Shown in pieces: positions 1-64,000 of a stretch of 64,000 bases of DNA. Both the position numbers and the translations under genes were made by a program. How positions within the stretch are numbered: position 1 is the first letter of the stretch; each line of letters begins with the position of its first letter. This DNA comes from Aquila chrysaetos chrysaetos (Eukaryota > Chordata > Aves > Accipitriformes > Accipitridae). The stretch lies in NCBI RefSeq assembly GCF_900496995.4, contig NC_044030.1, positions 77,912,017-77,976,016 of the forward strand, written 5' to 3'. Below the pieces are notes generated by a model. That model made no database searches, was not told the origin of the DNA, and saw only the letters and a program-made list of their open reading frames with translations.

Positions 1-3000
1 CGGGCAGCGTCTGCGGTGCTGGAGGTGGGGTTGCTGTCAGAGGCTTCTGCAGGGGACACAGGGTGACATGGTCCTGCACCCCAAGTCGCTGGCAGCCGGG
101 ATGGAGCTGCAGAGGTGCCTCTTTCCCAGCTTTCCCATTTGGTTTTGTACGGGAAGATGCATTTACAGATTGCCACGGGCAATCTCCACTCTGAGACAGA
201 GCAAACAGGATTGAAGTCTGGCAGCCTTCCTCCCCCGGGCAGGACATTCCCGGCTGTGCCTTGGTTGGGAGCATGTTTCAGGCCCTGAATTTTTAATGAG
301 CCTCTGCAGAATTGAACTGCGTTGGCTGGGAAGGTTCGGGGCACCCTGCCCAGGCTACAGCCAGCCAAGGAGAGCTCAGCATCTGCGGGGTTTCTCATGG
401 GATTGTGTCTGGGCTGAGCGTGGGTCTGGCATGAGTCTGCCACCCAAGGAGACGGTGCTGTGTTTTGGGTAGGGTCGGGTACCAGTGAGGTTCTTTCTCA
501 AAACCCATCTCCTGCCACTGGGCTTTGCAGGAGGCAGAAAAGAAGATGCATCAAAACTGGGGATTGTGATGGGGTCCAGGGGTAGAAATGTAGGTGTTTG
601 GGACAAAATCTGAAGTGGTTTTATAGTTAGGAAGGAATTGAGGAAGTCCAGTTTGATGGATTCTTTGGAGCATCCCTTGAGGTCTGAATCTGCCCTGCAT
701 AATTTGGTGTTTCAGCCTCAAAATGAGATGCAGAGGAGCCCTATAGGTCCTTGCCCAGCTGGAGCACAAGCGTGTCCCAAAGCCTGTTTCTTATGGCTTT
801 TAACTATGAAGGGCTCAGGTTTGTTCCCTGCCACCAGTGCAAATAGTGGTTATGTTAAAAGTTACAAACGCCCTCTGGCAAGGAGTTAATCCTGGAGCCC
901 CAGCGTCAGTCATCAGGGCACTGGCAGGATTTGGCCCTTGGACTAGAGGGTGGAGGTGAAGGTGAGGAGCTCCTGGAGATGAGTCAGACCACAGCCTGCA
1001 AGGAGGACAGGGTGTGGAGAGGGCTTCTCCAGCCCCAGAAATGCATAAAGGCCATGCTTTGAGGGGCTCCAGCTCTTCCCTTTCAATCTGTGCTTGTGAA
1101 ATACTTGTCTTCCTTTGGCACGGGAGTCATTGTGTGGAGGAGATGTTGCTGCACAGCTCAGCTGCCAGTGAAGAAGTGGGATCCTTGGCACATGACTTCA
1201 TGGGAAGGATCCCAGAACGACCAGGAGATGTTGTGTGTCTTCTTCCCTGTCTCTGATGTGCCACTCACCACATCCCTCACTAGTAAGGTGTGAGGCTGCG
1301 TGAAGAGAAACACAGCATTCCTCTTAGTATTCCTTTATTATTAAAATGGTGGGTGCAGCCAGAGGAGTGCCTTCAATCTCCTCGCAGTGGTTTCAGGCCC
1401 TGTCAGGAAGGTCATGGAGGAAATTCTGTATTAGACACACCGTCTTCCTGCCCCTCCCCTCAAAAGAAAGGATTTTATTATCAAAATTTTAGTTTTCTTT
1501 TTATTTAACTATATGAATAAATGGGTAAGATTACAGAGTACCCTTATTTTTCTAAATGCTGTAGTTAGGGCATAAGTGGCCATGGCTATTCAGTGCTCCA
1601 GCTAGGAGAAAGGTAAAGCTGTTGGGAAGACATAAGGGATGGTGCTGAAGAGCAGGTCCATATGGGTGGCTCTCTGTGGGTCCATGGCACCAAGCCTTTC
1701 CCACCTGTTGGGGACAGGCTCAGCAGTGCTACCTCAAGCTATCTCACAGGCTTCTGCGTGCCCTTTCCATCCACCTTTTTACCAGAAACACTATTTCTGG
1801 CAGCACTGCAGGATCTGAGGACCTCTAGGATGTTGCAGACCACAAGCACTCTGTGCACAGACACCTTGGGAACTGCTGCTACAAGATTTCTCTGATTTAC
1901 ACCATGGGTCACTGGCCAAAGCAGGGTTTAGTTCAACTCAGCCAAGGAAAAGCCCTGAAACAGGTTTGGGAGTTAGATGTAGCCTTTTCTACCCAGCCCA
2001 CAGCAGACCACAGCTGAGCAGCAGGTCAACGTGATACACGTGTGATTGAATTTTGAAGCTTGCACTGTCGTGTATTGGGTTTTCTGGATGCTCGTGTTTG
2101 CACATGCCGTCCTATGTCAGATTGTAATGCTGGTGGGTTTGTTTTTAACCACTTTTCTAATTCTTAATTGTTATGAAGACAGAACTGTAACATGAATCGC
2201 CTTGATTGATATAAAATTTTGGAAAACAAAAGGAAGTTTAACTATGTCCATCTGTACCACGTACCTGGGACTGGTCGTTCAGGCAGATTTGGGGCTTTTT
2301 TCACCCTAGACTTCACTGAAATCAGAGTTGAGATTGTTGGTTCATTTAAAGCATGCAACTTGCAGCTTTGATATATGTCTTAAAGGGAGGAGCTGGCAGC
2401 CACCCCACTCTTGTGTTTGCAGTGGTGGCAGGAGACAGAGATATGGAGATGACCCACTGGATCATGGCTCGCCCTCCCTTGGGTCCCGACAGCAAAGGAA
2501 TTAGCTGTGCCTTAGGGCTGGCCTGGAGAAGACCATGTCAAGGCGAAGCCCCATGTCGCGTCCACCCCTGGGGGTGGGGACCAGACCCTTGTGCCTGTAT
2601 TTCTGCTGACGTCCACCCAAAAAGGGCCCATCGTCACTGAATCTGGGGGGTTTGCTGCTCCACGCTGCTCTCAGAGGACCTGTGCTTTGGGACTGTTTGC
2701 TGGTACTGAAGAAGAGGAGGCTGCTCTTGACTTCCCTCAGGCATTCCAGAAGGTCCGTCTGGGCCCTGGCTGTCCCCACTGCCCTTGGGGTCCCCCTTTC
2801 CAGATAGCGCTGATGGCCAGGAGGGGGATGGAGTAGATGTTTGTGGGTACAGGAGTGCCAGAAATGAATGGTGTGAAACTTGTGTAGGAGCCTGCCTTGC
2901 CTCAGGCCACCCCCTTTGCCCCACACGGTGTTTTTCCTGCCCTTTCTGTTGTTACTGTACAAACCACAGCCTGCCTTGTGCCACCCGGGCATCACTAGCA

Positions 3001-5425
3001 CCGGCCAACACGTGCGGCTTGGCTTGACGAATGAGAGGGACTTCAATTTGCTCCTTTTGCAATAAAAGACATTTTCCCAATGCTTTTCCTTTGCCTTCTC
3101 CCTTGGGTGCGAGCAGCATCCATACACTTGGCAGATGCTTATGGTGCAGGTGAAGCCAGTGCTGGCTGGAGACCTGGGGGCAGGTTGGCAGATTGCAGCA
3201 CTTGCAACCTTGCAGCAAATCCTCAGTAATGCAGGAGACCTCCCTGGAATCAGTGGGTTTAGTTTTGGTTTTGGTTTGCATCCTCCTAAAAGCTGGCACT
3301 GTGTGCAGGGAGGGTGTGTGAGTCTTGCCAAGGACATGGAGACAGCAACTGGGGTCTGCTCTGTCCTGGGTCCCAGCTAAGTGGCAGTGCTTGAAAACAC
3401 ATCCACGGCTATGTACGGCACGGGGAGGAGTGTTAAAGGCAAAGTCCAAACCTTAGTGGGGCTACAGCAAAAGCCCAATTAATTTCAATCTGGATTTCGA
3501 GGAGGTGCCTGTGGGTGACAGCAGAGCAGTGGCTGCTGACCCATGAGATCCTGGCCAGAAGCATGTCTATCCCTGCCCGAAATCACAGCTTTTATTAAAG
3601 TAAGAAAAAACCAACAGGCAGACAGGCAGGCAGAGCCCAAGGCTGGGAAGGACTGTGGTGAAAGGACAAGCTGACAGCAGCAGAGTCCCTTCAGGCATGT
3701 GGCCAGGCTGGCAGCCTCAATTAAAAAACCAGCTCCTCAGTTGCAGCTTGTCCTGAGCTGGTGGGAGCCGCCAGCCTGCAGATCCCTTGAGCTGGCTAGA
3801 GCCATAAAGATGGTCTGGGCTGATGCAAAATCCCAGAGGCCAAGTAGAGGAAAGCAGGGATTATTTTTTTCCCTCAGTAGGGCTGGGTGGTTTTTAGCTC
3901 AGCGATCATCAAAGATTAAGGGCAATAAACGCCTCCTCCGTGGCAGGAGGGTGCAGAGAGGCAGCCTGCTTGCAGGATGCCTCCAGCACAGGTCCCCTGT
4001 GACTCCCGGTGGCTGGGCTGGGCAGCAGGGAAAGGCACTGGGGGAAAGACTGGAAAGTGATGGGGATCTGGGGGAGACATTTTTGCAGCTAAATGGGACC
4101 AGGCAGCTCATATAATCCCCAGAGTTTGCAGAAAGTCTTGGTGATGCTTCCCCCCACCTCCCAGCCTGTGATGCAGGCGGGCAGCAGAGCCGCGTGTGTG
4201 CATACCGATTATAGGGGCAGAGGTGCGGTATCAGGGGCTTGGAGCCTGGCTCTCCCACCTCTCCCCTGCACCATGGGCATCAGCTTTTCAGAAAGCTTTT
4301 TTTCATGCTGCAAGAATAGCCAAATGAATTTTGCTGGGACCCTCTGGTTGTCCCAAGCCCAGCTGTCAGGGACCTCTCAGGGCTTCATAGCAAAAATAAA
4401 GCAGAGAAAGCATTCAGAAACATTTTCTCATCCTTGGGGGAGATACCCCAATGGAAACCACTATCTTGGAGTGGAAGAAAGCCCATGGTAAGGACCCAGA
4501 GATGGTCTGTTAACCCTGAACACCACTGCCAGACTGAGCATTGCTTTCCCTTTCACATCCCTGGATTAAAGTAGGGTTTTCCCTCCCCATCACCACACCA
4601 GCGACAGTATTACTGCAGCTTGAGCTGCTTTCAGGGGCATCTTCTAAGATGTTCTGGCTCATCCCTGCTGTTGTCCCACTGTGACCATGCAGGGTCCTTG
4701 TGGCATAACGGACCCACTGATGGGCGACAGGGGTCTGAGCCACTTTTGGGGCTACTTCACCTGAGCACCAAACCAGCTCTGAAGTGAGTGCAATGTTCTC
4801 CTGCCCCTGTTTAACTTTTTATATGGACCAGCTCTGAGGCAAATCCCTGAAGAAGGCTTTCTCCTGCCTTGCGGCCACGCACAGCTTTACCTCCCAGGTG
4901 CCTACTAGCAGTGTGCTGGGGTCAGTGAAGGAATCGGTCTCTCACTTTGAGAAGGTGCATTGCAGCCCGAAGACCCCAGGACTCACCTAAACTGCTCAGT
5001 CATGTCACCTTTAAACTTTGCTTAAAAACAAGGAAGATTGGACCAAGAGTGGGGAGCCTTTCACAGCCAGCCTGCCCACCCCAAGCCTGCAGGTGCTGCT
5101 GAGACACCTTCACCTGGGAGAAGTCACCTCTGTGGGCAGAAAGACGCTGGCTTATGGACAGGGATCTCCATCAACACAGCTGGTAGCATGGGAGAAAGTT
5201 TTCCATGAGTGAACTGAGGCAGGAGAGCACTCAGGCTGCTTTAGTAATTGTCTGAACTCTCTCAGGAGGATGATGGCCAAGTCCTTTTCTGGGACCTGAT
5301 GGATTGCACCCTTTGGCTCTAAATTTGGTCCCAAAACACACATGGATCCCATTAGGTCCTAACGCATGCATGACTTGGTGCTAGGTTTTAAGCTTGACTA
5401 CCATGAGATTTCACCACATGCTTAC
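1..5425. other. Intergenic, no recognisable gene
   Basis: I see no exon with recognisable protein similarity here on either strand. The open frames present are short or have low-complexity, Pro/Ser/Cys/Trp-rich translations typical of GC-rich avian noncoding DNA. The longest, on the minus strand at 2501-3337, does not look like a protein. No tRNA, rRNA, recent repeat or strong promoter was recognised. In birds the next genes beyond MYORG would be expected around FAM219A or SPMIP6, but no exon of either was recognised. Confidence 0.5.
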
Positions 5426-5688
5426 AGTCTTGGCTGAATCCACACCATGGACATGGTTCTCAATAATTTCTTCCAATAAAAGGGGGAAAACAGTTGCCAC
5501 AGCATCAGCAAGTGCTATAGCTTCTTTCTCCTTGCTCAGACAGATCAGGCTGTGGGAAATGTAAACTCCCCTTACTCCTACATCAGCACCCATCTGACGT
5601 GCAGGTTGAAAATTAGGTGCATCCCTTCTCAGGATAACCACAGACTGCCTTTTGTAAAAAATGTACTCTGCTGCAACTGCCTCCTTCA
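5426..5688 (-). CDS. Unassigned exon-like open block downstream of MYORG
   Basis: On the minus strand an AG (5689-5690) is followed by 263 bases, two leading bases plus 87 sense codons, and then a consensus GTAAGC donor (5420-5425). The translation is well mixed: it begins KEAVAAEYIFYKRQ, contains LICLSKEKEAIALADAV, and ends in ENHVHGVDSAKT, with an amphipathic, helix-like middle. It would need one base from an upstream exon and ends in phase 0. It lies about 360 bases past the MYORG stop on the same strand, so it could be 3' UTR, a separate small gene, an exon of an unseen gene, or the fossil of a retrocopy or transposon. I do not recognise the family. Some 87-codon open stretches of this kind occur by chance, so confidence is low. 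Confidence 0.28.
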
Positions 5689-6052
5689 CTAAGTAAATGA
5701 AATTATAAATGTCTCAAGGGATCAGCTATGAAATTGGGTAACAAAGGAGTCCATGTAATTTACTTTATAAACCAGAAGCGTGCATGGCATTTCTTGCTGG
5801 GAAAAGATTACAAGCAGAGGCTGTGTTTCTATACATTCTATTTGTCATACTGCAATAATAAAGAGAGCCATCCAATATATTTTAATAAGTAAGTTATTCT
5901 ACAGCACTTCCCACACAAAAGAGAGATCATAGTGTTTTCTTCAAATTTCACACAGAAGTATTTCTACTTTAAAAACTATTAAAATTCCCAGGTCATTACA
6001 GTCATTGGTTCATTAATCCCTGAGACCATTGCACAGCTGATGGAGGAGCCCG

Positions 6053-8149
6053 TTAGGAAACCCAGAGGAAATAGGCGACTTCGTCCAGGTCAACGGGATA
6101 GTCCGTGAGCAGCACTGGGGTCTTCTCAAACAACTCCCCCTTGTAGCTGCGCCACTTGCCTGCCGGCAGGTAGACGTCACGTTCCTGCTTGCCCATCTCC
6201 AGGACAGGGGCCACCATAAGGGTGTCCCCAATGAGGAACTGGGAGTCAATTCTGTGAGTGGCCTCATCGCGGGGTGAGATCCACCAGATGGGACGGATGA
6301 TGGGGTCGCCCGTGTCGGTGACCTCCCCAGCCAGCTCCAGCAGCAGCGGGGCCACCAGCGACTCGTGGAGCTCCGTGAACTTCTGCGCAATCTCCACCAC
6401 CTCCTTGTCGTAGAGCCAGGGCGGGATGGAGAACTGCATGGAGGGCATGAAGGCTGACAGCTCCAGCCACCGCACGTACAGCTCCCGGTCGGGGATCTCC
6501 ACCGCCCCCTCCGTCTTGTTGGGGAGGAAGTTTCCTCCAATCATATCTGGCAGTACAAACGGGTACCCCAGCATGCTGATGGTGAGCACCGTGGGGATGA
6601 GGGACTTGAGGCCGAGCTCGTAGCCCCAGACAGAGTCACGGTCAATGATGCGGAAGAAGCAGGAGATGTTCTGCGACTGGTAGCCCACGCGCACCTCGGC
6701 CAGCTCGTAGAACGGGATGGCCATCTCCGTGTAGCGCCGTGACCAGATGCTGGGGTCCGAGAGTGGGCGGAAGGTGCTGAACTGCTTGGGCAGGTAGCTG
6801 GTCTCGCCTGCATCAAACTTGAAGGACGAGATGCCGTACTTGTGTCGGAGCTGGCGCAGGTGGCTCTGGAACCAGTCCCGGGCTGCTGGGTTGGTGAAGT
6901 CCAGGATGGCCCCGATGCCGTTCCACCACTCCACCATGGCTGGCAGCCGCCCCGATGGCTCCTTGATGAACAGCTGACGCTCAATTCCCACCCCAAAATT
7001 GGAGGAATTGTAGTTTATGAAAGGGTGAGTCCACAGGGTGACCTTAAACCCATCTTCCCTCAGTTTTGCAAACATCTCTGTTACATTGGGGAACTTGATG
7101 GGGTCAAAGTCAAAGTCCCCATAGGCTTGCGTGTACATGTCATCGATTTCAATGTGGCTGCAGTTAAAACGGTACTTCTTGATCTTTTCGGCAAACCGCA
7201 AGAGTTTATCCTGGTCAATATTGTTCTTGTAGAGGGCCCAGGTGGACCAGATGGGGTATCGGAAGGCATTCTCGGCGGGGATCTTGGAGGGCTTGTTGAA
7301 GTACCTGCGCACCATGTACTTGTGGATGGAGGTGACGTCGGAGCCCACGCAGACGCGGTAGCTGAGCTCGGGGAAGGGCTGCTGCCCCGGCGGGGGCTTG
7401 TAGGGCGAGTCCTTGTAGCGGGCCTGGAAGAAGAGGGCACGCTCGGTGGCGTTGAAGCCCAGGTGGAAGGGCACGGAGTCGTTGATCTTGATGGCCGCCG
7501 CCTTGGAGGAGAGCCAGTAGCGCTCGAGGATGCCGCCGAAGCTGTCTCGGAAGGAGTAGACGTCGCTCGTCACGTAGGGCACGGGCTCCTGGTAGCCGGA
7601 CAGGCGGATGGGCCAGTGCTGGGTGCTCATCTCCGAGCCCCCGTACCAGTGGGCGTCCTCCCAGAACATGGTGTGCTCCACCGCCGGGCCGGCCGCCAGC
7701 TCCTCCCAGCGCACGCGGTAGCACATCACCGTGTCCTTGGGCTTCACCGTCTGGATGAAGAAGTTGAGCGGCCCCCCGCCCGACCGTGTGCAGCTCAAAA
7801 TCTCGCCCTCCTTGGAGCACGACTCCAGGTCAAGGCTGCCCGAGCGGAAGGCCAGGCGGAAGACCACCTCCCCGTGCTGGTTCCTGATGACAAAGCCATC
7901 CGCCCGCAGGTCCATCAGCTCCGTCTTGAGCCGCTCCGCCTTCCGCAGGGACACCGTGTAGTAGCACCAGGCCACCACCGCGGCAATGAACAGGATGAGG
8001 CCCAGCAAGATGGCCCCGAGCATGGGCCTCAGCTCCTTGGAGGGCTTCTGCTTCACCGGTGTGACATTTTCAGGCAAACGCCTTTCTTTAGCATCCTCTC
8101 TTTGAGCGTTTCCATGTTTTCCCACACGGTGGGTAATCAGACTGTCCAT
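6053..8149 (-). CDS. MYORG: MYORG, GH31-family membrane alpha-galactosidase
   Basis: The whole protein is in one exon, 698 residues, close to the human length of 714. It is a type II membrane protein: a basic cytosolic N-terminus, a membrane span at residues 43-64, then a lumenal glycoside hydrolase family 31 barrel. The GH31 nucleophile motif KFDAGE places Asp at 446. The general-acid motif RIIDRDS is at 500-506, with D503 aligning with the known acid of the human enzyme if there are no gaps. Several N-glycosylation sequons are visible, for example NDS, NAT, NCS, NVT, NSS, NIS and NKT. The start is firm because an in-frame TGA lies 18 bases upstream (8165-8167) and the stop is TAA at 6053-6055. 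The family protein sits in the ER/nuclear envelope and acts on galactosyl glycans; human loss causes brain calcification. The coding exon is very GC-rich. Upstream noncoding exons are expected but I could not place them. Confidence 0.97.
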
Positions 8150-8167
8150 GACTCCTTTGCAGTGTCA

Positions 8168-11100
8168 ACGCCTGGTTGGAAACTGTGCTGCTGAATTTTT
8201 TTCTCGAACTGGTGAACAGAAAATCCAAGATGCTGCATGAAGTTGTTCACAGTCTTCTTTCCAAAGCCTGGCCACTCACACCTGCAGTGTTATTTCATTA
8301 AACAGAGGTTATAAACACCTAAAACACAATTAAATCGTGCTAACAGCCGTAGATCCTCTCCTCCTGTTTGCAGCCCAGCCACTTCCCTGACCCTGCAGCT
8401 CTGACTTGCTTTGCTCTGTGTGGCGGCAGCCTGTTCACTGGCAGCTGGGCTGAGTCTTTTTGGAGCGGGGCTGTGCCAGGATTCTCGTGACCCTCTCTTG
8501 GCTGCAGCCTTGCTGCATCCTGCAGAGCAAGGGCGAAGGCATGAAAGTCAGGCCAGAGCCTGGAGGAGAATGGGGCCAGGGATAGGGGCTGGTACCTGAC
8601 CATATAAACTGGACTTCGCAAGCTGTTCTGTATTTTACATTAAATATATGTCCTGCTATTTTTTCCCACCTGTCCACAACTTCTCTGCATCAAATGCAGG
8701 CAGAGAAATGCTGCGCTGTAGTGTCCAGCCTCTGCCTGCTCTTCCCCACCACCCCCTGGGGATGCAGCCAGTGAGTGATGTTTTATCTCCCTGCACTTCA
8801 CTCCTTCCCTGAGCTGCACGGGGACATGAGGATGCGCACACTTTGTGGCCAGCACTGCTCTGGGGCAGCTGGGCAGAGCCCTTCACCTGCCTTCCCTGCT
8901 GCCTACCCCAGAGCCATCACACCAGGACAACCCCTTTTGCCCTAGCAGGGGAAAAAGAGGATGTTTCCTTACATCTGCATCTCTGTTTTTTTATCTTAAT
9001 TCGGTTCCTGTAACTGCCGGGCTTATGCCAAGCAAGATGCTACAGTGCAATGGGGGAGGAAGGTATTTAGGTACAGAGGTTGAGGATGGGGGTATTAAAC
9101 TGAACATGTTGCAAGACCAGGACTACATTAAAACCTTGTTTTGCTGAGAAATGCACAAGAAGACAACATGTCCCAGCTGCACCGAGCGTTACCAAGCCAG
9201 CCAGTACAGTGCAGCTCGCAGCATCTGAAACCATCCACTACCAACAAAAACGACAGGCAGGGGAAACTGAGGCGGGCAGCTCGAGACAACGCACTCTGTG
9301 CAGCTGGGCTCCCAGCTTCCCTGGCCCAATCCTGAGCTCTGTGTGATCTGACAGAATGAAAATTTGCAGGAGCAGCCTGTATGGAGAGGAGGAAAAAGGG
9401 CCAGCTTGCCCATCTGAGCTATGCCCAGCAATACATGCCGGACTTATTTACCCGTGCCTCCATGACATCAGTATCTAAGTATACAGAGATGATAAGCTGC
9501 CCAGGGAGCCATTAAAAATATCAGAGGTCACCACATTTGGGATCAATCGCAGCAGCCTCCCAACGACCCGAAAGAGCTGCTTGGTTAGTTTTTGTAATGC
9601 GTTCTCATGGTGAGCGAGGCTTTGCCAAGAAAAAGAGTTGGAGTGGATAAAAGTGTTCCTGGGCAAGCCCTGGCCAGGGTGGGTGGTGAGAGAAGGAAGG
9701 TCACTGCTGCCCCAAAGAGATGGTCCTGTGGGACAGGAATGGTTTGTGGGAGAAGTTTGTGTTACACATGCGCTCAGGGCACTCTGCCAGCCCCAAAGTG
9801 CTCAGACCTGGCAGCCTCCCTGGTGCTGGCCTGGCTTCTGACACGGCTTGAGTGGTTTCCAGTGAAATCCTGGTGTTTTTGCAAAACAACCTTTTAACTT
9901 TGAAGATGTTTTTATGTGCTGGGTCAGTCCTTGGTTGCCGCCCTTGGAGCATTCCTCCTCTTTTTCCTTCCTCCTTTCACCCTCGCAGCCAGCCTGGAGA
10001 CAGAACTCTCTTTTAAGATGAGCCCCACCATTTTCCAGGGTGAAAAACAAGGAAGGGAAAGGGAGAGGGCAATAGGTTTTCCAGGACTTCTGCTTTTTTT
10101 CTTAATATTAAACACCACATTAAAAAACACCCAAAACACAGGGACATCAGGACTCAACAAACCTACAAGAATAAAGGATGTGTGGGAAGTTTCCCAGCTT
10201 TCTATGCAGTGATTTCTCTCCCAGACAATTGCTTTAAATTCCTCAATTTCCCCAGAAGCAGAAGATCAGTGGTAGAAAGATGATATACAAGGGAGCCAGG
10301 GCTCCTGGGCCAAGCTGTCCTGTCCCCAGGGCCTTTTGGGTTTTCCTCCCTCCTATGATGTGGCGGGATGCTGCGTTGGTACCCCAGCCCTGCCACTCAC
10401 AGAGGAGAGATGAGATGTAGGTGGGCAGTGGGAAGAGCAGGCACTGGCACATCTGGAGGCAGAGCAGGATGAAATTGGGATTCTCGGGATAGATCCTGCC
10501 AGGGTAAGGGAGTCTCTGAAGCTGCTAACTCCTGCCCTTCAAGGCTTATGTCTCATGAAAGCATTAAACATCCACTGGTCTAGTCGGCAGCCTGAGTGCT
10601 GCCCAGGGGCGATGAGAAGGAGTCCTGTCAAGGGATGCACGTAGGTGACTCAGAGCCCAGATCCAGCCTTTTCCCTGCTCCTTCCATGAGGTTATGGCAT
10701 CACAGTGTCCCTTCCCCATAAATATTTAACCAGTCCTTGCAAAGCCTCTCTGCTCTGGTCAGTACTTAATTAACCCATGCGAAGTGCAACTGCTTCCAAG
10801 CAAGGATGGGCTGAATGCTCCCATAGCACCCCGAAAGCCAGATGCCCCAGGGATGCAGGCACTGTTGTGTTATATTTGGGCTGCTTTATCAGATGGTAAT
10901 CTGGTATGGGTCTGGCCCCATCAGTCCCTGAAAGGAGATGGGATTTCTCACACTGAGGATCTCAGCAGCCCTTAGCATGCACAGATTAAACATTGACATA
11001 TCCAGCACCATGACATGCAGAAAATGAGCTGGGACTTTAGACCCTCTAGAGTTAAACAGGAGCTAAGCAAGGGTTTCAAGTGATGAAATGCATGTCAGCC

Positions 11101-14100
11101 AGCTCGAAGGGCTGCTATGCACCTAAACCCCTTTGTGCACCTACCCTCAGAGCCTCCTTCCTCCAGACCAAATTTATCCCCAGGAATCCCCCTGATCTCT
11201 TGGCACATGTTGCACAAGTTTGTCAAGCCTCAGTTCAGGTCGCAGCCATGTGAGTCCTGAATGCTCAGACTTTTGCCTTTCCAGTGCATTTACCTATGTG
11301 CTGGTGCAGGGAGCATCACTCATCAAACATCAGGAAACAATTCTGTCTTTAAATAAAGGGAGAGTCTTCTATAATAAGTTTTCTTTTATAATAGGTTATC
11401 GAACACTTACGAGTTGCTATCAAGCACTCATAGAGAGAGTATACAACATGTTCTAGCAGAAAGCGCCATAGGTAGCTATAAGTCATGGTCATAAACAAAC
11501 TATTGCCTTGTCAAACTCTTCAAGAACTCATTAATCATTTACCGAGCCCTTTTAGACTGTTTCAAATGGTACCTTTTTTAACAGAAAACACACCCAAAGC
11601 AGAAAGCAGTTCCCATCAGCTCTCATTTCCCAGAACAGCCTGGCACGCACAGGTGTCATATGGGGGATTTATTGCTAAAAGGGACCCAGGGGAGGTTTGC
11701 TCACCATTTTTGATGTGTATATAGATGATGTGAGAAAAGACGTATCTGCTATCGCTGCAGCCAAGGAGGGGGAGTGAGGGAGAGCCAAGGTTATCGCATG
11801 AGCTGCCACAGATTAGCCACAAAGCCAACAAGGCTTAATGTAAGGGGGAAGTGGCTGGGGGATGGATGCAGAGGGTGAGGTGACATTGCCAAGGACGCTC
11901 TGCAGTCCATGTGGTGCAGGGGCACCAATGTCCCTGCCAACAGCACCCAGCGCTTAAGGAGCACCTGGAGCAAGCCGAGGAGGTGGCTGAGGAGGGATGC
12001 AGCCAGAGACCCTCCTGTGGAGTGGTGCAGGATCCTGGTCCTCCTGGAAAAAGAGCTCACTTGTGTCCCAAAGCAGGGAGGATATTAGCCACAGCACTGC
12101 GTGCACCCCTCACCCCAGCTCTGGCCTTGGAGCAATTTCTGATAGCTCTAGCGAGGGCAACAGTCATGGCTGGCCTCACTGCCTCAACCCTTAGCCCATG
12201 GGGATCTCGCCCAGGTCCTTGGGCTGAAACAGCAGTTTGGTTCATATTAACCCCATATCAGCAGCAGAGTCTGACCTGCTGGGAGGCTTGTGGCTGTATC
12301 CTGCAGGGATGCACCAGCAGCATGGAGAGACCTGCACCAGCTCACACCCACCAGGCTGCTCTGAGCAGGTTTATTTCTGGCAGCCATGCTGATTTGGGGG
12401 TCTCTGCACTGCTCCCCGCAGCTCCTGATGCCTGGAGGGTTTTTAGCTCATCTTGGTGTGAAGGTGGCTGTACAGACTCTGCTGGCTTGTACCTGTAAAA
12501 AGTGCTGCTGCAAAGCTGGTAACTCCATGCAAGGCTGACAGTGCTATAAGCCCTCCGGAGCTATGCAAATCCAGCTTATGTCTACAGCAAATATTACTGG
12601 GTTTTTTCCTTATCCAGAGGATCCCAGTCCCTCACTACCGGGAATAAAGCAGAGTTTACTGCACAGGTCTTTCAGTCCTAATTGCTAGAGGAGCAGGCAG
12701 TGGAAAGTCCTGCTCCTGTCCTCTTATACGAACAAACCCCTCCTTCCCAAGCCAGCAGAAAAAAACTTGCAGAATCAACTTTTTCCCCATTTCAGGGCCC
12801 TCTCTGACTCCTGAGCCTGCACACAGTGTCCATCTGCTGCTCCAAGCTGCAAGCAGTGGTCACAGCATCCTGCTGCATGCTGAGAGCTGCTCTGCCCGCA
12901 TCCTTAGGAAGGAGCTCCATCTGCTGAGCCAGTGGCCCAGGCTGAAACCCAGAGACTGTTGCCAGGCTTGTCCCAGGGCTGTGGGGTGACCGGTCATCAG
13001 GCATCCCCTGGGCAGCACCGAGCCCGTCAGATCCTGTTGCATCAGGATCAGTGCTCGTGAGGAGCTCCACAGAGTTTTTGAGGTGCCTTTCCCTGATGAA
13101 GATGCAAACCTAGCAGAGAGCGATAAGCACAGTGCAGTCAAGGGGAAAAAAGGTCATCATGTGCTGCAGCTGCAATCATCTGAGCAGGCTGGGGGACGGT
13201 GGAAATACAGGAAAAGGGTGGGAAAAAAGGGTGGTCTCACCTCAGGCTGCTCTGAATGAAGTCAGTGAGCTGGGCTGGTGCCAGGTGAAGGAATAAGCCG
13301 GGAAGGGACCTGGGTCTGAGCTGGGCTTTCTCCCACTTAGACCCAGGCTCAGTTGGAGGCTCTGCTTGGAGAGGGAGCCCTTGGGAGCTGCTGCAATAGC
13401 AGCAAGTTAAAGAGGCTTAATAGCTTGAAGGTTTTCACTTGGGAGGAGAACCACTCTTGGTTGCTATTTTCTTGTGAGAATGAGCCAGAGACCTACGATG
13501 AGCATCAAGTGCTCCAGGTAGATCCTTGAGGGATGCTTCAGGCTCTGCATGGGTTAAGCCAACTGCCTGCCAGGGTGAGGGGTCCTGGGCAATTTATCTC
13601 ATACCTGCCCCTGTGGGACTTCTTGTGGCACTGATGAACTCACAGTGGAAGATGGGACTCTCAGGCAGGCTGAGGGCATCTGCTCTGGGCTCCCTACAGT
13701 CTCAGACTGCTGCTCACATGGCAGCAGGGCTGTGACGACCACATCTAACCCAGGCAGCTCTGGAGATGCTGCTTTATCCCAAACCAGCTCCACTTCCCGG
13801 CCACGGGAGAGTTTTGATGTGTAAAAATTGCTTTTTCATTCTGCATCCTTTCTTGGAGATACAGGTTCTTTACTGTGGTTATTTTCCTAAACGTTTGTTG
13901 CCAAGTGCTTCTCTGTGATCAAAGGTTTCACTGCAGAGACAACCCCACAATGGCCAGACCCCTCAGCTTGCCTTGACACTTAACCAGCTTTGACCAGGGC
14001 AATGAAAACACATCTTCAAAGTGGATGAGGATGGAGGAATGAATCGTGATTAGTGCTAGCCAGCAGCCAGAGGGATGTGATAGGGGTCTCACCACCGAAA

Positions 14101-17100
14101 TTTAGGCTGGTCATAAGCAAGAGAGACTTCCCTGGGTTTTTCAGAAATTACCCTGCATGGCTGAAGCTGATCCTTTCACAACCACTTTGACCCAGGTACC
14201 CAGATGGAAAAAGCTGCAAAAGGACAGACAGCTGAAAAGAAAGCTAATGAGCAGGTGCTAATGAGCACCTTGCCCAAAGGAGGATACCCAGAGAGAGAGG
14301 AAGATTTCATCCCTAAAATACTGAACAACCAGAGAACCCCCCCAGAGCCCCAGCCCTCCTCACCCCGGGGACCCAGTGCGAGTCTTGCCATTCCTGTCCT
14401 GGGATGACACTGAGGATACAGGATTCAGCTCAGATTTTAAGCTGTTTGCTGATGTCCCCAGTGTCATACAGAGTCTTGCTTGCTCCAAGGCTGCGGTGAA
14501 AGCATAATGGATGGCTGTGCTCTTCCTGAGCATCCCACAGGTTTTAGGCTAGTGAAATATTTGTCTCCACTTTCTCTCCCAGCTGCTGTGTGCCGGAAAG
14601 CAGTGCCTGTCCCACACCAGACAGGGCTGCATTTGAGTGTCTGGTGAGTGATCCCTGTGTTTGAAGATGTGGTGGGTAATACTATGGCCCTAGCAGGAGA
14701 TGAAGTTTCACTAGATCATTACTTCACTCTGATTAAATCCACCATGAGCTGCAAAAGGATGAGAAAAAGCAATGCACCCATAAAGCTGATGCTGGAGCCA
14801 AAAACAAGGCTGCTCCATGGGACTTGGGTCAGCAAGGACTTGCTGACATGGAAATTACGTGACTGAGAGCCAGAAATTATGGGATTATCTGGCTCCACAT
14901 GGGAGAGACCACAGCTGGAAAGTAGCTTGCTCTCTCCTAAGGGCAGCCCAGGAAAAGCTGTGGAAACAAATTGAAGAAAGCTTTCCTACACATGAGGCTA
15001 TGCCACGCCATAAGCAAGCCAATGCATCACAGAAGAATGAGCTCTAAGGCTACAGAGCAATTTTATATGCAAATACTTTCCTGGATGTATAAGAAATAAA
15101 GCCAAAGTGGTGTCCTGAAACCCTAAAAATCTCAGTGGCTGATGTTCAACTGGTTCATTTTGGCCTGTGCTGGCACGTCACTTTTAGACTGACCACTTTT
15201 CTCCAGGGCTTAAATATGGCATCAGTTTCTGGGTTAGGCTCTCCTCAATCCGGTGCTAGTGGGGCGTTCAGTGGCATTAAGGGTTTGCCAAAGCCAGAAA
15301 AAAAGGATTTGCCTTTGGATAAGGTGTTAAGTTGCATCTCTGGATGGAGCAGATCTCCAGATGGAGCAGAACTCTGGTCCCGTGCCCCAGGGCAGTGCGG
15401 TGGGCAGCAAGGACATCAGCCAGGTTCTGTGCTGTGGCACCCCTTGTCAACCTCGATGCCAGCCAGAGGTGATGGCACCAGACCCAGGGCACAGCTGAGC
15501 GGAGATGCTTCAGGACATCACATTGGAAGAGAGGCAGCAGCACATGCCCTCTAGAAGAAAAGCTGAAGACTTTTCCTTCCTTTTTTTCCTTTCCTTAGGG
15601 CAAGAAAGTGAACGTGGCTTAAGAGCAGGTGGGAGAGGTTGTTTGAAGCAAGAAGATATCCTTCAAAAAGCTGGAATCACACCCTGGAGAAGAAAACATC
15701 TGGATATCCTAAAGGCTTTGCACAGGGTTTAAAAGGCCCCAAAAGGAACAGAGGAGACTCAGAATAAGAAGGAAGGTCCTGGCAAGGTTAAATATCTACA
15801 GAAAGAAAGGAAGTGGTGGGAATGAGGACATGATGTTCTCCCCACAGAGGTGACAGAGGCTTGCCCAGGGGAAAATCTGAGCTGCCCATCACACAGAGGT
15901 AGGAGAGCTGCTAAACACACTGGGATCGAGAAATCCTGAGCTGGAAATGGCAGGAAAAGAGTAGGGGAGGAACTTGCAATTTTCTTAGTTTTCCCTCAGC
16001 ATCCTCTGTGGGTCCCTCCTGGATTCAGACCTGGGGGTAGACCTGTAGCCTGACCCTGCTCAGTCCTTCCCATGCTAACGCTGCAGCAAAGACTCCTGAC
16101 AGCCCCCTGCCTGGAAGGAAGACACCTTCCTGGAACATACAGGGAAAGGTCTTCTGGGTGTTAAAAGGCAACTGTGATCCAGTGGATTGGGAGAAATCTG
16201 GGATTCAGGAGCTCAGAGAAAGAATTCATGGCTTGGGGCAGATCGCAGCTGCTACATGCCTCAGTTTCCCTTGTGTGAAATGGACAGAAGCTGTGAGAAG
16301 GGGAGAACTGGGAGCCATCATCCCAGGGCTGGGCAAAGAGGGAACTGCACTTTTGCAAGGCTCTGATGTGAGCCCATGCCCTTGCATGGCTGCCGATGCT
16401 GTGCTGTTTTAATTTGACAGCTTGGCCACTAAATGAAGCAGCTCCCAGCTCTCCAAGTGACTCCTGGTCTCATGGGCAGAGCTGGAAGGTGTGACATTGG
16501 TGCCATCCAGGACTGGACCCCGAAAGTGAAAGTGAAGCCATCACTTTTATGTATTTTTATGCAAAAGGGTTCATGATATATCCAGGTGAGAATGACCCCT
16601 GAGAGCAGGTGGGACAGACAAGTGCAGAGAGGATGTGGCTGAATGGGAGCATCTTGCTAGAAAACTTGTAACTCTGGTTTCCCTGCTGCTGTTTCACCCG
16701 ATGATAGTCTTCGCTGCTGTCCCTCGGGGAGGGATATGTGGTTTTTCCCCTGTGCAGAGCTCAAACTGATGCATGAAAAAACAAACTTGACCCAAGCAAC
16801 TCTCAGGGCAAGGATCAGAGCAGACCCGCACCAGGACCCTGCTCCCTGGCCAGCACCTCAGCTCCCCCTTCCATCACCCTCTGACTCCAGGACCCCCGCA
16901 GCCAGTTTGCAAGGTTTTATCTCCACCGTGACCTGTAACGGTGCTTAAACTCATCTCGGTGGGAATAATTCTCCCAAAATAGAAAATCACCCTTCGACAG
17001 CACAGCTGAGCATAGGGTTTCAGCAGACACATGCCATGCCCCTCCCAGCTCTCCTGCCAAACTTTGTCTTTTCTCGCCAGGCCAGCCCTGCATCCTCCTC

Positions 17101-17467
17101 TGCTCCCAGCCCCGCTGAAGGCAGCCCGCCAGCCTGCTTAGCATTCGGCTGTCATTGCTGGGAGCAACGGCGGCTGCTAAGGAGCCGAGCTCGGCAGCTG
17201 CGAGCATCTCGGTCCAGTGTCCCCGCCATCCTGGCTCGTCATATGATTTCTCCTAAGGGATAGCCGCTCAGTGGAGCTGTGTCTCCAAGCTGATCCTTTG
17301 CTGATAAGCCAGTTGCCAAGTCTCCAGCACCAAGACGAAAGAGTTTTTCTCTTCCCAGCAGGTTTTTTGCTGTGAATGACAGAGGAAGGGGGAAAAGCGA
17401 GCTGCCTGGCACTCCTCGTGGGCGAGAGGTTTTGGGGGCTTCTTCCCCCTTATTGTGTTGGCAGACC
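8168..17467. other. Intergenic between divergent MYORG and the CysR receptor gene
   Basis: This gap separates two genes that point away from each other, so it should hold both promoters and the 5' noncoding exon(s) of MYORG. I found no coding exon. Open frames at 11911-12498, 12860-13141 and 15135-15554 are not protein-like. The stretch at about 17040-17260 is locally GC-rich with several CpGs and lies shortly before exon 1 of the plus-strand gene, so it is a plausible promoter. A short direct duplication of a GATGGAGCAGA unit lies near 15343-15377. Confidence 0.5.
16228..16287 (+). repeat. Possible MIR-like CORE-SINE fossil
   Basis: The order of short blocks (CTTGGGGCA, then GCCTCAGTTTCCC, then GTGAAATGGACAG) follows the central part of the ancient amniote MIR SINE, where the tRNA-derived head meets the core. 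The copy is short and diverged, and only about 60 bases align by eye. Chance similarity is possible. Confidence 0.35.
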
Positions 17468-17522
17468 ATGGAGCTTTTCAGGCTGAGCCTGGGCTGTATT
17501 TGCCTCCTTCCTTGGCTTGATG
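17468..17522 (+). CDS. CysR receptor exon 1, signal peptide
   Basis: It encodes 18 residues, MELFRLSLGCICLLPWLD, plus one base. ATG is in a strong context (ACC before, G after) and the donor GTAAGT is perfect. Its phase 1 end matches exon 2 and completes a Val codon. The residues have the n-region and hydrophobic core of a signal peptide. Confidence 0.75.
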
Positions 17523-20500
17523 GTAAGTTTCTCCTCCTTCGGGGTAGCTGGAAACTGGGAAGTGAACTGCCTCCCAGGTTTTAACCTGCTTTCTTGCTGA
17601 AGCGTTGCTTGGGCTGCAAAGCTCTGAACCCACCAGCTGTAAAACAAGTGCCTATGGGCACATTTCAGGGCAGCATTTAAAATGGGATTAAATGCAGAGG
17701 TACAGCAGAGTGAGGGACAGGCTGGCAAGGTGCTGGGATGGTTTGGCCAGGGACACTGTGGTATCATGCCAGCTACTTTTATAAAGTGCTTTTAAACTGC
17801 TAAGAGTAGCAGATGAATAAACCTGCTCTGGGGGTGAGGCAGGCACTAAGTGACCTCCCAAGCACCCTGTTTGCTCCCTGCCCCAGCTGCTCCTTCCCAG
17901 TAGAGGCAAGTGGGCTCAGGGCATGCTGGCAACATGGGAGAGGGTGGTGGGAAGGGGAGCAGGACCTCATTGCATTAGTCCTGCTCCTGTGGCAGTTGGC
18001 TGGGAGTGGGATGTGCTGGGGAGCTGCGGAGTCTGCACTGCTCATATCCATGGAGCAAACTTGGTAGTGGCTCATGTTAACATTCAGCTGCTTGCTGAGG
18101 TCGCTTGAATCCTGTATCCTGCCCATACAAAGGAGTATTTTGAATCCAAGCAGCCTAGGTTTTGACATGCATGGGTAGATGAGGAAAGCAGAAGTCCTTC
18201 TGAGCATCATCCTGCAGAACCAGAGCAGTTCTACCCACAAACAGCTACCTGGGAGCGGTGCTACCTACGGTCTCGCCTGTCCCATCATGGGTGGTGGGCA
18301 GCATCTATTTTCTTTAGAAATGGGCAAAGCTCCTGAGCTAATAAGTAATTCCCTTTATATTTTGCTGTTATGCCTGAGATGCCAGGTTGAAAGGGACTCA
18401 TTGAAATAAATCCCTGAAGTGCTTCAAGGCTCATTCAGTCCCTGAAGCTGCAAGGAAGACAGCCATACAGTTTTACAGGTTACCTGCTCAGAGCTTTTCA
18501 AGCTCCCTAGACCAGAGGACTACAACTATTTGGGCTGCACAGCTGGGATGTTTATTCCTTAAAGACAAACCTCAGACTGATGCTCTGACCACCTACTTTC
18601 CGTTCCCTGCTCCACGACCTCTAAGTGCATGTTCCCTGGGCTGCTTTGAGCGGCTAGCCCTCAGTTTTCTCTGCAGCCAGGACAAAGGAGAGGTTTGTGC
18701 TCCTACAGATTTGACTTTTGCTCCATCTACTGCTGGTTTTTGCACTCCAAATCTTGCCAATTAAAGTAAAACCAGTGAACTGATTCTCTCATTTTTTTAA
18801 AGCTCCAGGCTGAGGGTATGTCACTGTACTAGTGAGAGGTGAGGATACATACGCATCTTTTAAAAGTTACAGAAGATCTGCTTAGGACCTGGAGGTGACA
18901 GTATGGTGGGATGCCAGGAGAGCAGAACAGCCTTCAGGATCTTGCTCTTTCTCTCGGTCTAATACAGATCTTGTCCAGTGTTAGAAGAAACTGGTTCTTT
19001 ACTGCTGGTGACATGACAGGAGCCCCATTGCTATGTTTTATTAGTAAATTAAGGAGGATCACAGGATATTTCCACAGGACATTTCCTTTCCAGTGAAATG
19101 CTTTTGGTGCAATCGCATGATCAGCCATTGCATTTCAGCCAGACCACTAATAAAACCACAACTGTTTTGCAAGAAAGGAATTTATCTTCCCAATACCTGG
19201 CAATGCCCAAAGCAAGCTCAAAATACAGAGAGCAAAAATGTTCTTACTTGGGGCTGATCTGCCCCCACAGCAGCCTCTCCCCATCCCATCCTTCCTGGGG
19301 CTGCTGAGTTTTAAGGCTGCCGGCAGGACAGAAGTGCGTGCTCTCGACAGACCTTAGAGGGTCTGGAAACTGGAAATCCTGGAATTGCCTAAGCTGTTTC
19401 TGACACTGGTTTCTTTGGAAAGTCCCTGCAAGCAGGGAGGGGGCTGAAATGTTTTCCTAAGAAGTCAAGCCTAGCAGTAACCCAGTGAGGTACCTACCAC
19501 AGGTGGTGGGAAGTCGGGCACCAGCAGGATCTGTGCATATAAAAGCAGAAAGAAAACGGCTGAAATAATACCACATTTAACACTGACTCTCAATTCTTAT
19601 GCACTGAGTGTGAGGCTGGTGGTGGCTCTGCTTGGCATCCTGGCCCAGTCCCATATCCTGGGGGCCGCTGTCCTCCCTGCCAAGCCGATATGCAGTGCTG
19701 GCTGCTCCTTGACCCCTCAAGCCCCGCTCTCCTAAGACAGCCCTAAGCATCTTGCATTGAAGAGGCAGAAAGGCCAAGCTTATCTGATACTTCTCCTCTG
19801 TCATATACTTCTTCAGCCTCCAACTATTTTCTGGTTGGGGGATTTCCTGACCCTGGTGTGTTTAACTCTTCAGTCCTGAACACCGTGAGCCTTCCTTTGC
19901 TGCCTCTTGACCCATCTGGGATCAGTCCTTGACCAGTCAGCCCCTGTCCATCCTCTCCAGACCTCTGGATTTTATAGACCTCCATCATAACCCCCCAGGG
20001 ACAGGTTTTCCCCACATGCATCAGCTTTGCGTAAACTTCACCAACCTCTCCTGCTTCCCATCATTTATCCACGTGTCTTTCTATGCCAAAACCTTCCTTC
20101 TTTTCCTACAACTGCTCCGCTCCCTTGGAGGCCTTTGCTGAGATACTTGGTCAGAAGTGGACCTTGCAGTAATGTGGAAAGCTATGAAGCCTTGTTGGTC
20201 AACCAAAAGCAAGATATTCTCCAGAAAGCAGCAATGATTGGGAAAAAACACAGTCCAATGTGGTGGCCAGAAGCAACAGCTAGGAACTACTCTTGGAGAG
20301 ACACGTTACTGGAAAATAATCTGAGTGATGACCAAGAAGTATTTGCAACCAGGTGCTTGCACTGACAAGCTCTTTGCCAGCTAATTACTGGCAGTTACCA
20401 GTATGCTTTATTGCCTTCTCTATAAAAATGACACAGCTTGATAAGAGTTGATCTGCTGCTTGAAGTGATGGAAATTGTGCTCCCATAAATCCAGAGCTCG

Positions 20501-23500
20501 CAGTGGCCAGGTAGCTGCTCACCCAGCTCTAGTTCTGCCTGTTTTGCTGGGCCCAGTGGGCAGACACCTGTTTGCTCACCAACAGGGACTCACCAGGCTC
20601 CATCTAGCATCATCCTCTCCATAGGTAGATTGGCCACATCCACTGACCTGTCATGGACATTTGTGTCTCTAAACTTTACATCCAAGTACGCACAGTCATA
20701 GGCTGAGGGAGGACCAGGGCAAAATAAAGCTAATGTTTGTTCCAGTCAACAGTCTGTTTTGGAAAAAAATACCTAGTCTCACCTCCTGCCATGCTGGTCT
20801 TGGGCTTGAAGTCAGGCATATAGACAACAGAGTGCCAATCTTACCGCTTCCCTGTGCACATCTGGATTTCCTGCCTTTAAACAAACACACCTGGGTCGCC
20901 ACATTCCTCTTACGACAGCAAGTGCCTTCCAGCTGTTTTTAATTTCTTCATCCCATGGCCCTGGGCCAGACTCCTGTGCAGGCAGCATTGGGGCTTGCTC
21001 TCTTGGATGGAGGGAGATCTTTTCATGAGAAGGAGTTACTGCTGGGCTGCATTCAAGTCTGCTCCTGCTTACTTATTCAAGGCCTTGTTTGTCCATACCT
21101 GACAGCATCTCAAGCTGCTTGCTTCAGCTAGATTCAATATAATGTTTCTACAAGTTATCTTACAGGGCCATATCTTACACTGAGCTCCATCTGCATGGGG
21201 AACCCTCCGGCCTTAACTGGGAGCTTTCGTCTTCTGTTGTTGCATCTTCTCATCTCTATCTGGTCCTGGCCCTCTGCGGGAGGTAGAAACAGCCTGCTGA
21301 GCCCAGGGCAGCTGAGAAACAGCTTCTCCTCCTGTTCAGAACAGACATCTGGCTGAGTTTTCACCCATGGCAGGGTGATAACTTCAGGCTATCACAGCAA
21401 ATTAGTCCTGCTGTTATTGATAGTCACATGAAAGTCCATTCTGCCTTCATCCAACATCTTTCTAGACTGCCTGGTTTTGTAGATGGGCTACAAACGCCCC
21501 ACTCTAGTCCTGAACTTGAATCTGAGTAAGGGATTTTCTGGACAGAAAACGTAGTAGTCCTGCATTACCAGCATGAGGCCCAGCAGCAAGGGCAGGGGAG
21601 GTGAGGTGCTGTGTTTGCCTGAAGGGAGAGGGTCTGATAGTCAGTACCAGGGTAGTGAGAGGTCTTGTCTGCATCACCACAGTGTCTAAGCAGCTAAAGA
21701 TGGCTTTCCACAAAGTCTCTGGTTAATTTTTCTTCTTCTGGGCTGGGGCCATTTCTGGTAGGAGCTGGAGTCCTTCATGGCTGTTTTTAGAGCTAGGGCA
21801 GAGACCAAAATTGCTGGCAGGGCAACTTGAGAGGATAGGACTCTTCCAAACCCTCTTCCCACCTGATGCCCCTTGAACTGCTGCAATAGTTCAACAAGAC
21901 AAGGGGACCCTAAATCCTGGGAGACCTGATATTCAGAGGGAGTTACACAAGAAGGCGAACATATGTAATATATATTAGAGTGGTGTGGGTCAGTCTCCAT
22001 TGATGCATGCTCTGTAGAGAACATATGATCTTTATCTGATATGACCTGCAGTGGCAAACAGTGGAGGTGGATTAACTTGAGCAGGAAACTCTCTGGTTTG
22101 TCTCACCATAACTCAGGCTATGGCACTACTGGTTCCAAGGTTTTTCAGCCATGGCGCATGTACTCCTAGTGCTGTGCTCATTTTGGGTGGAAGCAGCAGA
22201 CACAGCTTGGAGACATTTCTCCAAGCCACTGTTTGGAGGGCTCGGGATGACCTGCTGTCATATGGTGGTACCCAAGAAGAGCCATGTTTGGGAGCTCTTC
22301 TGGGCCATGGGATGTCCCCATGAAGTAGTCCCTACAAGAGGTGCCATGGCTACGGCAGATGGATGCCTGCCTTTGAGGACAGGTAGAGGCAGAAAAAGGT
22401 AAATTCCTGACTGTGACTCAGTGGTCATCTCCCTACAGTAAACACCCACTTGGCAAGAGAAATTGAGCTAATTAAAGGATTTTTCCAAGAGCTAAGAATC
22501 CCACTGGGGAAAGCAAAATAGGCCTAAGCCAATGCTGAGGTTCCCAGGTGACCTGGAGTGTTTTGGGAACCTCTGCTTGCTCGGCTCTGACTTATCCCTT
22601 CCCTCTGCAGAGCCTTTAGAGGGAGCAACCCATCCCCAGATGATTTGCAAATGGCTTTGATCAAGCCATCACAGGCACTGCTGAGAAATGGCAGAAACTT
22701 TCCCAGCCAGACTGGGATTACTGGTAACCAAGGCTTTCCTGGTGGCATTACCTTAATTAGGAATGTTGCATGCTTTTGCTCCTAATCCTACAAGGAACAG
22801 CGTGTCCCAAGGGTGGCCATGCTGCACAGAAGCAGGTGGCTATATTTGCTTGCTTTTCTTCTTGTAACCAGACAGAGTGGCAGTATTATAGGACAAATGA
22901 GCTGCCATCAAGTGCCTTTGCTAGAAATTGTTTATTTTGTTCCTAAAAATACGAAGAGGCCAAAATGTTCAAGCATGAGCAGCTCAAAGCAGGCATCTGC
23001 TCAGGCTCTGTGGGTAAGGCTGGCATTTTCCAGAGACGCTGAGTGCCATCCCCAGGGAGTACTTTGGATGCTCTGCTCGCTCCAGGTTAACATTCCTAAA
23101 ATGTTAGGGCTGATGGCCTTATTTGCAGGGCTGCCGGACAGTGGGACTTGGCAGTGTTGGGGAAAAAAAGTCATTTTGTCTCCGGAGTAAAGATTCTTGG
23201 TGCCTGATGTGTATCCCAAAGTAAATATACTCCAGCGTTATTTGTGGGTCTACCCCTTATGACTGTGTGGGGTATGTGCAATCATTGCTGCCAGTTACCT
23301 GTATCTAATTGTAAGTTGCTCACTTAGACAGCAACATCTCAACCTCAGGAAAGCCATAATGTATGGGTAGTGGATGGTGAACCTGTACGATGGACACAGG
23401 TTCACATTCTTGGTTGGCAAGGATCATGTGAAAGACCACAAGGAAAATCCTGCTGTTGATAGCCAGCCTTACAGAGAACTCAATGTCACTGTCAATAGGG

Positions 23501-26500
23501 AAGACACTTGGACCACAGTTCAGAGGAAAAGTATTATGGCCCCAGCTTTGCTGCCACCCTCCCATGTAATGTTGAACCATACAAAGTTTAACTAGACGTC
23601 TGTTCCCAAGCTGTAAAATGGTGTTTATACTTTTGGACCTGAGGTATGGTGTGAAGATAAAAATCTATCAATAACTTGGTGTCATACACTACTGAGTAGC
23701 TATACCAATCTCAAAGGAAAGCACTTCAGTTGCAGTGTTGAGGTTCCTGAGCTCACATGTATTCCCATGGCAGATGGGCTGCCCTGGACCTTCAGTGGGG
23801 TGAGTCTCTGCAAACTGAAACCTGCATAAAACCAAGAAAGCTGGTAGAAAGGGGCAGCTCAAAAGTGTAAAACGGTAGATAACATGGGGGAACACGATGC
23901 TTGCTGCTAACATGCAGGTAACACAGCGATTCTTTAGAGGGGAACATATACCATCCGGGACTGTACACAGAGAACAAAACACAAATCTGCTGGCTGGGTT
24001 AAACAGCAATGTTTTTCAAAATTTAATAAAAAAAATGAAACTTTCAAATGGACAGTCATTGCCAAGCAAGGAAAAGAAAAAACAGCAGAGATTCTGGCAT
24101 GTTTAATAACAAAACCTATAATAAAACATGAGAAAAAGATTTAGAGGAACAACCTAGAGAGAGCATAAAAAAACTACCAACAGAAACTTTCAAACATATC
24201 TGAAGTATGAACCTGGTGGGGGTAAGGAGGTCAATAAATACCTGGTGTAAACGTAAGGACAACCAAAGCAGGGCAGTGTAGAAAGGCTGAATGAATTATT
24301 GGTTCCAGTGCTCACTTCAGACATGGTCAGGGAGGTACTCACACAGCAGTCACTCTCTGCAGTCTGAAGAGTGTTATCGAACAAAATTGTCAACAGAGGA
24401 AGTTTCAGGGAAAAAAAAGATAAATAATGTGTGGCAAATGACTAGTCCAGATGGCATTCACACTGAGTTACAGGAAGCTAAAGATGACTTTTTTTAAACT
24501 TTTAGGGAGTATGTAAACTCTTATTTCAAGCCCCTTCAGCACCAAAGGACTGCATTACAGCAATTATGTCCCTCTTAAGAGGGATCCTTGCACAGCCTGG
24601 CGAAACACAGGCCACTAGGTTTGATTTCGGCATCAGGCAAGTCAGTAGAAACAAAGAACAGAATTTACAGACAGATAAATATGAGAAAAGTCAATGCAGC
24701 TTTTGTAGTGGGAATGCCTGACATCTGTGATGGCATCAATTAGCATATAAATGTGATGAGTGGATCTAGAACTTGTGCTTGCGTTTGCAAAAGGCTTTTG
24801 ATAAGATTCTTCCACCAAGGCCCTTAAGAAACTCCATTCTCATGAAGTAAGAGAAAGAGCCCACAGGCTGGAACAAAAGAGGTGGAATAAGTTGACAATG
24901 ATGACAGCAGAGTGAAGGTATCAGCAGGTGCCAACAAAGATCAAAAGGGGTGAATAATGAAGTAAATAAGTTTCCTGATGGCACAAAATTATTAAGAATA
25001 ATCAAAACTGAAGCTGACTGTGTGGAGCTGCAGAAGGAGCTCATGATACTGACTGACCAACAAAATGGTTTTTGAACTTCAGAGTTGAAAAATACAATGT
25101 AGTGTACACGGGCAAAATCATTTTTAACCATAAATACCCAGCAATGCTCTCTTAACTAGTTGATACATTTAGGAAGGAGGCTGGCGTCCTTGCTGTCTTG
25201 AGTGAGCTCTTTACTTGGCTGGTTTTTACCCTCTTCCTGTATTAGCAAATGCTAATGCCCAGTGCTGGAGACAGGATACTGGGCTCAGCAGATATTTTAT
25301 CTGACCCAGCACAGTTCTCATGTTCCCCTGTTACATATTTATGCAGCTCTCAAATCATTATTTGGAAATGGGTTTCTCCCAGCTGAGATGAAGCAAAGAG
25401 GTGAGAATCCTGGATTCCAGGTCCTAGAAAAAAACACAGTGGGGGGATTGTATTCATCCCTTTGGATTTTCTAAAGATTATGGGAGATTATATATGAGAC
25501 ATTTCACCTGCCTTTGGAAGCTGGCAGAAACTCAATCCCAAGGTGCATTAAACATCTTCCCTCCATCAAGCCCTCAATAAGGGGTAAAAAGGACAGGACT
25601 CATGAGTTGTCCACGGATCCCCCAGAAATTCAATTTCCACTTAGGCGTGTGGGTTTGGCAGGAATTGCCTGGTTTGGTGGCTATCACAGGTCCATGAAAC
25701 TCACTATCCTAGTGTGGACACAGCCATCCCCATCTCAGAGCCAGTGCAGGAGTCATACTGTGGTTTCTGGCTGCCTCTCCCCACGCATTCAGGCTGAGCA
25801 GAAAGCCCCGAGCTGTTTCTGATTTAACAACCCCCAGGCACTATTAATCTAGCAGACCCCTAGAACTTCCTGAGAGAAGACATAAGAGCTCTTTTAAGCT
25901 ATTGTTCATACCCTTGGTATTGTGTACTGACTTCTGTTTAGACTGTCATTAGTTTTTTCAGGTACTGAGCCAAATACTTGCTGCCAGGGAAAAGTATTGT
26001 TCTTTGCTTTGGGAGGGGAAACTCTGCAAAAATAGTTGTTTAGATAAACATCAGTGTTCTTGTCTAACATCACTTTTCGGACTCCTCTTACACTTTATAC
26101 TCAATACTGTATGCTGATAGGGCTTTTATAACTCTGGGTCCTGGGGAAGAGAGGAAAAAAAAGACTGCAAAAGCTGGGAGTTACCATGTGTTACTTGTAA
26201 TTAAAATTAAAATTAAAATATTTCTCAGAATGTGCAGAAACTTGGAACTTTCATTTCTAACCCTCTGCCTTAGGCATAAAATACACAGCAGAAGGTACAC
26301 CCGCGTCAGTGACAGACGGTTTAGCATTTAACATTTTGCTCAGAATGTTCACAGGCCACACCTGATGATTTTGTACTGAAAACAGGGGCATTTGTCCAGC
26401 TAACAGGATGATATCCATCCTAAGTTATCAGAGATGTTGGGACCCATTGCTATTAAAAGCAATTACAGAAATTTCTTCAAACTGTGTGTCTGCTGTGGGG

Positions 26501-29500
26501 TGGCTGTGACGTCTTTCTCTTACAAAGGGATCGTTAAAAATGGTACCTTCATGCCTGGGAAGCACAGACCAATGTCAGGTGTGCTAAACCCAAGTTCATT
26601 CCAATATTTAGATGAGCTGTGTCAGCCAAGTACTTCCAGACTTCTGATGGGGTATGGTTTTATCCTGGTGTTGCTGTAATATCACCAGAAGCCACTTAAT
26701 GGAAACGGTAGCCCAAGGTGACTTAATTGGCCCCAGATGAATAGCGCCTGGGGAATTCAGGAGTTTCAATTGCTTTTTTTGTAAGAAAGATTTGATCCAG
26801 ATAGGGGCAAAAAAACCCCAAACCATCCAATTATTTGGGAGGTAGGAAAGGATGGGTACCTATTTAAAGCTATAATCAGTTGAAATATTGAATTAAATAT
26901 ATATAGGTAGATATTTCTTAAACAGCACAACTTTTTCCTCATTAGTTACATGGGTTACTTATGTCATTGTTATTTTACTCTAGTATTGCTCCTGGCTATT
27001 TGCACACCCTGTATTTTAAAGAAATATCATTCTGGGGAGTTAGAAACGTGGGGGTACTGTTTATCTGGGCATGCCCATCCAGGAAAGGACAGGTGGCTTA
27101 TGTCTCCCCTTCCCCAGGCCATTTACAACATCTAGCGCTCAGAAGATGTGTTTGCCTCAGACATGCACAGTACTAAACCATGCTCTGATTGTACCACAGT
27201 AGCAGACGGACAAGGCTTCCTCATAAGGAACACCCGGCTGGAAAAGTGCATTCGCGTCTCCCACCACGAGACCAATGGCATCAGCCTGACCAACTGCAAG
27301 GCGGACTCCCAGCAGCAGCAGTGGAGCTGGGACTCCGCCACCAGGACCATCATCAACCTTCAAACGAAGCAGTGCTTGTCGGCCCAAAAGACCCAGAAGC
27401 ATGCTGTGGTCAAGATGGAGCCCTGCGGGGACTGGGAACGCCAAGCGTGGTCCTGCAGCAAGAAGGGACACGTGACTCTGCAGAGCTTGGGCTTCCACCT
27501 CAGCACCAAGGAAGGAGGCCACAAGGTCTTTGTCTCAAGGGAGAAGGACAAATTCAGCAGGTGGAAGACTTTAGCAGATGAGACCATCTGTGCTGCTGCG
27601 CAGACAGCAGCTCCGAGGCCCAGCAAACCAAGGCAACAAGCTGTAGACACACATGTGTGGATCTATGAAAGTAAGATGAGGTAGATTTAGCATCAGATAA
27701 CATCTAACCTTACATGTCTTCCAAGCCACCTAACACCAGGCTTGCATCCATCATTCTAACTCATGTTCATTTTGGCCCCATCTGGAGAGACACCAAATGG
27801 CTCTGAGTCAGCCCAACTACTTGTTACCACGGGTTTCCAGTAGTTGCTGTTCTGTGTTTTCCAGAAAGCACACAACACCTTACAGGATCAGGTCTCTAAA
27901 CCCCAGCTGCATTTCTGATGACAGGCAAAGGTCAAGTATTTTGGAAAGTTCATCTGAGTTGGTGCCCAGAGCTAAGAATAGTTGGAATTGCTTGAGCCTC
28001 CGAGTCCAAAACAACCAAGGAAGTTCCATAAAGTCAAGCACTTAAGACTTTGAAGGGGCTTTTGGTACTTTGTACTTTGGGATGTCATTTTTGGTAACAA
28101 GAAAACTGGAGGCAGCTGAAAACCTCTTTTAAACTTGTATGAATTATCGAGAAGCAGCTATATTTGAAATGAGAAATTGTTGCTTCAGTTTCTAAGCAAC
28201 ACATTACAGACCCCAACAGTGCAGCTTTCACTATTGAAACCACAGTTCTAACCTTCATCCCGTGCTCTCATGATCCTCAAAAGTGAACCTTGCTCCTGGT
28301 GCCTGATGTAGCCATAAAGACACTAGTGAACACAGCAAGTAGTGGGAGGTAGTTAAAGCACTGCCCTCCCTTTGCATTAAGATGATCTAGAACATGACAT
28401 CAAAAGTTATAAAAAATCTGTTTTATATTATCAGTTTCATGGCCTTGGCCTCTGCTAAAAAAGAATCTAATCTCTGCCTTCATGAGTGTTCACTATCCTC
28501 TGCCTAGACTGGACACAAAAAGGGTAGAAACCCTGGTCCTGTCATAGTTTTAGGTGTTGGACACCAGGCTAACAGACATCAGGCATGCTCATTGCACCAA
28601 GATGTGACTGTCACCGTTTGTCAGATGGCCAGTGAAGCCCATTGCGGACCACTGATCATTCATGGTCCAGTCTGTCTCCCTCTTTCATTTAGTCCCTTAT
28701 GCAAAGAAAGGTGGTTTCAGGACTTTTCTTGTATAGTTGTGTGCAGAACTGAGACCTGAAAATCACTCTCAATTCCTCCCCTCATCCTCTCCTCCTCTCC
28801 TTTCTTCCACTCCAGGGACTAGAAGAGAGCTGGCGTTTGTAATGACTTTTCTGTGTTTGCCCACTCTGTAGGTGATGAGGTTACCAACCTTCCTCAGGGG
28901 AAATTACTTCCCTTACATGTGGCTATTCCTTACCTTAAGGCTTGATAGCCCCAGTGAGATTTTCAGCTTTACAGAAATGAGTAAAGAGAAAATGTGATGA
29001 ATCTGGTTGGCATAAGCAAACAGATTATGAGTATAAACTTTTGACATACAGAGGCTATATGTAATTTGAAATAGAAAGAGATACAACAGCTTTTTTGGCT
29101 GTCATGTGCAGATAAGATGGCCTTTTTACTGAGGTTTTTAATTAGCCAACTAGAAGGTTAACATGTAATTATCACAGTAGTCACAAGTGTTAGAGTTTGT
29201 TTAACATGAAGGTAAAAACAGCCAATACAAATTAAATACCATAATAAGCTAGTTAAATATAGGCTAGGAAATGCTGGAACATTTAAGATATGGGAAAAAG
29301 GCATGTGAAAAGGGCGTTGCATTCCCCAAGGCAATGTTCTTGGCAGCCCAGGGCTGCCTTGGATCCAGGCTCCCCAAATAAGGCTGCAAGGGTAAACACA
29401 GAGCAGGCTTTGAATCAGGTTGTGCCAGTTAGTGTGTCCTGTGCAAACTGATAATTTTCCTATCAAACCCATGAGTCTACTGGAGGGAACCTCTGACTAC

Positions 29501-32116
29501 TGAGTAAAAACATCAAAGTCCTATGGGTTTGTTTATGCCTTTCTTATCCAAGTTTCAGCTGACCATTGACAGACAACTTTTACTTCGGCGGGTTATTTGC
29601 TCAATAAATTACACCTGTGCCCCTGCGGATGATTGTGCCACAGGTTGGGATAAGCAGTGGGGAGCCCTACAGATATGGGTTTCTTGATCACGCCACACGC
29701 ATCAGTGCAGGACAGGGGTGACTATTGCTGCCACAAGATTTCCCATAACCTCCCCTCTAGCAGTAATTGCTACCCCACATACCCTACTTCTGCAGTAAGA
29801 CTGGCAAGGCAAAGCATGCCGTTGAGCCTTGCAAGAGGTATGGACTATTTACCACCCTTTTGATCCCATTTCTTCATCTGCTGTGTTGGTAATATCTGTG
29901 ATGCTTCCACTTGCCTCTTCCTCACACCTCATCCTTTAACAGCTGGTGTTGCACTTGTACTTTTTAGACCAATGACCTTATTTACCACCAGAAAACAAGC
30001 TCTGCTTTGGCTGTGGATTCCATCTTGAGAGGTTAATTTCATCTTTGAAATCTGTGAGAATTGAAGGCTCCTGATGCACAGGAGGAGGTGATCGCTATTG
30101 CACCAAGTCCTGTTTGCCTTGCAGGGTAGAGGACTAACACAACAGGGCTGGGTTCCCTTCACTTGCCAGGCACTAAGCGTATCCAGGTTTCTGTACAAAA
30201 AGTAAATGATAATCACACACATCTTTGCTTTATTTCCTTCCAAGGTAAAACCATTGATTCATCAAAGATCGATGCCATGGACAGAGAGTCTTCTGTAAGC
30301 TTGACTGACCCACCTCTGGCTAACAAATTTAACAGCACAGTGTCTCCAGTGAAGACCAAACAGCCATATCTCCCAGCAAACGAGGGTGAGCAGGTTTTTT
30401 TTTCTGAATGCATATGTGAGAACAGCAGGATGGAAAGTGTGGGTGGTATCTAGAGATTACTCGAGTATTTTCAGTAGTGGTAAGTACCCGAGTACTTCTG
30501 AAGAACTTCCATGTGTACCACTGACTAGTTCAAGGCTTTGCTCTCACACAACATGTTGAAGTGCTTGCCTTGACAAGTGGTTCAGTGATACAGCCATAGT
30601 CTTAACCTGGAGGCACAGCCATCAGACGTTCTAGGAGCAAAAAATATCTGTGGCTGGGGAACGCTGATGAACAAGAAAGTTTCCTTTCCCTTCCAGCTCC
30701 ATACAAAGGGGATTTGTAGTTACAGTGCAGCCCCAGGAGGAAGTTGGAGCTTCCTCCAGTCCAACAGTAGAAGCTGCTAATCTGAGTCTCTCTGTTTCTT
30801 CCCCCAGATTCGTCCCACAATCACTCTAAAAAGCACCATGGAAATCGAGGGAAAAATGCTGGGTCCAGGCTTGCAGGTAGGTCCAGGCATCAGCCAGAGG
30901 AGGAAAAGACCAGGTGGATGAAAGTTCATCAGTGCCCCTGACCTTCCCATCAATACAGAGTTACATTCCCCTGAGTCCCACTGAGGATGCTCAGCAGGGA
31001 GCAAGGGTACAAAACTACCTGTCAGAAAAACTCCTTTTAAAGATTAAACAAATCTCCCCAGGCCTGGAGTACAAAAGTGAGTAACAACATGGAAACACTT
31101 TGTCCCTGCTCACCAGGAGACATAGATACCCACTAGCACCAGTGCCTTCCCCCAGCCCTTCTTATTGCGTATCAAATAGCTGCAGAGTGGAGAAGCTTGA
31201 ATAGTTATCATCTTCCTAGCAAGAAAGAAAACCTTTTTGTGGCCATTTTCAATAGAGGGATGCTGTGCAGTGTAAAGTAACTGTAAGATGTTGATCTTAT
31301 GGACAAAGCATTTTTCCTGTTACCTGCTAGTCTTCAGGGACATAGAAGAAAAAAAACCAAAAACCACAGGTGGTTCTTGTGGCAGTCGTGGCTATTGCGT
31401 AAGAACAGGGATAGGTTCTTCAGTAAACGCATGATTGTTTTCTATGACATCCTTTCAGGCACCAACTGGAAGACAGCCATGCTGGTCCTCAGCCCCTTGG
31501 CATTCATACTGGGATTAATAATACTGACACTCAATGTTCATTACAACAAGTAAGTGAGATTCAGGTTCATTCAGTTGCCACTTCCCTGCCCAGCATTTCA
31601 AAACAAAAGTCTTGCTCTTGGCATCCTTCCCCATCCCACACCTGAACTGTCTGGCTCTGAGCAGATGCGTCTGCTCACCCATGATGTCACCCTTGATGAT
31701 TTCTCCTCTCTGCCACCCTGCTTGTCCCTCCCACTCACTATCCCATGTAAATGCAGCCGCTAATGTTGGCTCCTCCTTTCCTACACACCTCATGCCATCC
31801 CTGAAGGTTTAGGGAATGTGGGCACCACGGTTGCTGAACCAGTTGACATGGAGAAGCAACCAAGTGACAGGCAGATGCAGTTACGTACCTTCTTCTCTCT
31901 TCTGCTAGGAAGAAGAAAATCCTCTCTGCTCTGAAGAGCTCCCCAGGCAACAGCAGCAGAGCTGACTTACGGGAGCCATCTCCCTTACGAAGAGGTCCCC
32001 AGCCGTACCTGCCACCATCTCGCTCCCCCTCCTTGAGGCACGGAGAGATCCTCATTGAGTGGAAAGATGGGACTGTTACTCCTCTTTTTGATAATGCCAA
32101 TTATCAAATGGACTAG
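17468..32116 (+). CDS. Stand-alone CysR-domain type I membrane receptor, six exons
   Basis: I reconstruct joined exons 17468-17522, 27200-27670, 30245-30385, 30808-30876, 31459-31549 and 31909-32116. All have GT-AG borders and keep one frame, giving 344 residues. Order: hydrophobic signal peptide (1 to about 18); one cysteine-rich domain (about 22-150) with six Cys (35, 51, 77, 94, 104, 149), QxW motifs at 58-60 and 100-102 and FSRW at 137-140; a Ser/Lys/His-rich stalk with an NST sequon (205-207); a membrane span (about 252-272); and a basic-start tail (276-344) ending LFDNANYQMD. The domain resembles the N-terminal CysR of the mannose receptor/PLA2R family, which binds sulfated glycans in MRC1. 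The FNII and C-type lectin domains of that family are absent. FDNANY matches the FxNxxY clathrin-adaptor pattern. I infer an endocytic lectin-like receptor; the ligand is unknown. The start has a strong ACCATGG context. The weakest link is the long first intron. Confidence 0.8.
19940..20190 (-). repeat. Probable degraded CR1 LINE fragment, reverse orientation
   Basis: Blocks such as TTTATAGACCTCCATCATAACCC and, further on, GAGATACTTGGTCAGAAGTGGACC follow the order seen in the reverse complement of old CR1/L3-type LINE 3' regions. Divergence is high and the borders are uncertain. Confidence 0.4.
24100..25330 (+). repeat. Ancient CR1 LINE, reverse-transcriptase region to 3' end
   Basis: Ordered blocks match the coding strand of old amniote (turtle-like) CR1. 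AGTCCAGATGGCATTCAC near 24450 lies in the reverse-transcriptase entry region. AAAAGTCAATGCAGCTTTTG (about 24686) and AAAAGGCTTTTGATAAGATT (24788) follow, then GATGGCACAAAATTATTAAG (about 24977). The 3' tail has ACAGGATACTGGGCTCAG and TCTGACCCAGCACAGTTCTC (25271-25320). Stops and small gaps break all frames, so it is long dead. Its divergence suggests insertion well before modern birds diversified. Confidence 0.85.
27200..27670 (+). CDS. CysR receptor exon 2, CysR beta-trefoil domain
   Basis: This exon encodes residues 19-175 (the split Val codon is 19) and contains the whole cysteine-rich domain with all six Cys and both QxW motifs. The acceptor is CCACAG and the donor GTAAGA, phase 1 on both sides, so the domain sits in a single shuffle-ready exon. 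An in-frame ATG just upstream (27166) lies in the would-be intron and lacks a signal peptide, so I do not use it. Confidence 0.88.
30245..30385 (+). CDS. CysR receptor exon 3, stalk
   Basis: It encodes residues 176-222 plus one base. It is a polar, Ser/Lys/Pro-rich extracellular linker with one N-glycosylation sequon (N205). The acceptor follows a pyrimidine tract (TTTATTTCCTTCCAAG) and the donor is GTGAGC. Phase is 1 at both ends. Confidence 0.8.
30808..30876 (+). CDS. CysR receptor exon 4, His/Lys-rich stalk
   Basis: This is a small 69-base, phase 1-1 exon. It encodes residues 223-245 plus one base, with a HNHSKKHHGNRGK stretch. The acceptor has a strong pyrimidine tract (TTTCTTCCCCCAG) and the donor is GTAGGT. 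Being symmetric, it could be skipped without changing frame. Confidence 0.72.
31459..31549 (+). CDS. CysR receptor exon 5, transmembrane span
   Basis: It encodes residues 246-275: a short polar entry, then a hydrophobic span (MLVLSPLAFILGLIILTLNV) and the start of the basic stop-transfer. The acceptor is CCTTTCAG and the donor GTAAGT. It ends in phase 2. Confidence 0.82.
31909..32116 (+). CDS. CysR receptor exon 6, cytoplasmic tail
   Basis: It encodes residues 276-344 and the TAG stop (32114-32116). The tail starts with four Lys, has a Ser/Pro/Arg-rich middle, and closes with EWKDGTVTPLFDNANYQMD, which contains the FxNxxY internalisation-type motif (336-341). The acceptor is TCTTCTGCTAG. Confidence 0.82.
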
Positions 32117-33554
32117 CACCAAAATAATGGAGCTGTTGTTGCATCCAGTGTCACTCTTCCCACCAGGAAGAGTGCCACCATAGCTGATCTCCTCCCTAGC
32201 CTTGCTGTTCTGACAGGGAGTTGTAAAACACTGTTTGGGTTTTTTTTAACACTTGAGAACAATCTTGCACAGCACAAGGGTGAAGCAAGCAGAGCAGATT
32301 GTTTGGTTTGTACAGGCACACGCTGCTTAGCTCTTCCAGAGCTGGTTTAACCCATAACAAAACCCTGATTTAGCTAAATGAAGCCGAGACTCTTGCCAGC
32401 TGTGACTGCCCATTGCCCTGAAATTCTAGAGTTACTGAGCGTATGAGAAAGTAAATCCTTGGAGACAAGGTGTAAGGTGCAAAACAGAAGTCCTGATGAT
32501 CCTTAAATCCTTTTTAAGATAAAACTAGCTGCCAACAGACACAGAAGGCTGTCAAGTTACTTTGTCAGTGTGAGAACATTAACTAATAAGCACTGCCTTC
32601 AGGACTCAAAAAGATTGAAGACTCTCCTCCAGATATCTGCCAAAATACTTCCCCCACTAAGTTATCAATTAAGTAACATCAAGTCATCTTTCTAACTTAA
32701 AAGGTAGCACTCCATCATCCCCTCTGCACCACTGCAAGAGTCCTGCTGACATAGTATGTCTCTCAAAATATTTCCATATTTAGGATGTATTAGACCTTAT
32801 TATCATATACATCCCCTTTCTTTATGTAGAATGACAAGTAATGTTGTTGATGTTTGTCAGGGATATTACATTATCCAGCCATTTTATACCAGCTTCAGTC
32901 TCTGATTTCCTATAGTCATATGGAAGAGTCAATGAACAGATATTTTGCTCCCATCTAGAGCAGTAATACAGTTTTTTTCTAGAAAGGAGTAAGGCACTGT
33001 TTTCAGCCTTTACACTTCTTGTTTGAGCATAATTACCTGTGACCGTCACACTCAATCCTGATCTTTCCTCAGTGAAACCTGTAATGTCTTAGTGCTTTCC
33101 TAATATTCATGAATTTATGCTTTCCTTCTCTCTGATCTTGTGATGATGTAAACCGTAATCATGGCTATAAATCAGGAATTATTTGGAGAAAGAAATACTA
33201 ACACCAGGAAATCACAAGTATAAGCTGCATCAGTGTATTTGTTTAGTAGAGCAAGGGAAACCATATCCTAACCTGTCTCTTACTCAGACTTAAACTTAAC
33301 ACTTTTCACTTTACCTAAATTAAGTTGTTGTGCTATTTCAGTGGAGCTTGTACTTCTCTAGAGTTTGTTTTTATTTAATGTAAGGCAGAAGTAAGGTCTC
33401 CAGGGAATTTAAAGTCTCTGATTTCTTTTTTTTTAATTTATTTTTAAACATAGATCCACAGCCTGATAAAAAGTTAACTGCCACGAGATACTATTATGAC
33501 CAAAAGCTTAGCTGTTCTCAAGAAAGAAAATACAAACCTTATTGGTTCAGGGCA

Positions 33555-33660
33555 TAAAAATCATAGAGGTTGGAAAGAAATGTCTTCCCTAGGCAGATTA
33601 TTCCATAATTATTTACTGGAGGGTTTCCCACACACTCCTTGGGAAAGTATTTTACTACTA
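33555..33660 (-). repeat. Probable CR1-type 3' fragment, reverse orientation
   Basis: AAAAATCATAGAGGTTGGAA followed by TCCCTAGGCAGATTATTCCA matches the order of the reverse complement of ancient CR1 3' ends, which read ATCATAGA...GGTTGGAA and then CCTAGGCAATTTATTCCA. The copy is short and diverged. Confidence 0.5.
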
Positions 33661-34672
33661 GACATGGGCAGGGGAAGAACTCTTTCTTCACCAGTGAGCA
33701 GTGAACACTAACAAGAGTCAGAATTAAATTCTGACTTTCCAGTGTTTCCACTTTAAGACAAATCCAGAGACTTTCAGGTCAAGTTTCAAAATGCGTAAGC
33801 ACCATTTTACACACAAAATCTGTGGGAATACATTCTCTACATAAATTGCTCAAAATGCACATGCAGTGCCTCACCAATTATCACAGTTACGTCCCTTGTA
33901 CATTTTTCTACCACAATTAAGATGCCCGCCTTTGAAATTTTGTCCAAGCAGCACATCACCTTATAGCACTTGTTACCCTCCAAAACACTGACACACTTTG
34001 GGAACACTATGTATGCAGTGCCATTACAATGCGAATACTTGGAGTTCAGCTAATGTTGTGCTTTCCAAAGCAACGAGTGCTTATGTTCACTATTGCTGAA
34101 TGGGCAAAACAGATGACTTGTTAATGACTCTATAATTCATACTTAATATGCTAATCTTGCTCATAAACATGAAGGCAGTAACACCACTGTTTACATAGCA
34201 CTGATTAAATGGTAGCTCAAACAATAATGAAAAAATAAGACTGTGAAGCAGCACAGGCTTTTAACTATTTTCTTCCCCTCTCTTTTACTGGTTGTTATCT
34301 TTTAGTCACTTCTCACTGGTTTACCTACATCAAATGCTAGACACCAAATTTTCCAAGGTGTGGACAGAGGAGCTGAAGGTGTGAGTCTTTATAACAAGAG
34401 GTCTTAAAAAGCACATTAGCCAAACATCATCCATAAAGGAAGACTCCAAAATAGCCAATTCTGCCTTAGGGCTGGACCAGGTGACAGTGGGAGACACCTT
34501 CCATCCTCTGCTCTAAAGCTAGTTGAGAAACACTCAGAGCAATCACACAACCTATGTGCTGTTCACTCTGCCATCACCTGAATGCAGTGCTTGTAAACAG
34601 TGTTCATAAACAAAATAAAAGCTGACTGTAAAGTGGAGGAGCACTGTAATTGTTTATGGGTGTGTATATATA

Positions 34673-34789
34673 TTAAAAGCCCCCTTATAGTGCATCCTTG
34701 TGTATGCACTATAGTGCATCTGTGTGTATGTGAGTGTGTATATACACACACACACAAAAAAAAAAGGATGCACTACAAGGGAGCTTTTA
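34673..34789. repeat. Long imperfect inverted repeat with palindromic GT/AC loop
   Basis: The arms 34673-34698 and 34764-34789 are reverse complements over 26 bases with two mismatches. The 65-base loop contains a perfect 16-base palindrome (ATGCACTATAGTGCAT, 34704-34719), a second palindrome (GTGTGTATATACACAC) and a partial tandem copy of the TATAGTGCATC unit. The whole can fold into one extended hairpin or a cruciform. Confidence 0.85.
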
Positions 34790-36272
34790 TAAATCAGTCT
34801 ACAGGAAGATAACAGCGTGATGAGCAAGACACCACTGTCACACTGGTACTAACATTATTAACGCACGCTGCACCAAAGGATGAGTGCTGCATAACTGGAG
34901 AGTTAGCACGATAGTAAACTGCCACCCATATTTCTCAGCACAGCTATGCTGCACCTCTGGTATTGCAAGTCTTCTCCAGGGCTGACGAGATGCTGATGAC
35001 CCTCACTTCACTCCTGCAGCAATGAGGAAGACAAAGTAGAAGTAGAAGCCACTTTCTCATACACTTATTTGCTTTGCAAGGTCCAAGCGACTAAGCAGTA
35101 AAGACTGAAGGAGACGTAGGGAAGAAGGGACACTTGTTCTCCCCCAGAGTTGCCCAGGATTCAGAAATCTCATTCTTCACCTAAAAATTTTAATAATGCC
35201 ATTGTGCTTTTTTGGCATTCATGTACCAAAACTTCCAAAAGATTATGAACCATTACTAACTGAACATGCATAATCATACAGAGTGCTAACAACCTCAGCT
35301 CCCACCAATGTCAATGACAAAAGAGAGGTCCACAGGAAAGCTGATGCAGGCGAGCTCATCGGTACCACCGCAGGCTTCTGCAATCATCCAGCCTGTGTAT
35401 CTACAGCACAACACTGGCAGTGCACATGGCCCTGCTGCCCACACATGGGTGCAGGCTGCAGCCACAGAAACACTGACACTATCAAACAGAAGCAAGATTG
35501 CACATTTGCTTAGATATTCTGTCCAGAAAATGCTGTATTAGGCAGATAGATTTCCCTTTCCCAACCCCCTGAATAATGTAGGCCAAGGTGTCTGTTAAAG
35601 AGCAAAGAGGAAAAGAAAGAGGCAAAAGAAGAACTTCAAGTTTACCATTTAAATACTGTACATTAACTGTTTACTAAGACTCTTTGGATGGAAAATGTTT
35701 TCATAACAGTATGTTAGTGATGTACGTAAATTCATGATACAAACAAACAAGACCTGAAATGATTTGACAAGTTATCACAGCATATCAGTGGAGGAGTTGG
35801 GAACAGAACTACTGCTTCTCCATTTGAAATGCAAGGTGCAAGTTCTGCAGTAAAACATTTTGTTATTAAAAATCTCCATATGCTCATTTTCTCAATTCTG
35901 TAGTTCTACATCAGCAAGTCAAGAAAAATCAAGTGTGTGATTTTTCAAAAATATGTGTGGTTGTTCAGCACTTCAAAGAAAAAAAAAAGGAACAAGAAAA
36001 GATGACAGGGACAGAGGAAGTCTTTGTTAGCTCTGGGTTTCAGTTAAGAGATCTCTGGCTCACGGTTCAATCAGACCACACTTTTTTGCATTAGTTAGGG
36101 GAGACACAAGCTCTTTAAAAGCTCTTCACTGAATTTGTATAGATTTAAAAAAAGAAATCTATATTTCTGTAGCCATGTAGTTCTTCTCCTGGTTTAAAAA
36201 AAAAAAAAAAACAAAACCAAAAACCACAGGCCATGCTTCCTCAAAAATTCCCCTTATCCTTCACAAAAGCAT

Positions 36273-40556
<4,284 letters not shown>

Positions 40557-42229
40557 GCCCCTTTGTTAACTGCACGGAGAGCTGTGGAAGAGCACAGAGG
40601 ATCAAGCAGGAACAACATACAGTGTGGAGCTCAAACAGACTAGCTGTATTTAGCCAGCAAACGTATCTCAGCGTGCGCTAAATCGTCCATCCCTTTGAGT
40701 TACTACACAATTAAAATGCATCCTATTAACTATATTTGAATTGTAAAAAAAATTGCGTCCTTTCCTTTTAAAACAAGGAAACAGGAACCTGTATAAAAGT
40801 TCAAAAACAGAAAGTTACCAAGTAGCATGAAATATGACCTGCATGACATTTCTTTGCTGCTGATATATTACAAACCACACTGTAGGGAGAAAAAAAAAAA
40901 AATCATAAAGCAAGAGGAAAGCCACCGATTAACACTCTGAAGCTTTTCCACTGCAAAAATTCAAAGGCCCTGTGCAAAGACAATACCTCAACGTTATTGG
41001 AAGTGACATAGAGAAATGATTGCCCAAGATAGATCCCCTGCAGCAGAGAACTCCTCAAGATGCCAGGGCAGAGCTGAGAAAAGGAAGGACAAAGGACAGG
41101 GTGCCTACTCTCTGGGCTAGAGATGAGGCTGTTATACAAAACTAAAAGCTTCTTGGCATATGCTATAAGCACTAACTTGATGTAAATTGAAAGGAACACA
41201 CCTCTTAAGTGACAAATATTATAATCAATAAGCTATGCAGCCAGGACAACTGGTCCTACACAGAAAAAGAGACAAAGCAATGGAGATGAGAAATCCATGT
41301 TAAAGAATACAGCAATTCCCAGTTCCAGGAAAAGCTTTGCATTTTGACGGAGCCGCGCATTTCAGTAAGTAATACGTTTACACAACACTGTTTTTCCCCG
41401 AGATGCCCAGTGGCACCTCCAGTTTCCAAACCGGGAAACCACACCACAGAGCCCTTCCCCACCAAGCCCCAGGACGGCGTCCAGCTCTCTCGGTTAACCC
41501 CTCTTTAACCGCCTCAATCAGTGTCTGACCAGCCGTGCCAAAGATAACCCACCCCTACTGCCAGCCACCAAACCCCCGGGCAGCCCAGGGACCGACGCCG
41601 CCTGACTTGGAGGCAGAGGCCGCCCAAGGCGGGAGGCCAGCACCCCCTCCCGTACGCGCCCGGGAACGCCAAGCTCGCTCGGCCGGAGCCTGGAAGGACA
41701 AACCTCCCCCAGGCCCGCCAGGCACCCCGGGGCCCGGCTCCCCTTCCTTCCCTCCCTCCGGCAGAGGGTGGCCCCCCGCCGTGTCCCCAGGGGCCGGCTC
41801 TCAGCGGGCAGGGCCCTGCCGGTACCAGGCCGAGGTGGGGCGGAGGGACCAGGGCTGGCGGCCCGGGGGAGGCCGGGCCCCTCCGGCCGTTGCCATGGCA
41901 GCGGGACCCCCCCCCCCCCGGTGCAGGCCGGGACACTGGAGGAGCCGGACACGGAGGCTCAGGGACCCGGACACCCTCACCGCGGCCGCCCTCACCTCCG
42001 CTTCCGGGCCGGAGAGTAGGCGGGGCGCGGCGTACGAGTGAAAGCAGCCTCAACCAATCACAGCGGCACGGGCGCCGGCGGGAGCCCCTCCCCCTCTCAT
42101 CCCGCCCTCCCGCCTGGACTCTAGGCTCCGCCGAGACCTCGGATTGGTTTCTCCCCGCCGGGACACGCCCTGTCCGCGCTTCTCCCTCGCTCTATTCGCT
42201 GGCTGCGGGCGAGAGGCTGCGCGCCAGCG

Positions 42230-42243
42230 TTTGAAGCGGGAAA
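42230..42243 (+). promoter_or_regulatory. CHR-like plus E2F-like site at KIF24 start region
   Basis: TTTGAA (the cell-cycle homology element core) abuts GCGGGAAA (E2F/DP core), 13 bases before the first ATG of the KIF24 5' exon. Such sites recruit DREAM or E2F complexes at S/G2/M genes. The match is by motif only. Confidence 0.45.
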
Positions 42244-42255
42244 AGCGTTGTTGCC

Positions 42256-42291
42256 ATGGAGACGCGGCCTAGTCGCCGCTGCCGAGCGCCG
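42256..42291 (+). other. KIF24: KIF24 5' exon with upstream ORF start
   Basis: The last 36 bases of a likely first exon carry ATG GAG ACG... in a strong context (GCCATGG) and end at a consensus GTGAGT donor. When joined to the next exon (48536) the frame reads four more codons and stops at TGA 48545-48547, two bases before the KIF24 ATG. The uORF would be 15 codons. The transcription start is not defined by sequence. Confidence 0.6.
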
Positions 42292-45200
42292 GTGAGTGGC
42301 AGCGGGGGCCGCGGGCGGGGAGGGCGCGGCGGCTGGCGGGCGGGGGGGTGCCTGCCGTGAGGTGAAGGGGACGGCCGCGCCGAGGCAGCGGGGGAGCTGT
42401 CCCGGGGCCATCACCCTCCCCGGGTGGCGGGGCAGCGCCGCGGCTTCCCTCAGCCCCGTCCCGTCCCGCCGCGGATCCCGAGCCGGCCGCGGTGCCGTTT
42501 GCTAGGCCGCCCCCTCCTTCGGGCCCCGCCCGGCCCCGGTGTGTGCGGGGAAAAGAGGAAAAAAAACCGGGGTGGCACAGGGAAGGATGAGAGGGGAGCC
42601 CTCACATGGTGGGGCGCGGGGGCGAGGCGGCTGCTGCAGGAGGGTGCCGGCAGCCGGCTGGGTGCGAGGCCTCCGCCTCAGCCCTGCGCCCCTTCTTCCA
42701 GGGGTGAAGCTGTACAGTTCCTCAGTCTGGGACTAAATTCGGAGAGGGAAGCTATAAATCCCTACGGGTCTAAATTCAGTAACCACGTCCCCCCTCAGCC
42801 GTACAGTGTAATTCCAGATGCGTGGCGGTTTGTTTTGATACAATTATAAAATAAATTTTGAAAGCCATTTGGTAAATCTTACTGGCAGGAGAAGCTTGGG
42901 CACAATCTTCAAATAATCAGCATCCCAATATATCTTGTAGATTATTTTCTTAGCATGCGGTTGAATATTAGACACTTCCCGTTTCCACGCAGCTGTTGTT
43001 TTAAGCAGTTGTCGGGGATCAGCTGTAGGATGGAGTCTCTTCTGCTGAGGTCACCAGACTATACTTAGTATGAAGGGCTGATGATAAAAAATAGCAGTCT
43101 CTTACCAATTGAAAAATACTCTGTTGGAAAACAACCCCTCCAACATTTATTTGTTGTTTTTCAGTCTGTTTTAAAGAGCAATGAAATGCATTGCAGTTTT
43201 AGTAACCAACTCCCTGGTAGGTATGTCAGTAAGTAGCAAAGGAAGTAGGAGTGTTGCTGCAGGGAGAAGACCTGCATCATGGTCCAACTGTAAAATAGTT
43301 GTCATTTATTAAAAGTTTTCCCTCAACATTAAAAGTATTCCCTCCTCTCCCGTTACTTTTACTATACTGAAACTATATGTGGTTATCTATTGCTAGTATT
43401 CAACTTTGTTCCTCATGTCTTCAAAACAGGCTGCTACAACAGTTGTTCCAATGAGCAACAGAATATTTAATACCGTGTTGTGTACGTGCACAGGGAGTTG
43501 CATAGTGTAATCCTATGATCTTACAAAGGGATCTGCTGCAACGTCAAACACGCTTTCATAGATCCCTAACTACTGCATTAAACTAAAGTCATAAATTCAT
43601 GTTACAGTACAGGTTTTCTCTTATGGAGCTTGTGTTTATAAAAGTACTACCACACCCTGACCTCATTCTTCACAGGAATAACCTAGTTTCCAAGGAACGG
43701 GGTCAGAATGATTAAAGGCAAAGCATTTTGTGTGGTGCTCTGGAAAAGCAAATTAGCCATTCACTTCTGGAGGGCAAACTCAGGTTTGGCTTTGGATCAC
43801 AGTTAAAAAAGAGCTTAATGTTCAGATGAATAAGAAATAAAAATGGATGACTGGTGGCATGAGTTGGTAAGTCTCCCTCTTCTTAATCATATGATTGCCA
43901 GATTGGCTTCGTTCTGGTCTTCTGCTTCTATACTTTAAAAACCAGCAAAAGCTTTGGCACAGACAAAGCCCGTGCGGAAGACTTGTTTGGAGTAATGTGG
44001 TTACAAGTAATGAGTACAATACGCAGCTATAGTTGTGGTCAGGAGAGGCAACGTACCTACCTGCTACATGCATTTACAAATTTTGTAAGTTCTTAACTTT
44101 TGTTCTTATAAGGTACTTGTAAAGGAAAATTATTTACAGAATACAAAGTGATTGGCAGGAAAACAAGGTGCTGTTTAGGTTTTGTACACTGGTTAACATT
44201 TATTGTTTATCAGATACTCTTGAAGATTGTGCCTAATAGAATTATTTCATGATCAGACCAGAGTTTATGATTCAGAATGATTATCTTAGATTATTTGTGG
44301 GATTAAATGTATAGTTGCATTAGTTTGCATTTGTAGGAGTGCCACATAAGATTTCTTCACTTTGCCACGACTTAATTTCCCTAGTTTAAAATACAGATAT
44401 AGTGATACTTGCGTCATGTCTTGGTGGTGGCAATCAGAACTATCAGGGGAAGTTGGCTAAAATTGTCAGGTAGATGTGAGTGAGCTACAGTGGGATAACA
44501 GGGCATGGGAGTGTTATTCAAGTGAACGGTGCACTGAGATCTTTAATATATCAGAGGTTAATAAGGATCAAGATATAATGGCCTAAGGCTGCTTTATTCT
44601 TAATATAGTCTATGTAGGGATTTTATGTGATTTATTTTATGCATAATGACTGACACTGAGTATCTTTGAAGGCCAGCCTTTTCTCCACTTTGAAAAGTGC
44701 ATTGAGAATGAGAAGATCTGTGTAAGAGCTAACTAACAATTAAAAGCATTTTAAAATGGAGGATCAGCTCCTAGAGCATAATTTTGTGGTAAGTTAATTT
44801 TCTTCAGAATATGTAAAATTTAACCACTCATTACTACTGTTTACGCCTGACTTTTTGTTTTTCCCCAGCTTTATGACCTTTAAAACACCTCTATTACTGA
44901 AACAAAGGAGGAGTTCTCTGATGACAAGCTGTGATCTTATTTTGTGCTTTGAGTTGGTCCCCTTATATAAAATTCTAATGCTTTTTTACGATAAGTACTT
45001 ATCCATTACCAGCATGTGGCAGCCTTTTAAGATCTTTGTAAAACTTCTTTGCATAAAGAGTTGTAGAGAACTCAGGTTTGCCACATAAAGATGATAGGCT
45101 GACTAGTCCCTTGTTCAGACATCTCACATGTTCCAGTAGTAAGGTCTATCACCATTAACTGTTTCTCCCTCGATGCTAGCCTGTGTATTAGTAAAGATGC

Positions 45201-48200
45201 TCTGGACTTCGTTGACTTCACTGTTTCACTGACCAGCTTCAGCATCTTTTTGTCAGTGGCAAAGCAGGTCTCTTGTGTGAGAATAAAGTGAAAATTTCAA
45301 AGTGTAGCTGAGTCTGTCTGCCAGATAAAATGAGAAGGGCAACCACTGAACAGCGAAGAATTACAAGTGATGTTGTAATAGAGATTGAGTGAAAAGTTTT
45401 TGTTAGGCCTGAGACTATCTGACCTTATAACTGGATGCTCATGGAGAATTATGCCTCCATACTGACTCACTTCTGCTGCAAAATATGTTATATCCAGCTG
45501 TTCTAAGAATTCTGAAGCTTTTGTCTCAATCTTGTTTTCAGTGAAGCCACTCATAGCTTTGCAGGGAACAAGACCTGGGCTTTGATGTCACGTTACTACA
45601 CTGAAGAATGTTATATTTTTCTGCCCCAGGACACAGTGTTCTCTCAGGTGAACAAACAAAATTGGATCCTGACAATAACTGAGGTAGTGCTGGCTTTTAT
45701 TGTAAAAAACTAAAAGTCTTCTCTTTTTTTGCCAGAAGATGGCATTATCGTTAAAAATTTAGGCTTCTTGAAAACCTACCAATACTACTCTTATTTCTTT
45801 ACAAAGCTAATTAATGTTGAAGAATTACATATCTGTTTTAGAAACAGTGTCTTCTGACACAAAGAACTCTACAGTGTTGGACAAATAAAGTATTCTTTTA
45901 ATGAGGAGAAAGGTGCTCCTTTCTTTTAGAGCATCGCCAATTAAAAGGCCAGAAGGGTTTCACTGAAAACAGCTGTTTCCCCTGAATTCTCTCATGTATG
46001 AACCAGACCAAATCTTTTAGAAAATTGTCTACTCTTGAGTTTTGAAGTAATCAGAAATGCTGGAACCCATCACCATGACAATTGCTTATTTTTTTCCATG
46101 GTTAATTAATTTGTTACTCCTTTATTTGTCAATGTTCAGTTTTCCTAGGCTGTGAAATTGCTGTGCCATGGATGGAGAGACACTGGAGTTATCTCCTGAA
46201 ACCACTTATTTCCAGTAAGATTTAATATATCTGGGGAAGCAGAAGCAGTTATATTACTTCCTGGGCCAGCTCTCATTAAGAAGCCAATTAGTTGCTTTCA
46301 TATGGCACAGAGCCTTAGCCAATAAGCTGTACAGAGCTGCTTACATGTCTCAGTACTAAACTTCTCGTACGTTCTGCAGTACCAATATTACTTGAATTTT
46401 CTGTATTTTGAGAATCCTACTCCCTTGTTACCCCAGATAATGGAAACCTGTCTATACAATCATGTCTAGCTATTTAAATATATTTTGTTTAATTTTTAAT
46501 TAGAACCTCGACCTTAAAATTCTTAGTTCTCTCCCCTTGTCTGCTGCTTTTGTTTTGGGAAGTGTCTCCATTTTTTTTCTCTTTTGTCCTCTCTCTCCTG
46601 TGTCCAACACTATAGTTCAAACAGAGGTCAATACTGAATTAGTTCTTGCACTGGTCTTTGGCCACTCTGTATTTAACTTAAGCATATATAAAGATGTAGG
46701 TGTAATCTAGGATACAGAGTGAGAATAGACAAAAGAAATTTGCTGGATTGTTTTCATCTTTAACAGATTCTCAGTACTGAGACTGGTGTCTTGGCTTTGT
46801 GTTCTAGCTGCTTCTTTCATCAAACAAAAGAAGTTTTTCATGGCAGTGCATGCAGACAATTACGCAGGACCTGTACTGATACTATATTCTATACTTCAAG
46901 CTACCTTATGTAAGATAGGCATTTTTTCAAAAACATAACCCTTCTTTAAATGAAGTCTGAAGTTCCTGTGGAATTTTATCTGTTAGAGAAGTTAACAAAT
47001 TGTGAATGCTTTTGAAAACCCTTGCACGTGTGTCTTAGCCTCTCTGATCTTTGGGTTTGCTCTCCTCTTTGTCAATTTTGATTTCCCCCTCCTAGGATCT
47101 AACAATCCCAGCAGTGGCTTTGACTTTACCTCAAGATTCGGAATTACATATACATACATATTAAATAAGCCCACCTACATACCAGTGTTTTTGTCTTGAA
47201 GCTTGTTACTGCTGAATCTCATAATTCTGTTATGGCTAACTACTATGTACAGCTTAGACTCTAGCTTCTAAGTCATTTTAGATGTCCTCTACTGCACCTT
47301 TTGGCCTTTGTAATACCTTATAGAATCAGCACTTTAATACAATCTTTATTGTTTTATTGTTATTATTTGTTTTATTGTTATTATATTGTATATGTATACA
47401 ATATATATACATATATTGTGTTATATGTCAACATAATATGTTAATTAATGATATGGAATCAAATTGGGGGGTGATATTTGGTGACCTTATTTTCTTATGT
47501 AATGTTATTGTAGAGATGCTTGAAAATCCTGTCAAAGAACTTACCCTGAATTACAGGGGGAAAAACTTAGTCTTAAATAACTTGGAGTTGTTGAATGTTA
47601 TTGTAACCTCCAAAACTGAGTAAGAGCTGTATTTGCTAAGGTCTTAGACTGAACAAAGATATAAGAAGGCAGTGGGCAACAGACACTTGAAGTGCTATCA
47701 TTTTTCCATTTTATGGAACAAGTAAAAATATCTGCAGATATTAATCCATCTGGATACAGACAGCTGCACAATGCATTGCTAGGGAGACATGAGTGAAGGA
47801 GTTGGGGGTTTTTTGGCATACCTTTCAGTGATGCATGTTGCTTTTTCGGGTTTCCCAAGCATGCAAGTGTGGCGTTCCAGTAGCATATATAGATTTAGAG
47901 AAATTCTGTGTTTCACATTTCGCAGAATGTTTTGGTTATTCTGTCAAGGACACTTAAATGCTCACAAGATTCATGACATACAAGAGAAAGTTACACAACA
48001 AAACTACAACTTTGCTGTAGTTGATCTGTAAGGTGAATGGTCTTAGTTATTCAGCTTGAGGTGAGGACAAATGCAATTTCTTCTCCTTTGCTTAGTTAAC
48101 CAGGGATAGCTGAACCACATTAGACCACATGCCCTGATATTAAATTAAGTGTCTAAAATTAGGCATTTTACATTCTGTAGCTTGAGGACAGGGTTTCAGT

Positions 48201-48535
48201 AGCTGCCGCATTCATCAAGTAGACATCAGGCGTGTAGGAACTCTGCAGCAGTAAGTAACACTGCATTGTGCATTTCTTACACATAATTGTGTATTGTCTG
48301 TAATTTCAAAATATAGTTTCATACATAAAATATTTGTTTCATGTTTAGTTTATTGTTGTTATTGCTATATTCTGTAGTGTTTGGCAGTCTACTGTATTGT
48401 AAACTCGGAGTTAAACAAGCTTCTAGCCTAACTGCAGGTAATGGCATCAGGAAATGTGTAGTTTCTTCATTAGTAACTTTGTCAGATGTGATGTTTCATA
48501 TGATTCTAATATTTATTTTGTTTGGTTTCTTGTAG
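42292..48535 (+). other. KIF24 first intron
   Basis: This is an AT-rich 6.2-kb intron after the CpG island. I see no protein-like exon. It includes a low-complexity TTATTG/TATA stretch at about 47340-47425. Confidence 0.55.
47340..47425. repeat. AT-rich low-complexity repeat (TTATTG / TATACA)
   Basis: Repeated TTTATTGTTATT units lead into an alternating TATATACATATAT stretch. It is a simple-sequence region in KIF24 intron 1. Confidence 0.8.
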
Positions 48536-48549
48536 ACTTTAGCTTGAAG

Positions 48550-49163
48550 ATGGCTTCATGCCTTTATGAATGCCTTTGTGAGGCAGAACTTGAAAAATAC
48601 TATCCCCATTTTGCTGCCTTCGGTGTTGAGAAGATTGATGAGCTTGCCAAAGTTTCCACAAAAGATTATACCAAACTAGGGGTCCATGACATGAATGACC
48701 GCAAACGACTCTTTCAGCTCATTAGAATAATCAAAATTATGCAGGAGGAAGACATTGCAGACTTAAGCAAGCAAGATTTTCAACGAAGTGGCCTTTTCGT
48801 TCAGCCTCAGGTGACCAGATCAGGTCCCCGTAGACAGCTGCGTTTTGAGTCCTTCTTTGAAGAAAATGATGGAACAGTTAAAGACTCTGAATCTGAATCA
48901 TATGGTTCATCTGATTTCAGTGCTAATGAAGAGAAGAACAGTGTAGGGGAAATGTTGGGACACATTCAACCACATGATTCAGAGCTGATCAGATTAACTA
49001 GAAGAGACCTAAGTACTTCTGGAATATGCACAAAAAAGGACCTGAGCTGTCCAACAGTTTCTGATGATATTGCTCCTCTCCTGGGGGATTCTGAAGCTCC
49101 TATTGTACAAAGAATAACTCATATTTCAGGGTATAATTATGGACTACCACATTCCTGTGTCAG
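48550..49163 (+). CDS. KIF24: KIF24 coding exon 1, SAM-like domain and linker
   Basis: This exon covers residues 1-204 plus two bases. The exon itself starts at 48536 after TTTCTTGTAG, with 14 untranslated bases. It ends with [12 protein letters not shown] and donor GTAATA. The linker is rich in Ser, Glu and Asp. Confidence 0.95.
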
Positions 49164-52100
49164 GTAATAATCAGTCACCTTTATTTTGCTATATTTCAAG
49201 TTAGTCGTAATTATTTCTTTTTTCTTTGTGGAAGAGAATCTGTCTTCATCACCTCCAAATAAGCAATCCTACCACTACAGAGCAATGCAAAATCTCATAG
49301 AGAAGAGAGATATTAATAAGCACTTGCGACTATCCAAGTCTGGTAGAAGGAATCAGTTGAATTTCACCAGCTGCCACTCATCGACGTTGTCTAAGAATAG
49401 TCTTTATTGTCTTTCAGGATATAAGGCTTTGTTTTCTTGATGTTTTGGCCAATCTTTCTTTCTCTTTTTCTTTCTATGAGACTGTCTTGCAAAACATTAT
49501 TTTTCCAAAATATGGCATTGTCAAGTTTTTCCCAGTAAAAAGGATACACGCTGTGATGGCTATATTTCTCTATAAAGAAGTTTCTGAACTGGAGCTTTAA
49601 AAAGAAACAGAATGAATATTACAGGGTTGGGGTATAGACGTGGTGGTGAGAGGGATGCCTTGCAGCTCTTTCCCAAGCACATGATCTATAACTTTCATAC
49701 TTTTCCCGGTGTTTGGTAACAGAGGTGCTATGGTTATCTTGAACCACTGATAAATCTACCCTGGCAACACTTCTAAAGGACAAAATATTTTTTTTCCTGA
49801 TTCAGCAGCAGAGCACATACCCCTCTGCACACATACTACCAGCATCTAGCTAATTGCAATGCAGCCATGGCAGTTTTGTTTTAAAATGCAGTGAAGGCAG
49901 GTAGCTATATGAGGTTGGGGCTTGGTCTGGGAAGGCTGTGGGGAAAGATTTGGTATATGGGAGGATCCATGGAGTCGGGGTGTCAGTTACAACTCCCATT
50001 GAGCATGCATGTAGCCTGGAGGGATAGATGCTGTTGCCACAGTGGAAAAGATCTAAAGTGACATAGTAGTTAGAACACTTAAACCATGAAATGCAAGACA
50101 GAGGTTTGTAACTCCCCTTTGCTGGAAAAAAAAGATCCCCACATTCCAGAGAAGTGCACTAACCTCCTACATATATTGGCATCTTAGTGCATTCTCTGTC
50201 TTCTCTAGAAGCTGAGCCAAGGTGCAACTATAAAGGGCAGGATTCATAGTGCTGGCGAGTAAAAAATGATAAAGTATAACCTAATGGCTTAGCTAGGGGA
50301 GTTCAAGATTTTTAATCCTGTGATGGAGCCATGTATCTCCATTGTTCTCACTTTCTTTCTTGTTCTTCTCTTTTTCTAAGCATGTTCTTCTGTGCCTAGC
50401 ATTATGGTTCATTTGTGGGCTTTCTGCATCCTCTTCCAGACATGCCCAAGTTTCTCTTTCTCCTGTTTTGACCGCAGAGTATGTGTTGTGCATTCCAGGC
50501 TTGGGCCAGTTTGCTGACACTTGGGTTTGTGATTCCTGTTTTGCAAGTGCCTAACTCCTTCCCTAAATCCATCCATTCCCATGTCATCTTGTGATTTGAC
50601 CACTGTGAAGGCTAATCTAGTCTCATCTATGAGAAACATTGGAAATCACTGGCGTGATTTCAGATGGCAAAAAGATAAAGAGCTCTTTTAATATGTTTAA
50701 ATGTATTTTGCACTTGCCCACAGCAAATGGCTTGATTTTGGCAGTAGCAGACAGGGCACAGTGATTCTTCCGACTTATTGTCTGATCAGGTTTCTAATGA
50801 TCTGTGTCAAGATTTTTTGTTTTTCTAGTAATAAAAAAAATCCATTTTGTTATAAAATACAGTTTCTATTTAAGAAAGGTTAATAGAAAATCTAAACTTC
50901 AGGTTCAGCATTCAGAATTAAAATGCATTCTGTTCCCATACTCTGTATTGGAATGAATTTATGCCTTTTCTCTCATGAACAGAGCCTCCAAGTCTTCAGT
51001 TTTTTCCTTTCTCCAAATCTTGCAGTCAGTCCTTCTTCCTTCAAGCTCTTAGAGCACAACAGACTCTTTCTGTAGGTCACTAAATCCAGCCTCTGACATG
51101 AGAATTAAACTTCAGAGCCTCTGATCATCAGTTGGACAACATTTGGTGCCTAGTGATATCCATAAGCTCACACTAACTTATGAAGCATCTTATTTCAAGT
51201 ATCATTGCCTTTCTTTTCAGGGGAAAGAATTTTCCATCTAAATGCAGGGCCTGATCCTGGTCTGCATGGGAAAGCTGTACTAAAATTAAAGGGACTCCAG
51301 TTACAAGTAAAGATTACTTGTGTGTAGTCTTCAAAGACCGCATCTTGAGATTTATATCTGCATGTTATATGCTTCTGAGGGATCATGCAGCACAACAGCA
51401 ATGATACTACAAGCTTGTAGCTGTAATGAGATATTGAGTAACTTGTGGGTTTGATTTTAATTTATTAGATTACTAGAATATGTTAGTTTTCAGCTGCTAC
51501 ATTAAGAGATTTTGGAAGGACATTCGGACAGCATGGCAGAAACACTACTTTTGGGCAAGTTGGGGCTTGATTAAAATGATTTTTTTCTCACAAATTGACA
51601 TGCAAATCCAGGCTGAAAATCACTACTTATTTGGCTGAAGACAGCTTGAAAAAGGGAAAGGCGGGATGAATACCTTTTAGTTGAAGTCAAGCATAATCTG
51701 TATGCTGCATCACAAAATGCTTTACACAGTAGGTTAAGCAATGAAACACAAAATGACCTCATGTTTCTGAGGTGTCTAGAAGGGAACTAAAGTGGACTTG
51801 CCAAAATACAAGAGCACAACTTTGCCTGTGGTCTGAAACCCCATAATTTTTTATGAAAAAAAAAACCTCAAAACCAAAGGGGAGACAATGAAGAGATCAA
51901 TATTTCAATTTTCTTTGAGCTGACTAAGAACATGGTGATACTGTCTTGTTTCCCAGTTTGAGTCATTTACTTGTAACTTGTTTGACAGCCTATAAGAGGA
52001 AGAATGAAAGCCAGCATAAGAGGAAAAGCAACTAAATATTATACCTTCTCCTTTTCAAGATCTGTTCATACTTTCATCTGTACATTATTAAGTGACTAAT

Positions 52101-55100
52101 CATGACTGCAAATAATTTCAGCAAGATTAAATTTCATTGAGTTAACTTGCATATTATGCCAGCTTCAATCACATGTTTATGGACAACTGACAATATGCCA
52201 GTCCAGCAACAAGTTTAGGAATATAGCTGTATAAACACAACTATTTTTTTAACAGAAGTGCACAAAAGGCATCTGTCTATTTAGGAAAAAACAGCAGAAA
52301 GTTCACCATGTAACAATGAGTGTGTTTTGGGGTTTTTTTGATAAGCCATTAAAGACAGAAACATTTATCTGATAAAGCTAACAAATTTGTGCATATTCGA
52401 GATTCTGTAGTAACCTGATTTTAAAATGTAAACCTACATTATTGTTGTAGATCCAGTACTTCTGAGAAAGAGACTCCATGGACAGAGAGTGAAAAAATCA
52501 GAGTGTGTGTCCGAAAACGTCCTCTAGGCCTGAGAGAGGAGCGACGTGGGGAGGTTAATATCATCACAGTGAAAGACAAAGAAACCCTACTTCTTCATGA
52601 GAAGAAGGAGGCGGTTGATCTCACCCAATATATTTTACAGGTAACATGCTCCACTTGAATGTTGTGTTTATGGGCCAGTCACTTGCATGGACGGGATAAA
52701 GAAAATTGTGCTTGGAGTTTCCATGAGGGGAAACAGAAAAGGGCTGTCTGCATTTCTTGCACTGAAATAGTGGTGGGCTCTTCTATGAGCTCAGCATAAC
52801 TATATTTGAATTGCTTCTGACTTATGCCAGCCTGTGGTAGAAAACCTGAGCCCAGAATTTTAAGCCTCAAAAGCATGTCTCTTGCAGCTTTCTTTGCATG
52901 TGGCAAAATAAAACTACTGCATGCCTTGCTGCAGGAAAATTGCCTGCTGCAGGGTCTCCTGATAGCTTTCCAGGGTACTTCAGTGAGGAGTTCCCTTTTC
53001 ACTATTTCAGCACTGTAGGTCTGTTTCAATGAATCACCCACACCCTTTTCCCCTCCCTTCCTTTGTTCTTAAATGCTTTTGAAAATTAAGTTCCCTTTTG
53101 GTCTTTGTTTCTTAATCCCAAATACCTTGTGCTGTCATAGTTCAAATTCTCACTTTTGACTGACAGCACCAGGAACAGAACTGATTTCTAGAGAGCGGCA
53201 AGCCATTCTCACTCTACTGGGTGTTATTTTTACAGTCTGGGTCCTAGGAACAACTGTTTGGAGTATCCAGTAAAAATTCAGTTTGCAGCTCTGGGCCCGG
53301 TTCATGTACCATCGTTTACAGTGTGACACATGCAGCAACTCCACCCCACTCCCTCTATCTGACTACCTATATTTGGCATTTATGCCATGCTTAGTACCTT
53401 AGTATCTCAGTGCTGAAATAACCACTAATTAATTTTGTTATGTCAGTACAGACAAATGAAATCTTGCTATCAATCAATATAGTCCAAACAAAAGTATGCC
53501 ATGGTAAAGGCTGTGTCTATTCTATAAGACCCAGGAGAACTTCTCTGCTTCCAAGTCTGGCTACTCGCCCTGCCTCCATCTGTGGTTCCTATAGAAACGA
53601 CAGCAAGGGGTACAGAGCAAATGGGAGGTGGTGAGGCATATTCCAGCTCCACAGCTGGGGGACCCAAACTACAGGCCCATCACAGAGCACATCTGCCTGC
53701 TGAGCTGAGCGTAGCTGCTGAGACTCCCTGGTTTAATCTGCCTGTGTGCTAGTGTGGTTTTTTGAGCATCATTGAAGGGATTCTCAGTCCTAGACATCTA
53801 CCACTTAATTCACACTGCAGTGAATTTTTTAGAGTGCAATGTTAGATACCCGTCCATGGAGGCTCTTTTGAAAAATATGATGTTTGTGACTGTCCCAACA
53901 AACACTATTCATAACCTAGAAAGAGCCCATAATGAATTCTGTTGCAGTGTTTCCAGAGACCCTGCTGCTTTGGGTCAGATATGGAGTGTAGGACGTTTTG
54001 GGTTTTCTTGCCCCCTTTCTGAGATAATACAATCCATCTTATTTTAGGAATAGCTTCTGTTTTCTCTGACACAAAAAGTTTTTAAGTCTACAGAACAGAG
54101 ACAATCATAACTGAGGACTAATTTTGAGAGTCAAGAGGTGACTCTGACTTCTTTTTTACTGTTACAGTCTTACTGTACATCTGTAGGCTGATTCATTTCA
54201 AGAGTAAATTTTCTTTAATTAGTGTGGGGTTTTTTTCTTCTCAGAAGGCTGTGATATGTTCTGCTCCAGAATGATGGGAAATTAAGGCATCTTTTTTTTT
54301 CTTCTCCTACCCTCAGTATCTTGATTAGTCGTAATGATGTGTTCCTGCATATGTCGTGCTGCATGGTAAATGTGCCAGATCACTTTGTACCTGATCCAAA
54401 GCCATATGAAGTCACTGGAAAGACTTCTGTTAGTTAACTTTAGCTTTGAATGGGGGTGAAGGGAAAGTGAAACATATTCATTTTCATGTAAAGATCATAT
54501 TTATTTTTCAGCATGTTTTTTATTTTGATGAAGTCTTTGGGGAGTCATGTACCAATCAGGATGTCTATATGAAGACAGCTCATCCTCTCATTCAGCATAT
54601 TTTTAACGGGTAGGGCGTCAGTGCTTACATTTATTATTTTTTGCCTTGTTGTTTTCCAATTTCATATACTGCTTTAATTTTCTGTTACGCTTTTCATCTT
54701 CTGAAAAATACATTTATTTCACCTTTGCCACATACCTTCCCCCTTTTAGAATGTCTTTGATTACAATTTAGACAAAATAAATCAGGGAAAACTGTCTTCA
54801 CATTTGGTAAGAAATCTAAATCACAGAGGATGTTAAAATTGGACCTCAGGTGCAGCAAAGAGACACCACGGCCAGCCTAGAATGAAAAAATGTGCGCCAG
54901 GATTTCTGAAGTCTAATCTCCAATCTAACAAAGGTTTCTGTGTGGTATAGCACACTTATCTGTAGAGGAATATTAACTCTTTCATGAGACTGCTGTGAGA
55001 TATTTTTGCATATATTTGTGCAGTTCACAGGGCAATAGAAATTATTAATAACCTTGTGATTTATTTTTATTTTATTGTTTTATATTTGCTGAGAGGTTTA

Positions 55101-58100
55101 ATCATAATTACATACTTTGTGATTAATGGGAAATTGATGGTGGCTTTACATAAGTGATCTTACTTTCACACAAAGTAACAAGCTTGAATATAATTACATT
55201 TTTGAGTCTTTGAAGGAAAGGATCATGTATCCATGTTGAAAATTAACAAAATGGAGCATTCTGCTACTGAAAATCTCCAAGTACCATCAGGAGAGATAGA
55301 GTATCATGCTCTTGAGAAAAGGAAAGTGAAAAAGGAGAATGAGGCTCGTAGCTTGCTACGTAATAATTACTAAAGGCACAATTCACATTACAGCTAATCC
55401 AGTAATGCCACCAGAAGAGATGCCACTGTTTTTTCTCAGCCTTCCCTAACTTTTCTGTTAACTCCTGCTGCATCCCCTTCACTGGCACTGGTCTAACCTG
55501 ACACCGTGGTGAGCTAATTCTGCAACCTAAGGTGGCAAGCAATTGTTCACTGTGCCTACTGCAGCCCTACATTTCTACCCATTTCTCTGCCAGGGTACTG
55601 AGCCAGCTAAAAAGTCTTTTTTTTTAAGGTAGGGGGGAATAAATAATTTGTTCTGTCATATTTCTTTTTTGGCTGATTCAGTTCCCTAAATCTGTTCACA
55701 TCATACATGTGGGTTCAGTGCTTGTATAAGAGCAATGATGGGGAAGGAGAAGTAGGCACGCAGTAACCTCAACTTAGGTGGGCTTGAAGGGCATTTTATG
55801 TGCATTGCCATTATAATCTTAAGGTGATATGATGACAAAGCTGGAACAATCTGAAATAAGGCAAGACTGTGGTTTCACTAGCTCGAGTGAGTGAACCAAA
55901 CAGCTGTCTGCCACTGAAAGGGGATCATCTTCTTCCTTACCCCCCACTAGACACATTCCCATAGGTTACATGAAGCCAGTTTGGGCATATCTTGTGATCC
56001 TCTGTGAGGTACTTTAATTCACTGAAACAGCAGAAAATTAGCTTGCAAAAAAGTGGAAAGCCTTCTGTTGTTTCAGTGCAGTAAAGTGAAACATCAGAGC
56101 CAGCACAGGCAGGGCTGGGTCAGTGGGGTAGGTTGCACAGCTGGGAGCAGAGGAAAGGAAGAGCAAGACCTTCCCCTAGGCAACAACAACTCTTCAGATT
56201 GACTTAGCTGTGTGCAGGACTGCAGCCTGGGACAAAGTAACCTTGCTCAGTAAATTGCAGTGCTGGGGTGTTAATTTTCAAGTACAGCATGTTTTAATAC
56301 AGAACCTGACTTGTGGCTGTTTTGCATCTCATGTCACAGTCATTTTTCTCTGTGATTCATAATCAGTAGGATTCCCATTCATAATCCTACGATACTTCTG
56401 CAGCATCTAAACAGCTGGAAGAATGATAATGAATTCTTAGTTTTCTTAAATTCATTTTTGGCATCTGGAAGAAAGGAAGAGAGCCAGCACTTTGTGACAC
56501 GCCAGATCTCCACAGGACATGCTTGGGAATCGCTGTTAAGTGTTTTGCAGTTTCCCAGACAGAATAGCAAACTAAACCTCATTGCTAAGAGGCCACTATA
56601 GATCGATATTGACATTGCAGAATCTTTTTTAATAGATATGAATTAATCAGATGTGACACTAAAAATACAAGTTGTCTTCACAGAGGCAATGCAACCTGCT
56701 TTGCATATGGGCAGACTGGTGCTGGCAAGACTTACACTATGATAGGTACTCACCGGAACCCAGGACTCTATGCCTTGGCTGCCAAGGACATCTTTAGACA
56801 CCTGGAAGCATCACAGTCAAGGAAAGATCTCCTTGTTTTGATCAGTTTTTATGAGATCTACTGTGGACAGCTTTATGACCTGCTAAATGGAAGGAAGAGG
56901 TATTTAAATAAAAATATGTTTTACTATAAACCTATGGTTAAGAATTAGTTGGTTACTGTTTATAGATTGGTTACTGTTTCATGCAATTACATTTAACATA
57001 TTACCATTTACAGTAAATGTTATGTATTTAATTAGGGTTGTTCCTAGGAACTACTTAGAGGAAGGCAGAATCTGACACTAAATACTGTGGCATTGATAGG
57101 GGCTCCTGGTTTTTACTATTTTGGGGGGGAAATAAGTAAGAATAAAGACCTATGGTTGACATATGAACTCATGCTGTTTTGCTTACACTATAATAATATG
57201 CTAACTGAGCATCCACAGGTAGAGAAAGAACCTTCTTGTGGCCAGAAGTTCTTATGCCAACCATTGTGGAGTCCCTGTCTTTCCCTGCTCAAACATAAAC
57301 TTTGGCTGTCCCTCCTGCTGTGCCAGTGGGGCTTTGCCTCTTGCCACTCTTGTCTCTGAAGATCCTGTTGATCTCCCACTTAACATGCTTGACTCTGCAA
57401 AGTCTGCTCACCTCCCTGCGCGCCTTTACCCAGCAGCCCAGTGACTCAACCAGACAAAGCCTCTGCAGGTGATGCTGCCATCACCCTCAGTAGTAGCACC
57501 TCAGCCCCAGACTCATTTGGATGGATGTATAATCCTACAGGAGCTCTATCCAGAATGGAAATCGGGACAAGTCAGTACATACTTAGTATAAAAAAAAATC
57601 ACTGTGGTCTGAAATCTCTAAATAAAATAATAGTCAGTTAAGATCTCAGCGGTGAAATCTTTCCAGAGTGATCTTGAAGGGACATTACCTGTCAGCTGGA
57701 GGCCTGTAGCAGCCTGAAGAGCACTATCCTTAGAGCACACTGGAGGGCTCAAGCGGGAGGCTTTCTGCCTGGGGAAGTGAGCGTCTGTTCACAGAGGAAA
57801 AACCTATTTCTCTGCATGTGTGTTCCTTTTCTCCAAAACAGCCTTTAAGGAGCAGGTAGTGTAATCTGCCATGTAAGGAGTCAATTTACTAAGTAAGAAA
57901 GAGTGTCCTTATATTCTCTGCATGTCCATTAGCTATCTTACATGTCATTGAAGGAGAAAATTGAACTTCCTCCGGTGTGCATCATGTCTGTATTCTTCCT
58001 GTATACTGTAATGCTTCTGTGTGATTCATAGCAGAGGTGCTCTGAAATCTCACTCTATGGCTATGTGAGCTGCTTTAAAATCCTGTGCAAAAATCTTGAG

Positions 58101-61100
58101 AACTTGAACAGAGCATAAATTACAGTCTGAACTTGCTAGAGAAGCCTGAGATGCAGTTTAAAGAGGGACAGGAACTCTAAAATATAAACATGATAATTTA
58201 CTTCCCTGCTTTATTATATTCCTGAACTAGCAGAAATGCATTGCTAATGTCTCCTTAACAGTGAAATGTCAGTGGTACATGTTACAAATTAAATACCTCT
58301 TCAGCTCTGAAAATAAATGAATGACAGCGGTGCCTCTCCCCAGTCAGTAGCCTTGATTGCTTTTTCACAGTGTCATAGCACTGACATGTGTTTTCATTGC
58401 TGCTAATTGACATTTCAGAAACCTCCTTTCTGTACTGTTTCATTTTCAGACTTTTTGCAAGAGAAGATAGCAAGCACGTCGTTCAAATAGTTGGACTGCG
58501 GGAGGTTCAGGTGGACTCTGTAGATCTACTATTGGAGGTAATATCTATGTCTGCGATTATTTTTTGTCTTCTACAGCCTGATTTGCTGATTTGTAAGTGT
58601 CCTGGGTTTGGCTGCAAGTGGCTCTGTGGTGCTTAGTTGCTGGCTGGGGTTAAACCGTGACAGTGAGATATGTCATTTACAGAGATTGTTATTTGTTGTA
58701 TAGTACATGTGTGTGTTCCTGTTTAAGGTTCTGAAATTGGCAACCCCAGCAGAGCACTGAGGAATACTATTAAAAGTGCCTTTATTTAGTAAGCTTCTTG
58801 GGTCACTGTGACTTGTGTTAGCGACATGCAAGCTGTTGATTTACAGCTGTTTCTTCTGCTGCCACTCCTTATGGAAAGATCTTTGCCAAGAAATAGACTG
58901 CTATCACTATTCCAGAAATTAAATAGTGTCCCAGCAAGGGACCCTGAAAGCTGGATAAGTATTTTCTCCCAGTGTGGTTTCTTTGGCTTCTATGAACTTA
59001 AATTGTCTACATTAAAGGTACGTGGATGTGGGACAAAAGATATAAATTTGAAAGTTAACAGAACGAGAAATTAGAAAATACTTAAGATTGAAATACGGAT
59101 CTGAATTAGGATTAAGACACTACTTAGATAATGATGGGTGATAACAGCCACTTAAAATTAGGATTGTTAAATGGTAGCTGACATTCAGCACAAGCAAGGC
59201 TTCAGTTTTCCTTCCCTGCCTGGCTGAGCCCTGAAAGGGCACTGGCAAATTTTCCACATTGTCCTGCAGCAAGCAAGCTGGTTAAATCTGCTCTCTATTT
59301 AGGCTCACTTTGCATACTTTAATTCCGTTCTCAGTAAGGAAGTATAAATTACCAGTGCCTGATAGTGTAATTGACTCATTAAAACTGGCATGGTGTTGCC
59401 TGCTTATATTCCATTAAATTTTGTTCTTCATCTTCCTATTAACTCCAAGCTTCGGGACATGCTTGTGATGCTTCTGCAAATTAGAGTGTAAATTTGCTAT
59501 ATGGCTGATTAACACATTCCTCTGTATTATCACATTCCACATTACAGAATAGCTATTAAGTGACTTTATTCTTACAGGTATCTCAGCAAAAAAATAATTT
59601 GATATTGTCCACAGGCCCTTTTGAACACAGAAATGTCACTGGCTTGACTCAGGCTTTTGAATAGTCTGCAACAGATACATGGGAAGAGTCCTGAATACGT
59701 CCCTAGTTATTCACGATTCATTGATGTTGGCTTTGGTTCAGAAATTATCTGCATTTAGCACTAATAAAATGCTTGGGAGCTGCAGCAGTTGGTTATGTTG
59801 CTGGTTGAGAACTGGCCACTGAAAGGCATGATTAATGCACATCTGTCAACTGAGAACATATTGATTTTACTAGATATTATTTTAATTTGTTCTTACAAGC
59901 AGAAACAAAATTAATGACTGTTTTATGAATGCCCTGCTGCAGTTGCTGCTAGACTTTCTGTGACAATCTTTAAAAGTTTTCAAAAGAGAATTACCAGATT
60001 TGTATTTCGAAGGGGCGTTTGTCTTTCTGCCTTGCCTCTCTTCTAAGTTGTCTTGTGTTATTGTTGTATTGGGTATAATTGATGTTTCAACTTTGTTCCT
60101 TACTCTGGCATAATTTCTTTTAGTTATGGAAATGGAGAAAGGTTTTGGCACATTGTATTTTTTGTGTAACTTTCTGGATAACAGTACCATCTATTACATG
60201 AGAAAGTGAAATTTTAAAAGAAGGCTTCAAATAGTCAATCTCATGAGTCTCTTAGGTTATGTCTGCAGTCCTACTTTCTTTCATTGCTGCCATACTTTTG
60301 GTTTTAATTTTACAGTTTGGTTATTTTGCAAATCCGAATGAATGTGCGATGCAACAACTTCTTACCTGCAGTATGCTCTCTAAGCTCTAGTGTCACTGCA
60401 AGCAAGTCCACATACAAAGTTCTGAAAGGAACATTGGAAGGGATCCAGTTTAACTTAATATCTGCCTTGCACAAAATTTTAAGGCTGTAATGAACCATTC
60501 CTCCTAATGTTTCCTCTTCTTAGGAGGACAAGATCGCTTTCTGAGAGGTTGTGTTTTTATTTACAATTTGCTTCAGTGTTGTCCCCCTGATTTTGCAGGT
60601 GATTTTGAAGGGGGGAAAAGAACGTAGCACAGGAGCTACTGGAGTCAACTCAGATTCCTCTCGATCTCATGCTATCATCCAAATCCAAATTAAAGACACA
60701 GCCAACAGGACGTTTGGAAGGTAAGACTAGAAGTGGGAGTGCTAAGGGCTGATGACTAAGTCAAGCCCAGGGACATGCAGGAGGCAAACAAAGAGGAGGT
60801 GTTGAGTTAGTGGACAGCTGTGAGTTAACTCAGAAGGTAGAGCTCAAAGAGACTTTGAGAAGTTTCACAGTCCTTTCTCTGTTCCCAGGGAGAGCACTTA
60901 AGCCACATCTGTGAGAGCTTTGCCAAACTTGTTTGTAAAAATTTCCAGCGAACGGGTTTGGCAATCAAATCCATCCCTTCATCTTCAGTGTTAGAAAGCT
61001 TTTCCTGTCTGATGTTAATCTGGCTAAAGGTAGATGTCTGCAATGGGCATATCCACCTGTGAGCTCATCACCTTTAAAGTCAGTAGAAAGAAATGGTAAT

Positions 61101-62431
61101 TCCTGGGATCAATTTCGTGCCATTCTGCAGAGTCACCTAAATTAGGTCAGATGGATTTGCCCCTCAAAGCACCTCTGTCCTGTAATTGACTACAATGGGA
61201 GCCTGGGATGACTAGCTCAGGTGGAGATGATTCCATTAGAGATGTTCGCCTTTGGTCAGAGGAATCGTAGTACCTCACATAAACCTCCCTGATAATTTGA
61301 GAGTGTGACACTGATGCTATCTGCAGCAGACAAAAAGAGAAGTTTACTTCCTCTTGTAGCAGCCATTTTATGTATTTGAAGACTGTAATTGTGCCTCTTC
61401 TCAGTCATCTTTTCTCCAGACTAAACAACCCCAAGAAATAGGTCTGAGGATAGAGGTCTAGGTATCTATATTACTGCTGACTGTCAAAAAATCACGCTGA
61501 CGCACCATTCCAGCAACTACCATGCAGTCTTGCTTCCCAGGATCTTATTTTAAATACAAGGCAAAATGGGAGAGCCACAAATAGTGGAGAGAGGAAAAGC
61601 CAGAGCAGGCAGGCTTAGAAATAGAAGTGTATGTGGTTATGCGGGTGTGGCATGTCTGCCACTTTTTTTGTTACGGAAAGTGAGGTGGAGCTGGAGTGGG
61701 GAAAGGATCCCAAGATATGCCAATAAGAGAAGTCAGGGCTGTTGCAGGAAAAGAAGTGGGGCACAGACAAAGATACAGTGCAACAGTCAGAACAGCAGCT
61801 GGCACCCAGAGCTAGGCAATGTGAGAGGGAGTAATGGAGTTTTGTGGAAGGAAGGGACAAGGAACACTGAAAGCTCAGTGTATTACTTACTACACTGGAA
61901 ATTTCTGTTCATATTGCCCTGAATTCCCATTTGACAGGGCAGTTGGCTGTTTTACCTGGAAGGAGAATCAAGAAATTTACAGTTCTTTAACTATGTTCTA
62001 AGGAAGCTGCAAGCATAGTGATTATTTGGAGATGAATGTGTTGCACTTTAAACAGCTTATCCGTTAAACTGCGGGGCACTCTCATCACATGCAATTACAC
62101 TTTCTATTATGATTGTGTTAGGGCCAAGATGCTCTGACACTGTTCCTGCTGCTATGCTTATTTTGTTGCCTCAGATATTTCCAGTGGGTATTTCTTTTTA
62201 TTCAAAAGTAGTTGCTGCTAATCATTCTTCTAAGGTCATGTGTTGCAGCCTTCTGGTTTAAAAAAGAAAAATGGGGGGGGGGGGGGGGAAAGCCCCTAAG
62301 ATAAACGCAACTTTGTTTTTTCTAGGATATCATTCATTGACTTGGCTGGCAGTGAAAGGGCAGCTGATGCCAGAGACTCAGATCGACAAACAAAAATGGA
62401 AGGAGCTGAAATAAACCAAAGTCTTTTAGCA
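48550..62431 (+). CDS. KIF24: KIF24, kinesin-13-like centriolar motor (partial, 3' end beyond window)
   Basis: Seven coding exons are present: 48550-49163, 52451-52640, 54512-54609, 56684-56899, 58450-58537, 60599-60720 and 62326-62431. They keep one frame for 478 residues, and the gene runs off the window (human about 1368). An N-terminal SAM-like domain (about 1-64, [18 protein letters not shown], then [15 protein letters not shown]) precedes an acidic/Ser linker and the kinesin motor beginning [10 protein letters not shown] at 220. The motor has P-loop GQTGAGKT at 310-317, switch I NSDSSRSH at 419-426 and switch II DLAGSE at 448-453, all intact. In the family KIF24 works at mother centrioles with CCP110, depolymerising microtubules to restrain cilium formation. 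The ATG is firm from the conserved N-terminus, and a uORF stop lies two bases upstream. Confidence 0.96.
52451..52640 (+). CDS. KIF24: KIF24 coding exon 2, motor start
   Basis: It encodes residues 205-268, including [12 protein letters not shown], the first beta strand of the motor, and ends VDLTQYILQ. The acceptor is TTGTTGTAG and the donor GTAACA. It ends in phase 0. Confidence 0.96.
54512..54609 (+). CDS. KIF24: KIF24 coding exon 3
   Basis: It encodes residues 269-300 plus two bases ([11 protein letters not shown] to HIFNG). The acceptor is TTATTTTTCAG and the donor GTAGGG, a weaker donor. Confidence 0.95.
56684..56899 (+). CDS. KIF24: KIF24 coding exon 4, ATP-binding P-loop
   Basis: It encodes residues 301-372 plus two bases and carries GQTGAGKT, then [15 protein letters not shown]. 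The donor GTATTT is off-consensus, but the next exon joins in frame. Confidence 0.95.
58450..58537 (+). CDS. KIF24: KIF24 coding exon 5
   Basis: It encodes residues 373-402 ([20 protein letters not shown] to DLLLE). The acceptor is TTCATTTTCAG and the donor GTAATA. Confidence 0.95.
58598..58662 (+). mobile_element. Miniature remnant of an avian endogenous-retrovirus LTR
   Basis: The 65 bases begin TGTCCTGGGTTTGGCTG and end TGGGGTTAAACCGTGACA, the two extreme ends of a common bird LTR normally several hundred bases long. The near-identical 3' sub-terminal block (CTGTGGTGCTTAGTTGC) is also present. The middle is missing. Flanks GTAAG (58593-58597) and GTGAG (58663-58667) look like a 5-base target duplication with one change. 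It is noncoding and lies in KIF24 intron 5. Confidence 0.75.
60599..60720 (+). CDS. KIF24: KIF24 coding exon 6, switch I
   Basis: It encodes residues 403-442 plus two bases and contains the NSDSSRSH nucleotide-sensing loop. The acceptor is TGATTTTGCAG and the donor GTAAGA. Confidence 0.96.
61355..61440 (-). repeat. Old CR1 LINE fragment, reverse orientation
   Basis: GACTGTAATTGTGCC followed by CTTTTCTCCAGACTAAACAA is the reverse complement of a well-known CR1 3' segment. It is diverged, without clear ends, and sits in KIF24 intron 6. Confidence 0.75.
62273..62288 (+). repeat. 16-base poly-G run near a KIF24 acceptor
   Basis: Sixteen consecutive G follow an A-rich tract and precede the exon 7 acceptor by 37 bases. 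It is a candidate G-quadruplex and also a site where assembly length errors are likely. Confidence 0.9.
62326..62431 (+). CDS. KIF24: KIF24 coding exon 7, switch II
   Basis: It encodes residues 443-478, contains [10 protein letters not shown] and ends INQSLLA before donor GTAAGC. The acceptor TTTTTTCTAG is 37 bases after a 16-G run. The next exon (expected to start KECIRALD) is not in the window. Confidence 0.96.
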
Positions 62432-64000
62432 GTAAGCTACTAGCATCTCTGGGGAAGGTTTTGTATTTAATTATTAGCATGTGTTTTAGGATAAAAATGA
62501 ATGACAGAATAATATATGTATGTATTCCATGGAGGGGAAAAAATAACCAAAGTACTAAGTGTGTCCATTTTAATCTATCTCATGCCTGAAAGACAATTTC
62601 AGATGGAGATTTTGTGGTGAAAATAAAGTCTTTTTAATCCATTCTTACAGCCAGCCAGGTAAACACAGCATGGAGAATGTTACGTATAGTATAATAAGTG
62701 TCCCATATTTTATATAGAACTTTTCGTCCTTTTCGCTTTCAGGGAATATTGGCTTGGGATTGCCGTATTTGTTTCATAAAAGCACATCTGTTCCTGCTGG
62801 TTATTTTCACCACTTGAACTCAGATTTCTCTTTCAAATCAGGAGTAAAGGACTTAAATACTCAAGAGCATAGAAACTAGCAGCTCAGCGCGGGGGGCGGG
62901 GGCAGGGAAGGAACAGGAAGAAATGTGCTCAGTGCAAACTGTCTTTTACAATTATATACAGTTACGTGAAGAGGGACAAGGAGCAAAGAAATGCCATCTA
63001 AGATAAAGCAGAAGTGCCTCTAAGTACAAACTGTACAGAAGGCTTTGCACCTCCTTTAATTCAAATGAACGAAGCTCACTGGTGACCAAGGGCTTCTCTA
63101 AGTGAGACTGAAGGTGATAGGCAATCAGTATGAGTCAACAGTGCAGAAGTTAATGCACACAACCTGTACCTCTTAGTGTGCTGTAAATAGGAGGTGGCTT
63201 GCTCTGTTTTGAGAATGTAGAATGTTCTTTTGCACAGAATATTAGCATTCATACTGGGAGATAGCCTGTAAAGTGAATGTTTTTCTGTAGTTCATGCTTT
63301 CTTGAGTACTTGCTGGTGAGTAACCGAGTGGCATGCAGAGTCAGGACCTGAATAGAAAGGATTCCTGAGAAGTGAGTATTAATGTAAGCTCATGAAACTC
63401 TTTTAAAAGGAACTTTAGAATCAGAATGTGTGTATTTTTGGTATTGTGTGAAGCTGAGTAAATACCTAGGCAGTCTACAAGTAGTGACTGAATTAATTAT
63501 AAAAGGCATCTTTGACTAAGTCTGCATGACCTGCAGCCTGTAAAACCTAGCTCTGTCCTCAATGATCATAACACTCTCTTCAGGCCTGCAAACACATGAA
63601 GTTTGAAGTTTGCTGCTGGTTTGAATATTCATGTTGATTTCAAGTAGAAGATATTCAGATACTGCAATTATGAGAAGCAGAATAAAAAATGAGAATAGTT
63701 TGATCTCTTACTTGTAAAGGTGTGATTTTTAATAAAATGCAGTAAAAGTGAGAAATAAATGTCATTTTAAGTGGGTGTATGTAGAATGTAGTAAGGCTTT
63801 AAATGTAGAAAGGCTGCTTCAGGCTAGTATCACCATGACAATGCTGTAATCTGCTTATTTTTCCTTTGATATTTGCTGTAAATGACTTGTCTCATGGCTA
63901 TACAGTCCATTTCTGCCAGTTTTAGAGAGCAGCCAGGCTTGATATGGAGTCTGATGCTATTGTGCTTATTCCAGTGGAAACACGGCAAAAAAGTGCACAT
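62432..64000 (+). other. KIF24 intron 7, runs off window
   Basis: No exon matching the expected continuation of the motor was found before the window end. I see no recognisable repeat in it. Confidence 0.6.

What the first reader, a model, noticed from the sequence alone, without database searches (positions are those of the whole stretch)
17468..32116. Stand-alone mannose-receptor-type CysR membrane receptor
Six exons with matching phases give a complete 344-residue receptor: signal peptide, one CysR domain with six cysteines and two QxW motifs, stalk, membrane span, tail. Known vertebrate CysR proteins (MRC1, MRC2, PLA2R1, LY75) carry FNII and 8-10 C-type lectin domains behind it. Here the CysR domain is alone. 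I do not recognise a named gene of this form and assign no symbol.
Basis: partly seen in the sequence, partly recalled or inferred. Interest (0 to 1): 0.8.

Follow-up and report, generated by a model that had tools for sequence, protein, structure and literature searches.

The report
Lectin receptor with transporter-subunit membrane anchor
This bird DNA holds a real, unnamed gene found from sharks to birds that carries a single sugar-binding-type domain on a membrane anchor related to a bile-acid transporter subunit, so it may be an unstudied helper or receptor protein.

Summary

The span and tail are related to OSTbeta (SLC51B), the one-span subunit of a bile-acid transporter: 16 of 16 C-terminal pieces hit Pfam OSTbeta at E<=1, best 2.8e-9. 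Profile-profile comparison covers 96 columns at 96% probability; 0 of 300 column shuffles reach it. The tail block GEILIEWKDG is nearly invariant.

Best reading: a lectin-like domain on an OSTbeta-like anchor, perhaps partner of an OSTalpha/TMEM184-class protein. The partner is inferred. An OSTbeta-type [DE]LL[DE] motif (0 of 24) and the MR sugar-stacking tryptophan (0 of 24) are lacking.

The parts
17468..17522 (+). exon 1: start codon and signal peptide (MELFRLSLGCICLLPWLD, read by eye), end phase 1
   Evidence: same joint in Grus P0026
27200..27670 (+). exon 2: whole CysR (ricin-B beta-trefoil) domain, phase 1 to 1, six cysteines
   Evidence: a phase-1 acceptor in 6 of 6 and a clear phase-1 donor in 5 of 6 paralogous CysR exons of this genome
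30245..30385 (+). exon 3: stalk with sequon N205
30808..30876 (+). exon 4: 69-nt basic/His-rich cassette, absent from Grus isoform X2
31459..31549 (+). exon 5: membrane span, start of the OSTbeta-like module (conserved Trp before the span)
31909..32116 (+). exon 6: cytoplasmic tail with the conserved SLRHGEILIEWKDGTVTPLFD block, C-terminal FDNANY, and stop

Best explanation
A vertebrate type I membrane protein made of a signal peptide, a single mannose-receptor-type CysR beta-trefoil outside the cell, a variable stalk, and a membrane span plus cytoplasmic tail related to OSTbeta (SLC51B). SHOWN by computation: gene structure, conservation, CysR fold (model), sequence relation of the C-terminal half to OSTbeta. 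INFERRED: the OSTbeta-like span and tail dock onto a seven-span protein of the OSTalpha class (SLC51A or an orphan TMEM184) and carry it to, or hold it at, the cell surface, as OSTbeta does for OSTalpha, while the CysR domain captures a glycan or glycoprotein ligand and couples it to that partner.
Against: Most PF15048 scores lie below Pfam's 27-bit cut-off (9 of 10). A [DE]LL[DE] motif, as in the OSTbeta ELLEE motif reported essential for association with OSTalpha, is absent in 24 of 24. The tail hairpin modelled here is not seen in a model of elephant OSTbeta, whose residues 98-128 are below pLDDT 50. The converse test is weak: 11 of 84 long orthologues score E<0.01 with a profile of mammalian OSTbeta, 74 of 84 at E<1. 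The shuffle and reversal controls break natural order; no panel of real one-span families was run beyond the Pfam and PDB scans. No partner was tested. Intron positions were not compared with SLC51B (genome search did not complete).
Confidence: 0.4

Rival explanations
1. It is a stand-alone endocytic or trafficking lectin receptor: CysR binds the ligand and the tail binds a cytoplasmic adaptor directly (through the EILIEWKDG block and, in some tetrapods, FxNxxY). The OSTbeta relation reflects common descent only, without an OSTalpha-type partner.
For: The tail block is nearly invariant from shark to bird. FxNxxY/F occurs in 8 of 24 rows, and MRC1-clade tails carry a potential phi-xNxxY endocytosis motif (PMC4229073, passages). 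The [DE]LL[DE] motif of OSTbeta is missing.
Against: FxNxxY/F is lacking in 16 of 24 rows, including the shark, sturgeon and coelacanth rows. It does not explain why the span itself also matches OSTbeta.
Confidence: 0.35
2. The OSTbeta resemblance is convergence between short single spans with basic ends; the protein is a CysR adhesion or decoy receptor with an unrelated anchor.
For: Single-span matches are prone to composition effects; scores are modest and mostly below Pfam's cut-off; 11 of 84 at E<0.01 in the converse search.
Against: Segment-wise column shuffles and reversed sequences do not reproduce it; the match runs beyond the span through the tail block; OSTbeta is matched by 16 of 16 members against 5 of 16 for the next Pfam family.
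Confidence: 0.12
3. The exons belong to a larger mannose-receptor-family gene or are wrongly joined.
For: The CysR exon has the same start phase as 6 of 6 paralogous CysR exons here. One Apteryx model ends after exon 2.
Against: Same full product in many species; no FNII or C-type lectin domain in 10 of 10 orthologues scanned; GH31 and NUDIX genes lie on either side.
Confidence: 0.02

Closest known systems
Mannose receptor family CysR domain (MRC1, MRC2, PLA2R1, LY75)
   Different: No FNII, no C-type lectin domains found; the residue aligned with Trp117 that stacks on sulfated GalNAc in MR is F, L or T; 344 aa in all
OSTbeta / SLC51B (PF15048)
   Same: Tryptophan before a single span, basic residues after it, tail block alignable, 96 columns in all
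   Different: Signal peptide and a lectin-type domain outside; no [DE]LL[DE] motif; a tail block that is nearly invariant from shark to bird
Uncharacterized proteins LOC427400 (chicken), LOC129199959 (crane), si:dkey-245n4.2 (in shark entries; name of a zebrafish gene)
   Same: Orthologues by full-length match
   Different: Length and exon 4 vary; no function was given in the listing or the papers seen

Membership tests
Mannose receptor family | N-terminal CysR domain with six cysteines | tested here: met
   (24 of 24). Pfam CysR_MRC2_N passes its cut-off in the window exon (31.8 against 27) but in 0 of 10 orthologues (4 of 10 matched, below cut-off)
Mannose receptor family | FNII domain followed by 8 or 10 C-type lectin domains | tested here: not met
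   no such Pfam match in 10 of 10 orthologues; 344-aa length
Mannose receptor family | CysR encoded by one exon with phases 1 and 1 | tested here: met
   among paralogous exons of the genome, phase-1 acceptor in 6 of 6, clear phase-1 donor in 5 of 6, weak in L002 (sites picked by eye)
Mannose receptor family | phi-xNxxY endocytosis motif in the tail | tested here: inconclusive
   FxNxxY/F in 8 of 24; FDNANY present in this window
MR CysR sulfated-sugar site | Trp117 stacking on the sugar ring (PMC4635314, passages) | tested here: not met
   aligned residue F 15, L 8, T 1 of 24; placed by the alignment
OSTbeta (SLC51B) | match to PF15048 | tested here: inconclusive
   10 of 10 and 16 of 16 match at E<=1, but 1 of 10 full-length proteins passes the 27-bit cut-off
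OSTbeta (SLC51B) | acidic dileucine ELLEE motif outside the span | tested here: not met
   pattern [DE]LL[DE] after residue 150 in 0 of 24
OSTbeta (SLC51B) | forms a working transporter with OSTalpha | not testable with these tools
   needs co-expression
OSTbeta (SLC51B) | shared intron positions and phases | not tested
   genome search for PF15048 did not complete (last try)
Ricin-type beta-trefoil lectins (PF00652) | PF00652 above cut-off and trefoil fold | tested here: met
   10 of 10 above 29 bits; window exon 47.3 bits
Ricin-type beta-trefoil lectins (PF00652) | binds a sugar | not testable with these tools
   no binding data

The most novel reading that the evidence does not exclude
It founds a class of lectin-bearing OSTbeta-like subunits: the CysR domain recruits a glycan-bearing (perhaps sulfated) ligand to an orphan OSTalpha-type protein such as TMEM184A, itself described as a heparin receptor (PMC12154307, passages), so that OSTalpha-class proteins have a second, lectin-carrying kind of beta subunit in jawed vertebrates, apparently lost in mammals.
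Probability: 0.15. Interest if true: 0.85.

Novelty: new variant of a known kind. Interest (0 to 1): 0.62.

Why it matters
A receptor-like gene kept from sharks to birds, with a tail block almost unchanged between them, has no name or function in the records seen, and no listed match is named as a mammal. Its two halves point at two known systems, CysR lectin recognition and the OSTalpha/OSTbeta transporter; no paper linking them came up in my searches. That makes partner and ligand directly testable and could help assign a role to the orphan TMEM184 proteins.

Tried and rejected
Piece of a larger receptor: rejected by orthologue models. Exon 2 starting upstream (frame open from 27136, or the CTCAG acceptor): not favoured, because Grus and lizard models join at the place equivalent to VADGQGF; against this, an Apteryx model (P0003) does read the upstream stretch. 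Rfam: no match; tandem repeats: none in the gene. Pfam CDtoxinA matches (best 22.2 bits against 22): taken as the shared ricin-like fold, not as a toxin. Tail hairpin as proof of OSTbeta relation: dropped, since the OSTbeta model shows none. Tree of CysR domains: the lone group is one side of a branch, but with support 47/71 only and an unsure long branch (L003), so no origin is claimed. Absence from mammals: only the 120 best of 267 hits were listed, 9 of them without a name, and only the 7,993 candidates sharing most words were scored, so loss in mammals is likely, not shown. Literature searches: in an open-licence library that lacks most subscription journals; si:dkey-245n4.2 was found in one paper, in a deletion table (PMC9210284, passage).

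Full report
OBSERVATION. The window lies in a 1.23-Gb genome (contig C37). Joined at GT/AG sites they give 344 residues, and without exon 4 they give 321. The CysR frame scores second of all open frames of the window by a codon-usage measure, behind a GH31 gene and just above a NUDIX gene (domains). The product has one strong hydrophobic span (windows starting at residues 249-256), sequons at 205 and 227 outside it, six CysR cysteines and two QxW motifs. The signal peptide was read by eye.

HOMOLOGUES. A search with the CysR exon found 34 proteins; the named ones are birds and one lizard. A search with an alignment of eight found 267, of which 120 were listed: full-length uncharacterized proteins, mostly about 295-373 aa, in birds, crocodilians, turtles, squamates, amphibians, lungfish, coelacanth, sturgeon, paddlefish and sharks and rays, besides many partial ones. 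No listed row is named as a mammal; 9 listed rows have no name and 147 hits were not listed. The cluster of the chicken protein (LOC427400, 344 aa) has a longest contig of 3,061 bases. Since the gene here spans 14.6 kb, that points to spliced transcripts; this is inference, as the source type is not stated.

MEMBRANE HALF. Pfam OSTbeta (PF15048) is matched by 10 of 10 full-length orthologues, E 1e-6 to 8e-4, 1 of 10 above the cut-off, and by 16 of 16 C-terminal pieces at E<=1, best 2.8e-9, first piece 27.6 bits against a cut-off of 27. In the PDB the only E<0.1 matches of the C-terminal profile are two OSTbeta sequences; with the whole-protein profile OSTbeta comes at E 0.017. Against 19 mammalian OSTbeta proteins chosen from the 120 listed, hhalign gives 96.1% and E 3e-9 for that single comparison, over 96 columns that include the Trp before the span and the tail block; with the whole-protein alignment 94.7%. 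Shuffling columns, overall or within segments, never reached it (0 of 150 and 0 of 150). Searching the 120 listed OSTbeta proteins with the C-terminal profile gave 75 at E<0.01 and 103 at E<1 (database size set to 177,635); reversed sequences gave none. The converse search with a mammalian OSTbeta profile over the 84 of 120 orthologues of 290 aa or more gave 11 at E<0.01 and 74 at E<1, reversed none. I take common descent as likely. Against full membership: a signal peptide and lectin-type domain, and no [DE]LL[DE] motif in 24 of 24; the ELLEE motif is reported as essential for association with OSTalpha (PMC4924846, title, abstract and passages).

MECHANISM. Interaction of OSTalpha and OSTbeta is required for delivery to the plasma membrane and stability. 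TMEM184A-C share the Solute_trans_a family with SLC51A at 12-14% identity and are likely homologues (PMC9333335, passages); TMEM184A is described as a heparin receptor (PMC12154307, passages), with no transport activity reported. It is therefore plausible that this protein serves a seven-span partner of that class and adds a glycan-recognising head. No step of this partner model was tested. A receptor acting alone through its tail is nearly as likely.

CONTEXT. The gene lies between a GH31 gene on the minus strand (6065-8158; MYORG by my recall) and a NUDIX gene (36276-36590; NUDT2 by recall), with a SAM-domain exon (48580-49101; KIF24 by recall) beyond (for the domains). This order matches human 9p13 as I remember it; the human interval was not examined.

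NOVELTY. The gene is in public annotation as uncharacterized, so its existence is not new. No paper giving its domain make-up, function or OSTbeta relation came up in the listings; the library is partial.

Noticed in passing
window 27136-27199 (+): The frame stays open upstream of the exon 2 acceptor, and similar text (such as ASDMHSTKPCSDC) appears in records of other birds, including an Apteryx NCBI model: a conserved intron edge or an alternative longer exon 2.
   Followed up: partly
window 30808-30876 (+): Exon 4 is a cassette seen in the bird, alligator and squamate rows of A2 but not in turtle P0071, the cartilaginous and bony fish rows or most amphibian rows (frog P0117 has a few residues there); Grus isoform X2 lacks it.
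   Followed up: partly
window 38671-39012 (+): Open frame that looks by eye like a CR1-type reverse transcriptase remnant; no Pfam match at E<=0.01.
   Followed up: no
L004-L006 (G000 contig C3): Three CysR exons within about 130 kb, consistent with the tandem MRC1L array reported for chicken (PMC4229073, passages).
   Followed up: partly
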